Source: Clostridia bacterium
Lineage (GTDB): Bacteria > Bacillota > Clostridia > Oscillospirales > CAG-272
Reading direction: 5' to 3'
Length of the DNA stretch: 56,411 nt
Assembly (NCBI GenBank): GCA_017407225.1
Contig: JAFQWY010000116.1
Location: 1-56,411, forward strand
Shown here: in pieces, positions 1 to 56,411 of the stretch
How positions within the stretch are numbered: the first letter of the stretch is position 1
How the letters are laid out: each line of letters starts with the position of its first letter
Translations under genes and position numbers: made by a program
Notes under the pieces: generated by a model
Told to the model about the DNA's origin: nothing
Database searches by the model: none
What the model saw: the letters and a program-made list of their open reading frames with translations, nothing else

Positions 1-829
1 AGACGGTGCTGTCGACTTCACCCAGGACTTCTTCGGAAAGAGCGCAAACCTCACCGTTTCCGGTCAGCTCAACGGCGAAACCTACGCGATGGCGTTCAAG
101 AATATCTACACCTTCGGTCCCACCTTCCGTGCGGAAAACTCCAATACCCAGCGTCACGCTGCGGAATTCTGGATGATCGAGCCCGAAATCGCATTCGCGG
201 ATCTCAAGGACGACATGAAGCTGGCGGAAGATATGCTCAAGTTCGTCATCTCCTACGTCATGGAAAACGCGCCCGAGGAAATGTCGTTCTTCAACCAGTT
301 CGTTGACAAGGGTCTGATCGAGAGACTCACCCACGTTCTGAACAGCGATTTCGGTCACGTTACCTACACCGAAGCCGTTGAAATTCTGGAAAAGAACAAC
401 GCAAACTTCGACTACAAGGTATCCTGGGGCTGCGACCTCCAGACCGAACACGAACGCTACCTCACCGAAGAAGTGTTCAAGCGTCCCGTATTCGTTACCG
501 ACTATCCCAAGGAAATCAAGGCATTCTACATGAAGCTGAACGAAGACGGCAAGACCGTTGCGGCCATGGACTGCCTGGTTCCCGGCATCGGCGAAATCAT
601 CGGCGGTTCCCAGAGAGAAGACTCCCTCGAACTGCTTGAAAAGCGCATGGACGAGCTGGGTCTGGAAAAGGAATCCTACGACTTCTATCTGGATCTCCGC
701 AAGTACGGCTCCGCACGTCACGCAGGCTTCGGTCTGGGCTTTGAACGCTGCGTCATGTACCTGACCGGCGTATCCAACATCCGCGACGTCATCCCCTTCC
801 CCCGCACCGTGGGCAACTGTGAGCTGTAA
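1..829 (+). CDS. asnS: Asparaginyl-tRNA synthetase, C-terminal part (5' truncated by window)
   Basis: This is the class II aminoacyl-tRNA synthetase that charges tRNA-Asn in the cytoplasm. The reading frame is open from base 2, so the gene begins upstream of the window. About 275 C-terminal residues are visible. They include class II motif 2 ([20 protein letters not shown]) and motif 3 near the end ([20 protein letters not shown]), which bind ATP and the adenylate. The ending [11 protein letters not shown] is typical of bacterial AsnS, and the FRAENSNT motif separates it from AspRS and LysRS. The stop overlaps the start of the next small gene by one base (TAATG). Confidence 0.95.
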
Positions 830-1020
830 TGCTGCTCATTCTTCAGTATGCCGCGCTGATCTGTGCATTCTTCCTCCCGTTCGCCATCGGCTGGACGGTA
901 CAGTCGGCACGTGCACATGACCGGCGCAGGCTGGTAATTGCCGCGGTTCTGCTGGCGGTGTCGCTGGGCGTGATCGGTATCACCGTGTGGCTGGCGTTCG
1001 GCATCAGCAGCGTAAGCTGA
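829..1020 (+). CDS. Small two-helix membrane protein
   Basis: The product is 63 residues with two hydrophobic segments (about 3-22 and 36-58) separated by a short Arg-rich stretch (RAHDRRR), suggesting a hairpin-like integral membrane protein. No family is recognised. The start overlaps the asnS stop (TAATG) and no convincing Shine-Dalgarno sequence precedes it, so translation would depend on coupling to asnS. A strong terminator follows 20 bases after the stop, which supports a real transcript end here. It could be a chance ORF. Confidence 0.5.
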   Translation: MLLILQYAALICAFFLPFAIGWTVQSARAHDRRRLVIAAVLLAVSLGVIGITVWLAFGISSVS

Positions 1021-1038
1021 CAGCAATTCTATCCGACA

Positions 1039-1097
1039 AAATACGGCTGCCGTGTTCCGGTGGATTTTTCTCCGGACATAGCAGCCGTTTTATTTTT
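1039..1097 (+). terminator. Intrinsic terminator of the asnS transcript
   Basis: The arms ACGGCTGC and GCAGCCGT enclose an inner CCGG/CCGG stem, and a T-rich run follows. It lies between convergent genes. Confidence 0.8.
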
Positions 1098-1106
1098 TTC
1101 TTCGGT

Positions 1107-1934
1107 TCAGCTTCCGAGCTCTCCCGCCGCACCGCCGAGGATGTACATTTCGCTGTAGGTGTAGGATATCAGCTCCACGGAGCAGAACCGGGTGCGTTCT
1201 TCGTTTGCTCTGTGATGTTCGCCGTAATGTGTGCTGTGAATCGTCTGCCACGGATATTCCGGATCCTCAACGGCGGTCAGCTTCACAACCGCAGTGACAA
1301 TCGGCTCGCCGCCCATGGAGCATCCCTGGATCTGGATGGTGTACTCCCTGTCTGCCAGCGTATCGGAACTGACCAGAGAATCCCCCACACCCTCCGTCAC
1401 CAGCACCTTCCCCACAGGGCAGATATTGATGCCGCAGGGAGCGGTGAGACTGATCTCCTCCGCACCTATGGGCGGTCCGTTGAGGGAATAGCGCAGACGG
1501 ATGCTGCTGTCGTTTGGCTCCAGCTTCTTTACCTTCACGATTCCGTCGAATTCAATGAACAGGTTCAGGTTGGAGTAGTTGATGCCGTCACCCTTCTCAC
1601 GCGCCATGTGCATGGTCATGGGAGCCATCGTCCGGGGTACGCCAAGCTGCAGGGTGTCAAATTCAAATACATCCTCGTTGGCAACTTCCGTCACTCCGTC
1701 ATCCGGAATCCAGTATCCATTCCCGTCCTCTTTACGCGGAAATGTCCGGGTTGAAGGGTCAATATACCCCCATCGTCCCGTGCCTTCCAGCTCGTCGTCC
1801 AGAAGCCACGTGCTGATCGTCATCAGCTCATCCATGTTGACCGGCTCCTGATTTTTGTTTCCCGTGCAGGCGGTACAGGAAAGCAGAAGCAGTGCCAGAA
1901 ATGCTGCCCGGATCTTCAATCGTATATTTGTCAC
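1107..1934 (-). CDS. Secreted lipoprotein of unknown function
   Basis: The product is 275 residues. The start is GTG at 1934, with AAAGGAGG seven bases upstream. The N-terminus is a lipoprotein signal: a basic start, a hydrophobic stretch (FLALLLLS) and cysteines in SCTACTG, one of which would be lipidated. The mature part has no recognisable enzyme motif; it is polar and beta-rich in appearance (GRWGYIDPSTRTF, ISLTAPCGINICP). The gene is convergent with asnS and has its own promoter. It is probably attached to the outer face of the membrane. Confidence 0.75.
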   Translation of the reverse strand: MTNIRLKIRAAFLALLLLSCTACTGNKNQEPVNMDELMTISTWLLDDELEGTGRWGYIDPSTRTFPRKEDGNGYWIPDDGVTEVANEDVFEFDTLQLGVPRTMAPMTMHMAREKGDGINYSNLNLFIEFDGIVKVKKLEPNDSSIRLRYSLNGPPIGAEEISLTAPCGINICPVGKVLVTEGVGDSLVSSDTLADREYTIQIQGCSMGGEPIVTAVVKLTAVEDPEYPWQTIHSTHYGEHHRANEERTRFCSVELISYTYSEMYILGGAAGELGS

Positions 1935-1975
1935 GGCGGTTCCTCCTTTTACAGCTTTTATTTTGTTTCATGTAC

Positions 1976-2004
1976 AGTATACACCAAAAACGTATAATTG
2001 TCAA
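1976..2004 (-). promoter_or_regulatory. Promoter of the 1107-1934 lipoprotein gene
   Basis: On the minus strand, TTGACA (1999-2004) and TATACT (1976-1981) are separated by 17 bp, just upstream of the GTG start. Confidence 0.75.
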
Positions 2005-2065
2005 GTGTGTATGAATGCGCCGGCATTGTTTTTTCGACGGATTTGCAGGATTTTCCGGAAAATCC

Positions 2066-2094
2066 TTGACTTTCCTTACGGGATTGGGTAAAAT
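2066..2094 (+). promoter_or_regulatory. Promoter of the DUF3048 lipoprotein gene
   Basis: TTGACT (2066-2071), a 17-bp spacer and TAAAAT (2089-2094), about 57 bp before the start codon. Confidence 0.65.
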
Positions 2095-2150
2095 GGAGAG
2101 CGGAACTTTTTCGATTCCATCATCTTATATAAAGTGACGGTCAGACTGAA

Positions 2151-3488
2151 ATGAAGACATACAGAACCAGGCTGGCGGCGATTCTCCTGGCGGCCATGCT
2201 GCTGTTCTCCGCCTGTGGTGAGAAGACCCCCGCTCCCGAAACCAATGCTCCGGAAACGCCCGCCGTGACCCAGGCACCGGAAACCGAACCCGATACCGAA
2301 GAATCCGAAGAAGCGGAAACCGACGCCCCCGAATCCGAGACCGAGCCGGAGCCGGAAACCGCGGAGCCCGAAGAAACCGAAACGGAAGCGCCGGAAACTC
2401 TCCCCTCCAGTGAGGAGCTGCTGACCGATCCCGATTCCGACATCAAGGAATTCTCCGATGAATCCGACACCGTTCCCGTAGCACCTCCCGAAACCAAACC
2501 CGCCGAAACGGAAGCTCCCGAAGAAACGGAACCCGAGAGGATCTACAGCTATCTCAACGGCTACACCACTACCGTTGAAGAACGGGATCAGCGTCCCGTG
2601 GCCATCATGCTCAACAATATGAAAAAGAGCCTTCCCCAGGCAGGTCTGTGCGAAGGGGATATTTACTACGAATGCGCGGCGGAAGGCGGCATTACCCGTC
2701 TGATGATGGTGTGCGAGGATTACGAAAATCTGGGCACCGTCGGCTCCATCCGCTCCTCCCGCGACTACTTCGTGGACTTCCTTGCAAACCATGACGCCAT
2801 CTACGTCCACGCCGGCGGAAGCAATCAGGCATACGAAAAGATCAGCTGGAGAGGCATCAATAACCTGGACGGCGTGAATATGTACCTGCCCACTACGTTC
2901 TGGCGTGATACATGGCGCATGAACAACATCGGCTACGAGCACAGCATGATGGCAAACGGCAAGTCCATTGCGGAAGGCATCGCCTTCAAGAAATACCGCA
3001 CCGAGCTTGACGCCAATCAGGTGCCCCTGTTCAGGTTCTACGACGAAGAAACCGACAATACTCCTCTGGGAAGCCCCGCCTCCCACATTCACATGAAGTC
3101 CACCTCCATCAACACCGTTGACTTCGTGTACAACGCGGAAACAAAGGAATACCTGCGCTATCAGTACAACGGCATGGAGCACACCGACGCCACCACCGGA
3201 GAACAGCTTTCCGTGAAGAACGTGCTGATTCTCTTCACCGAAATCGACCTGATTCCCGGGGATGAAGCCGGACGTCTCACCGTAGGCACCGTGGGCAGCG
3301 GTCAGGGTTACTACATCACCAACGGCGTGCGGAAGGTGGTTAACTGGTCAAGAGAAACCAAGACATCCACACTCCATCTGGAATACCGCAGCGGCGACGA
3401 GCTGATTCTCAACTGCGGCAAGACCTTCATCTGCGTTGTGGATGATTCGGTTGCACCCGGCATCGATTTTGAGTACAGCTGGAACTGA
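2151..3488 (+). CDS. DUF3048 (YerB-like) lipoprotein with long acidic linker
   Basis: The product is 445 residues. A lipobox (LLFSACG) predicts a lipid anchor at about Cys22. Residues about 25-125 are a low-complexity Glu/Pro/Thr linker (repeats like PETEPEPETAEPEETE) that would hold the domain away from the membrane through the wall. The rest matches the DUF3048 (YerB) family in its hallmark pattern: RPVAIMLNN, then Y-E-x-x-x-E-G-G-I-T-R-L, then VGSIRSSRDYFVD and the HAGGS motif. Family function is unsettled; a role at the cell envelope is usual. The gene is monocistronic, with its own promoter and a terminator immediately after. Confidence 0.9.
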   Translation: MKTYRTRLAAILLAAMLLFSACGEKTPAPETNAPETPAVTQAPETEPDTEESEEAETDAPESETEPEPETAEPEETETEAPETLPSSEELLTDPDSDIKEFSDESDTVPVAPPETKPAETEAPEETEPERIYSYLNGYTTTVEERDQRPVAIMLNNMKKSLPQAGLCEGDIYYECAAEGGITRLMMVCEDYENLGTVGSIRSSRDYFVDFLANHDAIYVHAGGSNQAYEKISWRGINNLDGVNMYLPTTFWRDTWRMNNIGYEHSMMANGKSIAEGIAFKKYRTELDANQVPLFRFYDEETDNTPLGSPASHIHMKSTSINTVDFVYNAETKEYLRYQYNGMEHTDATTGEQLSVKNVLILFTEIDLIPGDEAGRLTVGTVGSGQGYYITNGVRKVVNWSRETKTSTLHLEYRSGDELILNCGKTFICVVDDSVAPGIDFEYSWN

Positions 3489-3506
3489 ATGACGGAACAA
3501 TTCATG

Positions 3507-3542
3507 AATACGGCTGCGGCAAAAACTGCGGCCGTATTTTTT
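3507..3542 (+). terminator. Intrinsic terminator after the DUF3048 gene
   Basis: The AATACGGC/GCCGTATT stem is followed by six T. Confidence 0.85.
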
Positions 3543-3563
3543 GAATTATTTTGTAAAAAGGTA

Positions 3564-3592
3564 TTGACAAACGCACTCCGATCTGTTATAAT
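3564..3592 (+). promoter_or_regulatory. Consensus promoter of tRNA-Thr copy 1
   Basis: TTGACA (3564-3569), 17 bp, TATAAT (3587-3592): a perfect match to the housekeeping consensus. The spacer differs completely from that of copy 2. Confidence 0.9.
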
Positions 3593-3631
3593 CTATAACC
3601 GTCGGCAGGAAACTCCGACAAAGGATTCAAT

Positions 3632-3704
3632 GCTAATATGGCTCAGTTGGTAGAGCACATCCTTGGTAAGGATGAGGTCCCCGGTTCGAATCCGGGTATT
3701 AGCT
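3632..3704 (+). tRNA. tRNA-Thr(GGT), copy 1
   Basis: This 73-nt cloverleaf has the acceptor arms GCTAATA/TATTAGC. The anticodon arm CATCC-TTGGTAA-GGATG gives anticodon GGT (Thr, ACC/ACT codons), and the T arm is CCCGG-TTCGAAT-CCGGG. CCA is not encoded. A short hairpin leader (GTCGG...CCGAC, 3601-3619) precedes it and an intrinsic terminator follows. Confidence 0.95.
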
Positions 3705-3713
3705 TGAAAAGAC

Positions 3714-3748
3714 GCCGTTCAGTCGAAAGATTGGACGGCATTTTCATT
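3714..3748 (+). terminator. Terminator of tRNA-Thr copy 1
   Basis: The GCCGTTCA/TGGACGGC stem contains one G-U pair and is followed by ATTTTCATT. Confidence 0.75.
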
Positions 3749-3813
3749 CCTCCGGATTCCGCCGGATGCCGGAAAAGAAAATCACAGATTCCGAAAAAAC
3801 TTTTGGAAAAGGG

Positions 3814-3842
3814 TTGACAAAGGGATGACGGTGTGGTATAAT
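3814..3842 (+). promoter_or_regulatory. Consensus promoter of tRNA-Thr copy 2
   Basis: TTGACA (3814-3819), 17 bp, TATAAT (3837-3842). Confidence 0.9.
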
Positions 3843-3880
3843 AACATCCGTCGGCAGGAAACTCCGACAAAGGATTCAAC

Positions 3881-3953
3881 GCTAATATGGCTCAGTTGGT
3901 AGAGCACATCCTTGGTAAGGATGAGGTCCCCGGTTCGAATCCGGGTATTAGCT
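3881..3953 (+). tRNA. tRNA-Thr(GGT), copy 2
   Basis: The 73-nt sequence is identical to the tRNA at 3632, with the same GGT anticodon. It lies inside a 150-bp duplicated block (3599-3748 and 3848-3997) that also carries the leader hairpin and the terminator. Only two differences are visible between the blocks: the base before the tRNA and one base in the terminator stem. Confidence 0.95.
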
Positions 3954-3962
3954 TGAAAAGAC

Positions 3963-3997
3963 GCCGTTCAGTCGAAAGATTGAACGGCATTTTCATT
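3963..3997 (+). terminator. Terminator of tRNA-Thr copy 2
   Basis: A perfect 8-bp stem, GCCGTTCA/TGAACGGC, is followed by ATTTTCATT. Confidence 0.8.
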
Positions 3998-4070
3998 TGT
4001 ATGGGGAAACGGGCGGTCTGCGGCATGGCGGATCGCTTTTTTGTTCACATACTTCTCAACGAACCGGTGC

Positions 4071-4100
4071 TTGACAGGCGTGTACTGTGTATGCTATAAT
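4071..4100 (+). promoter_or_regulatory. Promoter of the membrane protein / MutS-like operon
   Basis: TTGACA (4071-4076), an 18-bp spacer and TATAAT (4095-4100), 31 bp before the ATG at 4131. Confidence 0.85.
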
Positions 4101-4130
4101 TGTGTTATCAAATTAACGGAAGGAACTGTC

Positions 4131-4478
4131 ATGCTCACGCCGAAACGCCTGATTGCGGAATACGAAACCATGTGCGAGAATCCCTGTCCCCGGATCCGTA
4201 TGCCCGTGAAGCGGCTGACGGGAGATCTGATCGAAATTTACCTCTGGCTGACTCTGGCGGTTCTGCTGTGCTACAGTGTGATGACAGCGGCATCGGTATT
4301 CATCTGGATTTATATCCCCTTTACGGTGTATCTTTACAGCCGGATATGGGATCTGTACGGGCTGTCCGTGAAGCGGCTGATCGCTGTCTGTATTGTGTTT
4401 TTTATTTTATCCGTTCCCTCGGGGATTCTGCTCCGCCGGGGAATACTGGCGCTGTTTGAGTTTTTCGGAATTTTTTAA
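4131..4478 (+). CDS. Small membrane protein upstream of MutS-like ATPase
   Basis: The product is 115 residues. The ATG at 4131 is chosen because GGAAGG lies just upstream and the promoter -10 box ends at 4100. After a basic N-terminal stretch (RIRMPVKR) there are about three hydrophobic segments (about 38-58, 59-75, 85-105). No family is recognised. It is followed after 11 bp by the MutS-like gene and shares its promoter, so the two are probably an operon. A second locus in this window (29317-30342) fuses a comparable membrane segment directly to a MutS-core domain, which suggests the pair acts together at the membrane (inference). Confidence 0.7.
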   Translation: MLTPKRLIAEYETMCENPCPRIRMPVKRLTGDLIEIYLWLTLAVLLCYSVMTAASVFIWIYIPFTVYLYSRIWDLYGLSVKRLIAVCIVFFILSVPSGILLRRGILALFEFFGIF

Positions 4479-4489
4479 GGAGGCATCCC

Positions 4490-6004
4490 ATGAATCTGCT
4501 GTACCCCACTCAGCTGGAAGACAACTCTTTCCGGAAGGATCACACCGCACTGACATCGGTGAAAGCACTGGGACTGCCCCGGCTTCTTGCCATGGAGGAG
4601 CTGGATATTCTGCGGCTTCTTACAGCGGATCCGGAGGTGCTGGCATACCGGCAGGAAATTTTCCGGGATCTGAAAGAAAATCCGACACTGTACGATATCC
4701 TGAAAAAACTGCGTGAATATCTTGCGGATCTGCGGGATCTGTCGCAGAAGCGTGTTGCCACGGGGTCTTCCACGGAGGATGTACTGTATTCCTTCGGGGA
4801 ACTGAAGGTTTTCATCGACATGATTCTGGAAATCACCGAATCCGTCGGACATTTCCGCCCTCAGCTTACCTCCCGCGCCCTGATCGGACTGCTGGATACG
4901 ATGGACAAAATCCGCAATGATGCCAGTTTTCCGGAAGTAAAGGGCTATGTGGATAAGATTTTAGCCACGCTGCGTTTTCCCAGAAGCGTTACGCTCGGTG
5001 TGAATCTGAATGCACGGTTTGAACCGTACGAGGTCGGTGTGGTATCCATCAACAATGAATACTATATCGGCGGCGGACTGTTCAGCACCATGTTCGGCAA
5101 AACCGCAGCGGACGGCGGACTCAGATGCAATACCCCTCTTGTGAGCGGTGAAGCGGCGGCATCCTTTTCCAATGCCATATACAGTGTCATCAACGCAGAT
5201 ATCGCACGCAGTCTGAAGAAAGCGCGAAGTATGATGCTCGCCTATATCCAGAATACGGTGGCAGAACTGGCGGTTGTATATGATGACCTGAACTTTATCC
5301 TGCGTGGGGCGGAATATGTGCGTGATCTGGAGATCAGGAAGGTTCACACCGTTCTGCCGGAGATGGGAAAATCTCTCGTTTTCCATCGGCTGATCAATCC
5401 GGCACTGCTGAGAAAACTCAGCGCGGGGCAGATCATTTCCAATGATGTCAGCTTTCCGGAGGATTCCTGCATCCTGCTGATTACCGGACCCAACAGCGGC
5501 GGAAAAAGCGTGTATGTAAAAGCCGTGGGCATCGCGGTTCTGACAGCACAGCTCGGCCTGCCCATTGCCGCCGTGTCCGGGAAGATGCCTGTGTTTACCT
5601 CAGTTTACTATCATTTTCCGGCTGAGGATTCTGCGGATGACAGCCGGTTGGTAGAGGAATGCAAAGCCATGCGGGAGATTCTCGACGGAACCGATGAGCA
5701 CAGCCTGATCCTCATGGACGAATCCTTCTCGGGTACAGGATCGGCGGAAGGCGCCGTCATCGCCGAAGAGGTGCTGAAAACCATCCGTCATCGCCGTGCA
5801 TCCGCGATTTACTCCACGCATCTGCATGAACTGGCGGCACGGGTTCCCGTTCTCAACGAAAAATCACCGAAGATTGTCACTCTGTCCGCGGAATATGTCA
5901 GCGGACGGCGTACTTATCGTGTCATTCCCACAAAGCCCGGCGGCAGAAGCTATGCTTATGAAATCGCAAGACAGTACGGGCTGGGATTTGAGGAAAACAC
6001 CTGA
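4490..6004 (+). CDS. MutS-family ATPase lacking mismatch-binding domains
   Basis: The product is 504 residues, far shorter than MutS (about 850) or MutS2 (about 780). Residues about 30-260 correspond to the helical core/lever region. The C-terminal half is the MutS ABC-type ATPase: Walker A GPNSGGKS (333-340), signature-like region, Walker B with SLILMDESFSGT, and the H-loop STHLHELA. No mismatch-recognition domain I, no Smr domain and no nuclease are visible. Such short MutS-like proteins are common in Clostridia and their role is not established. The start ATG follows AAGGAGG at good spacing. The gene is co-transcribed with the membrane protein before it. Confidence 0.85.
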   Translation: MNLLYPTQLEDNSFRKDHTALTSVKALGLPRLLAMEELDILRLLTADPEVLAYRQEIFRDLKENPTLYDILKKLREYLADLRDLSQKRVATGSSTEDVLYSFGELKVFIDMILEITESVGHFRPQLTSRALIGLLDTMDKIRNDASFPEVKGYVDKILATLRFPRSVTLGVNLNARFEPYEVGVVSINNEYYIGGGLFSTMFGKTAADGGLRCNTPLVSGEAAASFSNAIYSVINADIARSLKKARSMMLAYIQNTVAELAVVYDDLNFILRGAEYVRDLEIRKVHTVLPEMGKSLVFHRLINPALLRKLSAGQIISNDVSFPEDSCILLITGPNSGGKSVYVKAVGIAVLTAQLGLPIAAVSGKMPVFTSVYYHFPAEDSADDSRLVEECKAMREILDGTDEHSLILMDESFSGTGSAEGAVIAEEVLKTIRHRRASAIYSTHLHELAARVPVLNEKSPKIVTLSAEYVSGRRTYRVIPTKPGGRSYAYEIARQYGLGFEENT

Positions 6005-6048
6005 GGCATTATCCGTTTTGCCTATCGCCCGCTGACGGATTTTCGCTC

Positions 6049-6077
6049 TTGACGAAATGCCGCAAAAGGTATATAAT
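6049..6077 (+). promoter_or_regulatory. Promoter of the TRIC/YadS-type gene
   Basis: TTGACG (6049-6054), 17 bp, TATAAT (6072-6077). The promoter overlaps an upstream in-frame ATG at 6049, which rules that codon out as the start. Confidence 0.85.
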
Positions 6078-6108
6078 GAAATCGAATAACTTTACGCTCG
6101 GGTGTGAA

Positions 6109-6834
6109 ATGGACAGATTCGATTTATTCGTATTCATCATAGAGTGCATCAGTATAGGCTCCTTCGGGGTATCCGGTGCGCTGACTGCAATCAAAAAGCA
6201 GATGGACCCTTTCGGCGTGATCATTGTGGCAGCAACCACTTCCGTGGGCGGCGGTATCATCCGTGACTGTATTCTCGGCATCCATCCTCCGAAAAGCTTC
6301 CACTATCCCGCATACGCAATTGTGGCGACCGTGTTTGCCATTGTAACCTTCATACACGAATACCGCCGTGCCAAGCGTCATACCGGACAGCAGGCATTCT
6401 CCGGAAAGTTCCTGGACAGACTCATGTTCTGGCTGGATACGGTGGGACTGGGAATCTACACCGTGGTGGGGGTTTCCAACGGCTTTGAAGTGGGACACAC
6501 CGCGCGGGAAGACTGGTTCCTTCTCTGCTTTGTGGGCGTTGTCACCGGTGTGGGCGGCGGTGTTCTCCGCGACGTGCTGACCCAGAATCCGCCGTACATT
6601 TTCGTCAAGCACTTCTACGCCAGCCCCTGTCTGGTGGGCAGTATTGTGTGCGTCATCATGTGGGAAACCACCGGACGGATCCCCGCGATGATTGTCGGGA
6701 CGATTGTGATTATATTCCTGCGCTGGCTGGCGGCGACTTTCCGCTGGAATCTGCCCCATGTGCCTGCGGAGCTGTATGCAAAGCCCGGCGAACCCATCCC
6801 GGAAAGCCACCTGAAACGGGAAAACAGAAAATAA
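6109..6834 (+). CDS. TRIC/UPF0126 (YadS/YicG-like) membrane protein
   Basis: The product is 241 residues. The start ATG is placed at 6109 because the promoter ends at 6077. About six or seven membrane helices are arranged as two repeats. Each repeat has the family signature: SFGVSGALTAIKKQMDPFGV with TTSVGGGIIRDCILG in the first, and VGVSNGFEVG with GVGGGVLRDVLT in the second. The glycine-rich G-G-G-x-x-R-D motif is diagnostic of this family. Bacterial members form trimeric cation channels, and a role in glycine or other small-solute passage has been proposed for some. The C-terminal tail is soluble and basic. Confidence 0.88.
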   Translation: MDRFDLFVFIIECISIGSFGVSGALTAIKKQMDPFGVIIVAATTSVGGGIIRDCILGIHPPKSFHYPAYAIVATVFAIVTFIHEYRRAKRHTGQQAFSGKFLDRLMFWLDTVGLGIYTVVGVSNGFEVGHTAREDWFLLCFVGVVTGVGGGVLRDVLTQNPPYIFVKHFYASPCLVGSIVCVIMWETTGRIPAMIVGTIVIIFLRWLAATFRWNLPHVPAELYAKPGEPIPESHLKRENRK

Positions 6835-6837
6835 TGA

Positions 6838-6878
6838 AAAACTGCTGTATCGGAGGATGACTCCCGGTACAGCAGTTC
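6838..6878 (-). terminator. Terminator between convergent genes
   Basis: A 10-bp stem, AACTGCTGTA/TACAGCAGTT. On the minus strand a T5 tract follows, so it mainly serves the gene at 6888-7679. Confidence 0.75.
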
Positions 6879-6887
6879 TGCGTTCTG

Positions 6888-7679
6888 TTACAGCGGCAGA
6901 TTCGCCAGCAGTGCCCATCCGCAGACAAGACTGACGGCGTTGGCGAGTATGGCGGTGACAAAGCCGCGCAGTTTCGGATGCTCTTTGAGCAGTGCGGCAA
7001 AGAGAACGGCTTCGGTGAGGAAAATCAGCCCTTCCAGGAAGAAGAAGCCTATTTCCCAGTAGCCCATGGCCAGATAATTGCCGGTGATGGTTACGTTGAG
7101 GAAGATCTGTGTCACAAGATTCACAGCGGCGAAAACAATCCAGCTGCGGCGTGTGCGGTAGGTCATGAGGAAGAAGATTACCCCTTCTGCGATGAGAGTC
7201 ACGCTTACCCGCAGAGCCGCCAGAAGCACATTCCGCCATACCATATAAGCGGAGCTGCCCGGCACAGCGGTTTTGTCCGCTATCTTCATCACGGAGAGAT
7301 GGTTGTACCGCATCTGGTTTTCCGCCGGCATGGGAACGGTGCAGTCGATGCCGTCTTCGGCCGATACCAGATGCAGGGAAGACTTCGCCGCGGTTTTCTC
7401 CATTTCGGCAATGGATTCATAGGAGTACCGTGCGTCTCCGTTCATAGCTTCAAACAGCTCGTGATAATACAGGCGGAAGCAGGATTCCCATCCCCGTCGG
7501 AGAGGGCGCAGATCCACACTTACCCCGTCCGGGGTTACCAGAGAAACGGTCAGATCCTCCGGCGCACCGGTGATGAGGACGGTGAAGTCGGGGCCGGCTT
7601 CGGCATTGGCATATACGGGAATGCTCAGAAGAACGGCGAACAGGACGGCAAAACAGAGGGCGGTGATACGATTCTTCAA
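6888..7679 (-). CDS. Secreted-domain membrane protein, unknown function
   Basis: The product is 263 residues. A TTG start at 7679 is preferred: AAAGGAGG lies seven bases upstream, and the promoter -10 box at 7722-7727 puts the transcription start at about the alternative ATG (7715). Order: signal peptide (AVLFAVLLSIPVYANA), an extracytoplasmic domain (about 25-140, containing VLITGAPEDLTVSLVTPDGV), then about four membrane helices. No family is recognised. It has its own promoter and shares a terminator with the convergent TRIC-type gene. Confidence 0.7.
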   Translation of the reverse strand: MKNRITALCFAVLFAVLLSIPVYANAEAGPDFTVLITGAPEDLTVSLVTPDGVSVDLRPLRRGWESCFRLYYHELFEAMNGDARYSYESIAEMEKTAAKSSLHLVSAEDGIDCTVPMPAENQMRYNHLSVMKIADKTAVPGSSAYMVWRNVLLAALRVSVTLIAEGVIFFLMTYRTRRSWIVFAAVNLVTQIFLNVTITGNYLAMGYWEIGFFFLEGLIFLTEAVLFAALLKEHPKLRGFVTAILANAVSLVCGWALLANLPL

Positions 7680-7721
7680 GACGAGGCCTCCTTTCGGATG
7701 TAAAGCGGTTTCCATGCTTCC

Positions 7722-7750
7722 ATTGTATCATGATGTACCGCATCCGTCAA
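7722..7750 (-). promoter_or_regulatory. Promoter of the 6888-7679 gene
   Basis: Minus strand TTGACG (7745-7750), 17 bp, TACAAT (7722-7727). Confidence 0.75.
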
Positions 7751-7793
7751 GTGTACATCGCTGGATTTATCATGAATTTTCCGTAAACTTCCC

Positions 7794-7822
7794 TTGACGA
7801 AACGGAAGAGAGGGTGTATAAT
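7794..7822 (+). promoter_or_regulatory. Promoter of azlCD
   Basis: TTGACG (7794-7799), 17 bp, TATAAT (7817-7822). Confidence 0.85.
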
Positions 7823-7858
7823 ATTCCGTTGTAATACAAAAACAAACGGATCGGATGA

Positions 7859-8617
7859 ATGAATATGCAGTCCAATAAAATCCGCCGTGCCTTTACCGCC
7901 GCATTCCCCCGGACCCTTCCCGTGTTCGCCGGATACTGCTTCCTCGGTATGACCTACGGCATCTTTCTCAATACCAGCGGACTCCCGGTGTGGTACCCGC
8001 TGATCATGTCTTTGATTATCTTTTCGGGTTCGGCTGAAATCATCGCGGTCAGCTGTATGCTGGGAGCCTTCAATCCCGCAAACGCATTTGTCATCGCGTT
8101 CATGACCGGTGCACGCTACCTTTTCTACGGCATCTCCATGCTGGACAAATTCCGCGGCACGGGATGGAAGAAATTCTACCTCATCTACGGCATGGTGGAC
8201 GAAACCTTCTCCATCAACTATCAGTCCGTGATCGCCCCCGATGTGGACAGGGGCTGGTTCATGTTCTTCGTGACCCTCATGGATCACCTGTACTGGATTT
8301 TCGGTGCCAATATGGGCTCCCTCCTCGGTTCCTTCATCGGATTCTCCACGGAGGGTCTGGATTTTGTCATGACCGCCATGTTCGTGGTCATCTTCATGAA
8401 TCAGTGGATGACGGAAAAGCGGCACCTGAGCGAGCTGATCGGCATCGGATGCGCCCTGCTGTGCCTGATTCTCTTCGGTGCGGACAATTTCATCATTCCC
8501 ACCATGATCGCCATTCTCACCGCCCTCACCGCGGCGCGTAAGCCCCTTGACCGGATGGCGGACGAAAACGAAGCCTACAAAATCGCGCAGGCAGAAAAGG
8601 CAGGTGTGAAGTCATGA
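7859..8617 (+). CDS. azlC: AzlC-family branched-chain amino acid exporter, large subunit
   Basis: The product is 252 residues with about seven membrane helices. The N-terminal half carries the AzlC pattern: F-x-G-Y-x-F-L-G-M-T-Y-G, then [14 protein letters not shown] and [14 protein letters not shown]. With AzlD it forms a two-component exporter (LIV-E family) for branched-chain amino acids or their analogues across the cell membrane. The azlD start overlaps its stop (ATGA), which is the usual arrangement. The C-terminal tail (about 225-252) is charged and cytoplasmic. Confidence 0.9.
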
Positions 8618-8940
8618 CAACCGCACAGCAGCTGATTACCATTCTCATGATCTCCCTTGGCACCATGTCCATGCGGTTTCTGCCCTTCCTCATCTTCCCG
8701 GCAGGAAAACCCACGCCGAAGTACATCCGGTATCTGGGCAAGGTTCTCCCCGGCGCCGTCTTCGGGATGCTGGTGGTGTACTGTCTGAAAAATGTCAGCG
8801 TCACTTCCTTCCCTTTCGGGATTCCCGAACTGATCGGCATCGCGGTCACCGCCGTCCTCCATCTCTGGAAGAAGCAGATGATCCTCTCCATGGGCGCGGG
8901 AACCATCGTGTACATGATTCTCGTGCAGTTTGTGTTCTGA
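8614..8940 (+). CDS. azlD: AzlD-family small subunit of amino acid exporter
   Basis: The product is 108 residues with three to four hydrophobic helices. The AzlD pattern is visible: [13 protein letters not shown] near the start, [22 protein letters not shown], then a terminal helix. It overlaps azlC by four bases (ATGA), implying coupled translation and equal subunit amounts. It partners AzlC in the membrane. Confidence 0.88.
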
Positions 8941-8947
8941 GAAAAAG

Positions 8948-8983
8948 CAAAACAGTCCGTGATCCGTCGCGGGCTGTTTTTTG
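8948..8983. terminator. Bidirectional terminator between azlD and the LysR gene
   Basis: The AAAACAGTCCG/CGGGCTGTTTT stem contains one G-T pair and ends in T6 on the plus strand. It serves azlCD and probably the convergent LysR gene. Confidence 0.8.
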
Positions 8984-8985
8984 TC

Positions 8986-9840
8986 TCAGCTGTTTTTCAG
9001 TTTTTCCATATACTCCGTGAGGAAGGTATAGAACGCTGCGGCTTCTTCCCGTTCGCTGCTGCAGGTGACCACGATATCCCGGCTGCATCCTTCCTTCAGC
9101 TCCAGGAGACGCACATGATCCGGGGTGGCTCCCCATGTGTATGCAGGCCAGAATCCCACACCGCATCCGGATGCGATCAGGTTGTGTACCGCGGACGGCG
9201 TATCGCTCTCGAACACGATCCGGGGCATGAATCCTTCTCCGGCACAGAAGCGGTCGCAGATGGAGCGGAACAGGCGGGTACCGGCAAGGCAGACGAACTC
9301 CTCCTCACGGATGTCGGCAAGGGAAATGGCGCGGAGTCCCCGGAATTTTCCCGTATCCGGCACGGCAAGAAGCACCGGCTCCGTGAAGACATACTCCCGG
9401 CATCCCTCTTCCGAGCCTTCGTGCCGCAGACAGGTGGTGACACGGATATCGCACAGATCCAGTCTCACATCCTGCACCATGCGGAACCGGGTGTCCCGCA
9501 GAGCGCGGTAGGCGATCACGGCATCGGTCACGCAGGCGGATGCCGCCATAATATTCAGACGGACCGTGGCACGGCGGCTTTCCGACATTCTTCTTACCTC
9601 ATCGGGCAGGCTCTCCAGAGTCTCCATCACCGGATTGAGCCGGGCATACATATACCGTCCCGCTTCCGTGAGTACAATCCCGCGGCCCTTTGCTTCAAAC
9701 AGCTTCACGCCCAGCTCATCTTCCAGACGGCGGATCGCCATCGACAGTGCGGGCTGTGCCACATGGAGCTTCTCCGCCGAGCGGGTGACGTGCTGGCTCC
9801 CCGCCACTTCACAGAAATACTTCAGCTGTGTCAGTTCCAT
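8986..9840 (-). CDS. LysR-family transcriptional regulator
   Basis: The product is 284 residues. The N-terminal winged helix-turn-helix is classic: MELTQLKYFCEVAGSQHVTR, then AEKLHVAQPALSMAIRRLEDELGVKLF. The co-inducer-binding domain (about 90-284) has the periplasmic-binding fold pattern, with ASGCGVGFWPAY near the end. The gene is divergent from the SemiSWEET-like/PTS genes, so by the usual LysR logic it probably controls them and itself. A pair of direct repeats in the shared control region is the candidate operator. Confidence 0.9.
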   Translation of the reverse strand: MELTQLKYFCEVAGSQHVTRSAEKLHVAQPALSMAIRRLEDELGVKLFEAKGRGIVLTEAGRYMYARLNPVMETLESLPDEVRRMSESRRATVRLNIMAASACVTDAVIAYRALRDTRFRMVQDVRLDLCDIRVTTCLRHEGSEEGCREYVFTEPVLLAVPDTGKFRGLRAISLADIREEEFVCLAGTRLFRSICDRFCAGEGFMPRIVFESDTPSAVHNLIASGCGVGFWPAYTWGATPDHVRLLELKEGCSRDIVVTCSSEREEAAAFYTFLTEYMEKLKNS

Positions 9841-9862
9841 AATATCCTCTCATTATTTTTGT

Positions 9863-9910
9863 GTTATCGGTTGCATCAATATTATATATTTTACATAATC
9901 GGTTGTCAAT
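9863..9910. promoter_or_regulatory. Candidate LysR operator in divergent region
   Basis: Two near-identical boxes, TTATCGGTTGCATCAAT (9864-9880) and TAATCGGTTGTCAAT (9896-9910), are spaced 32 bp apart (about three helical turns). A TATAAT box follows at 9913-9918 for the rightward gene. Confidence 0.5.
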
Positions 9911-9948
9911 GGTATAATAGAAACATCTCAGAAAAAGAGGGAAAAATC

Positions 9949-10221
9949 ATGTCAGAACTGCTGGAAACCGTTATGCTCATCTGCTTCGGACTGTCGTGGC
10001 CCGTGAATGTATACCGGAGTTACACCTCCCGTACCGCCAGGGGAATGAGTCCCTTGTTCATCCTCCTGATCATCATCGGATATACTGCCGGAATTGCCGC
10101 CAAAATTCTCTCCGGAAATACCGGATTCATACTGGCGGTCTACCTGATCAACCTGACCGTGGTGCTTCTGGATCTGGCGGTGTATTTCAGAAACCGCCGC
10201 CTTGACCGTCGTATGCGATGA
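9949..10221 (+). CDS. SemiSWEET/PQ-loop-like small membrane transporter
   Basis: The product is 90 residues with three hydrophobic helices. The first helix carries CFGLSWPVNVYRSYTSRTAR, matching the Pro-x-x-x-x-S/T pattern of bacterial SemiSWEET and PQ-loop proteins, which work as dimers to move sugars or small solutes. The start ATG at 9949 follows AGAGGG and a TATAAT box at 9913. The next gene downstream is a sugar PTS permease, consistent with a sugar link. Specificity cannot be told. Confidence 0.65.
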   Translation: MSELLETVMLICFGLSWPVNVYRSYTSRTARGMSPLFILLIIIGYTAGIAAKILSGNTGFILAVYLINLTVVLLDLAVYFRNRRLDRRMR

Positions 10222-10249
10222 ATAAAAATCCCCTGACCGGGAAATACTG

Positions 10250-10292
10250 CCTCCGATATGATATTCACATTATCATCCATCGGAGGTTTTTT
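10250..10292 (+). promoter_or_regulatory. Terminator-like hairpin sequestering the PTS ribosome site
   Basis: The arms CCTCCGAT (10250-10257) and ATCGGAGG (10279-10286), plus an inner ATGATA/TATCAT stem, form a long hairpin followed by T6 and then the ATG at 10293. The 3' arm is the only Shine-Dalgarno sequence of the PTS gene. A possible internal promoter (CTGACC at 10233, TATGAT at 10257-10262) would make transcripts lacking the 5' arm. Confidence 0.7.
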
Positions 10293-11900
10293 ATGTCTGA
10301 AACCGCAAAACGAAATTCGGGATTCTTTTCCCTCATGCAGAGAATCGGGCGGTCGTTCATGCTGCCCATTGCACTTCTGCCTGTGGCGGGGCTGCTTCTG
10401 GGAATCGGCGCGTCCTTCACCAATGCCGCCACTCTGGAAGCCTACGGTCTGACCTCATTCATGGGGGAAGGAACCCTCCTCTACTCCGTCTTCTCCGTGC
10501 TGTCGTCCGTGGGCGATGTCATCTTCGCCAATCTGCCCATTCTCTTTGCCATGGGGGTGGCGCTGGGTATGGCGGAAAACGAAAAAGCCACCGCAACTCT
10601 CTCCGCCGCCATCGCATTCTTCGTTATGCACATGACCGTTTCCTCCCTGCTCCGTCTGAACGGCAAACTGGAGCCGGGCGTGATGCAGGAGGGCACCGTC
10701 GCCGATGTGGTGGGCATCCAGTCCCTGCAGATGGGCGTCTTCGGCGGCATCGTGGTGGGACTGGGCGTGGCGTTCCTCCACAACCGGTTCTATAAAATCA
10801 AGCTCCCGGATGTGATCTCCTTCTTCGGCGGCACCCGGTTCGTCCCCATCATCTCCACGGTCACTTATGTGGGCGTGGGCGTCATCATGTACTTTGTCTG
10901 GCCGGCGGTACAGAGCGGCATCTACGCGCTGGGGGATCTGGTGCTGCGATCGGGATATGCCGGGACTCTCATCTACGGCTTCATCGAGCGGATTCTGATT
11001 CCCTTCGGACTGCATCATGTGTTCTACCTCCCGTTCTGGCAGACCGGGGTGGGCGGATCCGCCATGATCGACGGTGTGCTGATCTATGGTGCCCAGAACA
11101 TCTTCTTCGCGGAGCTGGCTTCTCCGTCTACGGTAAAATTCTCCGTGGATGCTACCCGGTTCATGAGCGGAAAATTCCCCATGATGATCTTCGGTCTGCC
11201 CGGTGCGGCTCTTGCCATGTATACCTGCGCAAAGCCCGAAAAGAAAAAAACGGCAGGCTCCCTCCTGTTTTCCGCGGCTCTCACCTCAGTGCTGACGGGA
11301 ATCACTGAGCCCATCGAGTTCACCTTCCTGTTCGTGGCGCCGGTGCTGTACGTGATCCACTCGGTGCTGGCCGGAGCATCCTATATGCTGATGCACATTC
11401 TTGATGTGGGTGTGGGCATGACCTTCTCCGGAGGACTCATCGACCTGACCCTGTTCGGCATTCTGCAGGGCAACGACAAGACCAACTGGATCATGGTACC
11501 CATCGTGGGGCTGGTGTACTTCGCGGTTTACTTCTTCCTGTTCCGGTTCCTGATCCGGTGGAGAAACTACGTCACCCCCGGACGGGAAGAGGACACGGAA
11601 GAGACAAAGCTGTACACCCGTGCGGATTACAACCGGAAAAAAGAACAGTCGGCTGACCGTCCGGCGGCGATTCTGGCATCCCTGGGCGGAGAAGGGAATA
11701 TCCTGAATCTGGACTGCTGTGCCACACGCCTGCGGATCACGGTCGGTGACAGTACGCTGGTAAGCCGGACCGGACTGAAATCCACCGGTGCGGCGGGGGT
11801 GATCGTCAAAGGAAACGGTGTGCAGGTCATCTACGGACCGCAGGTATCCGTCATCAAGAGCGAGGTGGAAGAACTGCTCCGCAGAATCAGAGAAAACTGA
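10293..11900 (+). CDS. PTS sugar permease EIICB (glucose / maltose / GlcNAc type)
   Basis: The product is 535 residues. The ATG at 10293 is preceded by GGAGG. Residues about 1-410 are the EIIC membrane domain of the glucose superfamily: GRSFMLPIALLPVAGLLLGI, IPFGLHHVFYLPFWQ, and GITEPIEFTFLFVAP, which contains the family GxxEPxEF motif. After a linker, residues about 455-535 form EIIB with the phospho-cysteine motif LDCCATRLRIT. The protein imports and phosphorylates a hexose or amino sugar, taking phosphate from an EIIA not encoded here. The sugar cannot be decided from sequence. The ribosome site lies in a terminator-like hairpin. Confidence 0.9.
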   Translation: MSETAKRNSGFFSLMQRIGRSFMLPIALLPVAGLLLGIGASFTNAATLEAYGLTSFMGEGTLLYSVFSVLSSVGDVIFANLPILFAMGVALGMAENEKATATLSAAIAFFVMHMTVSSLLRLNGKLEPGVMQEGTVADVVGIQSLQMGVFGGIVVGLGVAFLHNRFYKIKLPDVISFFGGTRFVPIISTVTYVGVGVIMYFVWPAVQSGIYALGDLVLRSGYAGTLIYGFIERILIPFGLHHVFYLPFWQTGVGGSAMIDGVLIYGAQNIFFAELASPSTVKFSVDATRFMSGKFPMMIFGLPGAALAMYTCAKPEKKKTAGSLLFSAALTSVLTGITEPIEFTFLFVAPVLYVIHSVLAGASYMLMHILDVGVGMTFSGGLIDLTLFGILQGNDKTNWIMVPIVGLVYFAVYFFLFRFLIRWRNYVTPGREEDTEETKLYTRADYNRKKEQSADRPAAILASLGGEGNILNLDCCATRLRITVGDSTLVSRTGLKSTGAAGVIVKGNGVQVIYGPQVSVIKSEVEELLRRIREN

Positions 11901-11904
11901 ACAG

Positions 11905-11961
11905 AAAAACGGCTGCCGCATTCCGTAAAATCACAGACGGAAATGCAGCGGCCGTTTCTTA
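11905..11961. terminator. Bidirectional terminator between PTS and ABC genes
   Basis: Arms AAACGGCTGC and GCAGCGGCCGTTT with an inner TTCCGT/ACGGAA stem lie between convergent genes. Confidence 0.75.
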
Positions 11962-11967
11962 TTCTGT

Positions 11968-13740
11968 TTATGCTTCTTCGGCGGAATCCAGACCGGTGTT
12001 GGCACGGAACTGAAGCTGGTACAGCTCGGCGTAGATGCCGTTCTTCTGAATCAGGTCTTCGTGACGTCCCTGTTCCACAATGCGTCCGCCGGAGATGACT
12101 GCGATTTCATCGGCGTTCTTGATGGTGGACAGGCGGTGAGCCACGACGAGGGTGGTTCTGCCCTTGCACAGCTCGTCCAGGGACTGCTGGATGAGAATTT
12201 CGGTGGTGTTGTCCAGGGCGGAGGTGGCTTCGTCGAGGATCAGGATGGGCGGATTCTTCAAAAATACTCTTGCAATGGAGAGTCTCTGCTTCTGGCCTCC
12301 TGAGAGTCTTACACCGCGCTCGCCGATTTCGGTGGCGTATCCGTTTTCAAGACTCATGATCCAGTCGTGGATGTTGGCGCGCTTGGCGGCTTCCACGATT
12401 TCCTCCTCGGTGGCATCAAGGCGGCCGTAGAGGATGTTGTCGCGGATGGTGGCGTTGAACAGGTAGATATCCTGCTGGACGATACCGATATTCCGTCGGA
12501 GGGACTCCATGGTCACACCCCGGATTTCCTTGCCGTCGATGAGGATTTCGCCCTGCTGCAGCTTATAGAAATTGGGGATCAGATGGCAGATGGTGGTCTT
12601 GCCGCCGCCGGAGGGTCCTACCAGTGCGAAGGTTCTGCCCTTTTCGATATTCAGGGACACATCGGTGAGGACATCCACGGGATCGGTCATGGTGCCGTCT
12701 TCCTTCTCGGTGGGATCGTAGGCGAAGGTGACGTTCTTCAGCTCAATATGACCTTCCGCCTTGCCCATGTCAACCGCACCTTCCTTGTCGGATTCGGGGA
12801 TTTCATCCATGATCTGGAGGAATCTTTCAAAGCCGGTGACGCCGTTCTGGTACTGTTCCATGAAGTTGATGAGGGTCATGACGGGGGAGATGAACATCCC
12901 CACGGAGACCACGAATGCGGAGTAGTCGCCGAAGCCGATTCTGCCGCTGTACAGGAACAGACCGCCGGCGATGAGGACGATGACATTGAATACATCGGTG
13001 ATGAATGCGGTGCCGGAGTGGAACTGACCCATGGCCTTGTAGGCATCGGAACGGGCAGCCACGAAGGATTCGTTGCCCTCTTCAAACTTTTCCGCTTCCT
13101 TTTCCGCGTTGGTGAATGCCTTGGTTACCCGGATCCCGGAGATGGAGGATTCCAGAGATGCATTGATCTGGGCTACGGACTGACGGCTTCTGGTGAAGGC
13201 ATCGCGCATCTTCTTCCGCAGAACTGCCGCAATGAGAACCAGGAAGGGAACCGCCGCGAAGATGATGAGGGTCAGCCAGATGTCGATGGTGGACAGATAA
13301 ATGAAGGATGCGATGATGGAGATGGCGGAGATGATCAGGTTTTCGGGACCGTGGTGGGCAAGCTCGGAGATGTCCATGAGGTCGTTGGTCATCCGGGACA
13401 TGATCTTACCGGTCTCGTGATTGTCATAGAAGGAGTAAGGGAGCTTTTCCAGATGGGTGAACATATCGCTTCTCATCTGTGCCTGCATCCGCACACCCAT
13501 GACGTGACCGATGTACTGGATGAAGAAGTTCAGAAGCATCTTGACGCCGTACAGGGCAAGGAGGGTCAGCCCGAATACGATGATGAGCTGATATTTTTTA
13601 TTCGGAATCAGGTCGTTGAGCATATTCCGCGTGACAATGGGATACACAATCCCGATGAGGGACACGCACAGGGAAGCCAGCATATCGAGAACGAAGATTC
13701 TCATGTGCGGCTTGTAGTAAGCGGCAAATCGTTTGAGCAT
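11968..13740 (-). CDS. ABC exporter half-transporter (permease + ATPase)
   Basis: The product is 590 residues. Residues about 1-320 form a six-helix transmembrane domain of the MsbA/BmrA type. Residues about 345-580 form the nucleotide-binding domain with Walker A (GPSGGGKTT), Q-loop (VQQDIYLF), signature LSGGQKQR, Walker B ILILDEATSALD and H-loop VAHRLSTI. It is a half-transporter; no partner lies adjacent, so it probably works as a homodimer exporting lipid, peptide or drug. The start ATG follows GGGAG, and a promoter lies just upstream. Confidence 0.93.
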   Translation of the reverse strand: MLKRFAAYYKPHMRIFVLDMLASLCVSLIGIVYPIVTRNMLNDLIPNKKYQLIIVFGLTLLALYGVKMLLNFFIQYIGHVMGVRMQAQMRSDMFTHLEKLPYSFYDNHETGKIMSRMTNDLMDISELAHHGPENLIISAISIIASFIYLSTIDIWLTLIIFAAVPFLVLIAAVLRKKMRDAFTRSRQSVAQINASLESSISGIRVTKAFTNAEKEAEKFEEGNESFVAARSDAYKAMGQFHSGTAFITDVFNVIVLIAGGLFLYSGRIGFGDYSAFVVSVGMFISPVMTLINFMEQYQNGVTGFERFLQIMDEIPESDKEGAVDMGKAEGHIELKNVTFAYDPTEKEDGTMTDPVDVLTDVSLNIEKGRTFALVGPSGGGKTTICHLIPNFYKLQQGEILIDGKEIRGVTMESLRRNIGIVQQDIYLFNATIRDNILYGRLDATEEEIVEAAKRANIHDWIMSLENGYATEIGERGVRLSGGQKQRLSIARVFLKNPPILILDEATSALDNTTEILIQQSLDELCKGRTTLVVAHRLSTIKNADEIAVISGGRIVEQGRHEDLIQKNGIYAELYQLQFRANTGLDSAEEA

Positions 13741-13770
13741 GATTTTCTCCCGTATTATGAATTTGCCTTA

Positions 13771-13799
13771 ATGATAACACAATTTTTAAATTTTGTCAA
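13771..13799 (-). promoter_or_regulatory. Promoter of the ABC exporter gene
   Basis: Minus strand TTGACA (13794-13799), 17 bp, TATCAT (13771-13776). Confidence 0.75.
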
Positions 13800-13831
13800 T
13801 GAAGTTGTAAGAATATATTTAACCCTGCGGA

Positions 13832-13860
13832 TTGCGGAATTTTGTCGGATGTGGTATAAT
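13832..13860 (+). promoter_or_regulatory. Promoter of the candidate structured RNA
   Basis: TTGCGG (13832-13837), 17 bp, TATAAT (13855-13860), with no ORF for almost 390 bp downstream. Confidence 0.65.
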
Positions 13861-13866
13861 ATCTCT

Positions 13867-14150
13867 GTACCATAAATCCAAAATTCCCTGCCGTCTGTGC
13901 ATTTACAGAAAACCAAAGCTGATAATACGCCCCCGGCGTCGTCAGTCAAAATCCCGCCTGTATTGACGCACTGTCAGTGCATAATCTCCCAAAGCTGCAG
14001 CAGCATCCCAAGATGCGGAACCCTGAAGGGAGAAGCCGAAGAACCGCAGGTTCGCGGGGCCAGGATTGATAAGGTCGCGGCCTGAGCGATCTTATCCGCC
14101 CTCCGCGCAGGAGAGAAAAACATATTGAAAATGCGTATGCATTTTCTTCA
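13867..14150 (+). ncRNA. Candidate structured RNA (leader or independent ncRNA), unidentified
   Basis: This promoter-led, gene-free stretch is dense in stems. There is a perfect palindrome GCACTGTCAGTGC (13968-13980). CTCCC near 13986 can pair with GGGAG near 14029. Further stems are GCATC/GATGC and CCGC/GCGG. An 11-bp stem with one G-U, GATAAGGTCGC/GCGATCTTATC (14068-14096), follows, then CTCC/GGAG near 14100. The last stem, GAAAATGC/GCATTTTC (about 14128-14147), lacks a good T tract. No tRNA, tmRNA, SRP, RNase P or riboswitch signature that I know is visible. It may be an independent RNA or the long 5' leader of the gene at 14244. The 3' end is approximate. Confidence 0.5.
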
Positions 14151-14243
14151 ATCAATCACACCAAAGGATCCAAAGCAAACGAAAATCCAAAAACAGAGAA
14201 TAAAACATAAGAAAATACATAACAACGAAAGGAATCAACCATC

Positions 14244-14453
14244 ATGCGGAAAATGCTTCTCGGAATCTATCTTGCCCTTTTGGGAATTGCCGTGCTGATC
14301 GGATTCGGTGTCGGTACGGTCAGCGGTCTTGCCGCTCTTGCTTTTTTCTTTACATCGGCGCACTTCACACTGGACGGCTACTTCACATGGGGACCGAAAG
14401 CCCGGGAGGACGGGGAAGACTCCGAACCTCCCCTGCCCCCTCAGTATAAGTAA
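14244..14453 (+). CDS. Small membrane protein
   Basis: The product is 69 residues. The ATG at 14244 follows GAAAGGA about eight bases upstream. One or two hydrophobic helices (about 5-30 and 30-45) are followed by a charged, proline-rich tail (EDGEDSEPPLPPQYK). No family is recognised. It lies directly downstream of the candidate structured RNA and may be expressed from the same promoter. Confidence 0.6.
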   Translation: MRKMLLGIYLALLGIAVLIGFGVGTVSGLAALAFFFTSAHFTLDGYFTWGPKAREDGEDSEPPLPPQYK

Positions 14454-14467
14454 AACCGGACTTTCCC

Positions 14468-14496
14468 TTGACTTTTTCCGCTGCCTGTGCTATCAT
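14468..14496 (+). promoter_or_regulatory. Promoter of the YgjV-like gene
   Basis: TTGACT (14468-14473), 17 bp, TATCAT (14491-14496). Confidence 0.7.
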
Positions 14497-14529
14497 ATCC
14501 CACGGATTTTCGTGAAATGAGGTACTTCC

Positions 14530-15054
14530 ATGGAAACAGCGGCTCAGATTCTCGGCGTGGTCGGAATCGCCATGTCCTTCTTTATTTATATTGCCCGGAA
14601 GCGCAGCTCCATTCTGCTGTGCAAATTCTCCTGCGACGTGATCTGGGCGGCACACTATTTTCTGATCGGTGCCTGGTCCGGTGCGGCGCTGAACGTGCTT
14701 GCCATGGCGCGGGAAACGGTTTTCTTCAATAAAGATAAAAAATGGGCATCCTCGAAGCTCTGGATGTACCTGTTTGCGGGTCTTACCCTGCTGTCGGGGA
14801 TTCTCACCTGGGAAGGTCCCTCGTCCCTGCTGCCCGCTGTGGGCTCCGTGTGCGCGGTCATCAGTTTCTGGTGTACCAACCCCCTCAACATCCGGCTGCT
14901 TGCCGTTCCCGCACAGGGTCTGTGGACGATCTACAACGTCATTCACCGCTCCCTCACCGGCGGCATCAGCTCCGGTCTGCAGCTGCTCTCCGTTCTGCTG
15001 GGACTGGCGCGGGATCTGCACGAGATGAAGGCGAAAAAAACTGCCGAAAAATAA
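14530..15054 (+). CDS. YgjV-family inner membrane protein
   Basis: The product is 174 residues with about five hydrophobic helices. The pattern fits the YgjV (Imp-YgjV) family: a first helix then a short basic loop (ARKRSSILLCKF), DVIWAAHYFLIGAWSGAALN, then MARETVFFNKDKKW. Family function is unknown. It has its own promoter and a strong terminator. Confidence 0.8.
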   Translation: METAAQILGVVGIAMSFFIYIARKRSSILLCKFSCDVIWAAHYFLIGAWSGAALNVLAMARETVFFNKDKKWASSKLWMYLFAGLTLLSGILTWEGPSSLLPAVGSVCAVISFWCTNPLNIRLLAVPAQGLWTIYNVIHRSLTGGISSGLQLLSVLLGLARDLHEMKAKKTAEK

Positions 15055-15056
15055 AA

Positions 15057-15099
15057 CAATGCTGATGCATTTCGTTCAGAGTGCATCAGCATTTTTGCT
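15057..15099. terminator. Bidirectional terminator
   Basis: A 12-bp stem, AATGCTGATGCA/TGCATCAGCATT, followed by T5, lies between the YgjV gene and the convergent gene at 15106. Confidence 0.85.
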
Positions 15100-15105
15100 G
15101 TCGTA

Positions 15106-15933
15106 TCAGAATTCACCGAATCCAAGCTGTTCGGGAACGGAGGATCTGTGCTGGATTCTGCGGACACCGTCCGGTTTATAGATGACGGCATCCCGGAGGG
15201 GACGTATTTCGCCTGCAAAAACCACGGTCGCAATCGGATCAAACACCGATGCGATTTTTGCGAGGGTACGTCCGGCGGCTACTGTCTGGCTGGAGGTGAA
15301 TACCACGGGATTGGCACGTGCCAGCAGCCCGGTCAGGGAATGATCGCCGCGGCAGAGAATATTGGTGCTGCGCGAGAAGGTGTCGCGGCCCAGAATCAGA
15401 ATTTCCGGCTTGTCGGAGGTCAGAAAAGCGTAGACCGACGCGTACATCTTGTACATGGCGGAATTGTCGTATTCGCGGGGCAGGTATGCGGTCACGGAAA
15501 TGCCGTCAAGACCCATCCGCATCCATTCAAAGGACTGGGCAAGATCTTCCCGTTCGGCAGGGGTATCCGCCGTTACGATGATTTTGGTAATTCCGCAGCG
15601 CACCGCTTCGGAGACGGCTCCCAGAATGGCCACGGAGCGTTCGCATTCACCGCAGAGCACCGTGAACCGACGTCGGGCGATAAACCGTTCCAGATCGCGC
15701 TCCCCGGTATTCCACATGGACGGGAAGGTTTTCATGGCAGCGGACAGGGCGGCATGACCGAAGTCGCCGGAGTTGCCGTAGGCCAGAATATCGCCGGTCA
15801 TGGAGAGCTGGGCGCCCATTTCGGAGGGAAGCGGGAAGGGAGAGGGCGAAAAGATCCCGCAGGAAAAAATGGTTCCGATTGCCGCGCGGATCTGCAAAGC
15901 CGCGTCCGTTGTGCGCCGTCTCTGTTTTGCCAT
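15106..15933 (-). CDS. Protein resembling a degenerate type III restriction (Res) ATPase domain
   Basis: The product is 275 residues. ATG at 15933 is chosen because AAGGAG lies seven bases upstream. By eye, residues about 90-250 follow the order of the N-terminal helicase domain of type III restriction subunits. A stretch like motif Ia is present (GITKIIVTADTPAEREDLAQ), then KPEILILGRDTFSRSTN. A block ending PVVFTSSQ stands where the Walker B DEPH motif is expected, and DPIATVVFAGEIRP stands where the S-A-T region would be. The Walker A site is not present (CGECERSVA). If the relation is right, this is an ATPase-dead relic or a repurposed domain; no methylase subunit is nearby. The family call is uncertain, and 'conserved hypothetical' is the fallback. 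Confidence 0.45.
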   Translation of the reverse strand: MAKQRRRTTDAALQIRAAIGTIFSCGIFSPSPFPLPSEMGAQLSMTGDILAYGNSGDFGHAALSAAMKTFPSMWNTGERDLERFIARRRFTVLCGECERSVAILGAVSEAVRCGITKIIVTADTPAEREDLAQSFEWMRMGLDGISVTAYLPREYDNSAMYKMYASVYAFLTSDKPEILILGRDTFSRSTNILCRGDHSLTGLLARANPVVFTSSQTVAAGRTLAKIASVFDPIATVVFAGEIRPLRDAVIYKPDGVRRIQHRSSVPEQLGFGEF

Positions 15934-16089
15934 CGGGGTACTCCTTCCGAAACTGTATTCTCTGACAGTATAGCACGAAATTTGCGGAAAGTCAAGAATC
16001 TGCCGGGATTTTTGACACTGTTCCCCTGAAATCCGGATAACGGAAACGCACCATGCCTGATAATCGCGATGATGCATGATGCGTCTGTT

Positions 16090-17424
16090 TTATCTTTCGG
16101 CTGTGCGGTTTGTGTCGGAATGAGCGGGTGCGGAAATGCCGCCGTACCATGGAAGGTTGGTTTTCAGCCGGCGGATCAGTGCCGTATACCGGGGATGACT
16201 GCGGATGGGATCCAGCCACCTGTCATCCATGCCGTCCCGGATGTAATTTTTATACCAACCGAGAAAAACTTCCAGATCAATCCGCACCGGCTGGCAATGG
16301 AGGATCTTTCCGTCCTCACCGCATACAAGAAGCTCCATGCCGTGGGGAAAGCCCTGAGGTGTGAACCATCTCTCCGGGCAGATATAGCAGGTCAGATGGG
16401 CAAGTTCCGGTACCCGGGATGACACAGTGGGACAGAGACGGTAATCCCACCGGCCTTCCCGGAACATCTGCATAAGATCGCCGGGGATTGCCGTGATCTT
16501 TTCAATCAATGTACCGCAGTCCTCCAGCACCGTGAGGGCAAGCTCGTGTTCCCCGGTACCGGCAAGCTGTGCGGCATAGCAGAATCCGATTTCCAGCCGT
16601 GATCCCACGAAAATGTCCGGCTCACCGTCACCGGAAACCGGGTGCATGGGATCGGGCGTCATGCCGCAGAAATCGTGGAGCATCCGCAGCTTCCGCTTGT
16701 TGATCTCCTTCAGCAGCACCGGATCCCCCGGATTGTCGGAGCAGGTGCGCATCGTGGTGGGATCGTACAGGAATTCGTTCAGCCGGATAAAACTCCTGAC
16801 ATCTCTCAGCTTCCGGCTGTTTTCAAAATCCCTCAGCCCGTCCGCACGCGCCACTCTCAGTCCGATTTTGCTCATGTCCCATTCCCTGTCACCGGAATAT
16901 TTGATGATGATCTTCTCCGCTTCCCGGTCGTTTTCCAGCGCCAGCCATGTATGGATCACCACACAGCGGGCGATGTGGAATTTCTCGCCGTTCAGCATCT
17001 CATGGAACAGAAGCCGCAGTTCCTTCAGCATCTCCTCGTTGCCGTAGAGGGGGTGCCCCTTCTGGATGCCGGCAATCAGAAACCAGATCGCCATGAATGC
17101 TTCGTCTCCGTATTCGCACCGGACGGTACGCAGAACGGAATTGACCGCAGGAATGTCCTGCTCATCCATGGCAGTTTTCAGAGCGTCCCGAAGTTCCTCA
17201 TCGGTGGGGCGTCTGTGTTCCTCACCGCATCCCAGAAGGTCGTCCGCGGTGCATCCGAACAGGCGCGCCATGATGGGCAGAAACTCCATGTCCGGGTAGG
17301 TGGCGCCGTTTTCCCATCGGCTTACGGACTGTCCGCTTACGCCCAGACGAGCTGCAAGCTGTTCCTGCGTCCAGGCGATTTTCCGCCGGTATGCACGGAT
17401 GTTGTTCCCGATATTCAGTTTCAT
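16090..17424 (-). CDS. XRE-family HTH regulator with long C-terminal domain (paralogue A)
   Basis: The product is 444 residues. The N-terminal HTH_3 domain (about 5-60) reads TQEQLAARLGVSGQSVSRWE and ends in the DLLGC motif typical of this clostridial group. The remaining 380 residues are helical and TPR-like in appearance, with no known ligand motif. It shares a module with the neighbouring regulator (for example HPVSGDG, IGF-YAAQL and LTVLEDC). The start ATG follows GGGAGG. The two genes are separate transcription units in tandem. Confidence 0.85.
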   Translation of the reverse strand: MKLNIGNNIRAYRRKIAWTQEQLAARLGVSGQSVSRWENGATYPDMEFLPIMARLFGCTADDLLGCGEEHRRPTDEELRDALKTAMDEQDIPAVNSVLRTVRCEYGDEAFMAIWFLIAGIQKGHPLYGNEEMLKELRLLFHEMLNGEKFHIARCVVIHTWLALENDREAEKIIIKYSGDREWDMSKIGLRVARADGLRDFENSRKLRDVRSFIRLNEFLYDPTTMRTCSDNPGDPVLLKEINKRKLRMLHDFCGMTPDPMHPVSGDGEPDIFVGSRLEIGFCYAAQLAGTGEHELALTVLEDCGTLIEKITAIPGDLMQMFREGRWDYRLCPTVSSRVPELAHLTCYICPERWFTPQGFPHGMELLVCGEDGKILHCQPVRIDLEVFLGWYKNYIRDGMDDRWLDPIRSHPRYTALIRRLKTNLPWYGGISAPAHSDTNRTAER

Positions 17425-17457
17425 ATATGCCTCCCTGCAGTGTGATTTTCTGACTTC

Positions 17458-17486
17458 ATTGTATCAGATTGAAGAGAGGATTGCAA
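17458..17486 (-). promoter_or_regulatory. Promoter of XRE paralogue A
   Basis: Minus strand TTGCAA (17481-17486), 17 bp, TACAAT (17458-17463). Confidence 0.7.
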
Positions 17487-17533
17487 GGGCAGCGTCCGGA
17501 TGTGCCGATTCACGGTTTCTGAGGATTTTCCGG

Positions 17534-18880
17534 TCAGTACATGGTGTTCCAAGGGATGACTGTCCGGATCCTCTCGACTACGGCATGATACCTGGGATGA
17601 CTGCGGATGGGATCGTACCAGCTGGAGTAAAAATCATCGGTGGGCTTGGACTGATCGGTCAGCAGTGCTTCGAAGTCCAGGCGAACGGTCACGTCAAAAC
17701 TGCTCTGCATGAATTTTTGTCCGGGATAGCTCCCGATCAGTGCCAGATGCAGTGATGTGGGGTATTCACGCTTCTCATCGTTGACTATATAGCACGACGG
17801 AGCACGGTACGCCTGCAGCAGATTCAGATCCGGATCCCGCACGGGAAGGGCAGGGCAGTAGTCGTATCGGAATCCGTTCCGGTAGGCAGCCAGACCTGCC
17901 GGGAACTCCATGAGCTTTTCGATCAGCTCACAGCAGTCCTCAAGTGCCGTCAGAGCCTGATTCTCTTCTCCCACCGCGCTGAGCTGTGCGGCATATTTGA
18001 ATCCGATATCCAGATACGCCCCCGCCCAGATATCGGCAGCACCGTCGCCGGACACGGGATGAGCCTTGTCGGGGGTGATTCCGCTGTGGCAGTGGAGGAT
18101 GGCCAGCTTCCGCTCACTTGCCCTCCGCCAGCGCATGGGATCCCCCGGACCCGCATCCCGCTCAACTTTACGGGGATCGTCCCGGCTGACCATACCGTTT
18201 TCCAGAAACAGCCCCATCGGTTCCCGGATGAATTCGTACATCCTGCGGACTTTCAGCTCCTGAGCAAGCCGGCGGCACAGCGGGACGTCCCCGTGATGCC
18301 GTGCCCATGAGAGATACAGCCCGGCTTCGGACATATCCCAGTTGTGTGAAATCCTGTGACGCCTGATCAGTTCCTCCAGATGCGCTTCGTCTTCCAGGCG
18401 GATCAGTCTGTGGATCATGGAAGGGTATACCCATCGGTTTTCCGGATCGGCAAGACAGGCATCCACGAGGCGGCGGTATTCTTCCATGACGGTTTCGTTT
18501 CCGTACAGGGCATTTCCGGGACGGATCAGCCACAGAAGATGGTCCAGATGGGGAAATTCTTTGGGATATTCGCATCGGATCGTCCGCAGAAGCCCGACAG
18601 TTCCGTCCACGTCCTCTTTCCTGAGAACGTCATCCAGAGCATCCCGCAGTTCCTTCCGTGTCAGTCTTTTCTCAGGCTCTCCGCATCCCAGCAGGGCATC
18701 CACGGTGCATCCGAACAGGCGCGCCATCTCCACGATCCGCTCAATGTCCGGTACCGTGGTGCCGTTTTCCCAGCGGCTCACCGACTGGAAGGAAACTCCA
18801 AGCCGATCGGCAAGCTGCTCCTGTGTCATAGACAGGCGTTTTCTGTATGTGCGTATGTTTTCGTTCAGATTCAGTTTCAT
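17534..18880 (-). CDS. XRE-family HTH regulator with long C-terminal domain (paralogue B)
   Basis: The product is 448 residues. The N-terminal HTH_3 domain reads TQEQLADRLGVSFQSVSRWE and ends in the LLGCGEPEKRLTRKELRDAL hinge. The C-terminal part is collinear with paralogue A: HPVSGDG, IGFKYAAQL, ALTALEDCCELIEK, and the final W-DPIRSHPRY block. This is a clear tandem duplication that has diverged. The start ATG follows AAAGGAGG, and the gene has its own promoter. Confidence 0.85.
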   Translation of the reverse strand: MKLNLNENIRTYRKRLSMTQEQLADRLGVSFQSVSRWENGTTVPDIERIVEMARLFGCTVDALLGCGEPEKRLTRKELRDALDDVLRKEDVDGTVGLLRTIRCEYPKEFPHLDHLLWLIRPGNALYGNETVMEEYRRLVDACLADPENRWVYPSMIHRLIRLEDEAHLEELIRRHRISHNWDMSEAGLYLSWARHHGDVPLCRRLAQELKVRRMYEFIREPMGLFLENGMVSRDDPRKVERDAGPGDPMRWRRASERKLAILHCHSGITPDKAHPVSGDGAADIWAGAYLDIGFKYAAQLSAVGEENQALTALEDCCELIEKLMEFPAGLAAYRNGFRYDYCPALPVRDPDLNLLQAYRAPSCYIVNDEKREYPTSLHLALIGSYPGQKFMQSSFDVTVRLDFEALLTDQSKPTDDFYSSWYDPIRSHPRYHAVVERIRTVIPWNTMY

Positions 18881-18909
18881 GCTTCCGCCTCCTTTTCTTT
18901 TGTACTTTT

Positions 18910-18938
18910 ATTATATCCTGTCCCCCATCCGTTTGCAA
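18910..18938 (-). promoter_or_regulatory. Promoter of XRE paralogue B
   Basis: Minus strand TTGCAA (18933-18938), 17 bp, TATAAT (18910-18915). Confidence 0.75.
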
Positions 18939-19013
18939 GCGCAGGGACACGGAAAGCAAATTCGCGGAAAGTGAGAACTTTAGGAAATAAATTAAATATT
19001 TTCAGAAATCCTA

Positions 19014-19042
19014 TTGACAAACCTGCCGGGATGTAGTATAAT
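19014..19042 (+). promoter_or_regulatory. Promoter of tRNA-Cys
   Basis: TTGACA (19014-19019), 17 bp, TATAAT (19037-19042). Confidence 0.9.
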
Positions 19043-19060
19043 ATACACCGTCAACGGGAC

Positions 19061-19132
19061 GGCGACATAGCCAAGCGGTAAGGCAGAAGTCTGCAAAACT
19101 TTTATTCCCCGGTTCGATTCCGGGTGTCGCCT
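19061..19132 (+). tRNA. tRNA-Cys(GCA), reconstituted at left end of element
   Basis: The acceptor arms are GGCGACA/TGTCGCC. The anticodon loop CTGCAAA gives GCA, and the T arm CCCGG-TTCGATT-CCGGG is intact. From base 19071 on it is part of a 111-bp direct repeat whose second copy lies at 29163-29273. The tRNA 5' end is therefore chromosomal, while the 3' part was most likely supplied by the integrated element. A terminator (AACAGTCTC/GAGGCTGTT plus T6) follows at 19147-19175. Confidence 0.95.
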
Positions 19133-19181
19133 TCAATAAAACAAAGAACAGTCTCAACCGAGGCTGTTTTTTGTTGTTTAT
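19071..19181 (+). repeat. attL-side direct repeat
   Basis: A 111-bp copy contained in the intact tRNA-Cys and its terminator. It differs from the right copy only at 19159 (C versus A). Confidence 0.9.
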
Positions 19182-19266
19182 GGGGATAAACAGCTGGCAT
19201 TTCGGGAGATTCCGAACATACCACATCAGGGTTTATGCCGTGCAGATTCCGCCTTTAAGAAAGAAA

Positions 19267-19285
19267 TGGTTTCTAATTGGTTTCC
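19267..19285 (+). promoter_or_regulatory. Left integrase arm-type site
   Basis: TGGTTTCTAATTGGTTTCC is a doubled TGGTTTC core between the tRNA repeat and the integrase start. It nearly equals the right-end site at 29082. Confidence 0.6.
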
Positions 19286-19300
19286 AAAAAGGAGAACATG

Positions 19301-20458
19301 ATGGGAAACACAAGAAAGAAAAACGGCGAAGGTTCGGTATTTCAGATATCCGAAAACAAATGGGTTGCAAAAATCAGCCTCGGCACAGGGACTGACGGCA
19401 AGCCCGTCGTCAAACAGTTTTCGGGAAAGACAGAAGCCATTGTAAAAAAGAAACTGCGGGATTTTAAGAAGAGTGACAATTATTCGGCAGGACATATGCC
19501 CGCAAAGGAAACAGTACAGCAATACTTTGCCGGATGGCTGAGAGAATACCAATATAATAAGCTGAAGCCTGCCAGTTACGACAGATTGGAAACGACGGTG
19601 CGATGTCACATTATTCCTGCAATCGGAGCGAAAAAGATGGACAAGGTCACCAGAGACGATGTGCAGGGGCTTGTCAATGCGCTGTATTATCAGAATGCCT
19701 TGTCGTATTCAACGGTCAAGAAGGTGTATGTGGCTCTGAATGCCTGCTACAAGCACGCTCTGGTCGATGGTACGGTGTTGAAAAATCCCTGCACAGGCGT
19801 GATCCTTCCCTCTCAGGGAGAACGCACCAAACAGATAACCGCTTTTTCAGCCGAGGAAACCCTTTTGCTGCAAAACGAACTGATGAGAAAAGATGAGTAC
19901 GGAAATGATGCGTACTATTATGCACCTGTTTTTCTGCTGATGCTTCACACCGGAATGCGGATGGGTGAAACACTGGCATTGACATGGGATGATGTGGATT
20001 TCACGAATCACACTGTCTCTGTAACCAAGAACAGCATCATGGTAAAGACCCGGGATCAGTCGGGACAATGCAGCGGCGGCTATGAAGCGGCAATACAGAA
20101 CAGTACAAAAACAGCAAGCGGGAACAGAGTAATTCCATTGAACAGGAAAGCAGAGGAAGCTTTAGCCGAACTTCGGAAAAGAAAAACCTCACAGTATGTT
20201 GTGGAAAACAGCCGGGGAAACGCCGTTCTGCCAAGCAATCTGGAAAGAAGCTTTCATGCCGTACTGCAGAATTGTGGTTTAGGAAAACATGGGGTGCATG
20301 TTCTGCGGCACACGTTTGCCAGCATGCTTTTCGGGAAAGGCGTTGATGGGAAAGTAATCAGTCAGCTGCTAGGGCACGCAAGTGTGAAGATAACGTATGA
20401 TATATATGTGCATATCATGCCGAAAGAGATAGCCCATGTCACCGATGTGCTGGTGTAA
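19301..20458 (+). CDS. Tyrosine recombinase / site-specific integrase
   Basis: The product is 385 residues. ATG at 19301 is chosen for its spacing to AAGGAG; an in-frame TTG upstream lacks such a site. Order: an N-terminal AP2-like arm-binding domain (GEGSVFQISENKWVAKISLG), a SAM-like core-binding domain (about 65-165), and the catalytic domain (about 175-385). Catalytic residues are visible: R220 (HTGMRMGE), H333/R336 (HVLRHTFA), H359 (LLGHA) and Y369 (YDIYVH). It is of the Tn916/phage integrase type, and would insert and, with a partner, excise the element at tRNA-Cys. No excisionase is recognised. Confidence 0.95.
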   Translation: MGNTRKKNGEGSVFQISENKWVAKISLGTGTDGKPVVKQFSGKTEAIVKKKLRDFKKSDNYSAGHMPAKETVQQYFAGWLREYQYNKLKPASYDRLETTVRCHIIPAIGAKKMDKVTRDDVQGLVNALYYQNALSYSTVKKVYVALNACYKHALVDGTVLKNPCTGVILPSQGERTKQITAFSAEETLLLQNELMRKDEYGNDAYYYAPVFLLMLHTGMRMGETLALTWDDVDFTNHTVSVTKNSIMVKTRDQSGQCSGGYEAAIQNSTKTASGNRVIPLNRKAEEALAELRKRKTSQYVVENSRGNAVLPSNLERSFHAVLQNCGLGKHGVHVLRHTFASMLFGKGVDGKVISQLLGHASVKITYDIYVHIMPKEIAHVTDVLV

Positions 20459-20480
20459 TGGGGAGAATATACTGTTATAT

Positions 20481-20511
20481 AGGGGGACTGCGGAAGTTCC
20501 CCATTTTTTTC
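20481..20511 (+). terminator. Terminator after integrase
   Basis: A GGGGGACT/AGTTCCCC stem-loop is followed by T7. Confidence 0.75.
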
Positions 20512-20564
20512 AGATACTTCCTCTGTATTCCGTTTGTTCCTTCCCCGTATTTACAGAATTTTCC

Positions 20565-20593
20565 TTGCACTTCCATGGAAAGAGTGGTATAAT
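20565..20593 (+). promoter_or_regulatory. Promoter of the large surface protein gene
   Basis: TTGCAC (20565-20570), 17 bp, TATAAT (20588-20593), about 120 bp ahead of the start. The leader shows no clear structure. Confidence 0.7.
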
Positions 20594-20712
20594 GAAATAA
20601 TAACCAATTCATGAAATGAAATCGAGACTACAGGAACTGTGATATGATTAGTCTGTACAACTTTCTTTGAAAAATTATCCCTTGCAACACAGGTGGAAGG
20701 AAGGACAATAAA

Positions 20713-23451
20713 ATGAAGAAAAAATTTTTATCCCTCGTGTCTCTGATGCTGGCAGTGGTTATGATTTTCCCTGCTGTCGTATCTGCGACCGAAACCACTG
20801 CAGATCATGTGATTTATTACGACGGCGAAAAACTGAATACCGTTCAGCTCACCATTGAAGGCGAAGGCGAAAAAGTCTGGAAATCCGACGATACCTCCAA
20901 GGCTGAGGTTGACAATACCGGGCTTGTAAAGGCAAAAGCTGCCGGTGAAGTATGGATCAGAGCATATGATTCCTCTATGGAAAATCAGCTCGGTTCCTGG
21001 AAAATCAAGGTAGTAGGCCGCTCCTGCACCAGTATTGCTGTGGATTATTCCAAGGCAAAAGTTGAGTACCACAGCGGCGAAAAGTTTGATACCAAGGATA
21101 TGATCGTCACTGCAACCTATGACAACGGTGACACCAAGATTCTGTCCTCCTCCGAATATACCTATGCTCCCGCAGGTGCGCTGAAGGTTGCCGATGAAAA
21201 GATCACCGTAACTTATCAGGAAAAGACTGCGGATGTGCCTGTAACCGTCAAGGAAGTTCTGCCCACCAAGGTTGAAATTGTCCGTCCCCTGAACCGTTCT
21301 TTCACAGAAGGCGATAAGATTTCCGATGTTGAAATCAAAGTTACCTACACTGACGGTTCCACTGCAACTCTGACCTCCGGTTTTGATCAGATTCCCTCCG
21401 CTACCACTGCGCTGACCACCGATATCACCAAGCTCGAAGTTTCCTATAAGGGAATTCCCGCAAGCATTACGATTGAAGTTAAGGCTAAGTCCACCACCGG
21501 CGGCACTACCGGCGGCACCACCGGCGATACCACTACCGGTACCATCAAGTACGAACCCGCCGATGCGATTCCGATGGTTTACGAAGTAGGCGAAAAGCTC
21601 GACCTTTCCAAGGTTACCAAGTTCAGCCTCATAAAGACCGACGGTACTGCTGTTTCCAGCGTGTCCTCCAGCACCATCAAGACCGCTCTGGAAGGCAAGC
21701 TGACTCCTTTCGCCAATGTAACCAATGCTGTCGACGTTACACTGACCGTTACCATTGGCTCCGATAAGTATGCTCTCGTACTTACCGATATCAAGGTCAC
21801 CGAAAAGACCGTTGACCCCAACATCGACGACAAAGACGGTCCTTACGAAATCCGCGACGTGGAAATGAAGAAGGACAAGTACGACATCGGCTACGAAATC
21901 TCTCTCGACGACATCAAGACCGTTGAAGTAAAGTGGACCAAGAACGGCACCGCTTACGACATCGCGGGTGAAAACCTGGGTAACTATGCTGCAGATCCCA
22001 CCATTGAGGTTCTCGACAAGGACGGCAATACCAAGCTCAAGGCATATCGCAACATTATTCAGGGTGAAGAAGTTCTTACCGACCGTTACGGCGACCAGTA
22101 CGTTCAGCTCCTCCTCACCTTCGGCGATGAAGAATACGAATTCGATATTGGAGTTTCGCCACATTCTCATGATTACAGCATCTTTGTTGAAACAGTCGCT
22201 CCCACTTGCACAGAATCCGGTTATGACCTGTATAAGTGTTCGCTGTGTTCCGCGACGCAAAAGACAAACCTGACTCCTCCCCATGGGCACAACCTTTTTC
22301 TGATCGAGCGGGTTCCCGCATTATGTGAAAAAGGGGCATACACTTTATCAAAATGCCTGCTTTGTGAAGAAGAGGTGCGGCGCTACACGGGAAAAGCCCT
22401 CGGTCATGATTACGGCGAATGGTCAGTAACCACTGAACCCGGATTTGATACCGAAGGTCAGAAAGAAAGAAGCTGTTCCCGCTGTGAAAAGACAGAAACA
22501 GTCATACTTCATCCGCTCAATGCTGCCCACACCTATAGGATTACTGTAGTTGCGGCAACCTGTACCGAAAAGGGATATGTGAATTATTCCTGCACAGGTT
22601 GTGACCATGAGTACAACGACAAATATACGGTTGCTCTGGGTCATGTAATGGTAAACGACACCAGATCGGCCACTTGCGTAAGTGAAGGTTATGAAGGTAT
22701 GGTCTGTGAGGAATGCGGTTATATGGAAACCACATCCACAACGCCCGCGCTCGGTCACAACTTTGTCGTCATCTCCACTGTTGAGGCGGTAAGCTGTGTC
22801 AGTGCCGGCTACGACAATCTTGAATGCACCCGGTGCAAAGAGCTGACCGTCGGCAATATCGTCACCGTCCCCCATACCGCTACCGCGTGGGTAATCGACG
22901 AACCTGCAACCGAAACATACGAGGGCAGTATGCACATGGACTGTGCGGTATGCTTCAACACCTACGACCGACGTCCGGTGCCCCGTCTGATTCCCTCTGA
23001 AGAGTCCGGCTATGTGGTTGAAGGTACATGGCTGAAGAATGTTCCTGCAGATATCACTGCCGCAGAACTGATCGAAGCATTTGCACCGGAAATCGGTGAA
23101 GTGAAGATTTACTCGGCAGACGGAAAGGAACTCACAGGCAAACAGTATGTCACTGCAGGCTGTGAAGTACGGCTGGTACAGGATGATGTAGTTTTCGACC
23201 GTCTTGTGGTGGCTGAAAATGAAGCTGCCGGAGGACGTACCATTACCGGAAGAATCACCAGTTACGAAGACAATACCGCCGCCGTGACGGTTGAGCTTTA
23301 CCGGGACGGTGAAACCACAGTTTATCGTTCTGATACAGTATGCGGAAACGATACGACCTACACCCTCACAAATGTGATGCCCGGCACCTATCAGCTGAAG
23401 GTTTCCAAGGCAAATCATGTTATGCGGGTGTATCAGATCACGGTAGAGTAA
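20713..23451 (+). CDS. Secreted surface protein: Ig-like domains, Cys-repeat array, carboxypeptidase-like module
   Basis: The product is 912 residues with a signal peptide (about 1-26, ending VVSA). Residues about 30-190 contain bacterial Ig-like modules (SKAEVDNTGLVKAKAAGEVW is the Big_2 pattern). Residues about 190-470 hold further beta modules and a TTGGTTGG linker. Residues about 480-760 form an array of about six repeats of roughly 45 residues with the pattern C-x-E-x-G-Y ... C-x-x-C ... L-G-H. The C-terminus (about 845-912) is a carboxypeptidase-regulatory-like module (TITGRITSYEDN, GTYQLKVSK). No sortase motif, SLH or dockerin follows. Codon use shifts near 22.14 kb, where the Cys repeats begin, suggesting mosaic origin. 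It is probably adhesive or structural; it is the largest cargo gene of the element. Confidence 0.75.
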   Translation: MKKKFLSLVSLMLAVVMIFPAVVSATETTADHVIYYDGEKLNTVQLTIEGEGEKVWKSDDTSKAEVDNTGLVKAKAAGEVWIRAYDSSMENQLGSWKIKVVGRSCTSIAVDYSKAKVEYHSGEKFDTKDMIVTATYDNGDTKILSSSEYTYAPAGALKVADEKITVTYQEKTADVPVTVKEVLPTKVEIVRPLNRSFTEGDKISDVEIKVTYTDGSTATLTSGFDQIPSATTALTTDITKLEVSYKGIPASITIEVKAKSTTGGTTGGTTGDTTTGTIKYEPADAIPMVYEVGEKLDLSKVTKFSLIKTDGTAVSSVSSSTIKTALEGKLTPFANVTNAVDVTLTVTIGSDKYALVLTDIKVTEKTVDPNIDDKDGPYEIRDVEMKKDKYDIGYEISLDDIKTVEVKWTKNGTAYDIAGENLGNYAADPTIEVLDKDGNTKLKAYRNIIQGEEVLTDRYGDQYVQLLLTFGDEEYEFDIGVSPHSHDYSIFVETVAPTCTESGYDLYKCSLCSATQKTNLTPPHGHNLFLIERVPALCEKGAYTLSKCLLCEEEVRRYTGKALGHDYGEWSVTTEPGFDTEGQKERSCSRCEKTETVILHPLNAAHTYRITVVAATCTEKGYVNYSCTGCDHEYNDKYTVALGHVMVNDTRSATCVSEGYEGMVCEECGYMETTSTTPALGHNFVVISTVEAVSCVSAGYDNLECTRCKELTVGNIVTVPHTATAWVIDEPATETYEGSMHMDCAVCFNTYDRRPVPRLIPSEESGYVVEGTWLKNVPADITAAELIEAFAPEIGEVKIYSADGKELTGKQYVTAGCEVRLVQDDVVFDRLVVAENEAAGGRTITGRITSYEDNTAAVTVELYRDGETTVYRSDTVCGNDTTYTLTNVMPGTYQLKVSKANHVMRVYQITVE

Positions 23452-23527
23452 CAGATTATAACAAAAATAAAGATTGTATGAAAGTTATAACAACTGTAAA
23501 ATCTACGGTTGAGCAATGAACTCAATA

Positions 23528-23574
23528 GCAAACAGCGGATATTCCGGTATGGGATACCCGCTGTTGTTTTTCTT
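23528..23574 (+). terminator. Terminator after the surface protein gene
   Basis: The AACAGCGG/CCGCTGTT stem with an inner GGTAT/ATACC is followed by a T-rich tract. Apart from this and a possible TATACT box near 23698, the gap 23452-23757 holds nothing recognised. Confidence 0.75.
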
Positions 23575-23757
23575 TTTGGGTTAGTCTCACATGGCACTAC
23601 CTATCATGATAATCCCGTAATTTCCCCCGCTTCACCGTTTTAACCACCCCTGTCCTTCAAGAAATCCCTCATTTTTCACACCCTCTCAACCTGTGCTATA
23701 CTATAGCCATCACAGGGAGCGGACACCCGAACAAATCCGCACAGGAAAGGACATACC

Positions 23758-24033
23758 ATGTCAGTAAACGAACTCATCCACACCATCGAAGACCTCAAGC
23801 ACCTCGAAGAGCTTATCCGGGAAGCGGAACAGGAAGCCGAAGCTATGCGCGACTCCATCAAAGCAGAAATGCTAAAACAGGGCGTGGAAGAACTCAAGGC
23901 AGGTACCCACATCGTTCGTTGGACGACCACGCTCACCAACCGCTTCGACACCACCGCATTCAAGAAGAAGTACGACGAACTCTACAAAGCGTTCACCAAG
24001 CAGACCACTTCCCGCCGCTTTACCATCGCGTAA
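23758..24033 (+). CDS. Small coiled-coil protein, phage-like
   Basis: The product is 91 residues. ATG follows AAAGGA. Residues about 1-45 are a strongly charged helix (LEELIREAEQEAEAMRDSIK). The C-terminal half has RWTTTLTNRFDTTAFKKKYD and ends SRRFTIA, a pattern I associate with small proteins near phage recombination genes in Firmicutes (recalled from family knowledge, not checked). It supports a phage or ICE origin of this segment. Confidence 0.65.
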   Translation: MSVNELIHTIEDLKHLEELIREAEQEAEAMRDSIKAEMLKQGVEELKAGTHIVRWTTTLTNRFDTTAFKKKYDELYKAFTKQTTSRRFTIA

Positions 24034-24176
24034 AAGGAAAAGCCCTTGCATATTCCACCGACCAAAGTGACTATGTAAGAGCCATCACAAGCCGCGGAGG
24101 GCGTGTGCAGGTATAGAATATCACCGTTCTCCCGGTTTGTCAATAGCTTCCGACGAAATTGAAAGAGAGGATAATA

Positions 24177-24821
24177 ATGAAGGAAATTTCAAAATACAGC
24201 CGTCTGGCGATGTATCTCGAAAAGCTGTACGACAAGCTGAACCATGACTTTTTTGAGGATTCGCTGGAACGTCCGGTTATCACCGTGCAGTCAACAGCCC
24301 GTGCCTATGGGCATTACACCCTGTACGACGCATGGAGCGTGAAAGGTGAGGGCTACCGGGAACTGAACATCGGCGCGGGAACACTGGACAGACCCATTGA
24401 GAACGTGCTTGCAACGCTTCTGCATGAGATGTGCCATCAGTACAACGACGTGGTGCTGAATGTACAGGACTGCTCGAGAGGCGGAACATATCACAACCGG
24501 CTGTTCAAGGAAACTGCGGAATCCCACGGGTTGCTGGTCACAAAGACGGAGACTTACGGGTACAGCCGGACGGAGCCTGCGGATGAGCTGCTTGAATGGA
24601 TTTTGAATCATAATATTCAGGAGATTCAGCTCTGCCGGAATGACCTGCCGGTGATGGTTCCGGTGGTTGGCACGGGAAGCGGCAGTCCCGTCAGCAGTGC
24701 GGGCAGAGCGAAGAACGGTTCACGGCGGTATGTCTGCCCGGAATGCGGGACAATTGTGCGTGCAACGAGGTTGGTGAACGTGATCTGCGGCGACTGCATG
24801 TGCGGGATGATGGAGGGATGA
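24177..24821 (+). CDS. SprT-like zinc metalloprotease domain protein
   Basis: The product is 214 residues. ATG at 24177 is chosen over an upstream TTG because AGAGAGGA lies at proper spacing. The SprT-like zincin core has the motif H83-E-x-x-H87 (LLHEMCHQYND), preceded by the typical 'LNHDFFEDSL' helix. The C-terminus holds a zinc ribbon (CPECGTIVRA...CGDC). Eukaryotic relatives (SPRTN) cut DNA-protein crosslinks; bacterial SprT-like proteins are frequent on phages and ICEs but are uncharacterised. It probably acts on element DNA metabolism (inference). Confidence 0.88.
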   Translation: MKEISKYSRLAMYLEKLYDKLNHDFFEDSLERPVITVQSTARAYGHYTLYDAWSVKGEGYRELNIGAGTLDRPIENVLATLLHEMCHQYNDVVLNVQDCSRGGTYHNRLFKETAESHGLLVTKTETYGYSRTEPADELLEWILNHNIQEIQLCRNDLPVMVPVVGTGSGSPVSSAGRAKNGSRRYVCPECGTIVRATRLVNVICGDCMCGMMEG

Positions 24822-24869
24822 GTATATATCCTGATGTCGGTTTAAGCGACATCGGCTAAATCAGGTACA

Positions 24870-25112
24870 TCACTTTATCTCCTGTTCCAACTCCCGAAAT
24901 TCTGGTGTATCGAAGAATTCCACCAGAGTAATCCCCAGACCGTCACACAGCATCTTAATCGTGACGATTCCTGGATTTACACTTTTTCCATATAGAATAT
25001 TCTTGATTGTCGAGGGCGGCACGGCTGACTCCATCGCAAGTTTGTGAATTGCCATGTGCCGCTCCTCACACAGTCTCATAAGTCTGTTTTTTACCGCTGT
25101 ATATGTGTCCAT
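24870..25112 (-). CDS. XRE-family repressor-like HTH protein
   Basis: The product is 80 residues, almost entirely one HTH domain: LAMESAVPPSTIKNILYG, then the conserved TIKMLCDGLGITLVEFFDTP tail typical of small clostridial Cro/CI-type regulators. ATG follows TAGGAG at eight bases. It is divergent from the gene at 25251, and repeated CTATATATAG-like boxes fill the gap between them, suggesting that it represses that gene and perhaps itself. Confidence 0.88.
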   Translation of the reverse strand: MDTYTAVKNRLMRLCEERHMAIHKLAMESAVPPSTIKNILYGKSVNPGIVTIKMLCDGLGITLVEFFDTPEFRELEQEIK

Positions 25113-25136
25113 AATTCGCTCCTATACGAGGTTTAT

Positions 25137-25204
25137 AGGCTAATTATAGACTTGTTTTCTTGACAATATGGGCTATATATGATACAATAAGGCTATATAT
25201 AGTC
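25137..25204. promoter_or_regulatory. Operator cluster of the small HTH repressor
   Basis: Three related boxes are seen: AGGCTAATTATAGAC (25137-25151), GGCTATATATGATAC (25171-25185) and GGCTATATATAGTCC (25191-25205). The second lies between -35 and -10 of the rightward promoter and the third lies at its expected start point. Confidence 0.6.
25160..25188 (+). promoter_or_regulatory. Promoter of the 25251 gene
   Basis: TTGACA (25160-25165), 17 bp, TACAAT (25183-25188), overlapped by the repeated boxes. Confidence 0.8.
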
Positions 25205-25250
25205 CTGTTTGAGGGCTTAAATATAATAAATCTGAAAGGTGGTATTTCCG

Positions 25251-26681
25251 ATGAAACGAAATCCCAACATCAAGCCATGGTATTGTACACGGTTGATGTG
25301 TAAAACCTTGGCACTTCTCTGTATTCTACAAGTAATGTCGCTCCCTCTTGCGGCGCAGTCCTATGGCATAATCGGCTCTGTTTTGACGACTGACATCAAG
25401 GCTTACATCAATGGTTACGAAATTCCTGCGTATAATGTTGACGGCAACATGGTTATCGTAGGCTCTGATCTTCGGAACTATGGTTTTAATGTTGTGTATG
25501 ACAATAATACCCGAAGTAGCCGTGTCACATATGACAGCAACGGTACATGGAATCCTATTTTCGTTACAACTGAAAATGACGATAGTGTTGGCATAAAAGT
25601 AATGGATGTATATGATACCGACATAACAGTGTATGTCAATGGTACGCCTGTTACCGGCTACAATGTGGATGGACGGATGGCGTTCAGGTTTTCGGAACTG
25701 AAGATGTTCGGTTCTTATTATTACGATAACACTTCACGTACAACCAATCTGTGGATTGAGGAGAAATCATACAGTCAGCCTTCTGAGAATTATTACGATT
25801 ATAGAAATGCTTCTACAACTGATACGGAGATGTATAGTTTTTCCACTCCAGATGATGGTTCATATTCACTCGGAGAAAAATGGATTGTTGACGGGCAATG
25901 GGAATTCACGATTAACAATGTAGAAGAACATAGTTTATGTGATAACACATGGAACCAAAATCAAGGATACAGTAACGAAACTGTAGTTATCATCGATTAC
26001 TCCTATGAAAATTTGGGATATCAGGGTACGATCATGGATTTGTACATAAATGATCTCAAAGTTTATGACAGCCAAGGTGAAGCTGGTGAAAAATACTATG
26101 GCTGTGATCATGCTGGAGGACAGAAAGAATGCATCATCGGAACCAAGTGTTCTAACGCAAAAATTGCATTTGTTTTGTTCAATTCCAGCAGTAATATCAA
26201 AGTGGCTCTGAAAAAATATGCTTCGGATGGAACAGGCTATCATGAAGTTGTATACTCTGTTCCGGTGAACTCTATATGGTCAGACGATACATCAGAAAGG
26301 AACACTGATTCTTTATCTACGAATACGCCGTCAATGACCCAGTTGAATTCTTTTGTCTCATTTTTTAATCTTGGTATTAAATCCCATTCAGGTGTATTTA
26401 AGTGTTTAACCGGATATGTAAAGTATGGCAGTGACAGTTATATTCAATTGTTGTACAGTAATCTCGAAGCTGCGTACAGAAATTTCAGTGAAGCACTTTC
26501 AATTAGTGAACGATATACTGATATGGATGATATTACCGATGATATGGAAAAAATAATCAAAACAATCAATAAGATTCGAGAAGGAAGTTACACTGCCACA
26601 GAAATCGCTGATCTTCTTGAACCCAACCAGAGCCGCTTTGAAGATATCCTCGATGAAGTGAAAATAATAAGCAATTATTGA
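25251..26681 (+). CDS. Secreted protein with copper-amine-oxidase-N-like repeats and a DUF4352-like region
   Basis: The product is 476 residues. ATG at 25251 is chosen (AAAGGTGG at eight bases) over an upstream GTG. A signal-like N-terminus (LCILQVMSLPLAAQS) is followed by two similar beta repeats, about 40-100 and 120-175, each with (T)DI-x-x-Y-(I/V)-N-G then YNVDG; this is the CAO-N-like pattern seen in clostridial surface proteins. Residues about 205-350 resemble DUF4352 (secreted, beta-sandwich). The C-terminal 100 residues are helical. It is clearly AT-richer than the flanking chromosome. Function is unknown. Confidence 0.65.
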   Translation: MKRNPNIKPWYCTRLMCKTLALLCILQVMSLPLAAQSYGIIGSVLTTDIKAYINGYEIPAYNVDGNMVIVGSDLRNYGFNVVYDNNTRSSRVTYDSNGTWNPIFVTTENDDSVGIKVMDVYDTDITVYVNGTPVTGYNVDGRMAFRFSELKMFGSYYYDNTSRTTNLWIEEKSYSQPSENYYDYRNASTTDTEMYSFSTPDDGSYSLGEKWIVDGQWEFTINNVEEHSLCDNTWNQNQGYSNETVVIIDYSYENLGYQGTIMDLYINDLKVYDSQGEAGEKYYGCDHAGGQKECIIGTKCSNAKIAFVLFNSSSNIKVALKKYASDGTGYHEVVYSVPVNSIWSDDTSERNTDSLSTNTPSMTQLNSFVSFFNLGIKSHSGVFKCLTGYVKYGSDSYIQLLYSNLEAAYRNFSEALSISERYTDMDDITDDMEKIIKTINKIREGSYTATEIADLLEPNQSRFEDILDEVKIISNY

Positions 26682-26694
26682 TAATTTACAACCC

Positions 26695-26737
26695 GCACGT
26701 TTTGGATATTTTCGGACAAGCGTGCGGGTTTACTGTA
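26695..26737 (+). terminator. Terminator of the 25251 gene
   Basis: AACCCGCACG and CGTGCGGGTTT form a 10-bp stem around a long loop. Confidence 0.75.
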
Positions 26738-26771
26738 CGTTTCTCGTAATAAGAGTATATCATTCTTTTCT

Positions 26772-26826
26772 GAAAAAAAGTCCCCACGTTTTGTTTCGCG
26801 CAGTGCGCTCACAAAACATAGGGACA
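26772..26826 (-). terminator. Strong terminator of the helicase-like gene
   Basis: On the minus strand a 15-bp imperfect stem (26825-26811 with 26794-26780, two mismatches) has an inner GCGCACTGCGC and is followed by T7. A second inverted repeat, AAATTTCA/TGAAATTT (26840-26869), precedes it. The gap 26682-27026 holds only these structures. Confidence 0.8.
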
Positions 26827-27026
26827 AAAATACACAAATAAATTTCAACGCCTATGGCTTATGAAATTTAACAGCCTCCCAAAACTGCGTTTTGTCCGGC
26901 TCGATAGTTTCTTGTTTACACTCAGACCATTAAGCTCATTTTGGGAAGGGTTTCCTCGCATCCTCATAATGGAAGAACTTTTTTCTTCTCCTATATAAAT
27001 GTAAAAAACACTTCCATTTTCTGCAG

Positions 27027-28703
27027 TTACTCTCTGGAAACCACGATGTTCCCGTATTCCGTCCTTCCGACTTCTTCCTGCCTGCATCCGAAATAACCCA
27101 GAAGTCTGTTGAACTGTCCTTTCGGTTTCTGGTTCAGCAAGGGATGCTGCTTGGCGAATTTCTGCAAATCTCCAAACAACTGCTGTTTCTGTTCCTTTGT
27201 CAGCCGTGTTTCGCCGAAAACATAGCCGTGTTCCCTGAAATACGTCTCGATATACTTCTCGGGTTGTGTAACCTTTTCCACCCGAACAGGAATATCTCGG
27301 AAGTAGGCGTCGATATCACCCAGGTTTTCTCTGCTGTCTCCATATGTCAACATGTCATCCACAAAGGACTCCAGCTGGTTGACTTTATAGCTGTAATACT
27401 TACGTGCCTGTATATAGCACTCGTTCATTTCGAACTGATTCCGGAAGGGATTGAACCGGACATATTTTGTTCTGGATTCGATGTACTTCCGGAAGTCCAT
27501 GATTTCTTCATACCATCCTGCATCGTCATTTTTCTGAAAACCGCACATTTTTGCAACTTCTCTCAGATGGTCGTTGGCGGATTGCAGTCCGTGGTTTCTC
27601 CAGTATTCTTCCTCTTTGCTGTACTCACATTCCAGAACGAACTGCCCTGCATCTGCTACGATGATACACTCGTGCTGGCCGTTCCGGATTCTGCCGCATA
27701 TCTGCTGAATATCGACTGTGTAGTGATTCTCCATCACCAGCAGGGAAACGTCCGACTTGATGTTGATCCCCTCTTTGTTCTTGCTGTTGGTGATGAAAAA
27801 AAGAACATTCTCCGGAATCCGGCTGTACTGTACCAGTTCCTCTTCTGTCTGTTCTTTGTTCGCGTATATCTCCGGATATTTTTCTTTCAGCATGGTGTTG
27901 GTTTTTTCGTCTGAAACTGATACAGCGATCTGCTTCTGTGTCAATCCTGCCTTCATAGCGTTTTCAATCAAATCTTTAAGATTCTGAAAACCGCACATGA
28001 AATAAACTACTCTCTGTTGTTTTCTCAGTGTAGACAACATCGCATTCAAGGCAGTCTGATAGTACAGAAAGGTAATCTTCTTCGGCTTCACGTTGATTGC
28101 CGTTTTCCGATAATCCAAAACATTTGCCGACAAGCTCCGTACGATATCCGAGGCAGGTTCCGGTGTTCCCGACATCAGAATAATCCGCGGTTTCGCTTCA
28201 GTACCTGTTTCAAGGTTCTTTTCGTTTATTTTCTCGATCAGCCATCGGACATGGTATGAGCTTGCGGCAAATGTGGCATCAGTCACAAGGGAGTGGAATT
28301 CATCGACGATGACGAAGTCGAACCGTTCCCAGAATTTTTTCTCCTGCGCCATGTTTGAATACTCATGTTCAATGATTCTTTGGATATGGGCATTGGTGCA
28401 GACGATGCTCTTGTCGATCTTCTGGATTTCTTCCGCACTGATATTTGGGAACTGTCGGAGGTCAGAAAGAAAGTTGTCTGTGTTCGCTTTCGTTTCCAGT
28501 ACCTTTGCCTTGCGTGAAGTTATGAGCAGTACCTTGTACTTTTCGGACAGTCCTATATAGTCACCATCATCTTTATGATATCCTTCCACGAAGGTGTTCT
28601 TTCCTGCGCCTACCCCTGCATAGATGGCAGTTACCCCATACGGCAGCAAGTCACGCTCCGCAACGATTAAATCTGATACTCTTTTTTTCTCCAATATGTA
28701 CAT
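27027..28703 (-). CDS. SF2 helicase-like ATPase of mobile-element type
   Basis: The product is 558 residues. Walker A is GVGAGKNT (30-37), a variant of GxGxGKT. Walker B is VIVDEFHS (DEFH 134-137), motif III is LMSGTPEP, and motif VI-like QICGRIRNG lies near 345. The C-terminal 200 residues are charged, helical and unassigned. It resembles helicase-like proteins carried by ICEs and phages; activity on DNA is inferred. The ATG at 28703 directly abuts the AAAGGAG site, so the TTG nine bases further in (28694) may be the true start. It has its own promoter with a palindrome between -35 and -10. Confidence 0.8.
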   Translation of the reverse strand: MYILEKKRVSDLIVAERDLLPYGVTAIYAGVGAGKNTFVEGYHKDDGDYIGLSEKYKVLLITSRKAKVLETKANTDNFLSDLRQFPNISAEEIQKIDKSIVCTNAHIQRIIEHEYSNMAQEKKFWERFDFVIVDEFHSLVTDATFAASSYHVRWLIEKINEKNLETGTEAKPRIILMSGTPEPASDIVRSLSANVLDYRKTAINVKPKKITFLYYQTALNAMLSTLRKQQRVVYFMCGFQNLKDLIENAMKAGLTQKQIAVSVSDEKTNTMLKEKYPEIYANKEQTEEELVQYSRIPENVLFFITNSKNKEGINIKSDVSLLVMENHYTVDIQQICGRIRNGQHECIIVADAGQFVLECEYSKEEEYWRNHGLQSANDHLREVAKMCGFQKNDDAGWYEEIMDFRKYIESRTKYVRFNPFRNQFEMNECYIQARKYYSYKVNQLESFVDDMLTYGDSRENLGDIDAYFRDIPVRVEKVTQPEKYIETYFREHGYVFGETRLTKEQKQQLFGDLQKFAKQHPLLNQKPKGQFNRLLGYFGCRQEEVGRTEYGNIVVSRE

Positions 28704-28742
28704 CTCCTTTTTTCAGAATAATTGGTTTATTGCCGTATCTGT

Positions 28743-28771
28743 ATTATAGCACAATTTCTGGAAATTGTCAA
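28743..28771 (-). promoter_or_regulatory. Promoter of the helicase-like gene with embedded palindrome
   Basis: Minus strand TTGACA (28766-28771), 17 bp, TATAAT (28743-28748). The palindrome CAATTTCTGGAAATTG (28752-28767) fills the spacer and is a likely repressor site. Confidence 0.8.
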
Positions 28772-29009
28772 TAGTGCACAATTTTAGCAGGAAAATCATA
28801 TATTTTTTGGCGTTATGTTTGTTTGAAATATATAATTCAATATAACAGTGAATCGATTATACTACCGGTAATATCGGGAGGTTCCTCGGTTTCGTTTAAC
28901 CGTGATATCGTCTCTGTCAACGCTTCCTACTTGCACCACCGCCAAAGAACAGGCTTCGCACACCTGTTGAATCATCATTTTCAATTCTGCTTCCTCATGC
29001 CGCGCAGGA

Positions 29010-29038
29010 TTGACAATTTCCGCCGCTTCTGGTATAAT
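29010..29038 (+). promoter_or_regulatory. Outward-facing consensus promoter at the right end of the element
   Basis: TTGACA (29010-29015), 17 bp, TATAAT (29033-29038), with no ORF behind it. It reads through the right arm site into the tRNA 3' remnant. In a circular form it would face the integrase. Confidence 0.75.
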
Positions 29039-29081
29039 ATCCTCACGATAACCGGTTTATCGCAATAACAAAACACATATT

Positions 29082-29101
29082 TGGTTTCCAAATTGGTTTC
29101 C
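29082..29101 (+). promoter_or_regulatory. Right integrase arm-type site
   Basis: TGGTTTCCAAATTGGTTTCC matches the left site at 19267 except for one substitution and one extra A. Confidence 0.6.
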
Positions 29102-29162
29102 ATTTCAGAACAGAGGCTGAAAAAGTGCGATTTGTATATGAATAAGCGGGATTTTGAGACTT

Positions 29163-29273
29163 CCAAGCGGTAAGGCAGAAGTCTGCAAAACTTTTATTCC
29201 CCGGTTCGATTCCGGGTGTCGCCTTCAATAAAACAAAGAACAGTCTCAACAGAGGCTGTTTTTTGTTGTTTAT
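29163..29273 (+). repeat. attR-side direct repeat: tRNA-Cys 3' remnant plus terminator
   Basis: The copy starts at tRNA base 11, lacks the first ten bases and the promoter, and so is not a functional tRNA. It is most simply the original chromosomal 3' end of tRNA-Cys displaced by the insertion. The gap 28704-29316 holds only this repeat, the arm site and two promoters. Confidence 0.9.
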
Positions 29274-29316
29274 TCACAGGTCTGAACGTTCTCCAGAATA
29301 CCGGTCTGTAACTGCA

Positions 29317-30342
29317 TCAGTAACGATCGGCGTCACCGGAACCGGCCATTGTCACCGCGTACCGGATTTCATCGCCCAGTCTGCCGGAGATTCCAAGCTC
29401 CGCTTTCAGCAGCTTCCGGATTTTTACCCGTTTCTTTGCAAGATCCCGCAGAATCACCTGCTCGGCGGCTTTCATGATGGCACGGTTCAGGGATTCTTCC
29501 GCACCGTCAATGTGTCTCTCCAGCGGTTCCGCGTGCTCACAGAAGGATCCGCTGACGGATACAACGCCGATTTCGGTGGGATAAAAATTCCCGTTCAGAT
29601 TGACGGCAACCGTCAGACTGCGGATGTCCCCGTCCGGGATGGCATCTGCCTCTCTCTCAAGGGCAAGAAATGCCGGTTTATCCGTGATGCTTCGTATAAA
29701 CTCCCGCAGTCCGGTGAGGGCTTCGGATTTTGTGTGCTCCGGAATCGTCCCGGATAAATCCATCACAGCGCGGATCAGCGCCTTTTTCTTTTTCAGGGTG
29801 ATTACGACCGATTCGTCTTCCTCACGGTCAAGATTTTCCGCCAGCGAGAGAAGCGCATCGCAGAGTTCTTTGTTCTGCCGGAGTTCACCGAACAATTCCT
29901 CACGATACCGGAGAACGGCCGGATCCCGGGTGCAGAACGACACAGAATCCGCAGGCAGAACGCTCCCGTACAGGCGGTCGAACCGGTCGATCAGCTCCGC
30001 ATCCGGCACTTCCGGCGTGACGTTTTCGGGATACAGCAGGGAATAGTTCATCTTTGGCTCCTTTCTGAAAAGCGGTCTGTGAATCCGGATCATCCGCCCG
30101 GACGGCTTCATGTATTTCCTGATTTTCTTCTTTTTTCCGTAGGGGAGAATCCGGCTGAGAATCTCAACGAGCAGAAAGTACACCCCGAAAATCAGCAGAA
30201 CGGGGGAAGATACGGCAAAAATCCAGAACAGAACATATTTAATATTCCACGGATCATTGCCGAAAATTACCGTATAAATCAGAGCCGCAACCAGAATCAG
30301 CAGATATATAATGAAGCCAAGTGCTTTGACTGAATTTTTCAT
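29317..30342 (-). CDS. Membrane-anchored MutS-core protein without ATPase domain
   Basis: The product is 341 residues. Residues about 1-65 contain two membrane helices, followed by a basic stretch (YGKKKKIRKYMK). From residue about 99 (MNYSLLYPENV) it aligns by eye with the N-terminal 260 residues of the MutS-like ATPase at 4490: DPAVLRYREELFGELRQNKE versus DPEVLAYRQEIFRDLKENPT, and LTVAVNLNGNFYPTEIGVVS versus VTLGVNLNARFEPYEVGVVS. It stops before any Walker A. Within the gene, AAAGGAG lies seven bases before that internal ATG (30048), a fossil or working second start. It overlaps the preceding gene (ATGA) and is last in the MoxR cluster. Confidence 0.8.
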   Translation of the reverse strand: MKNSVKALGFIIYLLILVAALIYTVIFGNDPWNIKYVLFWIFAVSSPVLLIFGVYFLLVEILSRILPYGKKKKIRKYMKPSGRMIRIHRPLFRKEPKMNYSLLYPENVTPEVPDAELIDRFDRLYGSVLPADSVSFCTRDPAVLRYREELFGELRQNKELCDALLSLAENLDREEDESVVITLKKKKALIRAVMDLSGTIPEHTKSEALTGLREFIRSITDKPAFLALEREADAIPDGDIRSLTVAVNLNGNFYPTEIGVVSVSGSFCEHAEPLERHIDGAEESLNRAIMKAAEQVILRDLAKKRVKIRKLLKAELGISGRLGDEIRYAVTMAGSGDADRY

Positions 30343-31121
30343 ACCAGATACCCGCTGATGATCCGGCAGATTTCTCCGAGAAGGTGCTGTTTTTCCCCTT
30401 CATCGGGAATCCGATCCGCAAATTTTACTTTCTCAATAATCTGCCGCACATCCCTGCCTTCGCTCGCCGAAAACTGCCGGGCGGAGGTGATTTTTGTCTC
30501 CACTTCCCGGGGCGTGTCCGATTTTTTCAGATTGCCGGAGTCCCCGTTGTAAATCCGGCAGAGGGTGCGGTAGGCGTATCCGATTTTCGCATCCGTTGTC
30601 TCAATCCTTGCAAGCCGCCTGAGAAACGCGCCGTAGGAATCCGTCTCGGGCGATGGAAAGCGGTATTCCCGGATCTCGGCCTCCTGCACGGAACGGAACA
30701 TCGTGTCCCGGCGATAGGGATAGGGCTGCCGCTGTTCCTTCCGCCGCCACGAAAGACCGAAAATCTGGCAGATCAGCTCAATGAGGACGAACACACCGAG
30801 GCAGAATCTCTCCATCAGCTTCCGGAGCATGATGCCGAACTCCGAGCCGACACGCCTGCCGTATCCGGTGGAGAAAAAGAACAGCGCGCCGATGACGAGG
30901 AACACGCTCAGCAGAAGGACGATGACGGAAACGATGCCGTAGCCTGTGAATCTGCCGAAGACGGATGGGAGATAGGCCTCTCTTGAACCGCCCGCGGCGA
31001 AGTACACCATGGATTTGAGAATCATCCACAGTCCGTACAGCTGGGTGCCGAAGAGGGCGGTGAGAGCGGCCGTGATGAGAAGAAATGCCGCCGCATATTC
31101 CGCGTGAATTCTGTGCTTCAT
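30339..31121 (-). CDS. Membrane protein of the MoxR-DUF58 cluster
   Basis: The product is 260 residues with about three hydrophobic helices (about 10-32, 55-85, 105-125). A cytoplasmic C-terminal region (about 130-260) resembles the helical DUF4129-type tail found in such clusters (RLARIETTDAKIGYAYRTLC, ending LGEICRIISGYLV), but no firm family is recognised. ATG overlaps the DUF58 stop (ATGA), with GGAGAG upstream; its own stop overlaps the next start (ATGA). Coupled expression of a membrane complex is likely. Confidence 0.7.
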   Translation of the reverse strand: MKHRIHAEYAAAFLLITAALTALFGTQLYGLWMILKSMVYFAAGGSREAYLPSVFGRFTGYGIVSVIVLLLSVFLVIGALFFFSTGYGRRVGSEFGIMLRKLMERFCLGVFVLIELICQIFGLSWRRKEQRQPYPYRRDTMFRSVQEAEIREYRFPSPETDSYGAFLRRLARIETTDAKIGYAYRTLCRIYNGDSGNLKKSDTPREVETKITSARQFSASEGRDVRQIIEKVKFADRIPDEGEKQHLLGEICRIISGYLV

Positions 31122-32311
31122 GACAGCTCTCCTTTGTGAGTCCGGTAATACAGGGGAATATCGTCGGGAATTTCCGTCAGGTCGGTGAACAGGGAAGTGA
31201 TGTAAAAGACCACGGTGTACCCCTGCTCCGTCATCCGCCGGTAGAAATCGCGCATCCGTCCGTCAAAATAGGGGGACACTACCATGAGACTGCGGCCTTT
31301 CAGGATATCGCCCGGAGCATCCGCGATCGTTTCAAACATTTCATGTGCCGGGACGGTGACCTTCACTTCCAGACGTGCCAGCAGCCGCATCATGTCATAG
31401 AATCCGTCGGGGAGAGTTTCGGTACATCCCGCAGTCAGACAGGTGTTTTCGGTCAGATATACCGTGTCTCCCCCATCGGAGGTTCCGTTTGTCAGAAGAG
31501 TCACGGGAGTTTCACCGTCCGAGAGAGCATCAATAAGGGACGCCGCCACGGTGACTGCCATTTCGGTAAGTCCCCGGCTGCTGATCCCCTGATTAACGGG
31601 ATCGTACCGCTCATACGCCCGGGACTGGAGATTCAGCAGGATGGTCACGTCGTATTCTTCCGTAAAGCCCAGCTCCCGGACGTACAGCTCATCAGCCGCC
31701 GCACTTTTCTTCCAGTGGATGCGGCTGACGGGATCATCCCGGTATTCTCTGAGTCCGATGAAGTCCATGGGATCCTCGGCGGCACTGCGTCTGACCTCAT
31801 TCTCGCCCGTGAAAGTGTAGGAAGTGGTGAAATGCTCCTCCATGGAAATCACAGCGGGAAAAACGGTCACGGTATTCTGCTGGGTGATGGGGATTTCAAA
31901 CCGCAGAGCCTGCAGATTCATCCACAGAAACCGCTTCCGGGCGACGGATACATTATCAATGGAATAAATCCCGCGCTGTCGGGTAGTGATCCGGTATCTT
32001 TTTTCAACTGCGGTGCGTCCCGGCAGATGGTACACGGTCTCGATCAGGTTTTTGCTCTCACAGAACGTGGAGTCCGGGAGGGTCAGCATGACGTGAAGAT
32101 CGGACATGGGCAGGCGGGAATTGTTGGTAATGCGCTCGATCAGGGTAAAGCTCTCGTTTTCGCACAGTTCAAAAGCCCCCGGATGCTCCCGTGGAATCAG
32201 GATTTCGTATTTCAATCCAGTGTGGAACGATGCATTCAGCAGGGCGCGGAACAGCATCCCGGTGAGCATTACCGCCGGAATCAGGGCGAGGAGAAAACAG
32301 ATGTAAATCAT
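31118..32311 (-). CDS. DUF58 protein, partner of MoxR
   Basis: The product is 397 residues from ATG 32311, one base after the moxR-like stop; an in-frame TTG at 32377 inside the upstream gene lacks a ribosome site. One to two membrane helices at the N-terminus are followed by an extended beta region. The DUF58 signature is DFIGLREYRDDPVSRIHWKKSA. A VWA-like C-terminal domain (VTILLNLQSR, LMVVSPYFDG) follows. DUF58 proteins work with MoxR AAA+ ATPases as chaperone-like pairs for envelope or metal-binding targets; the target here is unknown. Confidence 0.88.
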   Translation of the reverse strand: MIYICFLLALIPAVMLTGMLFRALLNASFHTGLKYEILIPREHPGAFELCENESFTLIERITNNSRLPMSDLHVMLTLPDSTFCESKNLIETVYHLPGRTAVEKRYRITTRQRGIYSIDNVSVARKRFLWMNLQALRFEIPITQQNTVTVFPAVISMEEHFTTSYTFTGENEVRRSAAEDPMDFIGLREYRDDPVSRIHWKKSAAADELYVRELGFTEEYDVTILLNLQSRAYERYDPVNQGISSRGLTEMAVTVAASLIDALSDGETPVTLLTNGTSDGGDTVYLTENTCLTAGCTETLPDGFYDMMRLLARLEVKVTVPAHEMFETIADAPGDILKGRSLMVVSPYFDGRMRDFYRRMTEQGYTVVFYITSLFTDLTEIPDDIPLYYRTHKGELS

Positions 32312-32312
32312 A

Positions 32313-33260
32313 TTAATCAACCGGTGCCGGTACGGTGTCCAGAAGTCGGCTGACAATTTCCGCAGTGCTTCCGGCAAGTCTGAGCCGGTTCTGGGCGGAG
32401 GAAACCAGACGGTGTGCCAGAACAGGTACCGCCACGGTTTTCACGTCATCGGGCAGTACAAAATCCCGTCCGTCCAGTGCCGCGATTGCCTGGGAAGCAC
32501 GCACCATGGCGAGGGTGCTTCGGGGACTTGCTCCCAGACGGAGAGCCATATCGTTCCGGGTTGCGTTTGCCAGCGCGATGATGTAGGACACAATCTTCGG
32601 TCGTACCGTGATTTTTTCAGTCTCACGCTGTGCCCGGGCAAGTTCGGCAGCGGTGCAGACGGGCTTCAGGGATTTCAGCGGATCGTTCGCAGAGTCCAGA
32701 TACCACGCCACCATGTCAGCTTCCCCCTTTTCGTCGGGATAACCCAGGGACAGCCGCATGAGAAAACGGTCGAGCTGGGCATCCGGGAGAGGGAACGTGC
32801 CCTTGGATTCCACGGGATTCTGGGTGGCGATAACAAAAAACGGCGGATTCAGCGGAAACGTGATGCCGTCGATGGAAACCTGCCGCTCGCCCATGCACTC
32901 CAGAAGGGCGGACTGGGTTCGGGGCGTGGCGCGGTTGATCTCGTCGGCGAGAAGAATATTGGTGAACGCCGGGCCTTTCCGAAGCTCGAATTCTTCCGTC
33001 TTCCGGTTGTAGATGTGCAGACCGGTCACGTCGGTTGGCAGAAGATCGGGGGTAAACTGGATTCTGCGGAAGATTCCGTCCACGGATGCGGCCAGAGCCT
33101 TTGCCAGCGTGGTTTTGCCGTTGCCGGGGATGTCATCCAGAAGGACGTGCCCGCCCGCAAGCAGAGCCGCCGTGATAAGAGTGAATTTATGACGGTCTCC
33201 CGCCACGGCACGGGAAAGATTGTCGATGATGGCATTGCCGAGAGTCCGGATGGTATGCAT
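32313..33260 (-). CDS. MoxR-family AAA+ ATPase
   Basis: The product is 315 residues. The AAA+ core has Walker A IPGNGKTT (44-51), Walker B ILLADEINRA, sensor 1 FFVIATQNPVESKGTFPLPD and arginine finger region AQLDRFLMR. The C-terminal helical lid has LGASPRSTLAMVRASQA, standard for MoxR. These ATPases remodel or activate partner proteins containing VWA or DUF58 domains. It is first gene of the minus-strand cluster and has its own promoter; the ribosome site is weak. Confidence 0.93.
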   Translation of the reverse strand: MHTIRTLGNAIIDNLSRAVAGDRHKFTLITAALLAGGHVLLDDIPGNGKTTLAKALAASVDGIFRRIQFTPDLLPTDVTGLHIYNRKTEEFELRKGPAFTNILLADEINRATPRTQSALLECMGERQVSIDGITFPLNPPFFVIATQNPVESKGTFPLPDAQLDRFLMRLSLGYPDEKGEADMVAWYLDSANDPLKSLKPVCTAAELARAQRETEKITVRPKIVSYIIALANATRNDMALRLGASPRSTLAMVRASQAIAALDGRDFVLPDDVKTVAVPVLAHRLVSSAQNRLRLAGSTAEIVSRLLDTVPAPVD

Positions 33261-33328
33261 ATTCTTAGCCGCCTTTATTCTGCAGTATATGGGATGCCGA
33301 AAATGGTTTCGGTTATGGCCTCAGAAAA

Positions 33329-33357
33329 ATTATACCATAACCGGGCTGAATATTCAA
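33329..33357 (-). promoter_or_regulatory. Promoter of the MoxR cluster
   Basis: Minus strand TTGAAT (33352-33357), 17 bp, TATAAT (33329-33334). Confidence 0.7.
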
Positions 33358-33426
33358 TATATAATAGAACAATAAATTCGATTGAATGTTGAATCAAACT
33401 CAAGCGGCGGTTGCGTTATTTCCAAA

Positions 33427-33463
33427 GAAAAAATCCACGGTCATTTCCATGGTTCCGTGGATT
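33427..33463 (-). terminator. Terminator of the ArsR-type gene
   Basis: On the minus strand AATCCACGG/CCGTGGATT is followed by T6. Confidence 0.85.
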
Positions 33464-33476
33464 GTGTTTGCTTCGG

Positions 33477-34520
33477 TCACTCCCGGAGCAGTCCGGGGAC
33501 TGTGCTGCCCATTGCGGTATCGATGTACGTCCGCAGACTGCTCAGATAGTTGGCGTTGATCAGGTAATAAATTTTCTTTCCGTCGTGCATGAGGAGGAGC
33601 ATTTTCTGTTTTTCCATCATGTTGAGATGATACAGCGTGCTGTTGTTTTTCAGCCCCAGTTCTCTGGCGATTTCGGCACAGTACATCGGTTTTTTACGGA
33701 GCATATCCAGAATCTTCAGTCTGGTTTCGTCGTACAGGATTCTGCCCAGTTCATACAGATCGATTTCGATTTCCGTGAAATCCCGGATAACTTCATCGCC
33801 GTCGATCCCGAGATACACAAGATAAGCCCCGTCCCGGGTTTCACCGTAGGCGGAACAGGCATGAAGCACGCAGCAGGTGTGACAGATCGGATCGTATTTC
33901 CGGATGTCCTGCATCAGCATCCTGCCCAGTGCCGTGATTTTTTCATCATTGAACCGAGAAATCAGCATATGAATGCGGTCCCCGTTCAGACGGTGAAGAT
34001 CCTCACAGATCTGCTGGGCCTTCCGCAGTTCACGGATGATCAGATCAATCTCATTCTGACCGTCAAAGAGGAAGCTGATCATGTGCAGCTGAACATCGGC
34101 AGGAAGATCCGAATTCAGAACAGCTTCCCGGATCCGGGCAAATTCCGAAAAATCCATGTGTTCGGGACAGTCCCCCGGAATGTAATTCCGGTAAATAAAC
34201 CGCTTCAGCCGGTCGGTATTGTACAGGGATTCATAGAACCTCTCAATCAGACCGTCATGCATATAATCGAATTCCTCCAGAAAAAAACGCATATAGGCAA
34301 GCAGCCCTGTTCTGATCTGCAGATCGTTGCTGCTGTAGAACAGGGGAAGAAGCTTGTCCGACACATCCTTCAGCTGTTCCATCACCTGCCGGCAGATTTT
34401 TGTGTTTTCAGAGTCATCGGGAGATTGGGCAAATGCCCGCTCACCGTTGAACCGCAGCTTCATGGCGAACATCATGTCGTGCAGAATTCCCGGTTCCCTG
34501 AGATAAATGCAGTTGCTCAA
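33477..34520 (-). CDS. ArsR-type winged-helix regulator with large N-terminal domain
   Basis: The product is 347 residues. The N-terminal 245 residues are helical and unassigned, with a Cys-rich spot (CHTCCVLHAC). The C-terminal 85 residues are a winged helix of the ArsR type: YDETRLKILDMLRKKPMYCA, then EIARELGLKNNSTLYHLNMM and a wing KKIYYLIN. Such proteins with an N-terminal sensor and C-terminal ArsR domain are common in Clostridia. It lies between the MoxR cluster and the cohesin operon and might control either. Confidence 0.82.
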   Translation of the reverse strand: MSNCIYLREPGILHDMMFAMKLRFNGERAFAQSPDDSENTKICRQVMEQLKDVSDKLLPLFYSSNDLQIRTGLLAYMRFFLEEFDYMHDGLIERFYESLYNTDRLKRFIYRNYIPGDCPEHMDFSEFARIREAVLNSDLPADVQLHMISFLFDGQNEIDLIIRELRKAQQICEDLHRLNGDRIHMLISRFNDEKITALGRMLMQDIRKYDPICHTCCVLHACSAYGETRDGAYLVYLGIDGDEVIRDFTEIEIDLYELGRILYDETRLKILDMLRKKPMYCAEIARELGLKNNSTLYHLNMMEKQKMLLLMHDGKKIYYLINANYLSSLRTYIDTAMGSTVPGLLRE

Positions 34521-34584
34521 AGCGTACTTCCTTTCCGTGAAAGCTCCGTGTATATTCTATGACTGATGGAACTGATTTTTTCTT

Positions 34585-34613
34585 ATTATACTATGGAAAC
34601 CCGATGATTGCAA
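34585..34613 (-). promoter_or_regulatory. Promoter of the ArsR-type gene
   Basis: Minus strand TTGCAA (34608-34613), 17 bp, TATAAT (34585-34590). Confidence 0.75.
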
Positions 34614-34658
34614 TAGAATCCGAAAAATCCGCACGTTCTCTGCGGTGCTTCACCGAGC

Positions 34659-34687
34659 TTGACATCGGAGTGCACAGGTGATATAAT
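34659..34687 (+). promoter_or_regulatory. Promoter of the cohesin/dockerin operon
   Basis: TTGACA (34659-34664), 17 bp, TATAAT (34682-34687). An untranslated leader of about 110 bases follows, with some pairing potential (ACGAT/ATCGT) and a T6 at 34774; no known riboswitch is recognised. Confidence 0.8.
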
Positions 34688-34805
34688 TAACACATATTAT
34701 AAATTTTGATAGAAACTGACGATGGCTGCGGCCGGCAAGCGGTAAATATCGTGATCCGATCTCCGCGTTGTCGGGCGTTTTTTGATGATATATAAGGAGG
34801 CGGCA

Positions 34806-36155
34806 ATGAAAAAACTCTTCACGGCAGTGCTGATGCTGATACTGTTTGCTCTGCCGGCGTATGCTTCCGGTGCCGAGATTACTGTGGAAATCCCGAACAG
34901 GGGTGCACTGATGGAAGAGCAGTATTATGTGACGGTATCCGTCGCGGACAATCCGGGGTTTGCCTCTCTCCAGCTGGAGCTGTTTTACGATGCCGATGTC
35001 ATGGACTGTGTTCAGGTAAGACCGGGGGAAGTCGTTTGCGGGATGCTGAGCGATACGAATCCCCATGCAGGAGGAGCAAAAACCAGTGCGATTCTCTCGG
35101 TGGCCGGTTTCAGCGATACGGAAAAGAACGGCACACTGGTCACATTCATATTTGAAGCTCCCGGCTCCGGTGATCCGGACTTTGAGGTTTCTCTCACGGA
35201 AATCCGGAACAGCTCCGGGAAAAATGTCGTCTGCAGACTGAATGTTGTGAATGAATACGGCAGTACGGCGGAACTCCCAAATGATAAAGAAGACGGAAAC
35301 AAAACGGAAGACGGCCGGGAACAGGAGAAAACGGAAGACTCCGAAATCAAAACGGAAGTCAGTGTTGAAGTGGAAACGGATGACCGGGATGACGAAGAAG
35401 AGAACCGGCACAACAGAGATGATCGGGATGACCGCAAGGAGCCCGATGACCGCGACGACCGCGACGACCGGGAAGAAGACAGGGAAACGGTCGGCGATTG
35501 GTACGGGGAGCCTGAAATTGTCCCGGATGATCCGACTCCCTCCGATCCGCTGGAAGGTCTTCCGGATGCATTCCGGGATGAGATGATGAAGCCCGTCGGC
35601 GGCTTTGCGGATGTGAATGCCGGGCATTGGGCCTCGGACCTCATCACGGAAGCGGCGTCGCGCGGCGTCATCAGCGGCTATCCCGACGGAACCTTTCATC
35701 CGGACAGAACCATGAACCGGGCAGAATTTGTGACGGTGCTCTGGAACATGGCCGGAAAACCGGACAGCAATGCGCCTCTGCCGTTCAGTGATGTGAAGGA
35801 AGACGACTGGTTCCGGACTCAGGCGGCATGGGCCTATGAAACCGGCTGCATCAACGGTGTCACGGAGAGCGAATTCCGTCCGTACGGAACCGTTACCCGG
35901 GTGCAGGCGGCGGTGATTCTCTACCGATACATCGGAAGTCCCGGCGGAAGCTACCGTCTGGATTTCTTCGCAGATCAGGACGAAATCCCGTCCTACGCAC
36001 TGGATGCGGTGCAGTGGGCACTCTCGGCCGGGGTTCTGACCGGTGTGGATGACACCCACCTGAAACCGCTTTCATATGCGACACGCGCCCAGCTTTCCGC
36101 GATGACTGTCCGATACATCAGCTATGTACAGTATGTGCGGTACCTGCAGTCATGA
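34806..36155 (+). CDS. Cell-surface anchor: cohesin domain + charged linker + three SLH domains
   Basis: The product is 449 residues. ATG follows AAGGAGG. Order: signal peptide (about 1-22); a cohesin-like domain (about 23-150; EITVEIPNRGAL, LQLELFYDADVMDC, and NGTLVTFIFEAP at the end); a linker of about 100 residues extremely rich in Asp/Arg/Glu (DDRDDRDDREED); and three SLH domains (about 265-450; GFADVNAGHWASDLI with GYPDGTFHPDRTMNRAEFV, then two more). SLH domains bind secondary cell-wall polymers and cohesins bind dockerins, so this has the layout of an anchoring scaffoldin with a single receptor. The next two genes of the operon end in dockerin-like modules, its probable ligands (inference). 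Confidence 0.85.
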   Translation: MKKLFTAVLMLILFALPAYASGAEITVEIPNRGALMEEQYYVTVSVADNPGFASLQLELFYDADVMDCVQVRPGEVVCGMLSDTNPHAGGAKTSAILSVAGFSDTEKNGTLVTFIFEAPGSGDPDFEVSLTEIRNSSGKNVVCRLNVVNEYGSTAELPNDKEDGNKTEDGREQEKTEDSEIKTEVSVEVETDDRDDEEENRHNRDDRDDRKEPDDRDDRDDREEDRETVGDWYGEPEIVPDDPTPSDPLEGLPDAFRDEMMKPVGGFADVNAGHWASDLITEAASRGVISGYPDGTFHPDRTMNRAEFVTVLWNMAGKPDSNAPLPFSDVKEDDWFRTQAAWAYETGCINGVTESEFRPYGTVTRVQAAVILYRYIGSPGGSYRLDFFADQDEIPSYALDAVQWALSAGVLTGVDDTHLKPLSYATRAQLSAMTVRYISYVQYVRYLQS

Positions 36156-36186
36156 ATACCGCAGAATTTTCCAAGGAGATATTGTT

Positions 36187-39100
36187 ATGAAGAAATTACT
36201 CAGTCTGATTCTTGCGGGCTGTCTGCTGGCGGCAGGCATTGTCCCTGCATATTCCCAACCTGTTTCCGTGCCTCGGAACGATGCCGGGGACGTACAGGCA
36301 GAGTATGTACAGGGAACCTTGCTGTTCGCACTGCCGGAAGAGGAGATTCTGACCGGTCTGACGGACGATCTGGCCGGACTCGGTCTCGGTGAGATTGAAC
36401 CGCTGTTTACCGAAAACGGTGAAGCGGTCGGAATCGGCGGCAGGGATGAAATCTGGTACAGAGCCCGTGTAAGCGGTGACGTACCTGCGGCCGTACAGGC
36501 TGTATCCGAACTGGAGGGTGTTGTCTGCGCGGAGCCGGAGTATATTTATACCTCCGATCAGGCAGGCGTTCCCAGCGAAATCGAATGCGGCAGGGACTGG
36601 CCACACGACCGGCTTCACAAGCATGACGGCGGCTACTGGTGGTCGGAGGATCCCTCCTTCGGTCACAGCTATGCACCGGGGGAAGGTACTGTGGTTGCGG
36701 TCATTGACACCGGTGTGGATTACCTTCACGAAGACCTGAAGGCCAATATGTGGGTCAACTATGCGGAAATTGACGGTACTGCCGGTGTGGACGACGACGG
36801 AAACGGCTGCATCGACGATATTCACGGTGTGAACGTAACCGCAGGCGGAGCTGCTGCCGGAAATCCCATGGATGACAACGGTCATGGTACCCATGTGGCA
36901 GGTATTATCGCAATGTCCGCCAATGAGAAGGGCGGCGTGGGTCTGGCATACGGGGCTGAGATCATGGCAATCAAAGCCGGGCAGTCCACGGGGACATTTG
37001 CATCCGCTGATATTGCCAGGGCAATCAATTATGCGGTCATGATGGGCGCGGATGTCATCAATATGTCCTTCGGCGGCTCCGGCAAATCCTACCTGATCGA
37101 GACCGCACTGGAAACGGCATTTACCACCTGTGTTCTTGTGGCATCCGCAGGCAATGACGGAATTCCCACAACGGATGCTCCCCCGGAGCTTTATCCCAGG
37201 CGTGTGGATATCTATCCGGCAGGATACAGCTATGTTCTCGGTGTCATGGCAGTTGATGAATCCGGCAGCCTTGCATCCTTTTCCAACTGGGATTATGAAC
37301 CCGGTGCAAACTGCGAATACGAAATGACCGCACCCGGTGTGGGAATTTACTCCGCTCTTCCGGGCAACCGTTATGCACTCTGGAACGGTACCTCCATGGC
37401 GGCACCCTATGTTTCGGCGGCAGCGGCAATCCTCCGCAGTCACTTCACGGATAAGGATATGTATTCCTCCCGGTTTATTATGGGTCAGCTTTGCTCCGCA
37501 ACGGAAGACAGAACCGAGTTTTATGCACCCATGGGTGAGTATTATCTCTATCCCGCACTGAATGTTTACGACAGTATTTCCCTGCTTCCGAAGCCCGGTC
37601 TGTTTGTGAAGGAAACCTTCCTCCTGGACAACGCGGACATTGCGGAAATCAACGATGGGGACGCCATCATTGATGCCGGTGAAACCGTTGACCTCGGGAT
37701 CCTCGTGCGCAACCAGTGGGGGCTTACCGGAGAAACTACCGTAACGGCGGATGCGGTATCCATCGGCGGCGTGGCGAACCCGTATATTGATTTCATCACA
37801 GACGAAATCACTCTTGATCCCGCCGGTACCTTCCAGGAATCCGACAACGGATTTGTCTGCAATGACAGCTATCTGGAATCCGTCGGCAATCCCATCCGGT
37901 TTGCTGTGGCGGAGAACTGTCCCAACGACGCGGAAATCTGCATCAACCTGACCGTGACCACCACAAACGGCGCGGACGAAAACGATGATGCGGTTTATAC
38001 TGCCGCCGCTAAACACACCTTCCGCGTGCAGGCCGGCCGTGGTGTCCGGGGCACCATCGATGAAGACACCACATGGACGAAGGATTTTCTGTGGATTATC
38101 GAAAACTCGGTCTACATCCCCGAAGGCGTCACTCTGACCGTGGAACCGGGCACGCAGGTGCAGTTCTATTCCTCGGATTACGAAGACGCATACGGCGGAA
38201 AGACAATTGCGAAGATTGTCAACGAAGGCACGCTGAACATGATCGGTACGGAGGACGAACCCATTGAGCTGTTCCCGGGCAGGGAGTTTGAAGAATATGT
38301 TGTGGAAATCAGCGGTACCGGCGTGGAAACACTGGAATACTGCAATGTGATCAATCCGTATTTCGGCGGCGGTACTTATGACGAAGCGGTTGATTTTGTG
38401 GACCACTGTTCTCTTACACAGAATACAGAAGGGGTGTATTACAGACGGATAAGTGGTGGTTCGATTTCAGAGAGTCATGTTGAGAGTCAGAGAATTCTCA
38501 GGATTACCAATACACAGCTGATCGGTATCCGTCCTGAAAGAGATTCCATGTTCTATGAATTGCGAACCAATCTTGCTGAGAATTGTCTGTTCGATTCATG
38601 TTTGATCGATTCGATTGAAACCTTCTCCTCATCACTGATTTTTGAGAACAATGCATTGCTGAAAGGAGAGGCGGGAGAACATAGTCCTTTCGATGCAAGT
38701 TCGTACTATAATGCTTCTCCTACTGTTGAGCCGCCTGAGTTAAGAGTTGCTTCCGAGGTATATACGGACGAAGAAACAGGTCGGAAGTATCTCTGTGTGT
38801 ATTTGGCGGCAGAGGGGGAGGAATTTGAATACAATTATCTGAAAGCAGCTGCCCGTGCACTCGGAGGTGATTTGCTGAGCATCAATGATGACAGTGAACT
38901 GGCTTTTCTGACTTCGGTCATTTGGGACGGTAAAAACTATGAATTAGGAATTTACTACAATGACTTCACACGCAGATATGAATGGGCAGACGGAAATACT
39001 TACAGTATTGATATAAAACCTTACAATTCCAATAATCCTAATACATTGGGACATAACTGGCCGTTTGTCGGTTTATCGTTTGCTACCGGAAGTTATCAGG

Positions 39101-41517
39101 CAGATTATAAGATTGACCGCAGCGTTCTTGAGTTCCCGGCTGATGTTGCTGATGAGGATATTCTCAGCTGTTTTGAGGATTTTGATTATAAATCATGGGC
39201 GGCAGAGTATGCAAACCAGTATCGGAACAATGCAATTCTGAATCCTCTGCTGAACACCGCACCTGAACTTTGGACACGGTTTATATCCGAAGAATTCGAC
39301 TATGATTACCTTCCCAACTACATCACCGGCAACTACTGGGGCACGGAAAACGATCGTCTCATCGACAAAATGATCGTCGACGGAAACGACTATGCCGGCA
39401 CCTATCAGGAGCTGGTTTACGAACCCATCCTTACCCTTGAGAGCGGAAGCCTTGAGGACATCTATCCTTTCGTCACCGAAATTCTCCTGGAAGACGAAGA
39501 CGGAAATATCGTTTCCGATGTACAGCCCGGCGAAGCCTATGCGGTTCATGTGTTCTTCAACCGGGATATGAACAGGGAAGTCCAGCCTGCTGTCACCTTC
39601 GGCGGTGCACTTCCCTATACCGACTATTCCGTGCACGGCGATTTCGTGAGCGAGAGGGAATGGGTCGGCACAGCCTTCATTTCTCCCGTCATGAACAGCG
39701 GCACCATGTACTTCAAGACCACGGGCGGCTGTGCTGCGGATGACAGCTGGCTTGTCTGCGGCGACGATGTGCTTCGATTCAGCTTTGAGGTGGAAAGCGT
39801 CGGCGTGCTGGCAATGCTCCTGAACGCGGAAGGCGGCACCAATAAAGTCACCCTCAGCTGGGCGCAGAACGACTACGAAGTCCTCGGCGGCTACAATCTG
39901 TACCGATCCACCTCCGAAGACAGCGGCTTTGCGAAGCTGAATACCTCCGTTCTCACCGGAACTTCCTATGAAGACACCGATGTGGAACCCGGTGTGATGT
40001 ACTATTACTATTTCAAAGTGGTCAACACCGAGGGCAACGAGGAAGAAAACACTTCCAATATCGCATCCGCGAAGCCCATTGACAATATCGCCCCCGTGCT
40101 GACCCATTCCGTCATCAAAAAGGCGAAGATGAACACCCGGATCACCGTTTCCGCCGATGCTTCCGACAATATCGCAGTCAGCGGGGTTGTACTGTACTAC
40201 CGTACCGCTGGTGCGGAGAAGTTCAAGTCCGTGGACATGATGAACACGTCGGGCACACGGTATGTGGGAACCATTCCTGCCTCTGCTGTCACTGCGGACG
40301 GTGTGGAATACTATCTGGCCGCCTCCGATGAGGACGGAAATATCAGATACAGCGGCACGGAACAGCTTCCCAACTTCATTGAAGTGGACAGCGCACCTGC
40401 CGTGACCGGTGTAACTCCCCAGCAGCTGAATATTGCGGGAGGTCAGACCGTCACGATTCTCGGCGTGAACTTCAGCGAGGGCATGACGCTGACCCTGGGC
40501 GGCACCGTAATCTCCGAGTACACTCTGGTAAACAGCGGACAGATCACCTTTACCGCACCTGCCATGAAGAGCGGACGGTACGCACTGGTTCTGACCGATG
40601 CCGACGGAAGAACTGCCGCCGCAAAGGAACAGATCGTGTATACCGATGAATCCAGTGTGGCGCAGATTCCCACCGCGATGGAAATGCTCTCCGGAGTGGA
40701 ATATATGATTCCGTTTGTTGCGGCCGCTGACAGCGCGGTGACGGCGGTTCACTTTGAACTGGATCTGCCTTCCGCGTACTTCCGGGATGTCCGGGCGGAA
40801 AAAGCGGATGCTGATGCAAACTTTACGCTGGATTACAATTACAGCGGCAGCCTCCTGCAGGTGAGCTGCATCGGAACCGCCGATATGATCACACAGAACG
40901 CGCTGGTCAATGTTTTCGTTACCCCGATGAGCACGGAAAAAATCAGCCTGCCCGTCAATATGCATGATGTCCGGTTCAACGGTTCGGATGTACACACCGT
41001 CATCAGCGGTACGGCACAGATCACTCCTGTATTCACGCTGGATGCGGAGGTGCGTCTCTGGGCGGACGATGCTCCGCTGGCCGGTGCCGTTGTCAGAGCG
41101 GACGGACGGACGGGAACCACCGGCAATGACGGCAGAGTTTCCCTGACCGTTGTGAACAAGCTTGTGGATGCTGCGGTTTCCTGTACGGTTCCGGTTCCGT
41201 CCGGCACAATCACTGCGTACGATGCTTCCCTCGTTCTGCAGAATTCCGTCGGAAAAATTGAGCTCAACGAATACCAGCTGATTGCCGGGGATGTGACCGG
41301 TGACGGCAGAACGGATGAATACGATGCTTCCGTGATTCTTCAGATGGCTGTCAGAAAAATTTCCGCATTCCCCTGCGGCTGCAGCTGGAGCTTCCTGCCT
41401 GCTTCCGTATCCATGGAAATGGAAGCATCCGGCAATTCGGCAGAATTCACCGCAATCTGCATGGGCGACGTCGACGGTTCGTTTGGGATGGATGAGGAAA
41501 TTGGGGCGACTGAATAA
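36187..41517 (+). CDS. Giant secreted subtilisin-like protease with FN3, IPT, cohesin-like and dockerin modules
   Basis: The product is 1776 residues. ATG 36187 follows AAGGAG. Order: signal peptide (1-24); pro-domain (about 35-120); peptidase S8 domain with D174 (VIDTGVDY), H233 (NGHGTHVAG) and S403 (GTSMAAP); beta-rich and parallel-beta-helix-like region (about 620-860); a stretch resembling a C-type lectin fold (about 870-970; ARALGGDLLSINDDSELAFL, YEWADGNTY); FN3 (about 1205-1300); IPT/TIG (about 1405-1485); cohesin-like (about 1490-1610); a small carboxypeptidase-like module; and a dockerin-like pair (TITAYDASLVLQ and AGDVTGDGRTDEYDASVILQ). A further GDVDGS motif closes it. Residues about 738-1035 are encoded by AT-richer DNA with different codon use. 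It is probably displayed on the cell by the SLH anchor upstream. Confidence 0.88.
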   Translation: MKKLLSLILAGCLLAAGIVPAYSQPVSVPRNDAGDVQAEYVQGTLLFALPEEEILTGLTDDLAGLGLGEIEPLFTENGEAVGIGGRDEIWYRARVSGDVPAAVQAVSELEGVVCAEPEYIYTSDQAGVPSEIECGRDWPHDRLHKHDGGYWWSEDPSFGHSYAPGEGTVVAVIDTGVDYLHEDLKANMWVNYAEIDGTAGVDDDGNGCIDDIHGVNVTAGGAAAGNPMDDNGHGTHVAGIIAMSANEKGGVGLAYGAEIMAIKAGQSTGTFASADIARAINYAVMMGADVINMSFGGSGKSYLIETALETAFTTCVLVASAGNDGIPTTDAPPELYPRRVDIYPAGYSYVLGVMAVDESGSLASFSNWDYEPGANCEYEMTAPGVGIYSALPGNRYALWNGTSMAAPYVSAAAAILRSHFTDKDMYSSRFIMGQLCSATEDRTEFYAPMGEYYLYPALNVYDSISLLPKPGLFVKETFLLDNADIAEINDGDAIIDAGETVDLGILVRNQWGLTGETTVTADAVSIGGVANPYIDFITDEITLDPAGTFQESDNGFVCNDSYLESVGNPIRFAVAENCPNDAEICINLTVTTTNGADENDDAVYTAAAKHTFRVQAGRGVRGTIDEDTTWTKDFLWIIENSVYIPEGVTLTVEPGTQVQFYSSDYEDAYGGKTIAKIVNEGTLNMIGTEDEPIELFPGREFEEYVVEISGTGVETLEYCNVINPYFGGGTYDEAVDFVDHCSLTQNTEGVYYRRISGGSISESHVESQRILRITNTQLIGIRPERDSMFYELRTNLAENCLFDSCLIDSIETFSSSLIFENNALLKGEAGEHSPFDASSYYNASPTVEPPELRVASEVYTDEETGRKYLCVYLAAEGEEFEYNYLKAAARALGGDLLSINDDSELAFLTSVIWDGKNYELGIYYNDFTRRYEWADGNTYSIDIKPYNSNNPNTLGHNWPFVGLSFATGSYQADYKIDRSVLEFPADVADEDILSCFEDFDYKSWAAEYANQYRNNAILNPLLNTAPELWTRFISEEFDYDYLPNYITGNYWGTENDRLIDKMIVDGNDYAGTYQELVYEPILTLESGSLEDIYPFVTEILLEDEDGNIVSDVQPGEAYAVHVFFNRDMNREVQPAVTFGGALPYTDYSVHGDFVSEREWVGTAFISPVMNSGTMYFKTTGGCAADDSWLVCGDDVLRFSFEVESVGVLAMLLNAEGGTNKVTLSWAQNDYEVLGGYNLYRSTSEDSGFAKLNTSVLTGTSYEDTDVEPGVMYYYYFKVVNTEGNEEENTSNIASAKPIDNIAPVLTHSVIKKAKMNTRITVSADASDNIAVSGVVLYYRTAGAEKFKSVDMMNTSGTRYVGTIPASAVTADGVEYYLAASDEDGNIRYSGTEQLPNFIEVDSAPAVTGVTPQQLNIAGGQTVTILGVNFSEGMTLTLGGTVISEYTLVNSGQITFTAPAMKSGRYALVLTDADGRTAAAKEQIVYTDESSVAQIPTAMEMLSGVEYMIPFVAAADSAVTAVHFELDLPSAYFRDVRAEKADADANFTLDYNYSGSLLQVSCIGTADMITQNALVNVFVTPMSTEKISLPVNMHDVRFNGSDVHTVISGTAQITPVFTLDAEVRLWADDAPLAGAVVRADGRTGTTGNDGRVSLTVVNKLVDAAVSCTVPVPSGTITAYDASLVLQNSVGKIELNEYQLIAGDVTGDGRTDEYDASVILQMAVRKISAFPCGCSWSFLPASVSMEMEASGNSAEFTAICMGDVDGSFGMDEEIGATE

Positions 41518-42329
41518 TGATGAAAAAATACCTGATTCTCTTCATGACGATCCTGATCTGTGCGGGCGGAGTTTCCGTAAGGGCACAGGATCCGGAGCAG
41601 ATTCTGATTCCGCCGTGCTGGTACGGGGAAGCATATTCCGTGGACTGCGTCTATTCTGTCAGCGGCGGCGGGATCGATTCCGTGAGCAGTCTGCTGAACG
41701 GCTGTTATTTTGACTGGAACTATCTTTCCGAAGAAAATATTCTTCTTGCGGCAGCCGCATCGGCGGAGCCTCTTCCCGATCCGCTGCAGACGGAGGCATA
41801 TATGTCCGTCACCGCTTCCCCCGGTACGGTTCTGACCCTGCTGTCCCTCCGCATCAACGGCAAAGAGGCAGCTGTCGGACATACTGTCAGCGGCAATGTC
41901 ACATCGTTCGGAACCGATACCGTTACCGTGTGCCTGCTGAAAAACGATGCGGTCATCCATCAGACGGAGGCAAGCGGTGAGTCTTACAGGATTTCCGCCG
42001 TGCTTCCGGGGGAATATGTCCTGCGTGTCAGCAAGAACGGACACCTTCCCTCGGAATATTCCGTCACCGTAAACGGGGCGGATGTTGTGCAGGATGTGAC
42101 CCTCCGTCCGATCGGAGATGCCAACGCCGATTTTCTGGTGAATGCAGACGACGCCTTTCTGATGAAGCGGTTCTTTGCCGGTTATGAGGCTGTGATTGAC
42201 ACCGAAACGGCGGATACCGACAGGGACGGTGCCGTCACCCGTCGCGATGCCATGATTCTTGAGCGGTATCTGGCAGGATGGGAGAGATATTCCCTGCCGT
42301 ACTGCCCCGAAAATGCGCCCGATGCATAA
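41517..42329 (+). CDS. Small secreted cohesin-like / dockerin protein
   Basis: The product is 270 residues. Its start overlaps the protease stop by one base (TAATG). Order: signal peptide (about 1-20); a short cohesin-like domain (about 25-115; LLAAAASAEPL then TVLTLLSLRING, as at a cohesin end); a carboxypeptidase-regulatory-like module (about 120-190; SGNVTSFGTDT, GEYVLRVSKNG); and a dockerin-like pair (about 198-262; GDANADFLVNADDAFLMKRF and DTDRDGAVTRRDAMILERYL). It repeats in miniature the C-terminal architecture of the protease and probably joins the same surface assembly, as adaptor or plug (inference). Confidence 0.8.
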   Translation: MMKKYLILFMTILICAGGVSVRAQDPEQILIPPCWYGEAYSVDCVYSVSGGGIDSVSSLLNGCYFDWNYLSEENILLAAAASAEPLPDPLQTEAYMSVTASPGTVLTLLSLRINGKEAAVGHTVSGNVTSFGTDTVTVCLLKNDAVIHQTEASGESYRISAVLPGEYVLRVSKNGHLPSEYSVTVNGADVVQDVTLRPIGDANADFLVNADDAFLMKRFFAGYEAVIDTETADTDRDGAVTRRDAMILERYLAGWERYSLPYCPENAPDA

Positions 42330-42430
42330 TATACGATCCATTCAAAGATGCAGCAGACCGCATGGATGCCCGGATCCGGACATTCGTGCGGTTTTGTTCG
42401 CGGACAGGGGAGCGCAGGTTCTCGCCGAAC

Positions 42431-42459
42431 TTGACATATGATAGCGATTCTGGTATAAT
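42431..42459 (+). promoter_or_regulatory. Promoter of the DMT transporter gene
   Basis: TTGACA (42431-42436), 17 bp, TATAAT (42454-42459). Confidence 0.85.
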
Positions 42460-42510
42460 ATCCTGCGGCAGTATGCTGTCCATTATTCAATCCTGACCCC
42501 GAGGTATACC

Positions 42511-43398
42511 ATGAATCAAAAGAATTCCGTAAAAGGAATCATTTTCTGCCTCACAGCCGCCGTAGTGTGGGGCTTTGCTTTTGCGGCACAGGCACTGGGA
42601 GCCGACCATCTGGAAGCGTTCACCTTCAACGGTGCTCGGTTCTGGCTGGGAGCGCTGGCGCTGATTCCCGTCTGCCTGATTTTCGAGAAAAACGGACACG
42701 ATGCGAAGAAGACGAAAACCACCGTCATCGCCGGAATCTGTGCGGGCTGTGCGCTGTTTACGGCATCCTGGCTCCAGCAGGTGGGGATTGACCTCACCGA
42801 CTCCGCCGGAAAAGCCGGATTCATCACCGGTCTGTACATGATTATCGTGCCCATCATCGGACTGCTTCTTGGCCGGAAAACCGGAATGCAGAGCTGGATC
42901 GGCGCTCTTCTGGGTGTGTCCGGGCTGTTCTTCATCTGCTTCGATATGTCCTCCGGTCTGACCTTCACGAAAGGTGATATTTTCCTTGTGGCATGCGCGG
43001 TGGTATTTGCCCTGCATATTCTCATCATTGACCGGTTCGGGGACAATATCTACTCCCTGCGCTTCTCCATGACCCAGTTTTTTGCGGCAGCGGTGCTGAA
43101 TACCGTGATGGCACTGCTCTTTGAAGAAATCGCGCTGTCGGGCATCGTGCTGGCCGGGATTCCCATCCTGTACTGCGGCATCATGTCCACGGGAGTGGCC
43201 TACACCTGCCAGACTCTCGGGCAGAAATACAGTGAGCCCACGGCGGCCTCCATCCTGCTGTCCACGGAATCGGTGTTCTCCGCCATCGGCGGTGCGCTGA
43301 TCCTCAACGAGCGGATGCAGCCGCTGGCATATCTGGGATGCGGCCTGATTTTTGCAGGCATCCTGCTGTCCCAGATCCGGTTCAAAACAAAGGCATAA
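42511..43398 (+). CDS. DMT-superfamily (EamA) transporter
   Basis: The product is 295 residues with ten predicted helices in two EamA repeats. Typical features are the opening GIIFCLTAAVVWGFAFAAQ, FNGARFWLGALALIP, and the second repeat ending in PTAASILLSTESVFSAIGGA, LNERMQPLAYLGCGLIFAGI. Members export metabolites such as amino acids or take up small solutes; the substrate cannot be named. It is monocistronic, with its own promoter and terminator. Confidence 0.9.
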   Translation: MNQKNSVKGIIFCLTAAVVWGFAFAAQALGADHLEAFTFNGARFWLGALALIPVCLIFEKNGHDAKKTKTTVIAGICAGCALFTASWLQQVGIDLTDSAGKAGFITGLYMIIVPIIGLLLGRKTGMQSWIGALLGVSGLFFICFDMSSGLTFTKGDIFLVACAVVFALHILIIDRFGDNIYSLRFSMTQFFAAAVLNTVMALLFEEIALSGIVLAGIPILYCGIMSTGVAYTCQTLGQKYSEPTAASILLSTESVFSAIGGALILNERMQPLAYLGCGLIFAGILLSQIRFKTKA

Positions 43399-43402
43399 CA
43401 GA

Positions 43403-43441
43403 AAACGTGCAGTTTCGGAAGTAGCATCTGCACGTTTTTTC
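43403..43441. terminator. Bidirectional terminator after the DMT gene
   Basis: An AACGTGCAG/CTGCACGTT stem is followed by T6; convergent genes lie on either side. Confidence 0.85.
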
Positions 43442-43446
43442 TGTGA

Positions 43447-45675
43447 TTATTCAATATAGCGGTATTTTGCGGCGTAGGAGAGCTTTTTCGCTCCTTCCTC
43501 CGGTGTCAGTGTTCCGTCCATGACCGAATCTGTGATCTCACCGATCTCATCCCGGAAATCGCTGTCGAGAATGTAGATATACGGCGAGCAGCCCGCCAGT
43601 GCCGCTTCCATGGCTTCGCAGAGTCTCTCCACATCCTCCATGTCCTCCGGCTGTACTTTTTCGTATTCGTTCCAGCTCAGGTCAAGATTCATGCCGCCCG
43701 ACAGTTCCCAGTAAAGCGCGGGATCCTTCAGAAGCATACTCTTCCCGGTGACCATCTGACCTGCCGTTTCCGGGGACGACAGAATCTCCAGATACCGCAG
43801 TGCCAGTTCCCGATGCTCCGTTTTGCCGTTGACAAACAGGAAGGCATCGGCTCTGGCATACCGCACACCGCTCACGGACGGCACGGGGACAACTTTCCGA
43901 TCCCGGTAACGGGGTGTGAGAAGATTCTTCACCAGAGTCGGATACAGCGGCAGGGTATTCAGCACCGGCGCAGGTTCGGATCCCCTGAAAAGCCCGGCAT
44001 CCCTGTACTTTTTCTCCATGGCAAGGCATTCCGCAATGGCGTCTTCATCCATTTTTCCGGTCTGCAGTCCCGTTTCCAGAAGCTCTGTGACTCCCGACAG
44101 CGGATAGCCCAGGTTCACATCCCCGTCCAGTGCCGCCGCTTCTTCGCAGACAGTCCGGAAATCGTCCGCCGTCCAGTCCGCGTCAATCTGGGGCAGTCCG
44201 GCCATGCGGTATTCCGTCCCGATGAAAACAGCCTCAGGAGCAATACTGCGCGGAATGCCGTACAGATGCCCGTCAAAGGTCATGATCTCCCGTACACCGT
44301 CCATGAAGTGATCGAAGTTAGCGTCAATGACAGCGGATTCCTCCAGCGGCAGATACAGACCGTAGTTCAGGAGGGATGCCGTTATGTTGTCGTATTTAGT
44401 GTCATAATAGACTACATCAAAATCGTTTTCCCCGGCAAGCAGCTTCATCCGCAGTCTTTCCACCAGCTGATCCGCCGGATAGGCCAGAGAATTGACGAAG
44501 GCTCCGGTCTGCTTTTCAAACTCGGAAATCTCCCATGCCAGCGATTCCGTAACCTTTGAGGAAGAATCCCGGAAGCTGTCATCCCTGTTGTGGGGAACCA
44601 GAAGAGTCAGAACTTCATCCTGTTCCGCAGACATATCCAGCACGGTGACGCAGTGATTGGCACGGTCGTAGAGGATAATGTCATGCCCGGTGAAAAACAG
44701 CCCGCCGCCTGTGGGACGAACCCCGTCTTCTCCTGCCGCAGCTATGGTATCCTCGTACCGATCGGCGGCATGCAGGGTGCGGATCCGGTAAATTCCCTCA
44801 TCTTCCCGCACAGAATACGCATATTCGGCAGCATTGGATTTATTGCTGCTGTCGTAATACACCCGTCCGTCTGCGGGATTATAGCAAAGTTCCGGCTCAT
44901 GGGGCAGATCATACCCGTCATCCGGTGTGATTTTTCCCGTTTCCGGATCCAGCCGGGACACGGTACTTGCTGAATATGCCGTGTGCCCGGAGATCATGTA
45001 TTCCCCGTCAGGCTGAATCAGAGCAAAATCCCCGCTGTCCTTATCCCATTTTGCCATGGCCAGAATGTATGTATCCAGCATCAGATCCGTGCGGCTTCCG
45101 TCCTGCAGTGAAAATATTGCCGCAGGATAGGTCCAGTCAATGATGCCCGATTCATTCCGCGAGGACTCCTCTCCCGTCCACCAGGTCACAATCAGATGTG
45201 TACTGTCGGCACATAACATGCCGTTCATGGATCGCTGAACCTCATCGGTATAGTCGCAGTCGGTTTCGTAGGTTCCGAGAACGGTGCCTGCGTGATCCAG
45301 CCGGGTGACAAGACCGTCATCGGTCAGCAGAAAAATGCCGCCATCACATACGAACAGATCGCGTACCATGCAGTCGGTTGTGTACAGGGGCGTGTACGTC
45401 TGACCGTCCGTGGTGCAGGTGCCGATTTCCCAACCATCGGCGAAGTCGGTAACCGTGCAGTACAGCCCGTTCCAGGGATAGATCCGGTCAGCGGCAGGGG
45501 CGAGGATGGTGTATCCCTCCGCAAGATCCGGCATTGCGTGCATGGGATTGGCGGTCAGTACGGGGAATGGGGTGTCGGGATTCCCGGATGTACCGCCGGC
45601 AGATGGATGTACGGAGTCGGGCTGTGTGCATCCCGTCATCAGGACGGCAAGAAGCAGAAGAAAAAATCGTTTCAT
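43447..45675 (-). CDS. Lipoprotein: family 1 solute-binding domain fused to a long N-terminal region
   Basis: The product is 742 residues. ATG 45675 follows GGGAG. Lipobox LMTGC gives Cys16. Residues about 40-370 resemble a beta-propeller/WD-like reporter region (repeated 'DGGIFLLTDDGLVTRLDHAG'-type segments). Residues about 380-742 are an extracellular solute-binding protein, family 1: FEKQTGAFVN, LLAGENDFDVVYYD, FDGHLYGIPRSI, and a C-terminal helical lobe. Ordinary binding proteins are about 450 residues, so the fusion is unusual. No ABC permease genes are adjacent; it may feed a distant transporter or act as a sensor. Confidence 0.82.
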   Translation of the reverse strand: MKRFFLLLLAVLMTGCTQPDSVHPSAGGTSGNPDTPFPVLTANPMHAMPDLAEGYTILAPAADRIYPWNGLYCTVTDFADGWEIGTCTTDGQTYTPLYTTDCMVRDLFVCDGGIFLLTDDGLVTRLDHAGTVLGTYETDCDYTDEVQRSMNGMLCADSTHLIVTWWTGEESSRNESGIIDWTYPAAIFSLQDGSRTDLMLDTYILAMAKWDKDSGDFALIQPDGEYMISGHTAYSASTVSRLDPETGKITPDDGYDLPHEPELCYNPADGRVYYDSSNKSNAAEYAYSVREDEGIYRIRTLHAADRYEDTIAAAGEDGVRPTGGGLFFTGHDIILYDRANHCVTVLDMSAEQDEVLTLLVPHNRDDSFRDSSSKVTESLAWEISEFEKQTGAFVNSLAYPADQLVERLRMKLLAGENDFDVVYYDTKYDNITASLLNYGLYLPLEESAVIDANFDHFMDGVREIMTFDGHLYGIPRSIAPEAVFIGTEYRMAGLPQIDADWTADDFRTVCEEAAALDGDVNLGYPLSGVTELLETGLQTGKMDEDAIAECLAMEKKYRDAGLFRGSEPAPVLNTLPLYPTLVKNLLTPRYRDRKVVPVPSVSGVRYARADAFLFVNGKTEHRELALRYLEILSSPETAGQMVTGKSMLLKDPALYWELSGGMNLDLSWNEYEKVQPEDMEDVERLCEAMEAALAGCSPYIYILDSDFRDEIGEITDSVMDGTLTPEEGAKKLSYAAKYRYIE

Positions 45676-45744
45676 TTCATATCTCCCGGTTTGGTGTATA
45701 TGAAATAAAACGATCCGGCGCGGCGGAATATTCCCGCCATCGGG

Positions 45745-45851
45745 CGGAAAAGAAAAAATATCCGGATTCGGCATGACTGAGCCGGATAAACAAAAAACGG
45801 GCACAGACCCGCAACATTTATATTATATCACATCTTGAGGGGGACTGTAAA
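45745..45851 (-). promoter_or_regulatory. Promoter and terminator-like leader of the solute-binding gene
   Basis: On the minus strand TTTACA (45846-45851), 18 bp, TATAAT (45822-45827). Directly behind are two hairpins each followed by T6: CGGG/CCCG (45798-45811) and TATCCGG/CCGGATA (45759-45788). Both precede the start at 45675. Confidence 0.6.
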
Positions 45852-45924
45852 GCGTTTTGTAAACATTTTTTGAATTTCAGGTTGATGCACAAAATGTTAT
45901 TATAAATTTCAGACAAAATATCAA

Positions 45925-45953
45925 TTGAATTTGCGGAAAGCTTGTGCTATAAT
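45925..45953 (+). promoter_or_regulatory. Promoter of the mini-ORF leader
   Basis: TTGAAT (45925-45930), 17 bp, TATAAT (45948-45953). Confidence 0.7.
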
Positions 45954-45983
45954 GTAATCACAAAAGAAAGAGAGGACAAACCG

Positions 45984-45995
45984 ATGTACAACTAA
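45984..45995 (+). CDS. Possible mini-ORF (Met-Tyr-Asn) in leader
   Basis: ATG-TAC-AAC-TAA is preceded by AGAGAGGA at suitable spacing and enclosed by a TGTAC/GTACA hairpin. It is too short for a product; if real it serves regulation. Confidence 0.3.
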   Translation: MYN

Positions 45996-46181
45996 AGTAC
46001 AGGGATCTCAGAAAGATAACACAGAAATAGAGGTTATCGGAAATTTGAAATCCCGGTGATGATCCGTCTCCCGCATCCGCTCAATCGGAAGATGTGATTC
46101 TCAGCAGAGAAAAAAGATCCGAGTGACTGAACGGATTCCATTCAGCCGGAGACAGGCAGCAGAAAGAGAGGAATAAAAAAG

Positions 46182-46208
46182 ATGTTAGATATCAAGAATC
46201 ACAAGTGA
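46182..46208 (+). CDS. Possible leader peptide MLDIKNHK
   Basis: An eight-codon ORF is preceded by GAGAGGA nine bases upstream. Its stop TGA lies inside the 5' arm of the terminator that follows, the geometry of translation-controlled attenuation. The residues also resemble the start of ABC ATPases (MLDIKN), so it may instead be the stub of a lost gene. Confidence 0.4.
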   Translation: MLDIKNHK

Positions 46209-46262
46209 CCCTTGGCTGTGTTTTGTGAAGAAAGAACATGGTCAAGGGTCACTCTTATTTTA
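46204..46262 (+). terminator. Terminator / attenuator ahead of the sulfatase
   Basis: A perfect 11-bp stem, AGTGACCCTTG (46204-46214) with CAAGGGTCACT (46243-46253), is followed by CTTATTTTA. The gap 45676-46357 otherwise holds two promoters and the two mini-ORFs. Confidence 0.8.
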
Positions 46263-46357
46263 TGGAAAAACGGAGCCTGCAGGGGCTTTTTTTCTTTACT
46301 TTTCTGCCGATTCATGGTATACTGTTTCATAAGATCAGATTTAACGGAGGTTAATCC

Positions 46358-47875
46358 ATGTCCCGCCCCAATATCCTCTTTATCACCACCGACGAGCAGC
46401 ATCTGCGCACGCTATCCTGCTACGGATGCGAAACGGGAACCACCCCCTGCCTGGATGCCCTTGCGTCCGGTGCCGATGTGTATGAGAACGCATATACTGT
46501 CAGCCCCGTCTGTCTGCCTGCGCGATGTGCCTTCATGACCGGGATGTACCCCCATCATTCCGGCTCCATCAGCAACATCTTCGGCGCATCCCTGTCCCTT
46601 CAGTTCCCCAATCTGTTCACGGAACTGAAGAAGCAGGGATACCGCACCGCACTTCACGGCAAATGCCACTTCATCCCCGTACCGTATCCTGCAACCCGCG
46701 GCGACATGACGCTGGAATACGAGCATTTCATCGCCTACTACAAACTGCTGGGCATGGACAGGCTGAGCCTCCAGGACGACAAGAACAACTCTCTCTGGTA
46801 CTACGACGACTATGCAAAGGATCTGGCACGGCAGGATATGCTGAAGAAATGCCGGTACGAGGCTCATGAGAATCCGGAAAATCACGGATACTACGATTTC
46901 CCCTTTGAATCCGGAATGCATCCGGACGCCTGGGTGGGGAAGCGTGCTGTGGAGGATATCGAATGCCGCAATGCCGATGAAAACAACTTCATCTGGGTCA
47001 GCTTCTCAGGCCCCCACTACCCCGTGGATACACCCCGGGAATACACCGACCGCATTGACGTAAACAAGCTGGAACCCCGCATTTTCCGGGAAGACGAGTG
47101 GGATGACGACAGCAAATACCACGTCAAAGGCTACCACGGTCCCGGAACCACCGAGGGAAGCGGTCACGCAAAGGACGGCGCCCAGAAGAATTACACGGAA
47201 GAATACTGGCTGCAGTGGCGCAGACGGTATTTCGGGAACATCGCCCTCATCGATGAGTGGGTGGGGAAGATTCTGGATGCCGCTGAGAAAAAATTCGGGG
47301 ACAATCTTCTGGTGATTTTCACCGCCGACCACGGGGAAATGATGGGGAATCATTCTCTCTGGGGCAAGAACGGTGCGCTGTTTGAAGATGTTCTGCGGAT
47401 TCCCCTGATTCTTCGTCAGCCCGGTCAGAAGGAAGGAAAGCGGATCTCTGAAACCGTGTCCTCCCTTGAGCTGTTTCCCACCATCCTCACCTGTGCCGGC
47501 GCACCGGTTCCCGATCACGCGGACGGTGTGACGCTGGATGAAATGGTACAGCAGGGCGGACGTCCCTATATCATCAGTGAATGCGACAACCGAGCGGTCA
47601 TTCTCAAAGACGGCATCAAGCTGGAGTACAACCGACCCAACCTCCGGGGAAAGATGTACCGGGAGCTGTATGACCTGAGAGAGGATCCCAACGAATTTGA
47701 CAACCGCTATGCCGACAGCCGGTATGCGGATACCATCGCTCAGCTGACTGCACTTCTGGAAGCCGAGCCGGATCTGATGGAAACTGTGTTCCGCCCCTAC
47801 GCGGACGGCGGTGACTACTGGCTCAACGACGGAAACGGTGCCGGATTTGCCTTCAACGGTGCGAAGCCTGAATAA
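46358..47875 (+). CDS. Sulfatase (alkaline phosphatase superfamily)
   Basis: The product is 505 residues. ATG follows GGAGG. Opening PNILFITTDEQHLRTLSCYG holds the metal-binding Asp. The sulfatase signature is C52-L-P-A-R (VCLPARCAFMTGMYPHHSG), whose Cys would be oxidised to formylglycine. FTADHGEMMGNHSLWGKNGA carries the second metal site. There is no signal peptide, so the enzyme appears cytoplasmic, acting on imported sulfated sugars or esters. The anaerobic maturase it needs is not in this window. A weak promoter (TTTACT, 17 bp, TATACT, about 46297-46325) lies just upstream, behind the terminator-bearing leader. Confidence 0.9.
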   Translation: MSRPNILFITTDEQHLRTLSCYGCETGTTPCLDALASGADVYENAYTVSPVCLPARCAFMTGMYPHHSGSISNIFGASLSLQFPNLFTELKKQGYRTALHGKCHFIPVPYPATRGDMTLEYEHFIAYYKLLGMDRLSLQDDKNNSLWYYDDYAKDLARQDMLKKCRYEAHENPENHGYYDFPFESGMHPDAWVGKRAVEDIECRNADENNFIWVSFSGPHYPVDTPREYTDRIDVNKLEPRIFREDEWDDDSKYHVKGYHGPGTTEGSGHAKDGAQKNYTEEYWLQWRRRYFGNIALIDEWVGKILDAAEKKFGDNLLVIFTADHGEMMGNHSLWGKNGALFEDVLRIPLILRQPGQKEGKRISETVSSLELFPTILTCAGAPVPDHADGVTLDEMVQQGGRPYIISECDNRAVILKDGIKLEYNRPNLRGKMYRELYDLREDPNEFDNRYADSRYADTIAQLTALLEAEPDLMETVFRPYADGGDYWLNDGNGAGFAFNGAKPE

Positions 47876-47879
47876 AACA

Positions 47880-47924
47880 GAACTGCCGTACTCCGGTTTT
47901 TCCGGAAATACGGCAGTTTTTGCT
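47880..47924. terminator. Bidirectional terminator after the sulfatase
   Basis: A 10-bp AACTGCCGTA/TACGGCAGTT stem with inner CCGG pairs, followed by T5, lies between convergent genes. Confidence 0.85.
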
Positions 47925-49519
47925 TACTTGTATTCTTCCACGATCTTCGAGATTGCCAGATAATCGTTTGTCAGGATGGTGTCAATGCCCATGTCAAGGT
48001 ACTGGCGGCAGGTTTCTTCGTCGTCCGACCAGAACACATTGCACAGGATGCCGTGGGCGTGTGCCTTTTCCACCATTTCCCTGTTGAAATAGGGGCGGAA
48101 CAGCTGAACCTTTTCGCATCCCAGCTCGATGGCACGGTCAACGATGGCCCACGGACGGCGTCCGTCATGTCCCACGCACCGGCACAGATCGGGCGCGTAT
48201 TCGTGAACCTTCCGGAGAATGTCGTCGCTGGTGGTCATGAAGTAGATGTACTTTTCACAGTCGTATTTCCGGATCAGCCCCACGATTTTCTCGATCATGG
48301 GATCGGGCTTCTCGGTGTCCCAGATCTTCACATGGATGTTCATGATGGTGTGGCAGGAGAATTTCGCAAGGATTTCCTCGAATTTTACGATTTTCAGCCC
48401 CTTGAACTTTTCTCTGTGCTTCACGCCGAAATCAAAGTCAAGCAGCTCGTCGTAGGTGTAGTCCCAGACATTGCCGTGACCGTCGGAAACCCGGTCGAGG
48501 GTGCTGTCGTGGATGGAAACCAGCTCGCCGTCTTTGGTTGCCCACAGGTCGAACTCGATTTCCTCAGCCCCAAGAGCAATGGCGGCACCGAAGGCGGGCA
48601 TGCTGTTTTCCGGTGCCAGCGTGCTCCATCCACGGTGGGCGCAGGTTCTGGGGTATGGCATCCGGTCATCGGGTCTTACGATCATGGGGCCGCCCGGACG
48701 GTAGTTCCACGGAGTCCGTCCGATTTCGATGTACTCGTAGTGGGCGGCATCTCCACGTCCGAATCCGGCAGGCTTGTAATACTTGTCGTGGGGATCGAAT
48801 TCCGCAGTTTCACAGCCGAAACGTCCATTCATGTTGGCGAGAACTTCACCCTTGGGGGATACAATCATGGATGCGCCGCATATGGTGGAATCCTCCCCGA
48901 AGCTCACGGACGAGCGGACAACGTAGGCATTGGTGTTGTAGGCGAGGAAGCGGCACATGATTTCCAGAGCATCGTGGCTGTCACTGCGCTGGAGGGAGCA
49001 TCCGATGATGACGTCCATGTTCTGCCGCGCCATGGCGGCGAAGGCTTCGTAGAAGTAGAAATCGTAGCAGGTCAGGAACCCGTAGCGGACTCCGTCGATC
49101 TCGATCACCGGAGGCGGGGTGAATTCTTCGGTATACTCATGTCCGATTCCGGCATCCAGCTCCAGCGGAGGAATGTGGCGTTTGTAATATTCTCCGATCC
49201 GCTGACCGTCACGGCCGATGGCGACGGTGGTATTCCGGTATTCGCCGTCCGCTTCCACGAGGGTATTGACAAACACAATCGCCTGACAGCGGACAGCGGT
49301 TTCAGAGCATTTCCGCATCAGGGAATCCGCGTACTTTCCGTGATCGGTGAGGATTTCCTCACGGGTATTGGCGGCACAGGGCACATCGCTGTATTCCGGC
49401 AGAACGATCACGTCCACGGAGTTGTCCAGGGTATCAAGGAGATTCATCTTGAAGTCATAGCAGGCATCGCTGCGGCTTCTGTCCCGGGAGTATGGCGGCT
49501 GAATGATGGCATATTTCAT
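47924..49519 (-). CDS. Nitrilase-family amidohydrolase fused to glycerophosphodiester phosphodiesterase
   Basis: The product is 531 residues. Residues about 1-270 are a carbon-nitrogen hydrolase with the complete triad E42 (VLPEYS), K113 (YYKRHIPP) and C151 (FLTCYDF). Residues about 285-531 are a GDPD domain: H295-R-G (CAHRGWS), E322/D324 (IEFDLWATKDG), H337-D (SIHDST), and the C-terminal LFRPYFN and TILTNDY. Both active sites look intact, implying a bifunctional cytoplasmic enzyme (no signal peptide). A substrate carrying both an amide and a glycerophosphodiester, such as a glycerophospho-N-acyl compound, would fit, but this is conjecture. Divergent from the GH43-like gene. Confidence 0.88.
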   Translation of the reverse strand: MKYAIIQPPYSRDRSRSDACYDFKMNLLDTLDNSVDVIVLPEYSDVPCAANTREEILTDHGKYADSLMRKCSETAVRCQAIVFVNTLVEADGEYRNTTVAIGRDGQRIGEYYKRHIPPLELDAGIGHEYTEEFTPPPVIEIDGVRYGFLTCYDFYFYEAFAAMARQNMDVIIGCSLQRSDSHDALEIMCRFLAYNTNAYVVRSSVSFGEDSTICGASMIVSPKGEVLANMNGRFGCETAEFDPHDKYYKPAGFGRGDAAHYEYIEIGRTPWNYRPGGPMIVRPDDRMPYPRTCAHRGWSTLAPENSMPAFGAAIALGAEEIEFDLWATKDGELVSIHDSTLDRVSDGHGNVWDYTYDELLDFDFGVKHREKFKGLKIVKFEEILAKFSCHTIMNIHVKIWDTEKPDPMIEKIVGLIRKYDCEKYIYFMTTSDDILRKVHEYAPDLCRCVGHDGRRPWAIVDRAIELGCEKVQLFRPYFNREMVEKAHAHGILCNVFWSDDEETCRQYLDMGIDTILTNDYLAISKIVEEYK

Positions 49520-49549
49520 TGGTTCGGCTCCTTTGCGGTGTTTTTCTTC

Positions 49550-49578
49550 ATTATATCAGAAGGGAAGGAGAATTGCAA
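49550..49578 (-). promoter_or_regulatory. Promoter of the nitrilase-GDPD gene
   Basis: Minus strand TTGCAA (49573-49578), 17 bp, TATAAT (49550-49555). Confidence 0.75.
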
Positions 49579-49598
49579 TTGTTTTTGCATTGCAATTC
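49570..49598. promoter_or_regulatory. Perfect inverted repeat over back-to-back promoters
   Basis: GAATTGCAAT (49570-49579) and ATTGCAATTC (49589-49598) are separated by nine bases. Each arm contains the -35 box of one of two divergent promoters. Confidence 0.7.
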
Positions 49599-49618
49599 TT
49601 ACAGTGATCTGGTATAAT
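49590..49618 (+). promoter_or_regulatory. Promoter of the GH43-like gene
   Basis: TTGCAA (49590-49595), 17 bp, TATAAT (49613-49618). Confidence 0.75.
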
Positions 49619-49653
49619 AAAAGAAAAACGGCAGATGCCGGAAAGGAAATCCT

Positions 49654-50561
49654 ATGAAATTCTCCATCCGCAATCCCCTTGATGAAGGCTGGTACGCCGA
49701 TCCCGAAGCCAGATACTACGAGGGAAAATACATTATCTATGTAACCCACTCTCTCCCCTTTGACGATCAGCACAATCACACCTGCTTCGTATCCGAAGAC
49801 CTGACCCACTGGGAAAAGATCGAAAACATCATCGACATGGAGGGCTTCCATGGGCAAAGTGCGCTATCTGGGCACCCACCATTGAAGAAAAGAACGGCAA
49901 GTACTACTACATCTTCGCATCCAACGATATTCCCCACAAGAGCGAGATCGGCGGTCTGGAAATCGCAGTTTCCGACAGTCCCACCGGTCCTTTCAAGGCA
50001 CTGATGGACAAGCCCCTGGTGGGCGAATTCCACCACGGCGCACAGCCCATCGACGCGCACCTGTTCAAGGACGACGACGGCACCATGTATCTCTACTACG
50101 GCGGCTGGGGTCACTGCAACATCTGCAAAATGAACGACGAGATGACCGGATTTGTACCCTTTGAGGACGGCGAAGTCTTCAAGGAAATCACGCCCCCCGA
50201 CTACGTGGAAGGTCCCTGCATGATGAAGCGCGGCGACAAGTACTACTTCATGTGGTCCGCAGGCGGCTGGGGCAACGGTACCTACCGTGTCAACACCTGC
50301 ATCGCGGACAAGCCGTGGGGTCCCTTCACCGAAGCATCCACGATCCTCTCCACCGGTGACTCCAAGATTGCAAACGGCCCCGGTCACAACGGTTTCCTGT
50401 ACCTGCCCGAAAAAGATCAGTACCTGATGGTTTACCACCGCCACAAGCCCGAGATCCGGGACGGCAATGCCAGATTCCTCTGCATCGACCGCATGGATCT
50501 GGACGAAAACGGAAACATCATCCCCGTTGTCATGACCGAGGAATGGGAGTACGACGAATAA
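49654..50561 (+). pseudogene. GH43-like glycosidase, frameshifted at about 49849
   Basis: The first 65 codons encode the start of a five-bladed propeller glycosidase (GWYADPEARYYEGKYIIYVT holds the catalytic-base Asp; VSEDLTHWEKI). After GGC-TTC the frame must lose one base: reading TGG-GCA-AAG from 49851 gives WAKCAIWAPTIEEKNGKYYY, the expected family sequence, and continues to the stop at 50561 with IDAHLFKDDDGTMYLYYGG and VEGP (catalytic acid). A single missing base in the codon at 49849-49850 explains it. Without it the product would be about 302 residues, full length for the subgroup. Either a true recent mutation or a sequencing error. Confidence 0.85.
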
Positions 50562-50569
50562 TTGAATCA

Positions 50570-50622
50570 GAAAACGGCAGCCGCATTCGGGAGTTTCCCG
50601 GACACAGCTGCCGTGTTTGTTT
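50570..50622. terminator. Bidirectional terminator
   Basis: ACGGCAGC (50574-50581) and GCTGCCGT (50607-50614) with an inner CGGG/CCCG lie between convergent genes. Confidence 0.8.
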
Positions 50623-50629
50623 TGGTTAT

Positions 50630-51646
50630 TTATGCGATATCATTCAGATCGGCTTCGCAGAGAGCCTGAGTCAGCTTGACGCATTCTTCCACGTCACCCA
50701 TGTCGATGGTTTCCCAGGAGGAGTGGATGTAGCGGGTGGGAATGGAGATGCATCCCGCAACCGCACCGCCTGCAGTCTGCTGCATGGAGGAGGTATCGGT
50801 GCCGCCGCCGGTGAGGATTTCCAGCTGATAGCGGATCCGCTGGGTCTTGGAGAGGGAAATCATCTTGTCAACCAGACCCCGGTCGCATATCACGGAGGAG
50901 TCCTTGATCTTGATGGCAGCGCCGTCGCCGAGGGCGATTGCCATTTTGCCTGCCCCCTGAGCATCGCCGGTAGCGGTTACGTCCAGGGCAACGCCCACAT
51001 CGGGCTGGATGGCATATGCGGCAGTCTTGGAACCGCGGCAGCCCACTTCTTCCTGAACGGTGAATACGAAGTAGGTATCGTTGGCACAGGATCCGCGTTC
51101 TGCCAGTCTCTTTGCGGCTTCGATGAGAACAACCGCACCGATTCTGTCATCCAGAGGTCTGCCTGCCGCACGGGTGCCCATGAGCTTGATGACATCGGAA
51201 ACCACCGCGAAGGTATCGCCGATCTTCACCTTGCGCTGTGCCTCCTTGCGGTTCTTCGCGCCGATGTCAACCACGAACTTTTCCTGACGGAAGTCACCGG
51301 CACCCACACCGGATTCGGGAACCAGAACGCCGCGGAGACCGTTTTCAAATACCACCTGCGTGAACGCCGCGGATGCGAAGTTGATGCCGCCCAGGGTATT
51401 GAAGCGGATGAAGCCGTTTTCTTCGATATAAGTAACGATGAAGCCGATTTCGTCGATGTGTGCGGCGAACATGAGCTTCTTTTTGTTTTCGGCACTGCCC
51501 GCCTTGAAAGCGATCAGGTTGCCCAGAGCGTCGGTGGATACGGAATCCACGTAAGGTGCGATTTCTTCGGCAATTACGCCGGCAACAGCCTGTTCACGTC
51601 CGCTGACGGAAAGAGGCTTGCAGATTTTCTTGGTTAAATTGAACAT
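50630..51646 (-). CDS. M42-family metallo-aminopeptidase (copy 3)
   Basis: The product is 338 residues. M42 metal and catalytic motifs are in order: AAHIDEIGF (metal His/Asp), RPLDDRIGAVVLIEA (bridging Asp), QEEVGCRGSKTAAY (catalytic Glu pair), ALDVTATGD, and the final His in TRYIHSSWETID. These form large cytoplasmic tetrahedral dodecamers that trim short peptides. It is the last gene of a run of three paralogues after murD, separated from copy 2 by a 118-bp gap. Confidence 0.92.
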   Translation of the reverse strand: MFNLTKKICKPLSVSGREQAVAGVIAEEIAPYVDSVSTDALGNLIAFKAGSAENKKKLMFAAHIDEIGFIVTYIEENGFIRFNTLGGINFASAAFTQVVFENGLRGVLVPESGVGAGDFRQEKFVVDIGAKNRKEAQRKVKIGDTFAVVSDVIKLMGTRAAGRPLDDRIGAVVLIEAAKRLAERGSCANDTYFVFTVQEEVGCRGSKTAAYAIQPDVGVALDVTATGDAQGAGKMAIALGDGAAIKIKDSSVICDRGLVDKMISLSKTQRIRYQLEILTGGGTDTSSMQQTAGGAVAGCISIPTRYIHSSWETIDMGDVEECVKLTQALCEADLNDIA

Positions 51647-51764
51647 AGGATTCTGACTCCTGTAATTTTTTCTGTTTTTTATGTGTAGAGAAACTGCCCG
51701 TAAATCTCAGGCTTATTAGCTTTTATCGATTCAATTTTATCTATTCTCTTAGGCGTCAGCCGCT

Positions 51765-52877
51765 TCAGAGCGCCAGCTCGCCGATCAGGGCTTTTGCCAG
51801 CTCGATGATGGTGTACATATCCCGCTCGTCAATGACGTTGGATGCAGTGTGGATGTAACGGGTGGGAGCGGAGATCACGCAGGTCTTTGCGCCCTTGCCG
51901 CTGAGGTGGATGGGACCCGCATCGTTGCCGCCGGACACATAAGTCTTCGCCTGAACGGGAAGCTCGTGCTTTTCCGCGGTCCTGAAGACAAAATCGTACA
52001 GTTCCTTGCAGACAATGGAGCTTCTGTCCAGGAAGGAGATGCACGGGCCCTTGCCCTGCTCTGCCACATAGCCGTACTTGTCGCCGATGATGTCTTCCAC
52101 GGCGGTTGCCTCAAAGTTGAACGCCACGTCGGGCTGAATCACATTTGCGGCGGTCTGCGCGGAGGATCTGCCGATTTCCTCGCAGGTTGTGAAGGCGCAT
52201 ACCACATCGAAGGGAAGTTCAGCACCGGATTCCTTCAGATGCTTCAGCACGAAGCACAGCACGGTACATCCCAGACGGTCGTCCAGAGCCTTGCCCTTGA
52301 GCTTGTGTCCGTCGGTGCCGAATCTGACAAAATCGGAACGATGGGTGCCGAACATACCGGGTTCCACGTATTTTTCCGCTTCTTCCTTGTTTTTCGCGCC
52401 GATATCCACATAAAGCTGGTCGAAATTGCCCACGCCGCCCTGATGAACGGCCTTGATGCCAATGAAGCCGTTGATTTTGCGGTCTTCATCGCCGATGGTG
52501 ACGTTTCTGCCGCCCAGAAGCACGGGATCGCGGCTGGCCATGCCGGTCATTTTCAGATAGCCGTCGCCGTCGATGGACTTGACCATGAAGCCGACCTCGT
52601 CCATGTGTGCGCAGAGCATGAGCTTTTCGCAGTCGGGATGATCGGCGGGCATTTCCGGTTCTTCTTCCATGTCGTAGGCGGGGAGTTCTCTGCGCTTCTT
52701 GTAAGTGGCAATCACGGATCCCCGTCTGTCGGTGGTGATTTCGTCCGCGTAGGGGGTAATGAATTCCCGGATCACGTCTGCGACATTGCCTTCACATCCG
52801 GACGGACCGAAGGTGAGGGACAGCTCCTTCAGAAGATCGGTGGGAGTATAGGTTTCAAATCGATTCATATTGTACAA
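51765..52877 (-). CDS. M42-family metallo-aminopeptidase (copy 2)
   Basis: The product is 370 residues. Motifs: CAHMDEVGFMV, KALDDRLGCTVLC, CEEIGRSSAQTAA, FEATAVED and TRYIHTASNVID. It carries an insert near residue 65 (ELPAYDMEEEPEMPADHPDC) not seen in the other two. TTG at 52877 lies close behind AAAGGAG; the ATG at 52868 is the alternative start. It begins 12 bases after copy 1, so the two are co-transcribed. Confidence 0.92.
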   Translation of the reverse strand: MYNMNRFETYTPTDLLKELSLTFGPSGCEGNVADVIREFITPYADEITTDRRGSVIATYKKRRELPAYDMEEEPEMPADHPDCEKLMLCAHMDEVGFMVKSIDGDGYLKMTGMASRDPVLLGGRNVTIGDEDRKINGFIGIKAVHQGGVGNFDQLYVDIGAKNKEEAEKYVEPGMFGTHRSDFVRFGTDGHKLKGKALDDRLGCTVLCFVLKHLKESGAELPFDVVCAFTTCEEIGRSSAQTAANVIQPDVAFNFEATAVEDIIGDKYGYVAEQGKGPCISFLDRSSIVCKELYDFVFRTAEKHELPVQAKTYVSGGNDAGPIHLSGKGAKTCVISAPTRYIHTASNVIDERDMYTIIELAKALIGELAL

Positions 52878-52889
52878 TCCGCTCCTTTC

Positions 52890-53918
52890 TCACAGATCCG
52901 CCGTAACGCAGATTTTTCCGATGAGCCTGATGAAGTTTTCCGCATCTTCCGTGGAGATCAGTTCGTTGTAGGAATGCATGCCTGCCAGGGGGATGCTCAC
53001 AACCGCGGTGGGAATACCGTCTCTGAGGAATGCCACGCATTCGTTGTTGGTGCCGGTTGCGGTCACTTCAAATACCGTGGATACGGGAATCTCGTTTTCC
53101 TTTGCCAGATCCAGAACCCGCCTGGTAAGCAGTCTGTCGGTGACAACGGAACGGGAAACCATGGGACCTGCGCCCAGCTTGCCGCTTTCTTCTGCATTGA
53201 CGCCGGGAGTGGTGGCGAAGTTCACGTCGGTGATGATGGCATAATCGGGCTGAATGGTCCATGCCGCACATCCCGCACCTCTGCCGCCGACCTCTTCGCC
53301 TGCGGACAGGGTCACGTAAACGTCGTATTCCAGCTCTTCTGCGGGAATTCTGTCAACGGCGCAGATCAGACCGGCGCAGCAGCACTTGTCATCCAGGGCA
53401 TGACCGGTGATGCGGTTGTCAAGGAGCGTTTCGCCGTCGTTGTAGAATCCGATGGGCGTTCCGATTTCCACAAACTGCATGGCTTCTTCCTTGGTGCAGC
53501 CGATATCCACAAGGAGGTTGTCCCACTTGGGGGTAGTATCCCGTCCGCCTGCCAGATGGGGGGATACCGCGGTGATCACACCGTAGTGCCTGCCGTCTCT
53601 CGCGTGAATCCACACGTCGGATGCGGGCAGGATCTTGCAGTCGATGCCGCCGACGGGCTGGATCCGCAGAAGACCTTCGTCCGTGATGCCGGAGACGATC
53701 ATGCCCACCTCATCAAAGTGAGCGTCCAGCATCAGCATTTTCGTGACGCCGGGCTTTTTTGACTTCTTCGTCAGAATGATGTTCCGCGCCGCATCCGTGG
53801 TGATCTCATCGAAAGCTTCGCCGAACAGGGTACGGATTTCCTCCGCAGCCCGTCTCTCGAAGCCCGCAATGGACATGATCCCGCAGAGCTGACGCAGTGT
53901 GGTCGTGTAGTCGAACAT
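52890..53918 (-). CDS. M42-family metallo-aminopeptidase (copy 1)
   Basis: The product is 342 residues. Motifs: DAHFDEVGMIV (His/Asp), HALDDKCCCAGLICA (bridging Asp, with an unusual run of three Cys), SAGEEVGGRGAGCAAW (Glu pair), ITDVNFATTPG, and the last His in PLAGMHSYNELI. All metal ligands appear present. ATG follows AAAGGA, 49 bases after the murD stop. Confidence 0.92.
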   Translation of the reverse strand: MFDYTTTLRQLCGIMSIAGFERRAAEEIRTLFGEAFDEITTDAARNIILTKKSKKPGVTKMLMLDAHFDEVGMIVSGITDEGLLRIQPVGGIDCKILPASDVWIHARDGRHYGVITAVSPHLAGGRDTTPKWDNLLVDIGCTKEEAMQFVEIGTPIGFYNDGETLLDNRITGHALDDKCCCAGLICAVDRIPAEELEYDVYVTLSAGEEVGGRGAGCAAWTIQPDYAIITDVNFATTPGVNAEESGKLGAGPMVSRSVVTDRLLTRRVLDLAKENEIPVSTVFEVTATGTNNECVAFLRDGIPTAVVSIPLAGMHSYNELISTEDAENFIRLIGKICVTADL

Positions 53919-53967
53919 TTTGGTTATCCTTTCTGGGTTGAATAATCGTTATTTTCAGAGTCATCGC

Positions 53968-55377
53968 TCAAAACTGATTCACAATCTGCTTGAAGGTGCG
54001 GCCCCGTTCCTCGAAATTGCGGAACTTGTCAAAGGATGCCGCCGCAGGGGAGAGAATCACGGTGTCGCCGGTTTTGGCATGTGCCTTGGCATCGCTGACC
54101 GCACCGGCAAAATCGTCGTTTTCGATCAGCGTCAGGGGACGGGTGCCGTATGCCGGGTGGTTTTCCAGAGCCGCCTTCACCTTGGGAGCGGTTTCTCCGG
54201 TCAGCACAATCGTGTGCACCGTGGAGTCATAGACCGCATCCGCCAGAGGCTCATAGGGGATTCCCTTGTCGGATCCGCCGGCAATCAGAACAACGGGACG
54301 GTCGTTCAGGGCGGACAGTGCCGCTGCGGTTCTGGTGGGGCTGGAGTCAATGGAGCCGTTGATGTAGGTCACGCCGTCCAGTTCTCTGACAAACTCCAGA
54401 CGATGCTCCACGCCGCCGAAGGTGCGGGCAATTTCCCGGATCTGTCCGCAGGAGGGTACGCCCCATGTCACAGCGATTGCGGTCAGGTAGTTGGCGGTGT
54501 TGTGGATGCCGGGCAGCTTGATATCCCGCCGCGCCATCACTTCGGTCACACCCTCGCCGGGGAAGGCTGCGTAAACGGTATCGTTTTCCAGCCAAACCGC
54601 ACTGTCGCAGTCTCTCAGCACGCCGCCGGGAATGGGATTCAGAGAGAACCATGTCACGGGAGTTTCGGTTTTCTGCATTTCCAGACCGATGTCCCGGGTG
54701 ATATCGTTGTCATAATTCAGTACCGCACGTCCGCAGTGAGCGAGAATACGCTTCTTGGCCCACACATATTCATCCATGCCGGTGTGCCAGTTCAGGTGAT
54801 TGGGGGACAGATTGGTGATGGCAGCTACCGCAACGGGTGCGTCAATGGTCATCAGCTGGAAGGAGGACAGCTCCACGGCAACGGCATCGTTTTCGGTGAT
54901 GAAGGGATAGCGGTGCAGAAGGGGTTCACCGATGTTGCCGCCCAGGAAGACTTTGCCCGAACCGACAGATTCGATCCCTGCCTTCAGCATCAGGGAGGTC
55001 AGGGTGGTGGTGGTGGTTTTGCCGTCGCTGCCGGTAATGGCATAGACGGGGCAGGGCTTCCAGGACAGGAACAGCTCCATTTCCGAAGTCAGGACGGAGG
55101 TTTCGCCAAGCTCCGGCAGATCGGGACGGATTCCGGGAGAGCGGAACACCAGATCATCGGTGATGCCTTTGAGGTAGCCCTCACCCGAGACAATCTCCGC
55201 GCCCATGTCCAGAAGCTTCCGTCCGTTTTCCCCCAGCTGTTCGGCGGATTTCATATCCCGCACGGTGAGGGACTTTGCACATCCGGCACAGACTTCCGCC
55301 AGAGGCATATTGGAAACCCCCGCACCCAGCAGAGTCACGGACTTGCCCGCAAAATATTGTTCAAGTTGAATTTTCAT
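53968..55377 (-). CDS. murD: UDP-N-acetylmuramoyl-L-alanine:D-glutamate ligase
   Basis: The product is 469 residues, normal for MurD. It adds D-Glu to UDP-MurNAc-L-Ala in cytoplasmic peptidoglycan precursor synthesis. The N-terminal Rossmann-like domain has VTLLGAGVSNMPLA. The ATP-binding loop is ITGSDGKTTTTTL (Mur consensus, with SD for the common TN). The central domain has VELSSFQLMTI and NLSPNHLNWH, and the C-terminal domain has YINGSIDSSPTRTAAAL. It stands apart from other mur genes; three peptidase genes follow, probably in the same transcript. Confidence 0.95.
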   Translation of the reverse strand: MKIQLEQYFAGKSVTLLGAGVSNMPLAEVCAGCAKSLTVRDMKSAEQLGENGRKLLDMGAEIVSGEGYLKGITDDLVFRSPGIRPDLPELGETSVLTSEMELFLSWKPCPVYAITGSDGKTTTTTLTSLMLKAGIESVGSGKVFLGGNIGEPLLHRYPFITENDAVAVELSSFQLMTIDAPVAVAAITNLSPNHLNWHTGMDEYVWAKKRILAHCGRAVLNYDNDITRDIGLEMQKTETPVTWFSLNPIPGGVLRDCDSAVWLENDTVYAAFPGEGVTEVMARRDIKLPGIHNTANYLTAIAVTWGVPSCGQIREIARTFGGVEHRLEFVRELDGVTYINGSIDSSPTRTAAALSALNDRPVVLIAGGSDKGIPYEPLADAVYDSTVHTIVLTGETAPKVKAALENHPAYGTRPLTLIENDDFAGAVSDAKAHAKTGDTVILSPAAASFDKFRNFEERGRTFKQIVNQF

Positions 55378-55410
55378 GGTCAGCTCCGAATAGGAATGGA
55401 TTGATACTAT

Positions 55411-55439
55411 ATTATACCGCAGAACGGGTGAAAATGCAA
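55411..55439 (-). promoter_or_regulatory. Promoter of murD and the M42 genes
   Basis: Minus strand TTGCAT (55434-55439), 17 bp, TATAAT (55411-55416). Confidence 0.75.
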
Positions 55440-55605
55440 TGCATAAATCAGAACGGGGTCACAATGAATCGCGGAACCGGACACGGTTTCACAAATCCGC
55501 GGTGTGCGGCATAAAATAGCAGTAAAACTTCCTCTCCACGATTAAACCGGGAAACGCCGGTACATACTACATACACACGAGGAAAAAGAAAGGACGGACA
55601 GAACC

Positions 55606-55962
55606 GTGAACATCAAGCGTGGGGATATTTATTACGCGGATCTCAGTCCCGTGGTGGGAAGCGAGCAGGGCGGAATCCGTCCGGTGCTCATTGTGCAGAA
55701 CGATGTGGGAAACCGCTACAGTCCCACCGTGATTGCGGCCGCCATTACTTCACGGATGGGAAAAAACAAGCTGCCCACCCACATTGACATATACGCGGAC
55801 AGAGTCGGGCTGGCAAAGGACTCCGTCGTGCTTCTGGAACAGGTACGTACCATTGACAAACAGCGGCTGGGGGAGAAAATGGGGCACCTGGACGCGGAAA
55901 CCATGAACGCCGTGGACGATGCCATTTCCATCAGTCTGGGACTGAACATGAACCGGGGATGA
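55606..55962 (+). CDS. mazF: MazF/PemK-type endoribonuclease toxin (EndoA-like)
   Basis: The product is 118 residues, standard length. GTG start at 55606 with AAAGGA upstream. Family motifs: [49 protein letters not shown] and [14 protein letters not shown], which hold the conserved Arg and Thr/Ser of the mRNA-cleaving site. It closely resembles the B. subtilis NdoA group. The antitoxin gene usually found just upstream is absent: 55405-55605 contains no plausible ORF. Confidence 0.93.
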
Positions 55963-56036
55963 CCAACGGCGGGATTTTCTCCGGCTGCATCCGATCTCCT
56001 GCAGCTGTTCCGCTTTTGAGGCAGGAGAACAGAAAA

Positions 56037-56086
56037 AAGGCTGCTGCAGTTCGGAGTTTTTCTCCTTAGTGCAGCAGTCCCATTTT
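56037..56086. terminator. Terminator downstream of mazF
   Basis: The arms GGCTGCTGCA and TGCAGCAGTCC are followed by a T5 run. Confidence 0.75.
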
Positions 56087-56096
56087 TGCTTTTGTG

Positions 56097-56121
56097 GATG
56101 GGGAAAGGTGGATTCTGAACC
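56097..56121 (-). pseudogene. Decayed tRNA 3'-end-like fragment
   Basis: About 25 bases nearly match the 3' end of the tRNA-Tyr at 56279 (compare 56277-56300), but with one extra base in the T loop and no cloverleaf around it. The rest of 55963-56278 holds only terminators. Confidence 0.4.
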
Positions 56122-56230
56122 GTGCACAAGACTCGCTTCGCTCCCTATGTGCCGGAGAACGTCGTTTGTGCGGCTAAAACTGTCAGTCTGCATCCGTTCT
56201 CCCACGATGCGTCTCGTCCGACATTTCACT

Positions 56231-56275
56231 GCAAAACGAAAAAGAACCAGCTTGCACTGATTCTTTCTCGTTTTG
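56231..56275 (-). terminator. Terminator of tRNA-Tyr
   Basis: On the minus strand AAAACGAGAAAGAA pairs with TTCTTTTTCGTTTT, a long stem ending in T-rich sequence. Confidence 0.75.
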
Positions 56276-56278
56276 GGA

Positions 56279-56360
56279 TGGGGGAAGGTGGATTCGAACC
56301 ACCGAAGGCGGTGCCAGCAGATTTACAGTCTGTCCCCTTTGGCCACTCGGGAATTCCCCC
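56279..56360 (-). tRNA. tRNA-Tyr(GTA)
   Basis: An 82-nt type II tRNA on the minus strand. Acceptor arms are GGGGGAA/TTCCCCC. The anticodon arm CAGA-CTGTAAA-TCTG gives anticodon GTA, followed by a long variable arm and the T arm GGTGG-TTCGAAT-CCACC. CCA is not encoded. Its promoter must lie beyond 56360, possibly as part of a tRNA cluster. Confidence 0.95.
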
Positions 56361-56411
56361 TTATTCAGTTACGTTGTTTTGTCCTTGCCACAACGTCAAG
56401 CTGGTGATCGG

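Follow-up and report, generated by a model that had tools for sequence, protein, structure and literature searches.

A conserved Clostridia operon encoding an SLH-cohesin anchor, a subtilase with a dockerin-like module and an accessory dockerin protein

Can a secreted subtilisin-like protease be held on the surface of a Clostridia bacterium by a cohesin encoded next to it, outside any cellulosome? The question is raised by three neighbouring genes in the window, i.e. the whole stretch of 56,411 nucleotides analysed here, and their products are designated below as P1 (the SLH-cohesin anchor), P2 (the subtilase) and P3 (the accessory protein).

The operon and its relatives

All three ORFs lie on the plus strand and encode secreted products (leader peptides were judged by eye), with a gap of 31 nt between P1 and P2 and an overlap of 1 nt between P2 and P3. 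The features discussed are as follows.

34659..34687, plus strand: sigma-70-like promoter, TTGACA-17-TATAAT with TG before the -10 box (12/12 match, consensus only)
34806..36155, plus strand: P1, one cohesin module (about 34875-35265), charged linker and three SLH domains (Pfam, hhalign, orthologues)
36187..41517, plus strand: P2, secreted S8 subtilase of 1776 aa, the C-terminal part of which has fn3/Big/TIG, cohesin-like, X-type and dockerin modules (Pfam, triad, homologues)
36679..37449, plus strand: Peptidase_S8 catalytic domain of P2, residues 165-421 (Pfam, 5.4e-46)
40660..41028, plus strand: candidate cohesin-like module of P2, residues about 1492-1614 (hhalign; position matches that of the G592 cohesins)
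41203..41337, plus strand: core of the P2 dockerin, Dockerin_1 positions 8-52, most of the first calcium half-loop missing (25.3/19.7 bits)
41464..41481, plus strand: half-loop GDVDGS near the C-terminus of P2, residues 1760-1765, which may be the missing half of loop 1 (permutation test)
41517..42329, plus strand: P3, 270 aa, operon-specific N-terminal domain, CarboxypepD_reg-like module and type I dockerin (Pfam, N-domain HMM)
42114..42272, plus strand: dockerin of P3 (46.7 bits in the genome search)

Within 34400-42700 the 12/12 promoter consensus occurs in two places, the one listed above and 42431-42459, which lies 3' of the operon, before the gene of an EamA transporter. Since this other site comes only after the operon, P1, P2 and P3 plausibly form a single transcription unit; a consensus match is not a proof, the scan having returned 13 consensus-like sites against a shuffle mean of 6.9. 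The earlier note had described three nearly abutting genes behind one promoter and an operon devoid of glycoside hydrolases, and both descriptions stand, the latter in the sense that the Pfam tables of P1-P3 contain no GH or CBM families.

The operon is real and conserved. P1, P2 and P3 follow one another in the same order in a Clostridia MAG from goat rectum (L032, in which P3 is cut by the contig end) and in G765 (L162, with a complete P3), i.e., counting the own genome, in three genomes assigned to three families. The goat genome, 93% complete, is G418, taken as the same as G541 (the two agree in hits and sizes, and contig C85 of G418 is L032 reversed). The full-length P2 orthologues are 57-58% identical to the window P2, and one further, more distant homologue (37%) belongs to a fourth genome, G592, where it adjoins an SLH-cohesin gene. 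The row of genes at this locus (L163, G592 4074000-4093000) comprises an adhesin-like gene with a dockerin, the subtilase gene with two cohesins and two dockerins, the SLH-cohesin gene and another gene for a subtilase with a dockerin.

As to the wider distribution, the window's genus was covered by 25 genomes, many of them incomplete; full-length P2 was found in the own genome only, and G010 encodes a 39% homologue of its front half. Six matches to P2 were obtained in 394 genomes of the order at E<=1e-30, that of the own genome being full-length and the five others confined to the catalytic region. The tail of P2 was matched in 37 of 391 class-level genomes, over most of its length in four of them (own, G541, G765 and G592) and partially, mostly in the dockerin, in the other 33. 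Such scattered occurrence could reflect horizontal transfer or loss. No earlier description of the operon was found among the literature matches listed.

Modules of the three proteins

The three SLH domains of P1 are recognized by Pfam at 1.3e-30. Its cohesin is divergent: by hmmscan it scored 22.1 bits, just under the Pfam cut-off of 24.1 (by this method all three orthologues stay below it), and in the genome-wide profile search it reached 24.8 bits, above the cut-off. The module was compared with a reference set of 16 cohesins (the 17 best of 34 matches minus L126, which has stops in its translation; 15 come from sibling genomes and one from the own genome). The alignment of the three P1 orthologues with this set gave an hhalign E-value of 6.6e-9, 19.5 standard deviations above 60 column-shuffled controls, and an HMM built from the 16 cohesins retrieved the window P1 with E 1.5e-6 among 1991 ORFs, many of which are copies in overlapping loci. 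The orthologues in L032 and L162 share 48-51% identity with the window protein in the cohesin. Thus the P1 segment scored as a cohesin and not as something else, and the earlier reading of P1 as a cohesin-like domain on three SLH domains holds. The linker of the window protein (35265-35592) is long and charged, with many Asp and Arg residues, and has no counterpart in the goat and G765 orthologues.

P2 is an S8 subtilase with an intact triad, as had been proposed: D174, H233 and S403 lie within IDTGVDY, GHGTHVAG and GTSMAAP. Among its accessory modules TIG is well supported (Pfam, 7.7e-12), and fn3 and Lectin_C stay below the Pfam cut-off. The cohesin-like module of P2 has no Pfam match in the window protein and was not matched by the HMM from the 16 cohesins. 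By hhalign the three orthologous modules scored 21.7, against a maximum of 18.7 in 60 shuffles; an Ig-like module of P2, taken as a control, reached 23.2 in an alignment of only 28 columns, compared with 110 columns aligned for the cohesin-like module. The latter sits where the collinear G592 homologue has clear Pfam cohesins, to one of which it is 18-20% identical, and it is possible that it represents a diverged cohesin.

The dockerin at the end of P2, also claimed before, was confirmed by 25.3 bits in the genome search, above the cut-off (19.7 by hmmscan, below it), and by 24.2 and 28.5 bits in the orthologues. It does not comprise the two complete calcium loop-helix repeats of a type I dockerin. 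All four homologues lack D/N at positions 1 and 5 of the first loop, and three of them also at position 3, while the second loop keeps D1, D/N5, G6 and D12. A half-loop of the sequence GDVDGS or GDVTGN is present in all four homologues, 87-89 residues past the start of the dockerin core, and in the three operon orthologues it is near the C-terminus of the protein. When this end piece was moved to the front, the scores of the four proteins against a canonical dockerin HMM rose from 19.9-23.8 to 28.2-33.7 bits, and in no protein did any of 200 shuffles of this piece attain the permuted score (the nearest, in the window P2, had 33.3 against 33.7 bits). These values should be read with the following in mind: the four proteins are related and do not make four independent tests; the junction, seven residues ending in the loop aspartate, was set by eye after the sequence had been seen; some gain is expected from any calcium half-loop; and the 30 dockerins from which the HMM was built include that of P3 itself and also L052, which is visibly not a dockerin frame. 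With the junction one residue short, two proteins gained 3.4 and 4.3 bits, more than five of five shuffles in each case. Taken together, this hints at a natural circular permutation of the P2 dockerin; among the literature matches listed, no title or beginning of an abstract mentions circular permutation of dockerins.

P3 bears the dockerin that the earlier note had assigned to it (Dockerin_1, 3e-11), with the two calcium loop-helix repeats of type I; both loops keep D1, D/N3, D5 and D12, and in the first F replaces Gly at position 6. The module before it resembles CarboxypepD_reg (2e-5, yet below the cut-off). The cohesin-like module also attributed to P3 was not borne out, as the N-terminal domain, when aligned with cohesins, scored 9.0 by hhalign, below the shuffle mean of 10.4, and has no Pfam match. 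Among the 1991 ORFs, an HMM of this domain matched copies of the three P3 genes and nothing else. In G765, which encodes the sole complete P3 relative, the N-terminal domain is kept and the dockerin is absent.

Parts of P3 recur elsewhere. Its CarboxypepD_reg-like part was matched at seven other places of the own genome, and the CarboxypepD_reg-like module shared by P3 and the C192 cohesin protein also forms the end (23209-23454) of a Big_2/Big_3 protein encoded in the window at 20713-23451; no dockerin was found beside it in the window ORF. The goat P3 (L032 7834-8709) runs on up to the contig end into CxxTGLTxGxHC repeats, which replace the CarboxypepD_reg-like module of the window P3, and similar repeats are seen in the same window ORF 20713-23451.

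Docking and the choice of partners

Candidate partners were counted genome by genome. The goat genome has one Cohesin match at E<=1, that of P1 (21 bits, below the cut-off), and one Dockerin_1 match above the cut-off, that of P2 (31.3 bits), along with two weaker places (20.8 and 15.6); it is a draft, and as Pfam misses the module of P2 itself, other diverged cohesins could escape. The own genome (92% complete) contains nine dockerin places, namely P2, P3 and seven others (an M6 peptidase, four BspA-type LRR proteins and two more), and two Cohesin places at E<=1, one in P1 and one in the C192 protein, with SLH domains in P1 only. G765 has, at E<=1, five other cohesin and seven other dockerin places. 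In G592 (one contig of 5.5 Mb, contamination estimate 11) Pfam detects three cohesins, two in the P2 homologue and one in the adjacent SLH gene, and seven dockerin places, including that of the second, adjacent subtilase; two weaker matches to the HMM from the 16 cohesins, of 15.9 and 14.7 bits, were obtained in L187. In the genus of the window 21 of 25 genomes have dockerins (E<=0.001) and 16 have cohesins (E<=0.01). The operon had been called self-contained: this fits the goat relative, but not the own genome, where dockerins occur at seven places outside the operon and a cohesin at one.

Specificity was considered from the recognition residues, which we take, following the cellulosome literature, to be those at positions 10, 11, 17, 18 and 22 of each repeat. 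The P2 proteins of the window, goat and G765 genomes have A-Y-L-Q-G in the first repeat and E-Y-L-Q-R in the second, and the G592 homologue has S-Y-L-Q-G and A-M-L-E-D, respectively. The second repeat of P3 reads R-R-E-R-G; R at both 10 and 18 of this repeat occurs in six of the nine own-genome dockerins, including P3, and P2 has neither. Because the recognition residues differ, P2 and P3 probably bind different cohesins. The chaining of P2 and P3 to each other, suggested in the earlier note, is not supported, given a P3 with no demonstrable cohesin, a G765 P3 with no dockerin and the different recognition residues.

The model that we favour, and consider reasonably probable as a whole, is that P1 is a wall receptor, P2 docks on it by its dockerin and P3 is an accessory. 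The three SLH domains would hold P1 on the cell wall with its single cohesin facing outward, and the C-terminal dockerin of the secreted P2 would plug into this cohesin, so that the protease and its accessory modules (C-type-lectin-like region, fn3 and TIG) would be kept on the cell surface. The protease would likely serve the digestion of proteins for nutrition or the processing of surface proteins. P3 would be an accessory with a partner module that differs from species to species, its dockerin in the own genome resembling the other dockerins there and not that of P2. We infer docking, partner choice, anchoring and use from the genes, the modules, their order and their conservation. Docking of P2 on P1 is the simplest reading because the goat genome has one detectable cohesin, in the anchor, beside its only clear dockerin, in the protease; the earlier suggestion that the protease docks on the surface anchor thus gains indirect support from the goat census, as well as from the gene order in three families and the neighbour of the G592 homologue. 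Against it stand the divergence of the P1 cohesin, the alternative partner offered by the cohesin-like module of P2 itself, the further cohesins and dockerins of G765 and the own genome, and the G592 homologue, in which only the first repeat retains the recognition residues. Being atypical, the P2 dockerin may also bind in a manner unlike that of a canonical one.

Instead, the cohesin-like module of P2 might pair with the dockerin of the same molecule, closing the tail, or with that of another molecule, head to tail, giving chains of the protease, with P1 only loosely involved. The two are adjacent in all four P2 homologues, which matters if the former is a cohesin, and in the G592 homologue a single protein bears two cohesins recognized by Pfam together with two dockerins. 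Nevertheless, we regard this as improbable: P1 of the goat genome would be left with no evident partner, and, in contrast to the recognizable cohesin of P1, the P2 module has no Pfam match, little identity to the G592 cohesin and a score below that of the Ig-like control. Slightly more doubtful is that the tail modules of P2 are calcium-stabilised structural spacers which no longer bind, P2 being released and P1 serving something else. The incomplete first calcium loop of the dockerin and the failure of Pfam to recognize the cohesin-like module agree with that, but the dockerin module is 56-72% identical among the three operon orthologues and retains the recognition residues in both repeats, and the gene order with P1 is conserved. 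Least probable of all, P1 would be a general receptor for all dockerins of the own genome (M6 peptidase, BspA-type LRR proteins, P3), with P2 as one of its clients, a reading that draws on the nine dockerin against two Pfam cohesin places and on the association of SLH with the cohesin of P1 only, and that conflicts with the recognition residues of P2, unlike those of P3 and other dockerins, with the goat genome, which keeps the operon and no other dockerin above the cut-off, and with the 92% completeness of the own genome, where a scaffoldin may be missing.

Comparison with known cohesin-dockerin systems

The operon most likely encodes a dedicated pair that docks one protease on the cell surface, plus an accessory third protein. 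It would work like the anchoring part of a cellulosome without being itself a cellulosome: no dockerin-bearing carbohydrate-active enzyme was found, as neither the operon nor the seven other dockerin ORFs of the own genome (three of them cut by contig ends) have a Pfam GH or CBM domain, and no multi-cohesin scaffoldin was detected at E<=1 in this 92% complete genome, the P2 module being beyond the reach of Pfam. Cohesin and dockerin proteins outside cellulosomes occur in Archaeoglobus fulgidus, which the operon resembles in this respect; to our knowledge, those proteins include neither a protease nor an SLH anchor. OlpA and ScaD are examples of SLH-anchoring scaffoldins, and P1 is similar to them in uniting a cohesin and SLH domains in one secreted protein (its signal peptide was judged by eye), while its cohesin is under the Pfam cut-off by hmmscan and its likely partner is encoded by the adjacent gene. 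SLH-anchoring scaffoldins are defined in a 2024 survey, a figure legend of which also lists S8 modules in cohesin-containing proteins of A. mesophilus (PMC11557425).

A close parallel to P2 docked on P1 is the S8 protease of C. thermocellum with a double dockerin (dDoc_0689), the first module of which prefers the cohesin of the cell-bound ScaD, and anchoring of the protease was proposed (PMC12484212). In both cases an anchoring cohesin would retain a dockerin-bearing S8 protease on the cell surface; C. thermocellum, however, is a cellulosome bacterium, whereas here the anchor and the protease share one operon devoid of cellulases. P2 also resembles ScaO/ScaP of Pseudobacteroides (Bacteroides) cellulosolvens and Acetivibrio cellulolyticus, which combine a peptidase, a cohesin and a dockerin (PMC5590126, PMC3413522), the peptidase being named S8 subtilisin-like in a figure legend for A. 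cellulolyticus. The likeness, drawn from their description, consists in a peptidase with a single cohesin (a candidate one in P2) and a single dockerin in one protein; ScaO/ScaP, in turn, are called scaffoldins, have PPC modules and belong to large cellulosome systems. Counting against docking, a dockerin of a two-dockerin peptidase protein of B. cellulosolvens bound none of the cohesins tested (PMC5590126). Peptidases on dockerins are reported in numbers from cellulosome bacteria, their role being described there as experimentally undefined (PMC5590126). Dockerins on peptidases, transglutaminase-like and LRR proteins are known from R. flavefaciens FD-1 (PMC2930009), and the other dockerins of the own genome are similarly borne by non-carbohydrate clients; in R. 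flavefaciens such clients accompany a large set of carbohydrate-active enzymes.

Overall, the operon varies an architecture whose parts are known; its novelty lies in being minimal and free of cellulases and in the possible permutation of the P2 dockerin. That these amount to a minimal, scattered system of one socket and one plug, i.e. a single SLH-borne cohesin dedicated to one subtilase by way of a naturally permuted dockerin, both inherited in a cellulosome-independent operon, is a tentative proposal which we hold rather unlikely in this full form. An anchor, a protease and one accessory gene, retained together in three families, isolate the role of peptidase dockerins in a set small enough to be rebuilt in vitro. 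If the permutation is real, such a dockerin would be structurally unusual and might provide engineers with a new binding pair.

Another arrangement was seen in the sibling genome G014, where contig C320 (3597-36942, L128-L130) encodes in a row a protein with two cohesins and a dockerin, an SLH protein and eight dockerin proteins. Six of the eight were scanned, three being transglutaminase-like LRR and three LRR proteins, with no GH match among these six, and the row appears to be a cellulosome-like cluster with no GH match so far. The cohesin of the SLH protein was not listed by hmmscan and scored 45.2 bits in the genome search. In the window itself, two tRNA genes (3632-3704 and 3881-3953) have equal Rfam scores and starts about 250 bases apart.
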